NCBI GenBank assembly: GCA_016778045.1
Contig: JADHQG010000011.1
Span: forward strand, 1-38,766
Source: Luminiphilus sp.
Lineage (GTDB): Bacteria > Pseudomonadota > Gammaproteobacteria > Pseudomonadales > Halieaceae
Direction of reading: 5' to 3'
Length of the DNA stretch: 38,766 nucleotides
The position numbers were made by a program, and so were the translations under genes. Below are positions 1 to 38,766 of the stretch, in pieces. A model generated the notes under the pieces. The model worked only from the letters and a program-made list of their open reading frames with translations, searched no databases and was not told where the DNA came from. Every line of letters starts with the position of its first letter. The stretch's first letter is position 1.

Positions 1-822
1 GTGGGGGCGCAGGCCTTGCGGGTGTTTGGTCCAGAGGCGGAAACTTTAATTGCCGTCCTGCTGACGCTGGCGATCCTGTACTTCTCAGAAATTATTCCGA
101 AGACTTTGGGGGCAACCTACTGGCGGCAGCTGGCGGTGCCTGCGGCGTTTATCATTCGGTGGCTGGTGCGCTTGGTGTATCCGCTGGTATGGGTATCCAC
201 GCGCCTGACGCAGCTGCTGGGTAAGCGCCACAAAGACGAGATCACCCGCGAGGAGATTCTGGCGTTGGCATCATTGGGGCGCAAAGACGGTGCGTTGGCG
301 GCTCAGGAGAACGAATATCTCGTCAATCTTTTTAAGCTTAGTGAGACGCTCACCAGTGAAATTTTGACTCCACGCACGGTGGTGCATATGTTGGATGAGG
401 GCACCACGGTATCCGAGGCGCTGGGCGTCGAGGAGACGCGCCAGTTCACTCGCATACCGGTTTATCGTGATTCAGCGGATAACGTCACCGGCATGGTGAT
501 TCGCGTGAATCTGTTTGAGGCCGAGCGAGAGGGAGCGGCACAGGATGCGATCGCTGATCACGCGCAGCCAATCGTTCGTGTGCCGGAGGAGCTACCCGTT
601 TACCGCCTGTTGGATCGCTTTATTCGTGAGCGAGCGCAGCTATTTTTGGTCGAGGATGAGTTTGGACAGACCGCTGGCATTGTCACGCTGGAGGACGCTA
701 TCGAGACGCTGCTGGGCAGAGAGATTGTTGATGAGAGCGATGCCGTTGCCGACATGCAGGCGCTGGCAAGAGATAAACATCGCGAGCGGCTCGAGAGCGT
801 CGCAGAACAGCAGGACGGCTAA
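1..822 (+). CDS. CNNM/CBS-domain (HlyC/CorC-like) membrane protein, probably 5'-truncated by window edge
   Basis: DUF21/CNNM-type motif 'LYFSEIIPKTLGATYW' followed by CBS-like repeats ('TPRTVVHMLDEGTTVSEAL', 'TAGIVTLEDAIETLLGREIVDESD'); ORF open at window start. Confidence 0.8.
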   Translation: MGAQALRVFGPEAETLIAVLLTLAILYFSEIIPKTLGATYWRQLAVPAAFIIRWLVRLVYPLVWVSTRLTQLLGKRHKDEITREEILALASLGRKDGALAAQENEYLVNLFKLSETLTSEILTPRTVVHMLDEGTTVSEALGVEETRQFTRIPVYRDSADNVTGMVIRVNLFEAEREGAAQDAIADHAQPIVRVPEELPVYRLLDRFIRERAQLFLVEDEFGQTAGIVTLEDAIETLLGREIVDESDAVADMQALARDKHRERLESVAEQQDG

Positions 823-880
823 CGCCAGCCTTACCGAACATTTACCTGTCTGAAGCAGGTTGATCAGCGAGGATAACGCC

Positions 881-1417
881 ATGCCATTTAACGTGACGAT
901 CAATGGTGAACTGACCGACGTCAGTCATATAGACCCCGATACGCCCCTGCTGTGGGCGTTGCGCGACCATCTGGGTTTGGTGGGGACCAAATACGGGTGT
1001 GGTATTGCGCAGTGCGGCGCTTGCACCGTGTGGCTGGACGGCGACCCCGCCAGAGCCTGTCAGTTGCCTCTGGGCCAGCTTGAAGGCCGCTCTATCACAA
1101 CGTTGGAGGGGCTTGCCGGTGACGCCTTGCACCCTGTGCAGCAGGCCTGGGTCGAACACGACGTAGCCCAGTGCGGCTACTGTCAGGCGGGTCAGATCAT
1201 GTCGGCGGCAGCGTTGTTGGCGCGAAATCCTGCGCCCTCTGACGACGAGATTGATCGCGCGATGGCGGGAAACATTTGTCGCTGCGGAACCTATGTCCGG
1301 ATCAGAAAAGCGATCAAGAGCGCGTCTTCCACAATCCAGGGTGGTGTCGCGTTTTTTGATCCCGGCGACTTTGATTCGACCGCCAGCCTGGTTGATTCAA
1401 AGGAGGTAACGTCATGA
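881..1417 (+). CDS. (2Fe-2S)-binding small subunit of isoquinoline 1-oxidoreductase-like molybdenum hydroxylase
   Basis: Two 2Fe-2S motifs: '[16 protein letters not shown]' and 'CGYCQAGQ...[11 protein letters not shown]'; ATG at 881 within ORF 860..1417; stop overlaps the next start. Confidence 0.88.
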
Positions 1418-3627
1418 GCGCCAGAGAGATCAACGCCCGCCTCAACAGACGACAATTCCTTCAGTTTTCCGGGTTTGGATTGGCCCTGACTGCCAGTGGT
1501 CAAGTGATGCAGGTGGTGGCCAAAGATCATGCTGATGCCTCGGCGTTGAGTGCCTACATCACCGTGAGCGCAGACGGCGTGATCACCATTGGTGCACCCA
1601 ACCCGGAGGTGGGTCAGGGCGTGAATACCTCGTTGCCGATGATCATCGCGGAAGAACTCGATGCTGCGTGGAGCGACGTCAAAGTGGTGAACACTCCGAT
1701 CGATGCCGCGCAGTACGGTGCTCAATTTGCCGGGGGCTCTTTATCGGTGCCAATGCGTTGGGACGAGCTTCGCAGGGTAGGCGCGACAGCTCGAGCGATG
1801 CTGCTTCAGGCGGCCGCGCAAGCAATGGGGGTGCCGACGGCAGAGTTGAGCACACAAGACTCTCGCGTCACTCACGAGGTGTCGGGCCGAAGTCTCCCAT
1901 ATGCGGAGCTGGCCCTTGACGCCTCAAAGGTGTCTCTTCCCGCTGCAGATAGTGTGGCGCTAAAGGCCCCCGAGCAGTATCGGTTATTGGGTCAGCGAGT
2001 CACCAATGCATCAGCAGCAGCGATCGCGCAGGGCGAGGCGCTTTTTGGCATCGATGTGACAGTTCCCGATATGGTGTATGCCAGCTATATAAAGTGCCCG
2101 CATATTGGAGGGCGCCCGATCTCGGCAAACCTCGACGAGATCAAGGCCCAGCGTGGCGTTATCGATGCTTTCATCATTGAGGGTGAAGCAGGGCCCTACC
2201 AATTTGATATTCGCAACTCTACGCAGGTGTCACCCGGAGTAGCGATTGTGGCCCGCGATACGTGGGCTGCGATGCGTGCGCGAAAATTGCTCAAGGTGCA
2301 GTGGGATACTGAGCCAGCCTCCAGCGATGACAGCGAGCAGATTGCCGCGGCGGCCAAGGCGGCAGCGGGCCGGCGCGACGAGGCCAAAACGATTAGCTCG
2401 GTCGGTGACGCCAGTCAGGCTCTGCTCGATGCGAAGTCGCGGGCGAAGGCGTTTTACAGCGCAGACTTTGTGTCCCACGCTCAACTAGAGCCGCAAAGCT
2501 GTGTGGCACAGGTAACGGCCCAATCCGCAGAAGTTTGGACGTCCAGTCAAACCCCCTCAGCGGTCGACCAGCTTTTACCTGGCTTGCTGGCGCTCCCGGC
2601 GGAAGCTGTGACAGTCCATTCGGTTCGTGGTGGCGGCGGTTTTGGGCGTCGGCTGTCTAATGAGTACGTCTATGAGGCAGCGCTCATCTCTCAGCGTATG
2701 GGTCTACCGGTGAAGGTGCAGTGGTCGCGCGAAGATGACATGGCCTTCGATTACTTTCGCTCGGCGCTCTACTTGGATATGGAGGGCGGTGTGTCCGAAG
2801 AGGGTCGTCTCTCAGCGTGGAAGCTGCATGTCATCGCGGGATCGACCGACGACGAAAAAGCCAATTACGGCGGGACTTATCGAGAGCGGGATTTCCCTGA
2901 GAGCCGCGTGCCTCACTATGACATCGCGACGACGCTGATTCCGTCGCAGACGCCAACAGGCGCATGGCGTGCGCCATTTTCCAATATTTATGCTTTCGCC
3001 GAGCAGTCGTTTCTCTGCGAGCTGGCGGCGGCGGCCGGCCGGGATTACCGCGACTTCTTACTCGATCTGTTGGGAGAAGACGAATGGTTTAAAGACGGGG
3101 ACCGCAATGCGCTCAATACCGCTCGAGCCAAAGGCGTCATTAATGCCGCCTGCGCCGCTGCGAGCTGGGGTCGCTCCCTACCCGAAGGGCGGGGCCTGGG
3201 GCTGGCCTTTTTCTTCAGTCATGCGGGGCACGTGGCCGAGGTGGCTGAGGTAAGTGTTGCCGCCGATAGGAGACTCACGGTGCACGATGTCTGGGTGGCT
3301 GCCGACGTGGGTCAGGTGATCAATCTCAGCGGCGTTGAAAATCAGATTGAAGGTTCAGTGGTGGATGGTTTGAGCGCGATGGCCAATCAGCGCATCACGA
3401 TTCGAGAGGGGTGCATTCAGGAAACCAACTTCGATACCTACCCGCTACTGAGAATGCCAAAGGCACCCAGAGTGCATGTGCAAATGATAGCGTCGGGATA
3501 TTCACCAACTGGTGCAGGGGAGCCGGCGCTGCCACCCTTGGCCCCGGCAGTGGGTAACGCGGTTTTCGCAGCCTGTGGCGAGCGCATCCGTGAGTTACCC
3601 TTCAGCAAGGCTGGGTTTATGGTTTAG
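1414..3627 (+). CDS. Molybdopterin-binding large subunit (isoquinoline 1-oxidoreductase beta / xanthine dehydrogenase family)
   Basis: Twin-arginine signal '[15 protein letters not shown]', 'GGGGFGRR', C-terminal '[17 protein letters not shown]'; 4-bp ATGA-type overlap with the Fe-S subunit. Confidence 0.88.
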
Positions 3628-3722
3628 TGACAGGGCGCAGCTCGCGATGAAGATCGCCGCTGTCACCTACTGCTAATGAGATTGACCGATGTTCCTGCCA
3701 GCATAGGGGGTGAGGTGAGATT

Positions 3723-3935
3723 ATGAACACAGTAATAAACAGACTTGCGGTCATTCTGTCCTGGTGGGCATTCGTTCATGTCGTTTTGATCATCATTGGC
3801 ATCGCGGACGAGATGAATAGCGCACTACCCATATCCACCAGCGAGGTGGGTCGATTTATTCGTGATTACGCTGCCTTGTATCAACACGAAATGATTTACT
3901 ACAGCTTTTCTCCGGCCCTATGGGTAGTGCTGTAA
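3723..3935 (+). CDS. Small hypothetical membrane protein (possibly prematurely terminated)
   Basis: 70 aa ORF with hydrophobic N-terminal segment 'LAVILSWWAFVHVVLIIIGIA'. Confidence 0.45.
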   Translation: MNTVINRLAVILSWWAFVHVVLIIIGIADEMNSALPISTSEVGRFIRDYAALYQHEMIYYSFSPALWVVL

Positions 3936-4073
3936 TTGGTCACCGGCAGGGTCGCTGTTCTACCCTGGCGTCGGTAGTGCAACCTGGCAACGCTAAGCCA
4001 TTAGGATGATTGGTGGGGTGCTTGCTCTCACCGAACCACCTTAGGCGAGAGAGTTCATTGCAGCGCAAAAATA

Positions 4074-4160
4074 TGGTGCCCAGGAGAGGACTTGAACCTC
4101 CACGCCCTTGCGAGCACTAGCACCTGAAGCTAGCGTGTCTACCAATTTCACCACCTGGGC
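4074..4160 (-). tRNA. tRNA-Leu (CAG)
   Basis: Reverse complement GCCCAGGTGGTGAAATTGGTAGACACGCTAGCTTCAGGTGCTAG...GGTTCAAGTCCTCTCCTGGGCACCA; 7-bp acceptor stem, long variable arm, encoded CCA. Confidence 0.96.
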
Positions 4161-4333
4161 AGCGGGAAATCTCTGATTAACCAGAGGGCGCGCAGACTAC
4201 TGCCTCGACTCTAAACTGTCAATTTCGTGTATCGGTTGGCCTTTAGCATTGCGGCCCCGCAATCTGGGGGCTGTTTCCCGCGTATAATAGGACCTTCTTT
4301 CCAGCCGGCTGTCTCCAGCCATCGGACTTCATC

Positions 4334-6883
4334 TTGGCGCTACGCCGCAAAAACAGTACCTCTAGACCACCCGTTGACCCCCATGCGGCGCGAGAGCAGG
4401 GCCGGTACGAGCACCCCATTCCCAGTCGGGAAGTGATTTTGGGCTTGCTCGAGGCGGCGGATGCCCCCATGGCGTTTGCTGGCATTGCCGAAGAGCTGGG
4501 TTTGAGTGGCGAGCGCGATCTCGACGCACTGGGTAAACGCCTGCGGGCGATGCAACGCGACGGGCAGATTATTTCCGGCAGGCGCGGTGCTTATGGTGTG
4601 CCCAAGCGAATGGACTTGTTGCGCTGTAGGGTGATGGGCCACAGAGATGGTTACGGTTTTGCGAGACCGCTCGAGGGGGAGGCAGAGGATTTGTTTCTCT
4701 CCGCCCGCGAGATGTATCAGGTGTTTGATGGCGATGAGGTACTGGCATCTGTCGCCGGTCTCGATCGCCGTGGCCGGGCCGAGGGACAAATCGTTGAAGT
4801 GCTGACCCGAGCGCATGCCAAAGTGGTCGGGCGCTATATGGAAGAGAGTGGCATTGGCTTTCTGCTCCCGCATAACACACGCATTCGCAATCACATCTTG
4901 ATTCCGCCCAAGGCCAAGGGCGGCGCGCGTCATGGGCAGCTGGTGTCGGTGGTACTGACTGACTACCCCTCTGCCACCTTGGGCGCCAAAGGCGAGGTCG
5001 AGGAAGTGCTTGGCGATCATCTGGATCCAGGGCTTGAGATCGATGTGGCCATTCGCGCCCATGGCATCCCCTGGGAGTGGCCGGATGAGGTGTTGCGTGA
5101 GGCCGGCGCGCTGGGTGAGGAGCCCGCCGAGGCAGATAAAGCCCACCGAGTAGATTTGCGCAATGTGCCGTTTGTCACCATCGACGGTGAGGACGCCAGA
5201 GATTTTGACGACGCCGTGTGGTGCGAGGAGGCCCCCGATGGTTTTCGGCTGCGCGTGGCGATCGCCGACGTCTCACATTACGTCCCTGTGGGCTCTGCCC
5301 TAGATGAAGAGGCGAGCATCAGGGGCAATTCGGTGTATTTCCCCGAGCGGGTCGTCCCGATGTTTCCTGAGGTGCTCTCTAATGGTTTGTGTTCGCTCAA
5401 GCCTGAGGTGGACCGACTCGCCATGGTCTGCGACATGCAGATTGATCGCAGCGGTCAGTTGCAGGGCTACACCTTTTACGAAGCGGTGATTCATTCCCAT
5501 GCGCGGCTCACCTATACCGACGTGGGTGCCGTGATTGAAAACGGTTGGAGTCCCGACGTGCCTGCCGAGCGTGGTGAGGAGATCGAGCGACTCTATCGGC
5601 TGTATCAAGTCCTTCGCAGCGCGCGAGAGCAGCGCGGCGCGCTCGATTTTGACACGCAGGAAACCCGCATCCTATTTGATGAGCAGCGCAAGATCGCCGC
5701 TATCAAGCCCGTGCGGCGCAACGACGCACACAAATTGATCGAGGAGTGCATGCTAATTGCCAATGTGGCCACTGCGCAGTTCCTTGAAGCGCTTGAGCAA
5801 CCGGCGCTGTTTCGCGTGCACGAGGGCCCCAGCGCCGAGAAGCTCGAAAACTTACGCGCCTTCTTAGGTGAGCTGTCGTTAGATTTACCGGGCGGTCTGA
5901 AACCCACGCCCGAGCACTATCAATCGCTGCTCGCCACTGTGGAGGGCCGCGACGACAGCCACATTATTCAAACGATGTTGCTGCGCTCACTCTCTCAGGC
6001 TGTATACCAACCGGAAAACGCGGGACATTTTGGCCTCCATTATGAGGCCTACGCGCATTTCACCTCACCCATTCGCCGTTACCCCGATCTATTGGTGCAC
6101 CGCGCGATTCGCTCGGCGATCCGAGGTCGAGGTAAGAACGCGCACATCAATCGGGTCAAAGGCGCTGTCGTGCTCAAGCGAGAGCGCATCTATCCCTACG
6201 ACACCGCCGCGATGGTGGCCTTGGGCGAGCAATGTTCCATGACCGAGCGTCGCGCGGACGACGCAACGCGTGAGGTCGATGCCTGGCTCAAGTGCGAATT
6301 TCTCAAGGACCGCATCGGCGAGGAGTTCGAGGGGGTGATCGCCGCCGTGACCAATTTCGGCGTATTCGTTGAGTTGAGCGACCTCTACATCGAAGGCCTC
6401 ATGCACGTCAGTGCCTTACCCGGTGATTACTATCACTTTGACCAGGCCAAACAGCGACTGATCGGCGAGCGCACACGGCAGATCTTTCAATTGGGCGGAG
6501 CGGTTACGGTTCGGGTCGCTCGCGTCGATCTAGATGACCGAAAAATTGATTTGGAGCTGGCCGGTGTTGCGCCATCCAAACGCGGTAAGAGCGGTAAGAG
6601 TGGAAAGCGCCGGTCTGATGGTGAACCGGGATCAGTGAGTCGCACTCGAAAATCTCAGCGCCGACAAACCGATGCCTCGGGGGAGAAGGAAAGTGGCGCG
6701 GGCAGGCGCAAGTCAGGAAAATCGCCAGCCAAGCCATCGAAATTGGCGAAATCTTCCAAGTCCGCCAAATCAACAAAGGCATCGACCTTAAGCCCGTCTG
6801 CACAAGGATCCAAGTCGGGCAAGGCCTCAGGCGCAAAGCGCCGCCCGGGTAAAAAATCCCCAGCGGGGAAGAAACGGCAGTGA
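4334..6883 (+). CDS. rnr: Ribonuclease R
   Basis: RNB domain 'VTIDGEDARDFDDAVW', 'HFGLHYEAYAHFTSPIRRYPDLLVHRAI', C-terminal S1 domain 'FEGVIAAVTNFGVFVELSDLYIEGLMHVSAL', Lys/Ser-rich tail; followed by rlmB. Confidence 0.95.
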   Translation: MALRRKNSTSRPPVDPHAAREQGRYEHPIPSREVILGLLEAADAPMAFAGIAEELGLSGERDLDALGKRLRAMQRDGQIISGRRGAYGVPKRMDLLRCRVMGHRDGYGFARPLEGEAEDLFLSAREMYQVFDGDEVLASVAGLDRRGRAEGQIVEVLTRAHAKVVGRYMEESGIGFLLPHNTRIRNHILIPPKAKGGARHGQLVSVVLTDYPSATLGAKGEVEEVLGDHLDPGLEIDVAIRAHGIPWEWPDEVLREAGALGEEPAEADKAHRVDLRNVPFVTIDGEDARDFDDAVWCEEAPDGFRLRVAIADVSHYVPVGSALDEEASIRGNSVYFPERVVPMFPEVLSNGLCSLKPEVDRLAMVCDMQIDRSGQLQGYTFYEAVIHSHARLTYTDVGAVIENGWSPDVPAERGEEIERLYRLYQVLRSAREQRGALDFDTQETRILFDEQRKIAAIKPVRRNDAHKLIEECMLIANVATAQFLEALEQPALFRVHEGPSAEKLENLRAFLGELSLDLPGGLKPTPEHYQSLLATVEGRDDSHIIQTMLLRSLSQAVYQPENAGHFGLHYEAYAHFTSPIRRYPDLLVHRAIRSAIRGRGKNAHINRVKGAVVLKRERIYPYDTAAMVALGEQCSMTERRADDATREVDAWLKCEFLKDRIGEEFEGVIAAVTNFGVFVELSDLYIEGLMHVSALPGDYYHFDQAKQRLIGERTRQIFQLGGAVTVRVARVDLDDRKIDLELAGVAPSKRGKSGKSGKRRSDGEPGSVSRTRKSQRRQTDASGEKESGAGRRKSGKSPAKPSKLAKSSKSAKSTKASTLSPSAQGSKSGKASGAKRRPGKKSPAGKKRQ

Positions 6884-6886
6884 AGC

Positions 6887-7669
6887 ATGAGTGACGTCGT
6901 TTTTGGTTACCACGCTGTTGAGAGCTTGATCCGCAGAGAGTCAGGGCGGATTGCCGCGCTTCACGTGCAGGCTGACCGACAGGACAAGCGTATGCACGCG
7001 TTATTGGAGCTCGCTCAAAATCAAGGGGTGGCGGTCATATCCAGCGATAAAGCAGAGCTTGATCAGCGGGCTCCCGGGCGACACCAGGGGGTGGTCGCGT
7101 TGCTGCGCCCCGGTGAGTCTCGAGAAGCGGTGGGCATGATTTCCGAGAGCGATCTCCTCGACTGCGTCACTGAGTCGGAGCCGCCGCTACTGCTGATTCT
7201 GGATGGCGTGACGGACCCCCATAACCTGGGTGCCTGCTTGCGCAGTGCCGATGCAGCAGGGGTCACCGCCGTGATCTTTCCCAAGGATAAAAGCGCCGAC
7301 GTCAACGACGTGGCGCGAAAGGTAGCCAGTGGTGCCGCCGAGGCGGTGCCCTGGGTGCGTGTGACCAACCTCGCCAGAACGATTGAGTCCCTGAAGCACG
7401 CAGGAATCTGGGTAATTGGTACTGACGGAGGCGCCAAGCAAACTGTTTTCGAGCAGGATTTGACCGGGCCCTCTGCCCTGGTGCTGGGCTCGGAGGGCTC
7501 CGGTATGCGCCGCCTGACCCGTGAGCTGTGTGATTTCACAGTCAAGCTGCCGATGGCGGGCTCTGTCTCTAGCCTCAACGTGTCGGTCGCGGCAGGCATT
7601 TGCCTGTTCGAGGCAGTGCGTCAACGCGGGGCAATGCCCGCTAACGCCACTCGTGACAGTGCCAAATAA
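6887..7669 (+). CDS. rlmB: 23S rRNA (guanosine(2251)-2'-O)-methyltransferase
   Basis: SpoU/TrmH-type motifs 'LDGVTDPHNLGACLRSADAAGV', 'LVLGSEGSGMRRLTRELCD', 'SLNVSVAAGICLFEAVRQR'. Confidence 0.94.
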   Translation: MSDVVFGYHAVESLIRRESGRIAALHVQADRQDKRMHALLELAQNQGVAVISSDKAELDQRAPGRHQGVVALLRPGESREAVGMISESDLLDCVTESEPPLLLILDGVTDPHNLGACLRSADAAGVTAVIFPKDKSADVNDVARKVASGAAEAVPWVRVTNLARTIESLKHAGIWVIGTDGGAKQTVFEQDLTGPSALVLGSEGSGMRRLTRELCDFTVKLPMAGSVSSLNVSVAAGICLFEAVRQRGAMPANATRDSAK

Positions 7670-7750
7670 CGTCATTGCAAAGCCCCCCCAGGCTCTGTAA
7701 GCTCCGCCCCTCAAAAATTTGGCCGGGCCTGATTTAGGTCCATCCTCCTT

Positions 7751-7772
7751 GCCACACCGTCTGTCGGGTGGC
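7751..7772 (+). promoter_or_regulatory. Candidate S6:S18 autoregulatory mRNA hairpin in the rpsF leader
   Basis: GCCAC-ACCG-TCTGT-CGG-GTGGC hairpin 23 nt upstream of the rpsF GTG start; resembles the CCG-containing S6:S18 leader motif but was only inspected by eye. Confidence 0.4.
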
Positions 7773-7795
7773 TTTAATCCACAGGGAGTACGCGA

Positions 7796-8266
7796 GTGCG
7801 ACACTACGAAGTTGTGTTCATGGTCCATCCGGATCAGTCCGAACAAGTCCCAGGAATGATTGAGCGTTACAGCAACGTCATCACCAAAGATGGCGGTACG
7901 GTTCATCGTCTTGAAGATTGGGGTCGACGTCAGTTGGCTTACCACATCAACAAAATTCATAAAGCCCACTACGTGCTCATGAACGTTGAAGCCTCCAATG
8001 AGGCAATGGAAGAGTTGACGACAACCTTCCGATACAACGATGCCGTCATCCGCAACCTGGTGATCCGTCGTGACGAGCCCGTGCTGGAAGAGTCTCTGAT
8101 TATGAAAGCCGAGCGCGAGGATAAGGAGCGCAAGGCGCGCTATCAGGAGCGCCAGGACAACGATGCACGCCAGGCGGCAGCGCAGGCGGCGCCGACAGAG
8201 GACGCCGCACCTGCTGAGACTGCCGAGGTACCCGAAGCCGCCACTGAATCTGCGAGCGAGGAATAA
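7796..8266 (+). CDS. rpsF: 30S ribosomal protein S6
   Basis: '[25 protein letters not shown]...[29 protein letters not shown]'; GTG start. Confidence 0.98.
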
Positions 8267-8269
8267 GCC

Positions 8270-8497
8270 ATGTCACGTTTTTTTCGACGACGAAAGTTTT
8301 GCCGCTTCACTGCCGAGGGCGTCACCGAGATTGATTACAAAGATCTCGATACGCTGAAGCAGTACGTTTCAGAGACGGGCAAGATCGTACCGAGCCGAAT
8401 TACCGGTACCAAAGCAAAGTATCAGCGCCAATTGGCGACCGCGGTGAAGCGTGCCCGCTATCTGGCGCTGCTGCCTTACACAGACGCACATAACTAA
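8270..8497 (+). CDS. rpsR: 30S ribosomal protein S18
   Basis: '[67 protein letters not shown]'. Confidence 0.98.
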
Positions 8498-8503
8498 GCG
8501 TTA

Positions 8504-9400
8504 ATGATGCGCGGCCTCGCTGAATTCATCATGCGCGGCCGGTGGCAGGCACTCGGGATCGCCATTTTGGGCTCCTGGAGCCTGCTGTTTGGCTGGATCA
8601 GCGCGGCGGCTATCGCGCTGGTGACCCTGAGAAAGGGAACAATCGCCGGTGGGTGGTTGGTGCTGTGGGCGCTGCTGCCGGCAGTCGTCATCACCGTGAT
8701 GACGGGAGATACCGGTGGCGCGATGTTGCTATTGGGTGCTTACGGCTTAGCGGTGATTCTCAGGGAGAGCGTGAGTCTGTCTCTGGCTGTCATGGCAAGC
8801 GTACCGCTGGTGGCGGTCAGTGGTGCGGCGCTGATGGGGCTGAACGGCGCATTTTTAGAGGAGCTGGTCAGTACCTTTAATCAGTCGCTGATGCAGGCGC
8901 TGATGCAACTGGAACAGGACCTACAGCAGGAAGGGTCGCAGGAGTTGGCCCTCAACGTGCTGTCGGTTCCACAGGTAGCGGCGCTGCTGGCTACGGGTAA
9001 TGCGGTGATTGCACTGCTGAGCCTGATGCTGGGTCGCTATTGGCAGGCGGCGCTCTACAACCCGGGAGGCTTCGGTGAGGAATTCCGTGCCTTGAGGGTG
9101 CCCAAGGGCGCTGTGCTGGCGATGGCCGGACTAGCGATCGCCCTTTGGTGGATGGGACCCGACTGGCGGGTCTGGAGCGCGGCGGCGGTGTTGCCGCTCA
9201 TGATGGCAGGTTTTGCGTTGGTGCATGCCTACGCGACCCACGCGGCCAAGGGCGTTGCCTGGCTGACGCTGATGTACGTGCTCTGGGTCGTGCTGGACCC
9301 GATGAAATGGGTTTGGGTTGGCGTTGTGGTGGTCGACGCGTTTGTTGATTTTAGAGCCAGGTGGGCGACGACCTCTGGCAAGGACTCAGGCGGCGACTAG
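8504..9400 (+). CDS. DUF2232-like polytopic membrane protein between rpsR and rplI
   Basis: Hydrophobic multi-TM protein in the gammaproteobacterial rpsR-DUF2232-rplI arrangement. Confidence 0.7.
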   Translation: MMRGLAEFIMRGRWQALGIAILGSWSLLFGWISAAAIALVTLRKGTIAGGWLVLWALLPAVVITVMTGDTGGAMLLLGAYGLAVILRESVSLSLAVMASVPLVAVSGAALMGLNGAFLEELVSTFNQSLMQALMQLEQDLQQEGSQELALNVLSVPQVAALLATGNAVIALLSLMLGRYWQAALYNPGGFGEEFRALRVPKGAVLAMAGLAIALWWMGPDWRVWSAAAVLPLMMAGFALVHAYATHAAKGVAWLTLMYVLWVVLDPMKWVWVGVVVVDAFVDFRARWATTSGKDSGGD

Positions 9401-9458
9401 TCCGCCTGGCAAGAATGGTTAGAAGCGGGTCGGGAAAGGACCTTTAGGGGAAAGAAAG

Positions 9459-9908
9459 ATGGAAGTCATATTGCTCGAAAACATTGGCAATCTCGGTGCG
9501 CTGGGCGACAAGGTCGACGTCAAACCAGGCTATGGCCGCAATTTCCTGATCCCTCAGGGAAAAGCGGTACCCGCCACCGACGATAACGTGGCCAAGTTCG
9601 AAACTCGCCGAGCCGAGCTCGAGGCGGCGGCGGCAGAGACGTTGGCCGCGGCTCAGGCTCGCGGCGAGGCACTCACTGCACTGGGTGCGGTCGAGATTGC
9701 TGCTACCGCAGGGGAAGAGGGTAAGCTGTTTGGCTCAGTCGGAACCCGCGATATTGCGGAGGCACTGACAGCGGCAGGCTGCGAAGTCGACAAGGCAGAG
9801 GTTCGGTTACCTGAAGGCGTTATCCGCGAGCTGGGTGAGTTCGAAATCATGATTCAGGTGCACGCTGAAGTGGCGACCTCGGTCGCGATTCACATCGTCG
9901 CCGAGTAA
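9459..9908 (+). CDS. rplI: 50S ribosomal protein L9
   Basis: '[40 protein letters not shown]'. Confidence 0.98.
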
Positions 9909-9914
9909 GTTCTC

Positions 9915-9944
9915 GCGGGGCGTTCGCCCCGCTACTTCATTTTT
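9915..9944 (+). terminator. Rho-independent terminator after rplI
   Basis: GCGGGGC-GTTC-GCCCCGC hairpin followed by a T-rich tract (tacttcattttt). Confidence 0.75.
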
Positions 9945-10066
9945 GAGCCGAGGTTGTGCCTGCGGCTCTGTGACTCTTTGCTGCCATGCTGGCAGTTCCG
10001 ATCTGCCACAGGTACTCTATCCGGCCGGTCGGCGCTTCGGCGTGCTCAGCATCCGTTCGATCCGAC

Positions 10067-11470
10067 ATGACTTGCAATACAAAAGGCACTACCTTGGAGT
10101 CGGTTAAATCCCAAGATCCGGACATCTCTCGGATCCGCATGCAGCCACAATCCGTCGAGGCCGAGCGCTCGGTGATCGGCGGTATCTTGCTGGCGCCTGA
10201 GAGCTGGGATGCCATTGCAGAACTGGTCGATGCCGGTGATTTTTATCGGCCCGAGCACCGGGCCATCTTCCGCCAAATCGCCACTTTGGTTGACCGCAAC
10301 GAGCCAATTGATGTCATTACGGTCGCGGATCGACTGCTGGCCACCGGTGAGTTGGATGCGGCTGGCGGGCATACCTACCTGGCCGACCTGGTGGAACAGA
10401 CGCCAACCGCGGCCAACGTCAGCGCTTACGCCCGAGCTGTGCGTGAGAGAGCGCTGTTAAGAAAGTTGATCAGTGCCGCACAGGATATTGCCACGGCAGG
10501 TTTCAATCCCGAGGGGCGCAGCGCTGAAGAGCTCGTAGACGAGGCCGAGCGCCTCATCATGACAGTCTCGGAGAGCGGTCCGAAAACCGGTGGCCCACGA
10601 GGTATGGGGCCGCTGCTGACGGGGGCCTTAGAGCGTATTGAGGAGCTCTACAACACTGGCGGCGACATCACCGGCTTGACGACAGGGTTTATCGATCTCG
10701 ACAAGCGCACATCAGGTTTGCAGCCCTCTGATTTGGTGATTGTGGCGGGCCGGCCCTCAATGGGTAAAACCAGCTTTGCCATGAATTTGGTTGAAAACGC
10801 CGCCGCCCATACTAATAAACCCATTGTTGTGTTCTCGATGGAGATGCCGGCGGAACAATTGGTTGTGCGGATGATGTCGTCGCTGGGCAAGATTGATCAG
10901 TCTCGGTTGCGCAACGGCAAACTCCAGCAGGACGACTGGCCCAAGCTCTCTGCCGCCATGGCGAAGCTCAAAGACACGTCGATTTTCATCGACGACACGC
11001 CGGCGCTCACACCCACTGAAGTGCGCGCACGTGCGCGGCGGTTGTCACGAGAGCACGGCGATCTCGCCATGATCTTGGTGGATTATCTGCAACTGATGCG
11101 TGTCGCGGGTGCCGCTGAGGGCCGCACCGCCGAAATTTCAGAAATCTCACGTAACCTGAAGGCGATAGCCAAGGAGTTCCGCTGTCCCGTGGTGGCGCTC
11201 TCCCAGTTGAATCGGGCTTTGGAGCAACGCCCTAACAAACGCCCCGTGAACTCAGATTTGCGTGAATCCGGCGCCATCGAGCAGGACGCGGACGTGGTGA
11301 TGTTCATTTACCGCGACGAGGTGTATCACGAGGACTCTCCCGACAAGGGTGTGGCCGAGATCATTATTGGCAAGCAGCGCAACGGCCCCATTGGGACCTG
11401 TCGCCTGGCGTTCCAGGGCGAATTCACGCGCTTTGAAAATCTGGCTCGAGACGACTATGCCGGTTACTGA
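10067..11470 (+). CDS. dnaB: Replicative DNA helicase DnaB
   Basis: 'PQSVEAERSVIGGILL', Walker A 'VAGRPSMGKTSFAMNLVENAA', 'LVDYLQLMRV', 'SDLRESGAIEQDADVVMFIYRDE'; exact start uncertain (ORF opens at 9986). Confidence 0.95.
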   Translation: MTCNTKGTTLESVKSQDPDISRIRMQPQSVEAERSVIGGILLAPESWDAIAELVDAGDFYRPEHRAIFRQIATLVDRNEPIDVITVADRLLATGELDAAGGHTYLADLVEQTPTAANVSAYARAVRERALLRKLISAAQDIATAGFNPEGRSAEELVDEAERLIMTVSESGPKTGGPRGMGPLLTGALERIEELYNTGGDITGLTTGFIDLDKRTSGLQPSDLVIVAGRPSMGKTSFAMNLVENAAAHTNKPIVVFSMEMPAEQLVVRMMSSLGKIDQSRLRNGKLQQDDWPKLSAAMAKLKDTSIFIDDTPALTPTEVRARARRLSREHGDLAMILVDYLQLMRVAGAAEGRTAEISEISRNLKAIAKEFRCPVVALSQLNRALEQRPNKRPVNSDLRESGAIEQDADVVMFIYRDEVYHEDSPDKGVAEIIIGKQRNGPIGTCRLAFQGEFTRFENLARDDYAGY

Positions 11471-11515
11471 GGCGGCGGCTCGCTCTGCGGACTGTAGGCC
11501 CGAGATCACCTCGCA

Positions 11516-11869
11516 ATGAATCAGATGTCATCTCCCATTGATTTCGCCGCTTTACTCGAGATGCTGGGTGGCGATCCGCAGATCGTCGCCTCACTGCTCT
11601 CCAAATTTGTGGATGAATTAACCGCGGATCTGTCAGCCAGTGCGCAGGCGAGTGCTGATCAAGACGCCGAGGCGCTGCGGCAGATCGCGCATCGCATCAA
11701 GGGCACCAGCGCCAATTTGCATGCTTTGATGCTGTCAGCTGCCGCGCGCGAGCTGGAGCAGGCTTGCACCGAGGCAGATGCCTCGCTGATGACCATCAAG
11801 CAGCAAGTGATGGCTGATCAGGCGCGTTTCGTGCAAGGGGCGATCGAAAGCTGGAGCGCCGATAACTGA
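11516..11869 (+). CDS. Stand-alone Hpt (histidine phosphotransfer) domain protein
   Basis: H-box 'LRQIAHRIKGTSANLHALMLSAAARELEQAC'. Confidence 0.8.
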   Translation: MNQMSSPIDFAALLEMLGGDPQIVASLLSKFVDELTADLSASAQASADQDAEALRQIAHRIKGTSANLHALMLSAAARELEQACTEADASLMTIKQQVMADQARFVQGAIESWSADN

Positions 11870-11894
11870 GGGAAAAGCTTCGAGGCAAGGTGCT

Positions 11895-12572
11895 TCAAAG
11901 ACCGATTTCTTTCCGTAACCTCGCCAAATGGGTGACTTGCTCTTCTGTGCTGGGTGCGTCTTCCTGCGGTGCAGACAGCGCTACCCGCTCCGGGCCCTCC
12001 AGGATTTCGCCGCGCGCCGCGCGACTGACCCATCGCTCGTAGTGTTCCCGATAGACCGGCCAGGTCTTGGACTCGGGTTCTGTAGCCAGAAAGAACCAAT
12101 CGCTGTCACGGCCTGCGAGATACACGGCCGCATGGCCCCAAGGCGCTTCCGTTTTGGGCGAGGGGGCTAGGCACGCCTCTTTGTAGGCGTCGTAGGGTGA
12201 GGGCAGTCCAAGGTCGCTCAGAGAGTGCCGGCACGCTTCGATCATCCGGTTCAGGGTGGGCAGGTAATCGCTATGTTCAATGGCGTGCTGTGCTGCGCGG
12301 AGGATGACCGCGCTTGGATAGGCTTCGAGTGCCTCCAGCCACAGGCGTTTGACCTGCTTCACCTGCTCGGCGTCTGACCAGGCCGCATAGTACTGGTTGT
12401 GGTAGTTGAGACGAAACAGCGCAAAGACCTGATTCAGGGCCTCGACCAATTGCGAGTCGGGCGGTTCTCGTGCTTCAGTTGGCCCAGCTGGTGTCGGTGA
12501 GGTCGTCGCTGAGACTTCGGTCCTTTGAGCGATGTCCTGCGCCAATGCTGCCGCGTCCTGTTTGTCCGCCAT
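11895..12572 (-). CDS. Lambda replication protein P-like protein (candidate helicase loader)
   Basis: Layout resembles lambda P: 'LNQVFALFRLNYHNQYYAAWSDAEQVKQVKRLWLEAL', 'LPTLNRMIEACR', 'YDAYKEAC', 'WGHAAVYLAG', 'WPVYREHYERWVSRAARGEIL', 'LARLRKEIGL'; likely ATG (MADKQ) at 12572 preceded by GGAG; overlaps the 3' end of the upstream gene. Confidence 0.7.
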   Translation of the reverse strand: MADKQDAAALAQDIAQRTEVSATTSPTPAGPTEAREPPDSQLVEALNQVFALFRLNYHNQYYAAWSDAEQVKQVKRLWLEALEAYPSAVILRAAQHAIEHSDYLPTLNRMIEACRHSLSDLGLPSPYDAYKEACLAPSPKTEAPWGHAAVYLAGRDSDWFFLATEPESKTWPVYREHYERWVSRAARGEILEGPERVALSAPQEDAPSTEEQVTHLARLRKEIGL

Positions 12573-13584
12573 CCTGATCTCCATACCCTGCTGCCCGGCA
12601 CTGCCGCTTGACGTGCTGCAGGAATTTGCTATTCCACGAGGTATGCACCTCGTTGCTGTCGACCCAGTACATCACAAACTCGGGCAGGAGCGCGCGGGCG
12701 TCCTGCTCGGGGATGCCGGCCAGACTCAGCGTTTCATAAACTGACGTGTCGGGCTCCCAGTTCCGGGGTATGCGTCTAGGTTCGGTGCTGTGGTGCATCT
12801 GGCTCGTGTGTTTAAGCCACCGCCTGCGCACATGCTCCACAAAACGGGTGTTCACCTCTTTTGGCGGGCCGCCGCGCTCGCTCCAGTACAGGATGAATTC
12901 GGCCCTGACAGATTCGGCAAACACGATGTCGATGTCGGCCTGGGCCAAAATATCGAGAGCGTCCTGACTGGGCACCCAGTCGCGACCAAAGGGCGAGGGC
13001 GGTGTGATTTCAAATGTGTTTGCGAGCCGCCGGTTATCTTGCTGTTGGGCATCGCGCCAGCGCGCCAGCACGTGTTGCCGAAACTGGGTATCAATTTCCT
13101 TTCCGCTCGCGGGGAGAAACTGCGCTCGGACTTGGTCGATAAAGCCCTTTGGAATGCCATGATTGAGCACCAATAGTTCTTCTAGCGCCGGGCTGAGCTG
13201 CCACCCTTGAGCGAGCCCATCGTAGCCTTCAGGCGTTGGGTTAGCGGTGGTGTTTGACCCCGAGCGGTTTGGGCTTTCGCTGCGGCTGTGATGTTCGCTC
13301 TCGATCGCGGTACCACTCAGGATAACGGTATCAGCGTTCTGACTCGGCAGCTTGTGGAGGATGCCCAGCGCCACTAATTTATCGATCAGCTGCAGAATAT
13401 AGTCGATTGACCAGAAAGACAGCGCGCGTTGTAGCGCCTGCACCGATAGGGTGGTCCAGCCGTCTCGATCATCCAGTTGTGCGCCAATTTCCTGCAAGAG
13501 AACGGCCTCTTCCAAGCCGATGATTTCAGCCAGCTCGGGGGAGAAGGTCAGTTGTCGATCAGGAATGAGCGGCGCGGGTGGCAT
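12475..13584 (-). CDS. DnaT-like ssDNA-binding domain protein with three tandem DnaT-type domains and a winged-helix-like N-terminus
   Basis: C-terminal repeat units 'NWEPDTSVYETLSLAGIPEQDARALLPEFVMYWVDSNEVHTSWNSKFLQHVKRQ', 'DWVPSQDALDILAQADID...VRAEFILYWSERGGPPKEVNTRFVEHVRRRW', 'GWQLSPALEELLVLNHGIPKGFIDQVRAQFLPASGKEIDTQFRQHVLARW'; N-terminal 'LTFSPELAEIIGLEEAVLLQEIG'; likely ATG at 13584. Confidence 0.78.
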   Translation of the reverse strand: MPPAPLIPDRQLTFSPELAEIIGLEEAVLLQEIGAQLDDRDGWTTLSVQALQRALSFWSIDYILQLIDKLVALGILHKLPSQNADTVILSGTAIESEHHSRSESPNRSGSNTTANPTPEGYDGLAQGWQLSPALEELLVLNHGIPKGFIDQVRAQFLPASGKEIDTQFRQHVLARWRDAQQQDNRRLANTFEITPPSPFGRDWVPSQDALDILAQADIDIVFAESVRAEFILYWSERGGPPKEVNTRFVEHVRRRWLKHTSQMHHSTEPRRIPRNWEPDTSVYETLSLAGIPEQDARALLPEFVMYWVDSNEVHTSWNSKFLQHVKRQCRAAGYGDQDGGQTGRGSIGAGHRSKDRSLSDDLTDTSWAN

Positions 13585-13673
13585 TTCGATGCGGTGAGGT
13601 TCAAGCGGTCTGATAGGATACCCACTTACCTGCACCAATACAGCAATTACCATCAGTTTCCGGAGAGTTTCGC

Positions 13674-15050
13674 GTGGCAAAGGCAAAAACCGCATTTGTC
13701 TGTAACGACTGTGGAGCGGATTTCCCGAAGTGGCAGGGTCAGTGCGGTGAATGCAACGCCTGGAACACCTTGTCTGAAATTCGCTTGAGCGCGCCCGCCG
13801 CCAAGAACAGCTCCGGGCGCTCGGCAGGCCGAACGGGTTTTGCCGGTAGTGTCGCAGCGGTGCAGCGGCTCGAGGACGTTGCGGTGGTGGATATGCCGCG
13901 CTTCAGTTCGGGTTTCGAGGAGTTCGATCGGGTACTGGGTGGTGGTTTTGTGCCAGGTTCCAGCATATTGATTGGCGGTCATCCCGGTGCAGGCAAGAGC
14001 ACGCTGCTATTACAGACTTTGTGTCGCCTTGCCTCATACCATACCGCGCTCTATGTTACGGGCGAGGAGTCGCCTGAGCAGATTGCGCTGCGTGCCAGTC
14101 GCCTGAGTCTGCCAACTGATCAACTGCAGATCATGGCCGAGACCGACGTCGATAATATTCTAGCGACGGCTGAGTCGCTGAAACCCAAAGTGCTGGTAGT
14201 GGATTCGATTCAGGTACTGCACAGCGAAACCCTCACGTCGGCGCCCGGCAGCGTTTCGCAGGTGCGCGACTGTGCGGCGCAGCTGACGCGCTACGCAAAG
14301 CAAACGGGGACGGTATTGATTCTGGTCGGCCACGTCACCAAAGACGGCAGCCTGGCGGGTCCGAAGGTGCTTGAGCACATGATCGATTGTTCGATTTTGA
14401 TCGAGGGTGACCATGATTCCCGCTACCGAACCCTGCGCGGGCAGAAGAACCGGTTTGGTGCGGTCAACGAGCTGGGTATTTTCGCCATGACCGATGCGGG
14501 CATGCGCGAGGTCAGTAATCCCTCTGCCATTTTCTTGGACCGCTCCGAGCACACTGCACCGGGGACCACCGTTGTGGTCGTTTGGGAGGGAACGCGACCG
14601 TTGTTGGTCGAGATACAGGCGCTCGTTGACGACAGTTCGCTCGGCAACCCCCGGCGCGTGACCGTAGGGTTTGAACAAAATCGGCTCGCGATGTTGCTGG
14701 CCGTGCTGCATCGGCACGGTGGCGTTCAGGTGGGCGATCAGGATGTTTTTGCCAACGTCGTGGGGGGTGTCCGGGTCATGGAGACCTCTGCCGATTTGGC
14801 GCTGCTGTTGGCAGTGGTTTCAAGCCTCCGCGACCGGTCGCTACCCCGTGATTGGGTGGTATTCGGCGAAGTGGGGTTGTCCGGAGAAATTCGGCCGGTG
14901 GCCAGCGGTCAGGAGCGGCTGGCCGAAGCGGCGAAGCACGGCTTCAAAGTGGCCATTGTGCCCAAGGCCAACGCGCCGAAAAAAGCCATCGCAGGCCTGA
15001 AGGTCATCGCTGTTTCAAGGCTCTCCGAAGCCCTCGAGGCCTGTCAGTGA
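13674..15050 (+). CDS. radA: DNA repair protein RadA
   Basis: N-terminal zinc finger 'FVCNDCGADFPKWQGQCGECNAWNT', Walker A 'IGGHPGAGKSTLLLQ', 'KNRFGAVNELGIF'. Confidence 0.96.
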   Translation: MAKAKTAFVCNDCGADFPKWQGQCGECNAWNTLSEIRLSAPAAKNSSGRSAGRTGFAGSVAAVQRLEDVAVVDMPRFSSGFEEFDRVLGGGFVPGSSILIGGHPGAGKSTLLLQTLCRLASYHTALYVTGEESPEQIALRASRLSLPTDQLQIMAETDVDNILATAESLKPKVLVVDSIQVLHSETLTSAPGSVSQVRDCAAQLTRYAKQTGTVLILVGHVTKDGSLAGPKVLEHMIDCSILIEGDHDSRYRTLRGQKNRFGAVNELGIFAMTDAGMREVSNPSAIFLDRSEHTAPGTTVVVVWEGTRPLLVEIQALVDDSSLGNPRRVTVGFEQNRLAMLLAVLHRHGGVQVGDQDVFANVVGGVRVMETSADLALLLAVVSSLRDRSLPRDWVVFGEVGLSGEIRPVASGQERLAEAAKHGFKVAIVPKANAPKKAIAGLKVIAVSRLSEALEACQ

Positions 15051-15053
15051 GCC

Positions 15054-16718
15054 TTACTTAAGTTTGCGATGCTTAACGCGGCTCGGCACGGCAGCGTCTG
15101 CACCGACACGCTGCCGGTAGTCTTCTTCATACTCTGAGTAGTTGCCCTCGTGAAAGACGACGCCGCCGTCGTTTTCATAGGCCAGAATGTGGGTCGCGAT
15201 ACGATCCAGAAACCACCTGTCGTGAGAGATGACCAACGCTGATCCCGGGAATGCCAGTAGCGCTTCCTCCAGCGCACGCAGCGTTTCCACGTCCAAGTCA
15301 TTGGTGGGCTCATCCAGCAACAGCACATTAGCACCTTGTTTGAGCAGCTTCGCAAGATGTAGCCGGTTGCGCTCACCTCACGATAAATCCTTCACGAACT
15401 TCTGCTGATCAGAGCCTTTGAAATTAAAACGCCCCACATAGGATCGAGAGGGCACTTCGTAGTTTCCGATACGGATGATGTCGAGCCCGTCGGAGACTTC
15501 CTCCCAAACGGTTTTGCTGCCGTCGAGGTCGTCGCGGGATTGGTCTACGTAGCCCAGCTCGACGGTGTCACCTACAGTGACCTCGCCACCATCCGGTGTT
15601 TCGAGGCCCATTAAAATTCGGAACAAGGTCGATTTGCCCATACCGTTGGCACCGATGATGCCGACGATACTCCCCTTGGGTACAACAAAGCTGACGTCGT
15701 CAAAAAGCAGCCTATCGCCAAAGGTTTTTCGGAGGCCGCTGACTTCGACGACCTTGTCGCCCAGCCGGGCGCCCGGGGGGATATAGATCTCGTTGGTTTC
15801 GTTGCGGCTCTGAAACTCTTGCGAGTTGAGCTCTTCGAATCGCTGCAGTCGCGCTTTGTTCTTGGCCTGCCTGCCCTTCGGGTTGGAGCGAACCCACTCG
15901 AGCTCAGCCTTGATGGCTTTCTGATGCGAGGCCTCCTGGCGTTGCTCCTGCTCGATGCGCTTTTCTTTGGCCTCCAACCAGTTGGAGTAGTTGCCTTCGT
16001 ACGGGATGCCCCGGCCGCGATCCAGCTCAAGAATCCAGCCCGCCGCATTGTCGAGAAAGTAGCGGTCGTGGGTAATGGCCACCACAGTACCGGGGAAGTC
16101 CTCCAAAAAGTGCTCAAGCCAGGCCACCGATTCGGCGTCCAAGTGGTTGGTGGGCTCATCGAGTAACAGCATGTCGGGCTCAGAGAGGAGCAGCCGCGCC
16201 AAAGCGACCCGGCGGCGCTCACCCCCAGAGAGGGTGTCTACATGGACGTCCCACGGCGGCAATCGCAGGGCGTTGGCGGCAATGTCGAGTCGCGTGTCGA
16301 GGTTATGCGCATCCTTGGCTTGAATGATGTCCTCGAGCCGCGCCTGTTCCCTCGCCAGTGCGTCGAAATCGGCATCAGGCTCCGCGTAGTCTGCGTAGAT
16401 TTTTTCAAGCCCAGCGAGGGCGTCGATGGCTTCCTGAACCCCTTCTTCAACATTACCCCGCACATCTTTGTCGCTATTGAGCTGCGGCTCCTGAGGCAGG
16501 TAACCAATCTTGATGCCGGGCTGGGGGCGCGCCTCACCTAGAATTTCGGTATCGATGCCCGCCATGATTTTGAGCAGAGTAGACTTACCCGCGCCGTTCA
16601 ATCCGAGCACACCAATCTTGGCGCCTGGGAAAAAAGACAGCGAGATATCTTTCAGAATTTCTTTTTTCGGCGGGACGATCTTCCCGACGCGGTTCATGGT
16701 GTAAACGTATTGCGCCAC
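15054..16718 (-). pseudogene. ettA: Energy-dependent translational throttle protein EttA (ABC-F) interrupted by an in-frame TGA at 15378..15380
   Basis: N-terminal ORF 15378..16718 ends '...VGRFNFKGSDQQKFVKDLS*'; the same frame continues '[41 protein letters not shown]...RKLK' to 15054; stop lies inside the LSGGE signature of the second ABC domain. Confidence 0.88.
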
Positions 16719-16980
16719 TGCAAGACTCCGAGAATTAAGCGAGGGATCGAGCCTGGGTTGGCGGTTCCCACGGGGTGCTGAAAGAACGTGTTAACTGAGG
16801 GGGATGAGTTTACTGAAATGCTGACAGTTGTGCTGGGTAACGTGAGAGAGGCCGACGATAGTTGTGAAGCCCGCGTTGTAATGCCTGCTCTAGAAAGGCT
16901 TTGATTGTCTCTTTAGGGATTTCGTATTGAATCTGGGGGAGCGCAGAGCTGTGACGGTCCTTTGAGTAACCACTCGGAAG

Positions 16981-17169
16981 TTACTCTTCTCGAATTTCGA
17001 CGATAGTCGACTTGATCACGTCCTCGAGCTTCTGTTCGGTCTCATTCCAAACCACAAGGCGTTCGCTGTCCGGATTGGCCGGTACGTCGGCCTCCCGAAA
17101 CTCGATGGTTTTGGTCTCGCCTGTCTTCCAGTGCTTAAAGGTCATAAACTTTTTGGGCACGCTCAACAT
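16981..17169 (-). CDS. Small hypothetical protein (62 aa)
   Basis: 'MLSVPKKFMTFKHWKTGETKTIEFREADVPANPDSERLVVWNETEQKLEDVIKSTIVEIREE'; ATG at 17169. Confidence 0.5.
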   Translation of the reverse strand: MLSVPKKFMTFKHWKTGETKTIEFREADVPANPDSERLVVWNETEQKLEDVIKSTIVEIREE

Positions 17170-17394
17170 TTCCTCACGTTGTCTGACCATTCGCTACTGT
17201 GAACTCATACGGTGAGTTGTTGCCCCTGGAGCACCGAGCCACTCAAAAGCGACCGCAATGTTCCCATGAGGTGAACCCTGCTGCTGAGTGCCACTATCCC
17301 AAGCAAAAACCGAAACACAATAGATGTCTATCTGGATGACCGATCAGGTCGGCCTGCTTTTTTTTACTTTCTGATTGCCCTGGCTTTGAGACCT

Positions 17395-18471
17395 TCAAAT
17401 CGCAATTGGTGCGTTACTGGGGTCCTGCTCTTCCTGGTAGTCAGAGGGCATCAGCTCTTCGTGAAAGGACTCAGCTTCAAAGGTGTCTTCGTCAAGAATG
17501 CCGGCGATATGGAAGAGCGCGTCACCTGCGTAAACCAGCGGCAAGTTGGATCGACCAATAATGACGCCGGCAGCGGGCGCGATAACCTCCGTTTCGTCTA
17601 TGCCGAGAGGATCGGCGATCAAGCCGATCACCTGTCCTTCGCTGACTTGTGCCCCGAGAGGCACCAGTATCCGATGGATGCCACTTGCAGGCGCCCTCAG
17701 CCACTGGGTACGGCGGCTGAAAATGGTCTTTGTGCGTGCATTGGAGCGGCTTTTGCGCATCATCCCCAGATGACGCATTACGTTTACGACGCCTTTTACG
17801 CCGGCGCGAATATAGACCTCATCAAAGCGCAGCGCCTCGCAGCTCTCGTAGAGGATAACCGGCACGCCCAACTCGGTCGCGCAGTGGCGTAACGACCCAT
17901 CTCTGACCGCAGAGTCAATGACCAGTGGGGCGCCAAACGCCTCGGTCATGGCCCGCACTGCCGGGTCGCTCAGTTCCGCACGGATCTGCGGGAAGTTGCT
18001 GCGGTGCCTGCCGCCCGTATGCAGGTCGATGCCGTGAGTACAGTTCGACACGATTTCCTGCATAAAGGTATGAGCAACACGCCCGGTTAGAGATCCGCTA
18101 GCCGAGCCGGGAAAGCTGCGGTTTAAATCTCTGCCGTCAGGTAAATATCGCGAGTGAGAGATTACGCCATATACATTGACGATCGGAATCGCGACCAGGG
18201 TGCCCCGCAACTTCTTTGCATCGACGCGTTTAATTACCCGGCGGATGATTTCGATGCCGTTGATTTCATCGCCGTGGATGGCGGCGCACACAAACAGTGC
18301 CGGGCCAGCATGTGGCCCATGAATCACATGCGCCGACATGGCTAGATCATCGTGCGCGTAGGTAGGCGCCACGGGTATTTCTACTGTGCGCGACTCTCCG
18401 GGAGCGATGACAGCATCGCCGATCTTAAATTGCATGGCTGCTTTCACAGCGTTGCCGTGGGGTACAGACAT
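17395..18471 (-). CDS. Succinylglutamate desuccinylase/aspartoacylase family protein associated with rimK
   Basis: 'HGPHAGPALFVCAAIHGDEINGIEIIRRVI', 'IDLHTGG'; zinc carboxypeptidase-like motifs; 4 nt downstream of rimK. Confidence 0.87.
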   Translation of the reverse strand: MSVPHGNAVKAAMQFKIGDAVIAPGESRTVEIPVAPTYAHDDLAMSAHVIHGPHAGPALFVCAAIHGDEINGIEIIRRVIKRVDAKKLRGTLVAIPIVNVYGVISHSRYLPDGRDLNRSFPGSASGSLTGRVAHTFMQEIVSNCTHGIDLHTGGRHRSNFPQIRAELSDPAVRAMTEAFGAPLVIDSAVRDGSLRHCATELGVPVILYESCEALRFDEVYIRAGVKGVVNVMRHLGMMRKSRSNARTKTIFSRRTQWLRAPASGIHRILVPLGAQVSEGQVIGLIADPLGIDETEVIAPAAGVIIGRSNLPLVYAGDALFHIAGILDEDTFEAESFHEELMPSDYQEEQDPSNAPIAI

Positions 18472-18475
18472 CCTG

Positions 18476-19381
18476 CTACCCCTTCACTCGACGCTTCGAT
18501 TTGCCGGTGTGCACGTGAGATTCGATGAATTCGATGACCTTGCCCGCTACGTTGACTCCGGTTGCTTCCTCGATACCTTTGAGGCCGGGCGATGAATTCA
18601 CTTCCATGACTAGTGGTCCACGATCGGACCTGAGAATATCGACGCCTGCAACGTTAAGCCCCATGGTTTGAGCGGCCTTGATAGCGGTCCTGCGCTCCAG
18701 TTTAGTGAGATTAGTGAGCCGGGCACTGCCCCCGCGATGCAGGTTGGAGCGGAATTCGCCTGCCGCTGACGTCCGCTCCATCGCCGCCACGACCTTGCTG
18801 CCGATGACAAAGCATCTGACATCAGACCCACCTGCTTCTTTGATAAATTCCTGTACCAGAAAGTCCGCGCCCAATTCCTTGAACGCCTCGATCACTGACT
18901 CGGCTGCTTTCGCAGTCTCCGCCAGCACGACACCGCGCCCTTGTGTGCCTTCGAGCAGCTTGACCACAACAGGGGCGCCGCCCACAAGCTGAATGAGCTG
19001 TCGGGTATTGGAAACATCGTGGGCAAAGCCGGTCGCCGGCATGCCGAGCCCCTTTCGAGAGAGCAGTTGCAGCGCACGTAGCTTCGACCGCGACCGCCCC
19101 AGGGGAATAGAACCTACCAGCGAGTAGGTATCCATCATCTCGAATTGTCGAATGACCGCAGTACCGTAGTTGGTGACGGACGCACCGATACGAGGAATGA
19201 TGGCATCCAAATGCTCTAGCTCCTGCCCTCGATACCACACTGAAGGCTTGGCGGAGCTGATATCCATGTAGCACTTCAGCGTATCGATGACTCGGCATTC
19301 ATGACCGGAAGCCAATGCCTCCTCAAGGAGTCTGGAGGTGCTGTAGAGTTTGGGATTACGCGACAGAATGCCGATTTTCAT
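18476..19381 (-). CDS. rimK: 30S ribosomal protein S6--L-glutamate ligase (ATP-grasp)
   Basis: '[22 protein letters not shown]', '[20 protein letters not shown]', '[36 protein letters not shown]'. Confidence 0.95.
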
Positions 19382-19833
19382 GGTGTTTCTGGGGGGCGAT
19401 AACGATCGCCACCTTGCAAAAAGGAGCGCCGAGGCAACACCGAGGCATCTCTCGGGAGGGCGGTGCGGCCGAGTAACATTGGAAACTGCAAAGTACTGCG
19501 ATCGGTGAGCGTGATATCGATTGGCGCGCGGTACTCGCCAATGTGCACGGTGCTCCTTACTACCGCGCGCCGCTCTGTTTTGCCGCCCGAATCGGTGACC
19601 TCCCGGAAGTCTATAATTCTGGCCTCGCAGAGGCTGCCGATGTCAGCTGATCCGGCGACAGCGCAGACACGAAATCTCACCCAGTCGACCCCATTTTTTT
19701 CAAAGAAATGAATGTCTCCAGCGTGGAGTGCACTGGTTTTGGCACCGGTATCGACCTTGACCTTGATCCACGACAGGCTTAGGTCTGGCAAGGTTAACCA
19801 TTCGCGCCAGCCGACTCGCAGTGGCGAGTTCAA
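19378..19833 (-). CDS. rimB: RimB-like retropepsin-fold / putative ATP-dependent zinc protease family protein
   Basis: '[32 protein letters not shown]' and '[10 protein letters not shown]'; overlaps rimK start. Confidence 0.82.
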
Positions 19834-21173
19834 GTCCCATTTCCCACCGATCGCCCTCGTCCGATACCGTAGTACTCGATATCCAACTCCTCCATCAACG
19901 CCGGATTGTAGAGATTACGGCCATCGATGATGACAGGTGATGCCAACCGGCATTTGATGTCCTCGAAGTCCGGAGCCCAAAAGGCCTTCCACTCGGTACA
20001 GATGACCAGGCAGTCAGCGTCGTCGATGGCGTCTTCTTTGCTGTCGCAGTACGTCATATCCTCGCGCTGCCCATAGAGCTGCTCACAGGCGGTCATCGCC
20101 TGCGGATCAAAGGCTTTAACCCGGCCACCGGCCGCCCAGATTGCCTCAACCAGCACCCGGCTGGGCGCCTCGCGCATGTCGTCAGTGTTGGGCTTGAAAG
20201 AGAGGCCCCAGACCCCAATGGTCCGCCCAGTCAGGTCCGAGCCAAAGCGGTGCATCACATGATCTGGGAGCTTGCGCTTCTGCCTCTCATTGGTGACATG
20301 TACCGCGGGCAGTATCTGTGCATCGGTGCCACTTTGCTTGGCGAGGTAGTCGAGTGCTTGCACGTCCTTTGGGAAGCAGGAGCCCCCATAACCGGCGCCC
20401 GGGTAGATGAACTGGTAGCCAATACGCGGATCTGACCCCATGCCCTTGCGCACCAGCTCTACATCTGCCCCAACGGCCTCTGCGATATTGGCGATTTCAT
20501 TGATAAAGCTGATTTTGGTGGCCAGCATGGCATTGGCGGCATACTTGGTGAGTTCGGCACTGCGCGGATCCATGAACATCATTTTGTCGTGGTTGCGATT
20601 GAACGCCTCGTACATGCGCCGAAACTCTCTGACTGTGTCTTCTGAGCGTGCCCCCACAATGATACGGTCAGGCCGCAGCGCGTCGGCCACCGCAGAGCCC
20701 TCTTTAAGAAACTCCGGGTTGGAGCAGACCTCAAACGGTATGTCTGCACCGCGCGCGGTCAGCCCCTCGGAGATCACTTGAGCGACCCGGTCTGCGGTGC
20801 CAACCGGCACCGTTGACTTGTTGACCACGACTTTTCGCTTGGTCATATAAGCAGCGATACCCTCCGCTACCGACACGACATACTGCAGATCTGCGCTGCC
20901 GTCGGCTGCCGACGGCGTGCCCACGCAGATAAAAAGATAGTCGCTACTCTCAACGGCGTCGCGGGTATCGTCGCAAAAGCGAAGCGTCTGTTGGGCGAGT
21001 CCTGCCTGAACCAGCTCATTTAGTCCCGGCTCATAAAACGGAACGTTTCCCGCGGCTATCTTCTCGATGCGAGCCGTATCGACATCCATGCAGGTGACTT
21101 GATGGCCCACCTCGGAAAACACCGCCGCCTGAACCAAACCGACATAGCCGCTGCCGAAAATCGAGATCCGCAC
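19830..21173 (-). CDS. ugd: UDP-glucose 6-dehydrogenase
   Basis: 'ISIFGSGYVGLVQAAVFSEVGH', 'NPEFLKEGSAVADALRPDRIIVG', 'YPGAGYGGSCFPKDVQALDYLA'; GTG start at 21173. Confidence 0.93.
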   Translation of the reverse strand: MRISIFGSGYVGLVQAAVFSEVGHQVTCMDVDTARIEKIAAGNVPFYEPGLNELVQAGLAQQTLRFCDDTRDAVESSDYLFICVGTPSAADGSADLQYVVSVAEGIAAYMTKRKVVVNKSTVPVGTADRVAQVISEGLTARGADIPFEVCSNPEFLKEGSAVADALRPDRIIVGARSEDTVREFRRMYEAFNRNHDKMMFMDPRSAELTKYAANAMLATKISFINEIANIAEAVGADVELVRKGMGSDPRIGYQFIYPGAGYGGSCFPKDVQALDYLAKQSGTDAQILPAVHVTNERQKRKLPDHVMHRFGSDLTGRTIGVWGLSFKPNTDDMREAPSRVLVEAIWAAGGRVKAFDPQAMTACEQLYGQREDMTYCDSKEDAIDDADCLVICTEWKAFWAPDFEDIKCRLASPVIIDGRNLYNPALMEELDIEYYGIGRGRSVGNGT

Positions 21174-21338
21174 TGTGTTTCCCCTTAATCCAAGCGCCAC
21201 ATCGTAAACGTAAAGCCGTTACGGTTTGTAGTGTCACAATGACAAAACCCTGACGCGGGAGCCGTGTTCAGCTAATATTCTCTCCTCATTGAATCACTAA
21301 GGCGATGGCTTTGCCGTCTCCCTCAGCAGGAACCCGAC

Positions 21339-22637
21339 ATGAATCAAGCTGCTACCCATTTGTCGCAGTATCTGGATAGCGATAACCAGACCATTGAAGC
21401 CTTTGACACCGAACTGTGGTCCGCCATGAGTGCCGAGACCGTTCGACAGGAAGAGCACATCGAGTTGATCGCTTCGGAGAACTATTGCAGTCCTCGGGTG
21501 CTGGAAGCCCAAGGCTCCGTGCTCACCAACAAGTATGCCGAGGGTTACCCCGGTAAACGTTATTACGGTGGCTGCGAATTTGTTGATCAGGCTGAGACAC
21601 TGGCCATTGAGCGCGCTAAGGCATTGTTCGGCGCAGATTTCGCCAACGTCCAGCCACACTCGGGGTCCAGCGCCAATATTGCGGTGTTTCAGGCGCTCCT
21701 GAAGCCCGGCGATACGGTTCTGGGAATGAGTCTTGCCGATGGTGGGCATCTGACCCACGGCGCTTCGGTGAATTTCTCGGGCAAAATCTACAACGCGGTG
21801 CAGTATGGCATTGATAACGAGACCGGCTTGATCGATTACGATGCGGTCCGCGATTTGGCGGTAACTCATAAGCCTAAGCTCATTATCGGCGGGTTTTCGG
21901 CTTATAGCAGGATCCTCGATTGGGCCATATTCCGCGAGATCGCCGATGAAGTAGGGGCTTATCTGTTGGTGGATATGGCCCACGTTGCGGGTTTGGTGGC
22001 TGCGGGTGTTTATCCCAGCCCGATCCCCCACGCCGATGTCGTCACAACGACAACCCACAAGACACTCCGGGGCCCGCGTTCCGGGCTGATTCTGGCGCGT
22101 GCCAATGAGGCGCTCGAAAAACAGTTCAACTCCGCCATTTTCCCGGGCGCACAGGGTGGCCCGTTGATGCACGTGATTGCCGCCAAGGCTGTTGCTTTTA
22201 AGGAGGCGATGGCACCGGAATTTGTTGATTATCAAAAGCAGGTGATCCGTAACGCCCAGACCATGGCGCAGACCTTCGTCGAGCGGGGACACAAGATTGT
22301 CTCAGGCGGTACCGATAATCATTTGATGCTGCTTGATTTAATCGGTAAGGAATACACCGGTAAAGATGCGGATGCAGCCTTGGGTGAGGCGTATATCACC
22401 GTCAACAAGAATGCTGTACCCAACGATCCGCGCTCACCTTTTGTGACCTCGGGTTTGCGGCTTGGCACGCCGGCTATCACCACGCGGGGTTTTGGCATCG
22501 ATGAGACCGCGCTGCTGACCGGTTGGATCTGTGACGTGCTGGCCTCTTTGGAGGCAGGTGACTCGGATACGGTCATCCCGATAGTGCGTGATCAGGTCAA
22601 GGCGCTCTGCGCCAAGATGCCAGTTTACGCCAGTTGA
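21339..22637 (+). CDS. glyA: Serine hydroxymethyltransferase
   Basis: '[46 protein letters not shown]', '[16 protein letters not shown]'. Confidence 0.97.
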
Positions 22638-22670
22638 GTCAGCCGGTGTCCAGCTGACGCCGTCCGCGCT

Positions 22671-23144
22671 ATGCACTGCCCCTTTTGCAGTACCGACGAA
22701 ACCAAGGTCATTGACTCTCGCTTGGTGGCAGAGGGTGCGCAGGTTCGCAGGCGTCGAGAGTGTCTGAGTTGCACTGAGCGGTTCACCACTTATGAAGCTG
22801 CCGAGTTGGTGTTGCCACGCATCATCAAACAGGACGGCAGTCGAGAACCCTTCGATGAAGAGAAGCTCCGCGCCGGGTTACTGCGTGCTTTAGAGAAGCG
22901 CCCGGTGTCGGTGGAGAGCATCGAGGCCGAGATCGATCAGCTGAAACATCGTTTACGCGCCACGGGAGAGCGAGAAATCAAGTCGCTGCAGGTGGGCGAG
23001 CGAGTGATGGAATCCCTCAAGGCGCTCGATCACGTGGCATATGTGCGTTTCGCATCGGTGTATCGCAGTTTTCAGGACCTCGCTGAATTCCGGGATGCCA
23101 TTGAGTCACTTGAGGCTGAGCCGACTCAGGGCGAATCAACGTGA
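22671..23144 (+). CDS. nrdR: Transcriptional repressor NrdR
   Basis: '[42 protein letters not shown]' zinc ribbon plus ATP-cone. Confidence 0.97.
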
Positions 23145-24253
23145 GCGATGCGCAGGATCGCGCCTTTATGGATTGTGCGATCGAGGCGGGCCGTCAGGCT
23201 CGCTACTGGTCGGCACCTAATCCGCCCGTGGGCTGTGTCTTGGTGCGCGATGGTCAAATCTTGGGGTCGGGATATACCCAGCCGGATGGCGACGCGCACG
23301 CCGAGATCATGGCATTACGCGCTATCGAGCGGGCGAACAGTGCCACGGCCTATGTCACATTGGAGCCATGTAGCCATGAGGGTCGAACCGGACCCTGCGT
23401 CTCGGCACTGATTGAGGCGGGCATCAGTCGGGCCGTCATCGCGGTAGAGGATCCCAACCCGGAGGTTTCGGGCCGAGGGATCGCCGCGCTGAGAGAGGCG
23501 GGTATTCAGGTCGATGTGGGCATTGGAGCCGAGCAGGTCGCGGAGGATCTTGCTGGTTTTCTCCTGCGAATGCGTCGTGGCCACGGTCGCATTACTTTGA
23601 AAATTGCCGCTTCGCTAGATGGTCGCACCGCCATGGCCTCAGGAGAGAGCCAGTGGATAACGGGTGAACTGGCCCGGCAGGATGTGCAGCGACTCCGTGC
23701 AGAATCGGATCTGATTGTCACCGGCATTGGCACCGTCTTGGCCGACGACTGCCGACTGACCCTGCGTGGCGAGGCGTTGCCGCTGGACACTGAGGCCAAA
23801 GCGCGTGCCTTGGCTTACCCCCCGGCGCGGATGGTGCTGGACTCCCAAGCGCGTATACCGTCAGACGCCCGAGTCTTGCAGGGCGCCACGACGACCGTCG
23901 TCACCACTCAACCCTCGAGCCTGAGTGACAGGGTGCGCGTATGCCGGCTGCCTGCAGATGAGGCAGGGCGAGTGGATTTTGCAGCTTGGATCTCGTTGCT
24001 GGGCGAAGAGCGCTACAACGAGATTTTGGTTGAGGCCGGTCCAACCCTGTCAGGCGCTCTGGTACAAGCGGGCTGGGTAGATCGGCTCATCATTTATCAG
24101 GCGCCGACGTTATTGGGCGACGGCGCACGCGGCATGACGGGTCTGATGTTGGATCAGTTGTCAGACGCGATATCACTTCACTTCAAAGAAGTGACCCGCC
24201 TTGGGCCGGATCTGCGTATTATTGCGACCCCGACAAGCCGCAGGGCTGTGTAA
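23141..24253 (+). CDS. ribD: Bifunctional diaminohydroxyphosphoribosylaminopyrimidine deaminase / 5-amino-6-(5-phosphoribosylamino)uracil reductase
   Basis: 'NPPVGCVLV', 'HAEIMAL', '[14 protein letters not shown]', '[22 protein letters not shown]'. Confidence 0.95.
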
Positions 24254-24288
24254 CAGCCACTGGTTATCGCGTCTCATCAGGAGCCATC

Positions 24289-24897
24289 GTGTTCACAGGA
24301 ATTATTCAGGCCGTTGGCCGTATCGCAGAGATTGACGCTGGCGAGCAGGACATCCGGTTGCGTATCGAGACCGGCAAGCTACCGCTGGCCGATGTGGCCC
24401 TGGGCGACAGTATTGCGACCAGCGGCGTGTGTCTGACCGTGACCGAATTGCCCGGTGACGGATTCTGGGCAGACGTGTCTCCCGAGACGCTCTCGCTGAC
24501 CTCGTTAGGCAGCAAGGGGGTGGGCGATGCGGTCAATCTCGAGACGTCTCTTACCCTGAGCACCCCACTTGGTGGCCATTTGGTGAGCGGCCACGTCGAC
24601 GGTGTGGGGTATATCGAGCAAATCATGGAGGATGCACGATTCTGGCGGGTCAAAGTGGCCGCGCCCGACAATCTCGCACGTTATATCGCCATGAAAGGTA
24701 GCATCTGTGTGGATGGCACCAGTCTGACGGTGAATCAGGTTGACGGATCTGCGTTTGAGCTCACCATCATCCCCCAGACATGGGAGGAGACCGTATTTAG
24801 CGAGTACGTTGCAGGTAGCCCCGTCAATCTCGAGGTCGATGTGATCGCTCGCTACCTCGAACGGCTTATGCAGTTCGACAATTCAGAGAGCGGGTGA
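24289..24897 (+). CDS. ribE: Riboflavin synthase (alpha subunit)
   Basis: 'MFTGIIQAVGRI', 'GDSIATSGVCLTV', 'GGHLVSGHVDGVG', 'DGTSLTVN'. Confidence 0.95.
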   Translation: MFTGIIQAVGRIAEIDAGEQDIRLRIETGKLPLADVALGDSIATSGVCLTVTELPGDGFWADVSPETLSLTSLGSKGVGDAVNLETSLTLSTPLGGHLVSGHVDGVGYIEQIMEDARFWRVKVAAPDNLARYIAMKGSICVDGTSLTVNQVDGSAFELTIIPQTWEETVFSEYVAGSPVNLEVDVIARYLERLMQFDNSESG

Positions 24898-24903
24898 ATC
24901 GCC

Positions 24904-26028
24904 GTGAGCGATAGCGCCAACATCGATAAGGTCCTCAGCGAACTCCGCCACGGGAACAGCTGTTTAATGCTGAATGAAAACAGCGCAGGCGGCATGACCG
25001 GTTTTGTTGTGGCGGCGGCTGAACATTGCGCGGCTGACCATATTGCCTTTATGGCCCGTCAGGCACGGGGGCTGGTGTGTCTGGCGCTCACGCCGCAACG
25101 CTGTGCTGAGCTCGAGCTGCCGCTGATGGTGGAGGGCGATGATTCGCTGTCACCTTTTACCCTGTCAATAGAGGCCGCGACGGAGATTGATACCGGCATC
25201 TCTGCGGCGGATCGGGCGCGGACGGTTCAGGTGGCGGTCGATACCGCCAGCCAGCCCGCAGATCTGGTCCAGCCAGGTCATATTTTTCCCATCGCTGCCG
25301 CTACGGGGGGCGTGCTGACTCGCACGGCGCCAGCAGAGGCAGCGATTGACCTCACTACACTCGCGGGTTTGCTCCCCGCGGCCGTTTTCACTGAAGTGCT
25401 GGATGCTGAGGGCGCGGTTGCCGGTGCGGACTATCTCATCGCTTTTGCCGAGCGGCATCAGCTGGTGGTCGGTCAGGTATCGGATTTGGTGACCTATCGG
25501 TTGGCGAATCAGAAAACCATTCAGGCAGTGCGCAAAGGGGTGCTGGATAGTCGCCACGGGAGCTTCGAGGTCACCGCCTATCAAGATGCGACACAGGGTC
25601 GGGTTCATTTGGCGCTCAAAAAGGGAGAGATCAAAGCGGACTCGCCAACACTGGTGCGCGTGCATGTCACAGCGGTGTTTCGTGATTTAGTGGGCACTAC
25701 GCTTGATGGTCACGCGTCATGGTCTTTCGATGAGAGCCTGAGTGCGATCTCTGAGGCGGAGGCAGGGGTATTGGTGCTGTTGAGCAAGCCTGAGACAGCC
25801 GAAGATCTGCTACACGGTATCGACCGACTTTTGGGTGAACCGGAACCCGATTCGATGGCCAGCCCAGATGCCTACAACCAGATCGGCATGGGCGCCCAGA
25901 TATTGCGTGACCTCGGTGTTGGGCAGATTCGCTTGATGGGTGCTCCCCTCAAGTACAATGCCCTGGCGGGGTTCGGCTTGGAGGTGATCGATTTTGTTGC
26001 ACCGCCCGATACCTCTGAATCTCATTGA
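24904..26028 (+). CDS. RibBA/RibBX-type protein with degenerate active sites in both domains
   Basis: RibB-like fold sequence ('DTGISAADRARTVQVAV', 'DLVQPGHIFPIAAATGGVLTR') but no DRENEGD loop and no GGHTE; RibA-like C-terminus ('NQIGMGAQILRDLGVGQIRLMG') lacks the zinc-binding cysteines. Confidence 0.85.
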   Translation: MSDSANIDKVLSELRHGNSCLMLNENSAGGMTGFVVAAAEHCAADHIAFMARQARGLVCLALTPQRCAELELPLMVEGDDSLSPFTLSIEAATEIDTGISAADRARTVQVAVDTASQPADLVQPGHIFPIAAATGGVLTRTAPAEAAIDLTTLAGLLPAAVFTEVLDAEGAVAGADYLIAFAERHQLVVGQVSDLVTYRLANQKTIQAVRKGVLDSRHGSFEVTAYQDATQGRVHLALKKGEIKADSPTLVRVHVTAVFRDLVGTTLDGHASWSFDESLSAISEAEAGVLVLLSKPETAEDLLHGIDRLLGEPEPDSMASPDAYNQIGMGAQILRDLGVGQIRLMGAPLKYNALAGFGLEVIDFVAPPDTSESH

Positions 26029-26040
26029 AGGGTGAGCAGC

Positions 26041-26523
26041 ATGTCAGGTAAGGGAATCGACAATTCTCCGGCGCAGGTACCAGCCAATGATGGTGGATAC
26101 GTCATTGTCTTGACCCGTTGGAATGACGACATCGTTAGCGGGCTGCTTAAAGGCGCACTGCGGGCACTTGCTGATACTGGCATCCCCTCCGAAAACGTGC
26201 GGGTCGAGAGGGTCCCAGGCGCTTTTGAGATCCCGCTGGCCTGTCAGGCTGCAACAGAACGAGTTGACTGTGATGCGGTGATCGCTTTGGGTGCGGTTAT
26301 CCGCGGTGGAACACCCCATTTCGAATACGTGGCGGGGGAGTGCACTCGCGGTATCGGTGAGGTGGCGCTGCGGAGCGGCAAGCCCGTTGCCTTCGGTGTG
26401 CTCACGGTGGACACGCTGGCGCAGGCTCAGGAGCGCTCAGCCGACAACGATGAAAACAAGGGTGCCGAGGCGGCCATGAGTGCGGTGGAAATGGTCAACC
26501 TGCTGCGGGATCTGAGAGACTGA
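26041..26523 (+). CDS. ribH: 6,7-dimethyl-8-ribityllumazine synthase
   Basis: '[15 protein letters not shown]', '[28 protein letters not shown]', '[19 protein letters not shown]'. Confidence 0.95.
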
Positions 26524-26969
26524 TGTCTGAGCACAATCCTTTGGCCGCTCAGCGACGCAAAGCCAGACACTATGGCTTGCAAGCGTTGTATCAGTGGACC
26601 CTGTCGGGTGCCAGCCCTTCCGACATTGAGGCAGAATTCAGAGTCGACAACGACTTTCAACATACCGACGGTGAATACTTTAACGCCTTGTTATGCGGCG
26701 TGATCGCCGATGTCGAGGCGCTGGAGTTGGTATTCGAGCCGGCGCTCGACCGGGGGCTTGATGACCTTGACCCCATCGAGCGAAACCTGCTGCGCTTGGG
26801 AACCTTTGAGCTGAGGGACCGCATCGACGTACCGTATAAAGTGGTGATCAGTGAAGCAGTGGCGCTGGCTAAAAAATTTGGTGCGACGGATTCTCATCGC
26901 TACATTAACGGTGTACTCGACAAGATATCTCGAGAGCTGCGCACCGTGGAGCGTGCGCAAGACAGTTAA
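26523..26969 (+). CDS. nusB: Transcription antitermination factor NusB
   Basis: 'RRKARHYGLQALYQWTLSG', 'LDPIERNLLRLGTFELRDRIDVPYKVVISEAVALAKKFGATDSHRYINGVLDKI'. Confidence 0.96.
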   Translation: MSEHNPLAAQRRKARHYGLQALYQWTLSGASPSDIEAEFRVDNDFQHTDGEYFNALLCGVIADVEALELVFEPALDRGLDDLDPIERNLLRLGTFELRDRIDVPYKVVISEAVALAKKFGATDSHRYINGVLDKISRELRTVERAQDS

Positions 26970-27895
26970 TGGCGAACGGTGAGTTCTCGCTGATTCAGCA
27001 ATACTTCGTGGGGCTGGGCGAGGGCCCATTCGTTGAGCGAGGGGTTGGCGACGACGCCGCCACGCTCAGGGTCCCTGCAGGGCACGTGTTGCACGTATCG
27101 ACCGATACCGCGCTGGTCGATGTGCACTTTCCATCTGATTTGCCAGCCGCCGATATGGCTTATCGAAGCGTGATGGCCGCCGCCAGTGATCTCGCGGCAA
27201 TGGGCGCGCAACCCATGGCACTGCTACTGTCTCTGACCCTACCTGCGGTCGAAAAGGACTGGCTGCAACAGTTTACAGCGGGCTTGAAAGCCGCTTGCCG
27301 CGAGACCGGATTACCGTTAGCAGGTGGTGATACCACCCGGGGTGCTTTGTCGCTGACTGTCACGGTGTTGGGGTCCACGCCAGAGTCACAGTTCTTGACG
27401 CGGGGGGGCGCGAAGCCCGGCGATCGACTGTGCGTGAGTGGCACCCTGGGTGATGCAGCGGCGGGGCTTTCGATCTTGAAAGGCGAGGTCTCGATGAGGT
27501 GCCCCGATGCGGAACAGGCCCTGCGGGACCGTTTTGCACGACCCACGGCCCGATTAACACTGGGGCAAGCACTCAGAGGCATTGCCTCTGCGGCCATCGA
27601 TATTTCAGACGGACTGCTGGCAGATGCTGGCCACCTCGCGACGGCAAGCGATATCGGCATCGAAATAGACAGTGCGCAGATCCCACTCTCGGATGCCTTA
27701 CGATCGCTCGATGACACCGAGCAAGCCTTGCGTTGGGCTTTGGCGGGAGGCGATGACTATGAGCTGTTATTCTGCCTGTCGCCTTTGGCAGCCTTGCCGG
27801 CGGGATGTACCGAGATTGGTCGTGTTGTCGCCGGAAGCGGGATAAGCTGTGACGTGATGCCAGAGCAGCTCGGATATGATCACTTTACCCACTGA
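26969..27895 (+). CDS. thiL: Thiamine-monophosphate kinase
   Basis: 'GVGDDAATLRVPAGHVLHVSTDTALVDVHF', 'LAGGDTTRG', 'AIDISDGLLADAGHL', 'GGDDYELLF'. Confidence 0.95.
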   Translation: MANGEFSLIQQYFVGLGEGPFVERGVGDDAATLRVPAGHVLHVSTDTALVDVHFPSDLPAADMAYRSVMAAASDLAAMGAQPMALLLSLTLPAVEKDWLQQFTAGLKAACRETGLPLAGGDTTRGALSLTVTVLGSTPESQFLTRGGAKPGDRLCVSGTLGDAAAGLSILKGEVSMRCPDAEQALRDRFARPTARLTLGQALRGIASAAIDISDGLLADAGHLATASDIGIEIDSAQIPLSDALRSLDDTEQALRWALAGGDDYELLFCLSPLAALPAGCTEIGRVVAGSGISCDVMPEQLGYDHFTH

Positions 27896-28391
27896 CCCGC
27901 CCGTCGCGCGGATCGACAGTCTGGCAACCCTCATTGCCAGCGGTTTCGGCTCGGGGTTGGCACCGGTCGCGCCCGGTACCGCAGGTAGCGTGGCGGCCGC
28001 TCTTGCCCTCGCGCTCACGCTAGGTGCCCCGCTAACGCTTCATTGGACACTTTGGTTGGCCTCAGTGGGGTTGGCGATTTGGTCCGCGGGCAATGCAGGC
28101 CGGGCCTGGGGGGTGATCGATCATCCAGCGATTGTGATCGACGAGGTTGTGGGCCTCTGGGTGGCGATATTGATTCCCATGACCCTGCTGACTGGCCCCC
28201 AGTCGGGCTGGGTACTAGTGATGGGCGCGCTGCTGCTATTTCGACTGTTTGATATCGCCAAGCCATGGCCAGTCAATCAGCTCGAACGGTCCGTGAGCGG
28301 TGGCTGGGGGGTGGTGCTCGACGATGTCGCCGCGGGGGTGATGGCGGGGTTTTCGCTGACAGCGCTTCTGATCGGGCTGTCATTCCTCTGA
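27876..28391 (+). CDS. pgpA: Phosphatidylglycerophosphatase A
   Basis: 'IASGFGSGLAPVAPGTAGSVAA', 'HPAIVIDEVVGLWVAI', 'FRLFDIAKPWPVNQLE'. Confidence 0.94.
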   Translation: MITLPTDPPVARIDSLATLIASGFGSGLAPVAPGTAGSVAAALALALTLGAPLTLHWTLWLASVGLAIWSAGNAGRAWGVIDHPAIVIDEVVGLWVAILIPMTLLTGPQSGWVLVMGALLLFRLFDIAKPWPVNQLERSVSGGWGVVLDDVAAGVMAGFSLTALLIGLSFL

Positions 28392-28409
28392 TTCGTCGAG
28401 ACTGACGCC

Positions 28410-29240
28410 CTAGGTGTTGCGATGCACCATCGCATTCGCCAGCTGTCGTAAAGGCTCAGCACGCTCACCAAACATAGAGAGCGCCGTCAGCGCGTCATTC
28501 AGCAAAGTGTCCGCTTCGGCGCGGGCGCCTTCCAGACCCAGCGTACTCACGTAGGTCGACTTTTGTGCTTGCTCGTCTTTACCCGCAGTCTTACCCAATG
28601 AGCTGCTGTCGCCTGTGACATCCAAGACGTCATCGGTCACCTGAAAGGCCAGCCCGATCGAGCGGGCAAAAGTCGCTAGCGCGGCGCGTTGTTCACGCGA
28701 TGCGTCGGCGCAGATCGCGCCCGCTTCGGCAGCAGCTGCGATCAAGGCTCCGGTTTTCAGCCGATGGATATCGCGAAGCGCCTCCACCGAGACACGCTGC
28801 TGCTCGGCCGCCAAGTCGAGTGCCTGGCCGCCAACCATGCCATTGAAGCCCACTGCAATGCTGACCAGTCGCACAAGTTCAAGTCGCTGGTCGGCGGTTA
28901 ACGAGTCAATCTCCGCGAGCCGCTGAAAAGCGGCGGCCTGCAGCCCATCCCCGGCGAGAATAGCGGTGGCTTCATCAAACGCGCAATGCAAGGTCGGCTG
29001 ACCTCTCCGCAGGTCGTCGTCATCCATCGCGGGTAGGTCATCGTGAACCAGTGAGTAGGTGTGCAGTAACTCAATGGCTTCTCCCACGCTCGTCGCGGCG
29101 GCGACCGGTTCGCCCGCCACCAGCTCCGCGCAGGTCACGGTCAATTGGCTACGCAATTGTTTACCCGGTTGTTGTGCGAGGTAGGTAAGGGCCTCGGCGA
29201 GTTTCGGGTCGGGGCAGTTGAGCCAGGCGAACGCGGTCAT
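28410..29240 (-). CDS. ispA: Farnesyl diphosphate synthase / polyprenyl synthetase
   Basis: 'ELLHTYSLVHDDLPAMDDDDLRRGQPTLH', 'GLAFQVTDDVLDVTGD', 'GKTAGKDEQAQKSTYV'; ATG at 29240. Confidence 0.93.
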   Translation of the reverse strand: MTAFAWLNCPDPKLAEALTYLAQQPGKQLRSQLTVTCAELVAGEPVAAATSVGEAIELLHTYSLVHDDLPAMDDDDLRRGQPTLHCAFDEATAILAGDGLQAAAFQRLAEIDSLTADQRLELVRLVSIAVGFNGMVGGQALDLAAEQQRVSVEALRDIHRLKTGALIAAAAEAGAICADASREQRAALATFARSIGLAFQVTDDVLDVTGDSSSLGKTAGKDEQAQKSTYVSTLGLEGARAEADTLLNDALTALSMFGERAEPLRQLANAMVHRNT

Positions 29241-29247
29241 TGGCGCA

Positions 29248-29493
29248 TCACGCCTCGTCCGCCGCATCATCCTCCTCGGTCAGCGTGCCATCCGCCGCGA
29301 CCTGAGCAACGCGTTGTTCCGCCGCTTCAAGCGTCTTCTGGATGTGACTGCCGAGCTTGACGCCTCGCTCGTAGAGCACCAACGCGGCTTCCAATTCAAT
29401 TTCTGGATCTTCGAGTTGCTCCACCAATTCACTGAGCTCAGTCATTTGTTGGGTGATGCTGGGGGTATCCTGCTTGGAGGTTGCTTTGGCCAC
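29248..29493 (-). CDS. xseB: Exodeoxyribonuclease VII small subunit
   Basis: 'MTELSELVEQLEDPEIELEAALVLYERGVKLGSHIQKTLEAAEQRV'; between ispA and dxs; GTG start at 29493. Confidence 0.88.
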   Translation of the reverse strand: MAKATSKQDTPSITQQMTELSELVEQLEDPEIELEAALVLYERGVKLGSHIQKTLEAAEQRVAQVAADGTLTEEDDAADEA

Positions 29494-29518
29494 GCGATCT
29501 GCTCCGCAAGAGGTGAGG

Positions 29519-31465
29519 CTAAAGCGCCTGCTGATTTTGACCGGCAGCGAGTGGACTCGCAGACAAAGGCGCCGAGATCTGATCCATGGCAAAACCTTCT
29601 GCGGCGGCAATGATACTGTCGGACGTCAAGCCGGCAAGTTGACGACATTCACCTTGCCCCGCGTGAGCGATGAACGCATCCGGAATCCCTACATGCCTCA
29701 CAGCGCGGTCAATCTTGGACTCAGCGAGCCACTCCGCCACACCACTGCCGGCGCCACCGGCGATGGCATTTTCCTCGAGCGTTATGAAGCACTCGTGCTG
29801 GCTTGCCAACGAGCGGAGTAGGTCGACGTCAAGAGGCTTTACCCAACGCATGTCGACCACGGTCGCGCCTAGCGCCTCGCCCGCTAGCATGGCCTGATCC
29901 AGCAACACACCAAAATTCAGTATGGCGACCCCGCTACCTTCTCGAATGACCTGCGCTTTTCCAATCTCCAGGGTGGAGAGGGCCGGGTCAATGGCCACTC
30001 CACAGCCCTCGCCCCGGGGGTAGCGCACTGCAGCGGGACCATCATGAAGCCAGGCGCTCTGTAACATCTGACGGCATTGGTTTTCATCGCTCGGCGCAGC
30101 AATCACCATATTAGGGATGCAGCGCAAGTAAGAGAGATCGAAGGTGCCATGATGCGTTGGGCCGTCCTGCCCCACCAATCCGGCGCGATCGATCGCCAGC
30201 GTGACGTCCAGCCCCTGGAGGGCGACGTCATGGATCAGCTGGTCGTAGCCACGCTGCAGAAAGGTTGAGTAAATCGCCAGAACAGGTTTCAGGCCGTCGC
30301 ATGCCATGCCTGCGGCCAGCGTCACGGAGTGCTGCTCGGCAATCGCGACGTCGTAAAAGCGATCGGGATACTGCTGCGCATAGGCCACCATGCCGGAACC
30401 TTCACACATCGCGGGAGTAATCCCCACCACGCGACGATCCTGTGCGGCTAAATCACAAATCCACTGACCGAACACGTCTTGATATTTGGGCGCCTTAGGC
30501 TTGGCAGGCACGGCAGCCTTGGCCGGCTTCGCGGGCTCAAGTTTGTTGATGGCGTGATAGCCAATGGGGTCTCGTTCGGCCGGTGCGAAGCCTTTGCCTT
30601 TGACGGTGCGAATGTGCAGAAACTGAGGGCCCTTGAGTTCTGCCATGACATTCAAGGTGTTGACCAGCTGCGGCAGGTCGTGTCCGTCCAGCGGGCCGAT
30701 ATAGTGCCAACCCAGCTCCTCAAACATGGTGCCCGGCGCGACCATGCCCTTCATGTGTTCCTCGGTCTTCTTGGCGAGATCCCAGGCGCCTCGCACATGC
30801 TCGAGAATTTTCTTGGAGCCCTCGCGCAACGCGGTGTAGGTCTTACTGGCCCAGATCTTGGCAAAGTAGGTCGCCAGACCTCCCGTATTGTGGCCGATCG
30901 ACATCTGGTTATCGTTCAGGATCACCAGCATATTGGGGCGCTCATGACCGGCATGCGCCAATGCCTCAAAGGCCATACCGCCGGTGATGGCACCGTCGCC
31001 AATTACGGCGATGACCTTGCGATCAATGCCCTGATTCTGCGCGGCCAGTGCCATACCCATCGCAGCGGAAATGCTGGTAGAGGAGTGGCCAACACCGAAG
31101 GTGTCATAGGGGCTCTCGGAGCGCTTTGGAAACCCGGACAGGCCCTCGAGCTGTCGCATGCTGTTCATGCGATCGCGCCGGCCAGTCAGAATCTTGTGCG
31201 GATAGGTTTGGTGCCCGACGTCCCAGACAATGCGATCGTGAGGGGTGTTGAACACGTGGTGAAGTGCCACTGTCAGCTCCACCACGCCCAGCCCCGCACC
31301 GAAGTGGCCACCGGTGCCTGCGACCGAATACAGCAGGTCATGACGTAACTCGTCGGCGAGTCGAACCAAGTCCTGAGTGTCGAGCCCGTTCAATGCCCCC
31401 AAATCGGAAGAGACAGTATCCAGCAGCGGCGTTTCAGGGCGGGTTGTCGGCAGTTCCTCGATCAT
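29519..31465 (-). CDS. dxs: 1-deoxy-D-xylulose-5-phosphate synthase
   Basis: 'HHVFNTPHDRIVWDVGHQTYPHKILTGRRDRM', 'VIGDGAITGGMAFEALAHAG', 'RAGLVGQDGPTHHGTFDLSYLRCIPN'. Confidence 0.97.
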   Translation of the reverse strand: MIEELPTTRPETPLLDTVSSDLGALNGLDTQDLVRLADELRHDLLYSVAGTGGHFGAGLGVVELTVALHHVFNTPHDRIVWDVGHQTYPHKILTGRRDRMNSMRQLEGLSGFPKRSESPYDTFGVGHSSTSISAAMGMALAAQNQGIDRKVIAVIGDGAITGGMAFEALAHAGHERPNMLVILNDNQMSIGHNTGGLATYFAKIWASKTYTALREGSKKILEHVRGAWDLAKKTEEHMKGMVAPGTMFEELGWHYIGPLDGHDLPQLVNTLNVMAELKGPQFLHIRTVKGKGFAPAERDPIGYHAINKLEPAKPAKAAVPAKPKAPKYQDVFGQWICDLAAQDRRVVGITPAMCEGSGMVAYAQQYPDRFYDVAIAEQHSVTLAAGMACDGLKPVLAIYSTFLQRGYDQLIHDVALQGLDVTLAIDRAGLVGQDGPTHHGTFDLSYLRCIPNMVIAAPSDENQCRQMLQSAWLHDGPAAVRYPRGEGCGVAIDPALSTLEIGKAQVIREGSGVAILNFGVLLDQAMLAGEALGATVVDMRWVKPLDVDLLRSLASQHECFITLEENAIAGGAGSGVAEWLAESKIDRAVRHVGIPDAFIAHAGQGECRQLAGLTSDSIIAAAEGFAMDQISAPLSASPLAAGQNQQAL

Positions 31466-31520
31466 GCCGAAGATCATACCCCAAGTGCCGGTTTAAGCGA
31501 CGCCCTAAATCTCCGCGTCG

Positions 31521-31928
31521 TCAGGAGGGATCAAATTGTTTTCTCAGGCGCTCGAGCGCTTTCCGTTCGTGCTTGCCCGGCTTTTGACTGGGTCGCGCCA
31601 ATGAACCGGCAGCTTTGCGAGCCTCGGCGGCGCGGGCTCGACGCAACGTGCTCTCTTCGGTTTCTTCATATAGGGTTTGCGCAATCGGGGCCGATCGTCG
31701 TTGCTCACTGGTGCCTTTCACCACTATCTCTCTTTCATCCCACCCTTGACGGATGCGCAGTGTGTCCCCGGGGGAAATTTCTCGGGAGACTTTGACGCGC
31801 TGGCCCTCGAGTTGCACCTTTCCGCCCTCGATCGCGGTCTTGGCGAGCGTCCGGGTTTTGAAGAAACGGGCGGCCCATAACCATTTGTCGATGCGGACTT
31901 TACTGCCGCTTTGGTCACTGTCAGTCAA
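31521..31928 (-). CDS. hslR: Ribosome-associated heat-shock protein Hsp15 (S4 domain)
   Basis: 'VRIDKWLWAARFFKTRTLAKTAIEGGKVQLEGQRVKVSREISPGDTLRIRQG'. Confidence 0.92.
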   Translation of the reverse strand: MTDSDQSGSKVRIDKWLWAARFFKTRTLAKTAIEGGKVQLEGQRVKVSREISPGDTLRIRQGWDEREIVVKGTSEQRRSAPIAQTLYEETEESTLRRARAAEARKAAGSLARPSQKPGKHERKALERLRKQFDPS

Positions 31929-32625
31929 TGCTTGGCAAGCCCTCGAGGATCTCTTCGAAGTGATGTATCGCTGGATAACGTGTTTCTTCCCTGACGGGTA
32001 ATGTTGAATCCGGCTGACGCAAGGTCAACAGATGTGCGACGCCATAGACCTGCGCGGCGTCTAGCACGTACTCCGAATCATCAATGAAAAGCGTGCGCTG
32101 TGGGTCAAACGGTCGCTCGTTCATCAGCGATGTCCAAAACGCCGGCGTCTCCTTTGGCGTGCCAAAATCATGAGAGCTGATCATGCAATCAAACCACTGT
32201 GCCAGAGGCAGTTGCTGTGCCTTCATCTCCAGTGTCACCGGGTGGGCATTGGTGATGAGCACCACGTCGAGATGACTCGCTTTCAGGTGCTGCAGAAATA
32301 TCTCCGATTGTGGGCGCCAGCGAATGCCTTCGGTGTAGCCTTCTTTGATCGTTGGGATATCCAGATCCAGCCTACGTGACCAAAAATCGAGGCAATACCA
32401 ATTGAGGCGGCCGCGCTCACCGGCAAATACGGGTGCCAACGCCGCTTGGCTAGCGGCCACATCGAGTCCTCTCTGGCGACCCCATTCTCCCGGAACAACG
32501 GTTCCCCAAAAGTGGTTGTCGAACTCCAGATCAAGCAGCGTGCCATCCATGTCCAGCAGAATGGTGTCCAACTGTGTCCAGTCGATGCCCTCTACCGAAA
32601 GGCAGGAGGCTACAGTCATTGCCAT
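31921..32625 (-). CDS. yrfG: HAD-family GMP/IMP nucleotidase (YrfG-like)
   Basis: 'DTILLDMDGTLLDLEFDNHFW', 'VVLITNAHPVTLEMK', 'TLFIDDSEYVLDAAQVYGV'. Confidence 0.87.
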   Translation of the reverse strand: MAMTVASCLSVEGIDWTQLDTILLDMDGTLLDLEFDNHFWGTVVPGEWGRQRGLDVAASQAALAPVFAGERGRLNWYCLDFWSRRLDLDIPTIKEGYTEGIRWRPQSEIFLQHLKASHLDVVLITNAHPVTLEMKAQQLPLAQWFDCMISSHDFGTPKETPAFWTSLMNERPFDPQRTLFIDDSEYVLDAAQVYGVAHLLTLRQPDSTLPVREETRYPAIHHFEEILEGLPSID

Positions 32626-32644
32626 CGGGTGCTACCCTGTCGAG

Positions 32645-33538
32645 ATGAGCGATGATCACTATAGCGGGAACTCCGGTCTCGATGCGATGTTGCGCGAGAC
32701 GAAACTGGCGCTTCCCGAATTAATCGAGTCACTGCGAGCCTTGGCGGCGGACGCGTCGCAGTGCATTCTCGACTTGTATGCGGTTGCGGGGGAAGTAGCA
32801 GTCAGTCAAAAGTCTGATGCGAGCCCCGTGACCGAAGCCGATCATGCTTCGCATCGTTTGATTTGCGAGGGGTTGAATGGGTTGACCCCGACGATCCCCA
32901 TTCTGTCCGAAGAGTCCACCTTGGAGCAGCTAATTGGTCGCCGGGATTGGCCACTCTGCTGGATGATTGATCCGTTGGACGGCACGCGAGAATTTCTCGA
33001 GGGCACTGGCGAGTTCACGGTCAATATTGCCTTGATCGTCGAGGCCGAAGCGGTCCTGGGGTTGATTGCGGCGCCCAATCGAGGGTACGTCGATTTCGGG
33101 GTGCCCGACTGGGGCGCACAACGCTACCCGTTGTTTGCTGGCGGTGACGCAGAGGCTTTGGTCACGCGCTCACTCGATACGGCGCGCCCGCTGGTGATGT
33201 CTGCAAGCGCACGTCACCGAGAGGAGCGGGTACAAGTGATGCTGGGTCGACTGTCTGAGCTCGCGAAGGGTGCCGAGCGTCTGGACGCAGGCAGTGCACT
33301 GAAATTCTGTGACGTGGCATCAGGCGTAGCGGATGTGTATCCGCGTACTTCGCCTTGCTATGAATGGGATCTGGCAGCTGGCGATGCGCTCGTGCGGGCA
33401 GCGGGTGGGCGTGTTACGACATTGGAGGGGGCGCCGGTCCGTTACAACCAGTGGGATAGCCTGAAGGCGCCGAAGTTTGTCGCGGCCGCTGACGCCAACG
33501 TGAACTACCTGGAGTTGATGCCCGACCCGGATCTTTGA
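32645..33538 (+). CDS. cysQ: 3'(2'),5'-bisphosphate nucleotidase CysQ
   Basis: 'KSDASPVTEADHASHRLI', 'WMIDPLDGTREFLEGTGEFTVNIALI', 'CYEWDLAAGDALVRAAGGRV'; ATG at 32645. Confidence 0.93.
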   Translation: MSDDHYSGNSGLDAMLRETKLALPELIESLRALAADASQCILDLYAVAGEVAVSQKSDASPVTEADHASHRLICEGLNGLTPTIPILSEESTLEQLIGRRDWPLCWMIDPLDGTREFLEGTGEFTVNIALIVEAEAVLGLIAAPNRGYVDFGVPDWGAQRYPLFAGGDAEALVTRSLDTARPLVMSASARHREERVQVMLGRLSELAKGAERLDAGSALKFCDVASGVADVYPRTSPCYEWDLAAGDALVRAAGGRVTTLEGAPVRYNQWDSLKAPKFVAAADANVNYLELMPDPDL

Positions 33539-33700
33539 TGCCAGTGGACTCGACGCATAGCTCCGCGATTGAGGGACGGGTGCCGAGCAGGTTTTCCGAG
33601 TACCCAAGAGTGAGAGATTGCGTCCCTTTTTGTCGTCACGGAGCTTGTCACTGTCGTCAAACCGCAGTTAGATTGGACGGTGGCAGGGGCAGGGTAGCGA

Positions 33701-33934
33701 ATGACTGAGCGGGTCGGACCAGATCAATCGGCGGCTAATGAGGATCTCACGCCCCTCGAGCGCTTGGCGTTGATGCAAACCCAGCACCGCACCTTGGACC
33801 AGAAGATTATCGAGCTGCAGGCTCGGCCTTGGCAGAACCAGCTGTTGGTGCAACGCCTCAAAAAAGAAAAACTGCGGCTCAAAGAGTCGATCGAGCGTCT
33901 GAAAGACGACATCATTCCCGACCTCAACGCCTGA
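33701..33934 (+). CDS. DUF465/YdcH-like small protein
   Basis: 'MQTQHRTLDQKIIELQARPWQNQLLVQRLKKEKLRLKESIERLKDDIIPDL'. Confidence 0.75.
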   Translation: MTERVGPDQSAANEDLTPLERLALMQTQHRTLDQKIIELQARPWQNQLLVQRLKKEKLRLKESIERLKDDIIPDLNA

Positions 33935-33977
33935 CGGGTTCTGTTAAGACTCGCCAACGGTGCGGGCGGGGACCAAA

Positions 33978-34032
33978 GCGGGGTTATTGCGGGGCTATTG
34001 CGGGTCTATTGCGGGGTTATGAGGGTGCTATT
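33978..34032. repeat. Five tandem imperfect 11-bp repeats
   Basis: GCGGGGTTATT / GCGGGGCTATT / GCGGGTCTATT / GCGGGGTTATG / AGGGTGCTATT. Confidence 0.85.
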
Positions 34033-34558
34033 GAAGGTGAAGGCCCTCCTGCTCGAGTAGCGCCACCTTGATTTCAATTCCACCGGTAAAGCCGGTTAGC
34101 GATCGGTCGCTGCCAATAACGCGATGGCAGGGCACTATGATGGGGAGTGGATTGCGGCCAACCGCGCCGCCGACTGGGCGAGCTGACTTCGGCCGACCAA
34201 TGGCCTTGGCAATATCGCCGTAGCTCACGGTTTCGCCATAGGGGATGTCCATCAGGGCTCGCCAAACAGTGTCTTGAAACGACGTGCCACGCCAGTTAAG
34301 CGGGACTGAAAAAGCCGTTAGGCGACCCTCAAAGTAGGCCTGCAATTCGCGCTTTGCCTCGGTGAGTAGAGCATGGGTGATCGAGGACTTGGGCGTGTGT
34401 TGGGCTCGTCTGGGAAAGCGGATGGCCGTGAGGCCCGTTTCATCGGCCTCAAGGCTTAACGTGCCTACAGGCGTAATTAGCGTGTCAAAAAATAACGTCA
34501 ACGCGACACGCTCTCTGGGCGTGCGGTGGATTCTGGCGCCAGCAGAAGACCCACGCAC
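34028..34558 (-). CDS. ogt: Methylated-DNA--[protein]-cysteine S-methyltransferase
   Basis: 'FQDTVWRALMDIPYGETVSYGDIAKAIGRPKSARPVGGAVGRNPLPIIVPCHRVIGS'; exact start uncertain. Confidence 0.92.
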   Translation of the reverse strand: MRGSSAGARIHRTPRERVALTLFFDTLITPVGTLSLEADETGLTAIRFPRRAQHTPKSSITHALLTEAKRELQAYFEGRLTAFSVPLNWRGTSFQDTVWRALMDIPYGETVSYGDIAKAIGRPKSARPVGGAVGRNPLPIIVPCHRVIGSDRSLTGFTGGIEIKVALLEQEGLHLQ

Positions 34559-34854
34559 AACACCAACATCAGCAGTTCCAGCCCGTCAGAAAATTGTGGG
34601 ACGTTGTTGACCTGAAGCCCATTAGCGGCCGTCACAATGCAGAGCAACGCGGTCAGCACAAGGCTCAAGCGACCGTTGCCCATCAGCCCAAGCGCTAGCA
34701 GGATAAAGATGACGCCCCGGCCGGCCGCCATCAGCACATTACGATCAAGGGACTGCAGCCACAGTTGTGAGATCAGCACGATACCGGTCAGCAGGGCCAA
34801 CATCATTGCGAGCAAGCGAAGACGCTCAATAGTGGGTGAGAGGGGATTCGGCAT
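34498..34854 (-). CDS. Hypothetical small integral membrane protein
   Basis: 118 aa ORF with several hydrophobic segments ('LLAMMLALLTGIVLISQLWL', 'GVIFILLALGLMG', 'LVLTALLCIVTAANG', 'LLMLVLCVGLLLA'); overlaps the 5' end of the ogt ORF. Confidence 0.6.
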   Translation of the reverse strand: MPNPLSPTIERLRLLAMMLALLTGIVLISQLWLQSLDRNVLMAAGRGVIFILLALGLMGNGRLSLVLTALLCIVTAANGLQVNNVPQFSDGLELLMLVLCVGLLLAPESTARPESVSR

Positions 34855-34895
34855 CTGGCGGTTCTTACCTCAGCCCATGGCAATAAAGTGGGAGC

Positions 34896-35783
34896 ATGAT
34901 GACAGTGAAGCCAGCGCAAAAAAAGGCCGTTGGTGAGAATGATAACGGCGGTTCGTCACGGGGTATGATGCGACGCGTGAACACACTGTCTCTGAATCCG
35001 ACTGCCATTTCAGCGCGGTTGACGGCCCAATCCATCGCCATCTGGCAGCTGGTGGTGAAGCCCGTTGTCACCTCCACAAACGACATCGTCCGTGATTATG
35101 ACGCAAAGGGCGAAGGTCACGGCGTGGCGGTAATGGCTGAGGAGCAGACGCGGGGTCGTGGCAGGCGAGGTCGGATTTGGCACAGCCCGGCGGGTGCCAA
35201 CTTGTATTGCTCGTCCGGCTGGCACTTTAGCGGGCCAGTGGAGGCGCTGTCCGGCCTCAGCCTCGCTGTGGGTGCCATGGTCGCCGAAGCCGCTATGGAG
35301 GTTTGCGGGGCTGACCTGCAACTCAAATGGCCGAATGACCTCTACGCGGGTGATCAGAAAGTGGGTGGGGTCCTGATTGAAATGTTGGGCGCCCGCGACA
35401 ACGCGCAGAGCGCGGTCATCGGCATCGGCTTGAATGTGTCGATGTCGGCGGATGACGGGGCGCCAATTGATCGTCCATGGACCGATCTCGCGACCGCGTC
35501 GGGCCAGAATATCGATCGCAATGAGCTGGCCTCGGCCGTCTTGAACCAACTTGCAGAGGGCCTGGTACAGATAGACCAGCAGGGTTGTGTCCCTTGGCTC
35601 AATCTCTGGCGACAGCGGGATTATTTAAAAGGGCGGTCCATTGTGATCGACGGCTCACCCCCGGTAGCCGGCATTGCTGCTGGCGTTAGCGACTCAGGGG
35701 CGTTGTTGATCGAGACCGAGTCGGGCCGGCAAGAAGTCTCGGGTGGGGAGGCGAGTGTGCTTGAGATGGGAGCGCTGAGATGA
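34896..35783 (+). CDS. birA: Biotin--[acetyl-CoA-carboxylase] ligase (apparently without the N-terminal HTH)
   Basis: 'VTSTNDIVRDYDAKGEGHGVAVMAEEQTRGRGRRGRIWHSPAGANLYCSSGW', 'LKWPNDLYAGDQKVGGVLIE'; true start may be 34965 or 34977. Confidence 0.9.
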   Translation: MMTVKPAQKKAVGENDNGGSSRGMMRRVNTLSLNPTAISARLTAQSIAIWQLVVKPVVTSTNDIVRDYDAKGEGHGVAVMAEEQTRGRGRRGRIWHSPAGANLYCSSGWHFSGPVEALSGLSLAVGAMVAEAAMEVCGADLQLKWPNDLYAGDQKVGGVLIEMLGARDNAQSAVIGIGLNVSMSADDGAPIDRPWTDLATASGQNIDRNELASAVLNQLAEGLVQIDQQGCVPWLNLWRQRDYLKGRSIVIDGSPPVAGIAAGVSDSGALLIETESGRQEVSGGEASVLEMGALR

Positions 35784-36523
35784 GGACGTTGGCGCCTTGG
35801 CTATTGCTCGATGTCGGTAACACGGCGATCAAATGGCGGCTCGCTGATGAGCATGGCCTGCTTGAGCCGGGTGGTATTGCGGCCGATCTAAAAGTACTGC
35901 AGGAGGAATTGCGCGACGTGACGTGGCAGAGAGTCGCCGTATCGAGTGTGGCGACTGACGAATTTGATGCGTCATTGCGTAGCGTGCTTGAAGCCCTGCA
36001 TGCCGCGCCGGTGTGGCTTGCGATGGCCGATGCCCGATGCGGTGATTTAATTAACGCCTACCCCAAGCCACAGCAACTCGGCGTGGACCGCTGGTTGGCG
36101 ATGCTCGCTGCTCGCGCCTGCGACAGAGGGCCGGTCTGTGTCATCGATGCCGGCACTGCGATCACGATCGATTTAGTGTCTGCTAGTGGTCAGCATGGAG
36201 GAGGCTATATTTTGCCCGGCGTTGACCTCATGCGCCGCGCGCTCACTACCGAGACCGGACGAATTCAAGTGCCGGCGTTGGCGCCACCCACGATGCAGCC
36301 GGGCGCTGACTCGGTAGCCTGTGTCAGTGCGGGTATCTGGCATGCCGCTCTGGGTGGCGTGCACTCAGTGCTGGCTGGGCATCCTGATCACGCCCCGTTG
36401 CTGACAGGAGGCTCTGCCGGCGCACTGTTAGAGCTGGGATTGAATGCTGAGTCGCGGCCCGACTTGGTATTAGAGGGGCTCAGGCTCTGGTTGCGGCACA
36501 AGCTTGACGATAGCGTTTCCTGA
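35780..36523 (+). CDS. coaX: Type III pantothenate kinase
   Basis: 'WLLLDVGNTAIKWRL', 'GVDRWLAMLAAR', 'VIDAGTAITIDLVSASGQHGGGYILPG'. Confidence 0.94.
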   Translation: MRTLAPWLLLDVGNTAIKWRLADEHGLLEPGGIAADLKVLQEELRDVTWQRVAVSSVATDEFDASLRSVLEALHAAPVWLAMADARCGDLINAYPKPQQLGVDRWLAMLAARACDRGPVCVIDAGTAITIDLVSASGQHGGGYILPGVDLMRRALTTETGRIQVPALAPPTMQPGADSVACVSAGIWHAALGGVHSVLAGHPDHAPLLTGGSAGALLELGLNAESRPDLVLEGLRLWLRHKLDDSVS

Positions 36524-36579
36524 GGGGATGATGCGCTCGCTTCAGGCATCGCGAGCGATCGCTCTCGGTCCAGGGTTCG

Positions 36580-36655
36580 GCTGGCGTAGCTCAGTAGGTA
36601 GAGCAGCTGATTTGTAATCAGCCGGTCGGGGGTTCGATTCCTCTCGCCAGCTCCA
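36580..36655 (+). tRNA. tRNA-Thr (TGT)
   Basis: GCTGGCGTAGCTCAGTAGGTAGAGCAGCTGATTTGTAATCAGCCGGTCGGGGGTTCGATTCCTCTCGCCAGCTCCA; canonical cloverleaf, encoded CCA. Confidence 0.97.
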
Positions 36656-36770
36656 TTCTTGTGTCATGCCGGCACAGCAACACCGTCGTACGGGTCGTTG
36701 CCCTCTCAGGTTCTCATTTTCAGACAATAGTTTGATAACATTGCTGTGTCCGAGTTTTTGCGAATCATTT

Positions 36771-36809
36771 GCGGCACATCGCGGCACATCGCGGCACATC
36801 GCGGCGCAT
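36771..36809. repeat. 10-bp tandem repeat, three perfect copies plus a partial
   Basis: gcggcacatc x3 followed by gcggcgcat, 41 bp upstream of the CDS at 36851. Confidence 0.9.
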
Positions 36810-36850
36810 AAAGTCAAAAAGCGCCTGGCAAGGCGAAAGAGGGGAGGCAT

Positions 36851-37918
36851 GTGGACTTCATCAAAACTCTGATTATCAGCGTCACATTCTGTGTCCTGTC
36901 GCTGTCAGTCACTGCGGCCGGAGCCAGCGAGTCGGACTGCCCGCAGGGCACAGACTCGGCGACGGACTGCGTCTTATCGACGGAAAACACAGTGAGTGGC
37001 CTGGGTGAGGATGAGGACGATATGTTCGTGATTTTGCCTCACCTCGAAGACAGAGAATTGGGTGAGCCCAATATCGATGAGGAGGGAGCACCGGTTATTT
37101 GGAACCACCCTTTACCGTTTTTCGGTCAGGCGGTGACGGACTTGGGATTTGAATTGCCATTGCCCTTTGGCATCAGCGTGATTCCTGCCACTTTTGAGCA
37201 GGATCTCACCTTGAGAGATTTGAACTTGGGCTTGCAGGGAGAGGCAGACCGCCCCATCGATGCGGTCGAGTTCCGAAATCCTTCGGTGCGCAACTCGGCA
37301 CTACAGGTGAAGTTTGATGCGTGGCTATTCCCGTTTATGAATATCTTTGCCACCGTGGGGCGCGTTGATGGTCGCGCAACCATCCCGCTTTCCGTGCTGG
37401 GCAGTGAATTATTGCCCGAGCAGTGCGACAGACCCATTGCGGTGCCTGCTGTATGTGATAGGGAGCTTGAGGGCACAGCCAAGCCCAACTATGAAGGGAG
37501 CAACTGGTCGGTGGGTACCACCTTGGCGATGGGCTGGCAGCAGTTTTTCGTCGTGCTGCCCATCGTCTACGCCGTTAGCGATGTCAACATTTTGGACACG
37601 GACGTCGATGCTCTGAACATCAGTCCACGCGTCGGTATCAATGCGGAGTTGGGCCCCTACGGTGATTTATCCTTTTTCGTAGGTGCTACCTATCTAAAAG
37701 CCGAAGTTGAGGTGGCAGGCGAGATCACCTTCGATACGGGGCTCGTCCCTGGCGAGCAGACGACTCTGAGTTATCGCCTGATCGAAGAAAACAGTGATGT
37801 CTGGAACGGGGTTGTCGGCGCCAATTGGCAAATCAATCAGCGCTGGGGCGTATTGTTTGAGGTTGGCTACGGTGGTTCGCGAAGCGACGTGATTGCCGGG
37901 CTGACCTACCGATTTTGA
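36851..37918 (+). CDS. Hypothetical secreted/outer-membrane beta-barrel-like protein
   Basis: Signal peptide 'FIKTLIISVTFCVLSLSVTAAGA', alternating beta-like C-terminus ending in aromatic Phe ('...VGYGGSRSDVIAGLTYRF'); GTG start. Confidence 0.75.
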   Translation: MDFIKTLIISVTFCVLSLSVTAAGASESDCPQGTDSATDCVLSTENTVSGLGEDEDDMFVILPHLEDRELGEPNIDEEGAPVIWNHPLPFFGQAVTDLGFELPLPFGISVIPATFEQDLTLRDLNLGLQGEADRPIDAVEFRNPSVRNSALQVKFDAWLFPFMNIFATVGRVDGRATIPLSVLGSELLPEQCDRPIAVPAVCDRELEGTAKPNYEGSNWSVGTTLAMGWQQFFVVLPIVYAVSDVNILDTDVDALNISPRVGINAELGPYGDLSFFVGATYLKAEVEVAGEITFDTGLVPGEQTTLSYRLIEENSDVWNGVVGANWQINQRWGVLFEVGYGGSRSDVIAGLTYRF

Positions 37919-38163
37919 TGACTTTCGCGAAGCGCGTGCTCCTCACGCCTGTTTGGCGCTTCAATAGTTCAACCAGCATTTAAAGGCGGCGGCCTTGATC
38001 GCAACTGGGGCCGGTGGCGGCAGTTGATCCTTTCCCCCTTACAAGCGGCCTAAACAAGCCCCCATGCGGACCGCTGGCTCGGTGCCGGCCGAGGCGATTG
38101 AGCGTTCACTCCACAAGACGCTGTTTCCCTTCTCTGGGGCGGATAATTCCCTCTATGGGGCTG

Positions 38164-38192
38164 TTGACACAGGGTGTCGAGATCTAGAGAAT
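38164..38192 (+). promoter_or_regulatory. Sigma70-type promoter for the tRNA-Tyr-Gly-Thr-tuf cluster
   Basis: TTGACA - 17 bp - GAGAAT followed by GC-rich discriminator GTGCGCCC, ending 13 nt before tRNA-Tyr. Confidence 0.6.
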
Positions 38193-38204
38193 GTGCGCCC
38201 TTCC

Positions 38205-38288
38205 GGAGGGGTTCCCGAGTGGCCAAAGGGATCAGACTGTAAATCTGACGCGCGAGCTTCGGTGGTTCGAATCCACCCCCCTCCACCA
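38205..38288 (+). tRNA. tRNA-Tyr (GTA)
   Basis: GGAGGGGTTCCCGAGTGGCCAAAGGGATCAGACTGTAAATCTGACGCGCGAGCTTCGGTGGTTCGAATCCACCCCCCTCCACCA. Confidence 0.97.
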
Positions 38289-38357
38289 AGGTTAAGGCCG
38301 GCGGGGGCTGTGATTCCCGTCGTATGGTGTGGGTCCCGGGGTGGGAGAAGCTTAGCC

Positions 38358-38431
<74 letters not shown>

Positions 38432-38448
38432 ACAAGGGCAGCAGTTTT

Positions 38449-38524
<76 letters not shown>

Positions 38525-38627
38525 ATTCGGTGTGACGCCCGAGGGCGAAACACCGGTAGGCAGATAGGTAGAGAGTAAGGCGCACCTAGGGCGCCAGTGA
38601 TACGAGAACTCAGGAGAGTGTGTCGCC

Positions 38628-38766
38628 ATGGCAAAAGAGGCATTTGAGCGTTCGAAGCCCCACGTTAATGTGGGCACGATTGGACACGTAGACCACGGTA
38701 AGACGACGCTGACGGCGGCGCTGACGCGTGTGTGTGCAGAGGTATGGGGCGGCTCGGCGGTAGCGT
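38628..38766 (+). CDS. tuf: Elongation factor Tu (5' end, truncated by window edge)
   Basis: ATGGCAAAAGAGGCATTTGAGCGTTCGAAGCCCCACGTTAATGTGGGCACGATTGGACACGTAGACCACGGTAAGACG = [26 protein letters not shown]. Confidence 0.96.

Follow-up and report, generated by a model that had tools for sequence, protein, structure and literature searches.

A chromosomal dopC-dopE gene pair of Luminiphilus as a probable domesticated helicase-loading module of phage O-P type

Described loaders and the dopC-dopE locus

The closest described relatives of the locus treated here are DopC and DopE, the same chromosomal O/P-derived pair, which Brezellec et al. are said to have named in 2017 as a putative third, lambda-derived type of helicase matchmaker for organisms without dciA and dnaC/I; the proposal was reportedly a genomic prediction. 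In E. coli, dnaT and dnaC form an operon in which the adaptor gene lies beside the loader gene. The present locus comes from the Halieaceae, a family that we take to belong to the Cellvibrionales. In the 2016 paper on DciA, Brezellec et al. stated that the Cellvibrionales hold only organisms without dna[CI] and dciA and asked whether another operator had been acquired (PMC5109545). How bacteria with neither DciA nor DnaC/I load DnaB was an explicit open question in that year. Lambda P protomers bind the subunit interfaces of DnaB and crack the ring (PMC6391071), and the linker/docking-helix module is a common target of loaders (PMC9912922). In a paper of 2026, DopE is listed among the loader families alongside DciA. 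In the searched literature, no experiment on DopC-DopE was found. Because of the 2016 statement on the Cellvibrionales and the reported 2017 naming, neither the kind of system nor its occurrence in this taxon is new. What may be new is the three-DnaT architecture of DopC and its variation, the tail motif described below, and the phage genes that have DnaT domains upstream of P.

The window, that is the whole stretch of 38,766 nucleotides that was analysed, is a fragment of a Luminiphilus (Halieaceae) genome, and in the genome collection it stands closest to Luminiphilus and further members of the Halieaceae. The preliminary description had placed two overlapping minus-strand genes between a dnaB-Hpt block and radA, and the coordinates proved exact (Table 1). 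These genes, dopE and dopC, form an adjacent O-like/P-like chromosomal pair, which is what defines DopC-DopE. For dopC, the start at 13584 is favoured over a longer open reading frame reaching 13695, and alignments with relatives begin at the first residue of the former; for dopE, the ATG at 12572 is common to all close relatives and that at 12584 is found in only some. The genes called around the pair are rnr, rlmB, rpsF, rplI, dnaB, the Hpt-domain gene, radA, ettA, rimK and glyA. All are housekeeping genes, and the earlier observation that no phage integrase or structural genes lie nearby was borne out among them.

Two minor features of the neighbourhood were recorded. The Hpt gene is limited to the closest Luminiphilus relatives of the window (L001-L020 and L022) and is absent from L023 onwards. 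In ettA (15044-16718, minus strand), the gene of the energy-dependent translational throttle ABC-F protein, an in-frame stop lies inside the second ABC signature (LS*GERNR), with the frame open on either side; either a mistake in the assembly or a true pseudogene could account for it.

Table 1. Positions of the dopC-dopE pair, its parts and its neighbours in the window
Feature	Positions	Strand	Remarks
dnaB, replicative helicase	9986..11470	+	DopE is predicted to act on it; gene start probably lies further in
Hpt-domain gene, small, stand-alone	11516-11869	+	between dnaB and dopE
dopE	11895..12572	-	225 aa, lambda P-type helicase loader by family and predicted fold; alternative ATG at 12584
dopC/dopE overlap	12475..12572	-	98 nt, out-of-frame
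dopC	12475..13584	-	369 aa, winged-helix and 3x DnaT-domain adaptor/initiator-like protein; conserved family A1
DopC conserved C-terminal tail motif SLSDDLTDTSWA	12481..12516	-	within the gene overlap; candidate DopE-docking peptide
DopC DnaT-type domain 3	12589..12774	-	76.3 bits
DopC DnaT-type domain 2	12796..12987	-	62.9 bits
DopC DnaT-type domain 1	13015..13215	-	about residues 124-190, boundaries approximate
DopC winged-helix domain, predicted	13312..13539	-	residues 16-91; AF2 secondary structure and pLDDT
radA/sms	13674..15050	+	transcribed divergently from dopC; synteny kept in relatives

Families, domains and predicted folds of DopE and DopC

By family and predicted fold, DopE is a lambda P-type helicase loader, as had been proposed for the distal gene of the pair. 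The protein scan matched it to Phage_lambda_P (PF06992) with 33.2 bits, above the curated cut-off of 26 (E 5.4e-8). Residues 18-228, almost the full length, matched PHROG_109, "P-like helicase loader" (E 2.4e-19). A six-frame PF06992 scan of the genome of the window missed dopE although the protein scan matches, and this miss therefore marks a limit of sensitivity. Lambda P aligned along the whole DopE profile in a two-sequence hmmsearch (i-E 1.6e-7), and comparison of the two by hhalign gave a prob of 74 (E 2.9e-5). As single-sequence PDB searches with DopC or DopE gave no matches and an alignment search of the PDB with DopE gave only chance matches, comparison of folds was needed for DopE. 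Its AlphaFold model (pLDDT 80) returned lambda P chains of the DnaB-P complex 9oa1/9oa2 at Foldseek PDB ranks 1-5 (best E 7.9e-6), with TM-scores of only about 0.3-0.6, so that domain placement is poorly matched; the SPP1 loader G39P (1no1) was also among the matches, with a prob of 0.91 but an E of 2.0.

DopE thus resembles lambda P (PF06992; DnaB-P structures 9oa1/9oa2 and 6bbm) in its full-length profile match, its helical layout and its size (225 against 233 aa), and both proteins are translated after an O-like partner. It differs from lambda P in being chromosomal and vertically conserved, and identity in the profile alignment is only about 22%. The DciA and DnaC-DnaI loaders would do the same job as DopE with unrelated sequences.

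The Pfam protein scan matched DopC to the DnaT family (PF17948) in three stretches (143.4 bits, E 1.7e-42), and its AlphaFold model, built on a 35-sequence alignment, consists of a well-predicted winged-helix block, followed by a linker that is disordered, three helical modules of high confidence and a tail, again disordered, with a short conserved end. The winged-helix-like N-terminus and DnaT-type domains that had been read in the promoter-proximal product are thereby recovered, and the HMM checks proposed earlier, for Phage_lambda_P and the DnaT family, both gave matches. Foldseek searches with full-length DopC returned weak winged-helix matches only, including "4pt7 Structure of initiator" and the DnaD NTD, none of them with E<0.001, and similarity to the PDB entry of DnaT was weak (E 0.03).

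DopC has in common with E. coli DnaT the PF17948 domain and the position of the adaptor gene next to a loader gene. DnaT, however, has one DnaT domain and the AAA+ protein DnaC as partner, whereas DopC has three, an SWA tail and a P-type loader partner; by its three domains and its partner, DopC falls outside the E. coli-type DnaT orthologues. The architecture of DopC varies by lineage, with a winged helix and three DnaT domains, a winged helix and one DnaT domain, or a single DnaT domain in a protein of 143-152 aa. The short form was seen in some families of the order (L106-L110, L133-L135, L146), where the pair looks like DnaT next to P and strikingly parallels dnaT-dnaC of E. coli, although the loader differs.

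Conservation of the pair and distribution of DopE and DciA

The order rplI-dnaB-dopE-dopC-radA is preserved in most Halieaceae loci having enough sequence, and the survey of dnaB/radA synteny that had been suggested thus found the arrangement to recur across the family. The pair adjoins radA and usually dnaB too, which in some Halieaceae loci lies several kb further away. The start of dopE is found at a fixed offset within dopC, 85–112 nt ahead of the dopC stop in most relatives, and there is little or no overlap in three loci. Other families of the order also keep the two genes together, beside radA, near dnaB or dxs-ispA, or with none of the genes of the window close by. Both genes are under purifying selection, as judged from low dN/dS against near relatives where it could be computed, namely about 0.03 for dopE and 0.07-0.10 for dopC (0.24 for dopC against L. 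syltensis), with dS saturated.

The search for dciA that had been recommended found no match in any of 36 Halieaceae, comprising the genome of the window and 35 others that are at least 90% complete; in that run, DciA was detected in seven genomes of other families. As the genome of the window is only 68% complete, the absence of dciA rests on the relatives. Among 295 genomes surveyed across the order, 183 had DopE only, 87 had DciA only, three had both and 22 had neither, giving totals of 186 with DopE and 90 with DciA (Fisher p = 2e-49 for exclusion, a statistic that ignores phylogeny). DopE was accordingly present in 183 of the 205 genomes without a DciA match. All but one of the DopE-only genomes (182 of 183) also had a DopC match, and the single exception, G146, has a divergent DopC-like gene ahead of dopE. 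The three genomes with both loaders had no DopC match and weaker DopE scores, and their DopE-like genes are probably prophage genes. The Pfam DciA model is weak in this order, with some true-looking matches near 22-24 bits, and because of this and of the 22 genomes with neither loader, a very divergent DciA might conceivably be present in the order.

In a class-wide sample of 276 genomes, 227 had a DciA match and nine, including the window, a DopE match. Outside the genome of the window, DopE matches were therefore found in eight of 275 genomes; five of these had a DopC-like gene, and all five were without a DciA match. A DAHP synthase-type gene adjoins dopC in three of the five (L160 and L163 by Pfam, L161 by similarity of the gene start only). 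As to DnaC, matches to PF01695 in relatives fell mostly in DnaA-sized or large-AAA-sized frames; they were full-length in a few genomes, where they were IstB-like in appearance, and no convincing dnaC was recognised among them.

One genome, G147 (loci L109, L120, L124 and L126-L128), carries ten P-like genes, one of which has a chromosomal DopE score. The others score more weakly and are probably prophage genes, several with O-like or DnaT-bearing partners.

Proposed mechanism, alternatives and phage kin

From the family matches, the synteny among housekeeping genes in Halieaceae and the near-exclusion with DciA, we conclude that dopC-dopE is very probably a domesticated phage O-P-type replication module, serving as a general DnaB loader that has replaced DciA or DnaC. 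The preliminary description had already favoured a domesticated loader or restart module over a prophage, and the families, the synteny, the failure to find dciA and the lack of phage genes nearby speak in its favour. To judge from homology and fold, DopE would bind DnaB as lambda P does and hold the ring open. DopC would supply the bridge to DNA through the winged helix and the three DnaT-type domains, which would bind exposed single strands as well as DNA of the origin or fork. The disordered peptide at the C-terminus of DopC (L-x-D-T-S-W-A) may tether the DopE-DnaB complex. DopE would then depart, and DnaB would close on ssDNA. The absence of another detected loader suggests that the pair may act at oriC as well as at forks. 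The DnaT domains of DopC would tie chromosomal initiation to restart adaptors, and as cultured Halieaceae carry the pair in compact and conserved form, it is directly testable.

A role in restart only, in which DopC-DopE reloads DnaB at collapsed forks, as E. coli DnaT does together with PriA/PriB, and an unknown factor or DnaA alone loads it at oriC, appears unlikely to us. The DnaT domains do resemble the E. coli restart adaptor (PMC13377028) and the pair adjoins radA, a recombination/repair gene, but other families retain the pair without its linkage to radA, and the near-exclusion of DopE and DciA across the order would be unexpected for a restart-only factor. As no other loader was found in Halieaceae, the general loader is the more likely of the two.

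The C-terminal tail of DopC, SLSDDLTDTSWAN, offers a specific prediction as to how a phage-type loader is recruited, its L-x-D-T-S-W-A motif being a candidate docking peptide for DopE. The pattern D-x-[STDNEH]-W was present within the last 40 residues of all 32 chromosomal P/DopE partners examined, across differing domain architectures, and in eight of 19 phage or prophage partners compared with 62 of 1100 (5.6%) other ORFs of the same loci, counts that include related, non-independent sequences and a pattern picked after the sequences had been viewed. In a wider Halieaceae set the tail motif was found in 75 of 77, the other two reading NTGWAD. The contact of lambda O with P involves the C-terminal part of O. 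Lambda O ends in LTNTDWIYGVDL, and its LTNTDW stands against LTDTSW in DopC. O and DopC are both encoded just upstream of P or DopE; in the rest of the chain, however, no similarity between them was detectable, and the DnaT domains of DopC were not found in lambda O. A relationship of DopC to lambda O by sequence was accordingly rejected outside the tail (hhalign prob 0.2). The recurrence of the tail across the chromosomal lineages examined and some phages, with a near form in lambda O, is possibly new.

A conserved TPAG at the N-terminus of DopE was also considered as a DopE motif and rejected. In Halieaceae the tail motif of DopC falls in the gene overlap, and TPAG, which reads as the other-frame shadow of DTSWA, is for this reason most simply explained as such. 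TPAG moreover sits in a disordered, low-confidence stretch of the DopE model, and DopC keeps its motif in the non-overlapping relatives L064 and L080.

The tail also bears on whether the two proteins act together. If DopC were an independent ssDNA-binding or regulatory protein and the overlap mere operon compaction, the strong variation in the domain make-up of DopC would be accommodated, but DopC would hardly be expected to accompany DopE so constantly, whatever the position of the pair relative to dnaB and radA. Nor would the tail motif be expected to recur in otherwise differing partners, among them a phage partner without a DopC-profile match (on contig L150, containing SLTDCSWATGL) and, in near form, lambda O. 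We regard separate action as quite improbable.

A prophage remnant, or phage-derived exclusion or anti-phage genes with no part in host replication, is extremely improbable, since the clear homology to phage replication proteins and the toxicity of free P, which titrates DnaB (PMC4926192), are outweighed by the housekeeping neighbours, the place and overlap conserved across Halieaceae, the presence of DopE in most genomes of the order without a DciA match and the purifying selection on the pair.

The proposed general loader formed by dopC-dopE may have a wider setting. We suggest, tentatively and as something rather doubtful, that lambda O-P, chromosomal dopC-dopE and enterobacterial dnaT-dnaC are variants of one phage-derived cassette of a DNA-binding adaptor and a helicase loader with swappable parts, in which a C-terminal L-x-(D/N)-T-x-W plug of the adaptor recruits P-type loaders and DnaT is a stripped-down adaptor. 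The recurrence of the motif, together with phage and prophage DnaT-domain genes directly upstream of a P-type gene, supports this in part. If it holds, DopC would unite the restart role of DnaT and the origin role of lambda O in one protein, and the number of DnaT domains (1 to 3) would be tuned by lineage, possibly with more than one domestication.

Among phages, the P proteins of Pseudomonas phages are 27–28% identical to DopE, and an "O-like" gene immediately precedes the P gene in the one Pseudomonas phage whose region was examined. DopC as a whole had no match in the phage collection. A single DnaT domain (65 bits) is found on the viral contig L156 in the O-position gene directly ahead of a P-type gene, and on L148, a probable prophage, the O-position gene ahead of the P-type gene combines a DnaT domain (58 bits) with an HTH_36 winged helix. 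Of the viral proteins, the one nearest to the window DopE (38% identity) is encoded on L150 (IMGVR_UViG_3300003318_000003), judged from its gene content to be a Mu-like phage, where the partner has 154 aa; this phage possibly took its loader from a host. Several independent domestications of DopE were at first indicated by an AU test (p 1.6e-7), but the signal was lost once the host-like L150 was removed (p 0.30), and multiple domestications are therefore not claimed.

A final observation concerns L166:6371-7528 (G465), where, within one 385-aa ORF, two matches to the winged-helix part of DopC are followed by a match to the N-terminal half of P/DopE. The ORF may be a natural fusion of DopC and DopE that lacks DnaT domains, seen in one genome, with a frameshift artefact as the alternative. 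The other sampled genome of the same order, G325 (L165), has an unfused pair in which DopE is shortened to 169 aa.

Follow-up and report, generated by a model that had tools for sequence, protein, structure and literature searches.

The gene between ribE and ribH in the 38,766-nucleotide stretch of Luminiphilus DNA analyzed here (the window) probably encodes, judging from its residues, a non-catalytic protein that would act as one subunit of a heterodimeric DHBP synthase and complete the active site of its partner. DHBP synthase is normally a homodimer with two active sites, each made of loops 1 to 3 in cis and of loops 4 and 5 of the partner subunit. In the Halieaceae, we found two RibBX copies with reciprocal losses of residues, purifying selection and conserved synteny. 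On balance, this pattern favors the view that the DHBP synthase of the Halieaceae and of a sister family has become an obligate heterodimer by reciprocal cis/trans degeneration of two RibBX paralogues, which would make it a counterpart, in a bacterial vitamin pathway, of the trypanosome prozyme systems. A heteromeric DHBP synthase was not described anywhere in the literature searched; subscription papers fell outside the scope of that search.

The window gene is an uninterrupted open reading frame with a GTG start (Table 1). The first-pass annotation had described it as a RibBX-type gene with altered catalytic motifs, intact between ribE and ribH, and sequence, profiles and synteny bear this out. 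In profile searches, the protein matched PF00926 (DHBP synthase) with 185.7 bits, against a cut-off of 26.4, and PF00925 (GCHII) with 112.9 bits, both matches spanning the profile length. Its score for the TIGR00506 ribB equivalog (165.8) was below the cut-off of 177.45, and its top relative of solved structure was 6mnz (E = 1e-85). The gene order is nrdR-ribD-ribE-X-ribH-nusB-thiL-pgpA, where X is the window gene. An AlphaFold2 model of the protein, built from a shallow alignment of 16 sequences, reached a pLDDT of only 49, with most of the B half below 50. Because of this, no structural claim is based on the model.

Table 1. Window gene, its neighbors and its active-site regions (positions in the window).
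Feature	Position	Strand	Remarks
nrdR	22671..23144	+	Upstream member of the conserved cluster
ribD	23141..24253	+	
ribE (riboflavin synthase)	24289..24897	+	5' neighbor of the window gene
Operonic RibBX paralogue (operonic copy)	24904..26028	+	374 aa; DHBP-synthase-like half, residues 9-198; RibX/GCHII-like half, residues 213-365
Former acidic loop 1	24973..25005	+	Residues 24-34, NENSAGGMTGF replacing DDEDRENEGD; cis metal/substrate loop lost
Loop-4 region, trans-acting lid	25177..25212	+	Residues 92-103 (...TGISAAD); Thr97 (= T108 of V. cholerae) and Asp103 (= D114) kept
Loop-5 region, trans-acting	25264..25284	+	Residues 121-127, LVQPGHI; His126 invariant
Former G-H-T, now A-P-A	25327..25335	+	Residues 142-144; Luminiphilus has lost the phosphate-site Thr and the metal-ligand His (H153 in E. 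coli, H154 in V. cholerae)
Loop-3 region	25393..25425	+	Residues 164-174; Glu164 kept, Asp169/Met172 positions drifted
RibX (GCHII-like) domain	25540..25998	+	Zinc cysteines absent; tail QIGMGAQILRDLGV conserved
ribH (lumazine synthase)	26032..26523	+	3' neighbor of the window gene
nusB	26523..26969	+	
thiL	26969..27895	+	

In the DHBP-synthase-like half, the acidic loop DDEDRENEGD reads LNENSAGGMTG and has no metal-ligand glutamate, and RAGHTEAG has become RTAPAEAA. Both changes had been pointed out before and are confirmed; at the second site (APAE), histidine, the metal ligand of GHTE, is replaced by proline and threonine by alanine, but the glutamate is nevertheless retained. The reading of TEV in place of CEL as a further catalytic loss was wrong, since the glutamate is kept there too: Glu164 corresponds in position to E174, which is essential in E. 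coli RibB, and functional relatives of the same order read VEIMN at this site. The trans-acting loops 4 and 5 carry the TGxSAxD and PGH motifs, reading TGISAAD and QPGHI. By its sequence, the window protein would not have the functional RibB half of a RibBX, the cis catalytic residues being gone. The other half is devoid of the hallmarks of GTP cyclohydrolase II (three zinc cysteines and GSxRCDCG), so that the protein has the RibBX architecture, in which RibB is joined to a GCHII-like domain lacking zinc cysteines. The absence of these cysteines, reported in the first-pass annotation, is real; it is the ordinary state of RibBX proteins and nothing special to this one. Hence, the suggestion that both halves look non-catalytic holds at the level of sequence, although a dead GCHII half is normal for RibBX.

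Indeed, the RibBX proteins of Shewanella oneidensis, Aeromonas salmonicida and Bradyrhizobium resemble the window protein in domain architecture, in their place in the operon and in a GCHII half without zinc or catalytic residues. That of A. salmonicida has RibB activity, as it complements E. coli ribB, and no RibA activity (PMC10012899). Known RibBX proteins keep RibB activity, whereas the RibB half of the window protein is without cis catalytic residues. Similarly, the bifunctional RibBA is a homologous two-domain protein, but the window protein has no complete site of its own in either half. A search of its own genome (G000), a draft that is 67.8% complete, found a separate RibA-like gene with zinc cysteines, HSSCLTGDVLGSKRCECG, on contig C38 and, as the sole PF00926 gene, the operonic copy. 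The C38 RibA (L002 949-2022) has an atypical N-terminal part and scores above the NF001591 cut-off and below that of TIGR00505.

The operonic copy is a maintained gene. Among close Luminiphilus pairs, its dN/dS was about 0.045, compared to 0.051 for RibE, 0.077 for RibH and 0.142 for RibD, which indicates strong purifying selection, and the changed loop 1 itself gave a pN of 0 and a pS of 0.38. None of the 39 Luminiphilus copies examined contained an internal stop or frameshift (one was cut by a contig end), and all those with their flanks present sit between ribE and ribH. With 39 copies at the same position, the altered gene is therefore not due to chance. Outside Luminiphilus, which represents the extreme, operonic copies are eroded only in part, with for example DDDADSHNEGV in loop 1, GHTE kept and E174 changed to aspartate. 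Since E40 and GHTE are retained in these other Halieaceae, residual cis activity is possible there. Such stepwise erosion, from the other Halieaceae to Luminiphilus, is what functionless redundancy in slow decay would produce. However, the low dN/dS and the same operon position in all Luminiphilus relatives exclude decay, and the loop-4 threonine and aspartate are kept in 100% of the copies; this explanation, to which we give almost no credence, is already refuted in practice by purifying selection.

The constraint on the new loop, in which S27, G29 and T32 are invariant in Luminiphilus, could also mean that the rebuilt site, where a Ser/Gly/Thr-rich loop replaces the acidic one, has acquired a new function in catalysis or ligand binding. 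We consider this very improbable: the loop differs widely among genera (DDDADSHNEGV, HDDDQRLGG, LDQSDGEQTG), with no common new motif, and a new function would make the conservation of loops 4 and 5 needless.

We scanned the whole family for PF00926 genes (116 Halieaceae genomes, 27 genera) and found two in about 100 genomes, one in 15 and none in one. The second copy scores 263 to 285 bits, harbors DDEDRENEGD and GHTE and lies outside the rib operon; the operonic copy scores lower. Two PF00926 genes were also present in 5 of the 6 genomes searched from family f11 of the same order (loops such as HDDDQRLGG and DDDDERLGG), while a single copy is the usual state in the remaining families of the order and class, with intact loops in the sampled genes. 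Maximum-likelihood analysis placed the eroded operonic genes of the Halieaceae and f11 in a single clade (100/99) and grouped their second copies together (99/91), beside the non-operonic single copies of other families. Seven genomes apparently have no operonic copy, and in all of them the cause is a gap in the assembly or a truncated gene: five are without any ribH, the only RibH-like gene of G118 is a distant one, and in G080 a contig end next to ribH truncates the gene. Eight genomes showed the operonic copy only (G135, G000, G003, G011, G014, G107, G115, and G120). In G135, which is 100% complete by marker genes and is the one of the eight whose flanks were inspected, both flanks of the expected second copy stop at contig ends, and an assembly gap explains its absence. 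An Rfam search matched no FMN riboswitch at the operonic or the second-copy locus, and the idea of a riboswitch-controlled second copy was therefore dropped. In one Halieaceae genome, the stretch upstream of nrdR (L089 1766-1900) matched the RNA family TwoAYGGAY, with a score of 43.3 for a gathering score of 43.

In the V. cholerae DHBP synthase, the active site consists of loops 1 (residues 34-41), 2 (82-98) and 3 (175-185) in cis and of loops 4 (103'-111') and 5 (132'-138') from the other monomer (PMC5228156). T108' and D114' govern metal entry as well as the loop-4 lid, T108 is termed strictly conserved, and an M. jannaschii D114S-type mutant has lowered activity; the role of the two residues is supported largely by simulation and one cited mutant (PMC5228156). 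Our cis/trans split is taken from this single account of one enzyme, and the mapping is our own, V. cholerae TTGVSAAD (107-114) being placed on window residues 96-103 and loop 5 being located by a constant offset.

The losses of the two copies fall in opposite parts of this site. All 68 operonic copies carry the loop-4 threonine and aspartate and have lost cis loop residues. Conversely, the 57 second copies keep all cis residues, and the two loop-4 positions read Pro/Gln in 50 of them, Pro/Gly in 6 and Ala/Gln in 1. Outside genes (n = 73) combine cis and trans parts in one protein, with Thr97 in 73/73 and Asp103 in 72/73 (the last one has Glu); this set includes 19 low-scoring additions, and its genomes are essentially single-copy, but a second PF00926 match occurs in two of the sampled class genomes, G516 and G561. 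In each of the 32 tabulated genomes with both copies, the operonic copy had T/D and the second copy had P/Q or P/G with E-E-D and H-T intact, but because the reciprocal pattern arose essentially once in the phylogeny, such genome counts are not independent and measure consistency only.

An unbiased scan of conserved columns in the B half gave the same picture: second copies have lost G94, T97 and D103 only, and Luminiphilus operonic copies have lost 13 residues. Of the conserved trans columns, 3/9 are lost in second copies and 0/9 in operonic copies, whereas cis losses amount to 0/15 in second copies but to 10/15, 7/15 and 7/15 in the operonic copies of Luminiphilus, other Halieaceae and f11, respectively (Fisher p = 0.002 for the Luminiphilus operonic copies). 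A stricter scan against single-copy genes yielded 4 lost columns in second copies (E90, G94, T97, and D103, with E90, T97 and D103 lost in 57/57) and 18 in operonic copies, mainly in loops 1 to 3 and the G-H-T site, with an overlap of 0. A degenerate DNA pattern representing the altered (P/Q) loop 4 matched in 19/19 other sampled Halieaceae. Among about 740 genomes, it had two further matches, neither at RibB as far as checked: that in G514 is far from the RibB gene, and that in G300 translates unlike RibB. A mirror-tree comparison of the two copies gave a weak signal (r = 0.88; partial, 0.45, versus 0.52 for RibD).

We infer from these losses that the two proteins pair, that the pair is active and that the homodimers are not. 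The second copy would supply the cis chemistry (DDEDRENEGD, GHTE, and loop 3) and the operonic copy loops 4 and 5, so that pairing would create one complete composite site and one dead site collecting every degenerate residue, while either homodimer would be dead or impaired. Because the losses are opposite, all damage would be confined to one of the two heterodimer sites. Relaxed selection on that site of an obligate heterodimer would explain both sets of losses, the constraint elsewhere in both proteins and their co-retention.

The operonic protein might instead be a regulatory or scaffold pseudoenzyme, acting on RibE/RibH or the whole pathway, next to a second RibBX that is a self-sufficient DHBP synthase tolerating its rebuilt loop 4. 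We regard this as unlikely, even though the second copy, which keeps all cis catalytic residues, could work alone, the position between ribE and ribH is conserved wherever flanks are present, and a modulating effect of RibX domains on the RibB domain to which they are fused has been reported (PMC10012899). Indeed, a scaffold gives no account of why T108 and D114 are lost in second copies only where an eroded operonic copy exists (they are kept in 73/73 and 72/73 outside genes), nor of why the operonic copy keeps exactly these two residues. The loss in the second copy of precisely the trans-acting loop-4 residues thus points to a heterodimer subunit rather than to the RibE/RibH scaffold or flavin partner envisaged in the first-pass annotation, of which the non-catalytic partner role survives in outline, in agreement with purifying selection.

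By analogy, the closest functional counterparts of the proposed heterodimer are the trypanosomatid deoxyhypusine synthase, a complex of an impaired and a dead subunit (PMC3663545), and the AdoMetDC prozyme (PMC5201418). In these systems, impaired and dead paralogues are both retained and their complex is the active enzyme; at the sequence level, the Halieaceae likewise retain a dead paralogue beside an impaired active one. However, the trypanosomatid systems concern other enzymes of another fold in eukaryotes, whereas the Halieaceae pair has opposite-site losses in both subunits and its complex is predicted only. In Arabidopsis, RIBA2 and RIBA3 are RibBA paralogues that lost one activity through exchange of essential residues (PMC3509567). 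Unlike the Halieaceae copies, which drop complementary parts of one site, these isoforms each drop an entire activity, GCHII or DHBPS (PMC3509567). If true, the heterodimer would be a clean natural example, from an essential bacterial pathway, of the passage from homodimer to obligate heterodimer through complementary loss, with the ancestral single-copy and intermediate stages still visible among living families. It would allow the division of labor between cis and trans residues to be tested directly in DHBP synthase, which has been proposed as an antibacterial target, and would serve as a warning for annotation that neither ribBA-like gene need be a functional RibB alone.

A few genomes depart from these copy numbers. 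Twelve complete genomes of genus g8 (family f8; 3.1 to 4.1 Mb), G031 among them, gave no RibBX-profile match at 1e-60, and G031 had no PF00926 match whatsoever. DHBP synthase is possibly lacking in these 12; other g8 genomes carry one. In the complete genome G552 (C1:2236999-2237573), the DHBP synthase appears as two partial PF00926 matches, which could represent a frameshift or a pseudogene. Finally, the Luminiphilus genome G102 has three PF00926 matches on contigs C53 and C61, two of them of the second type (L110 and L111), suggesting contamination or a further duplication.
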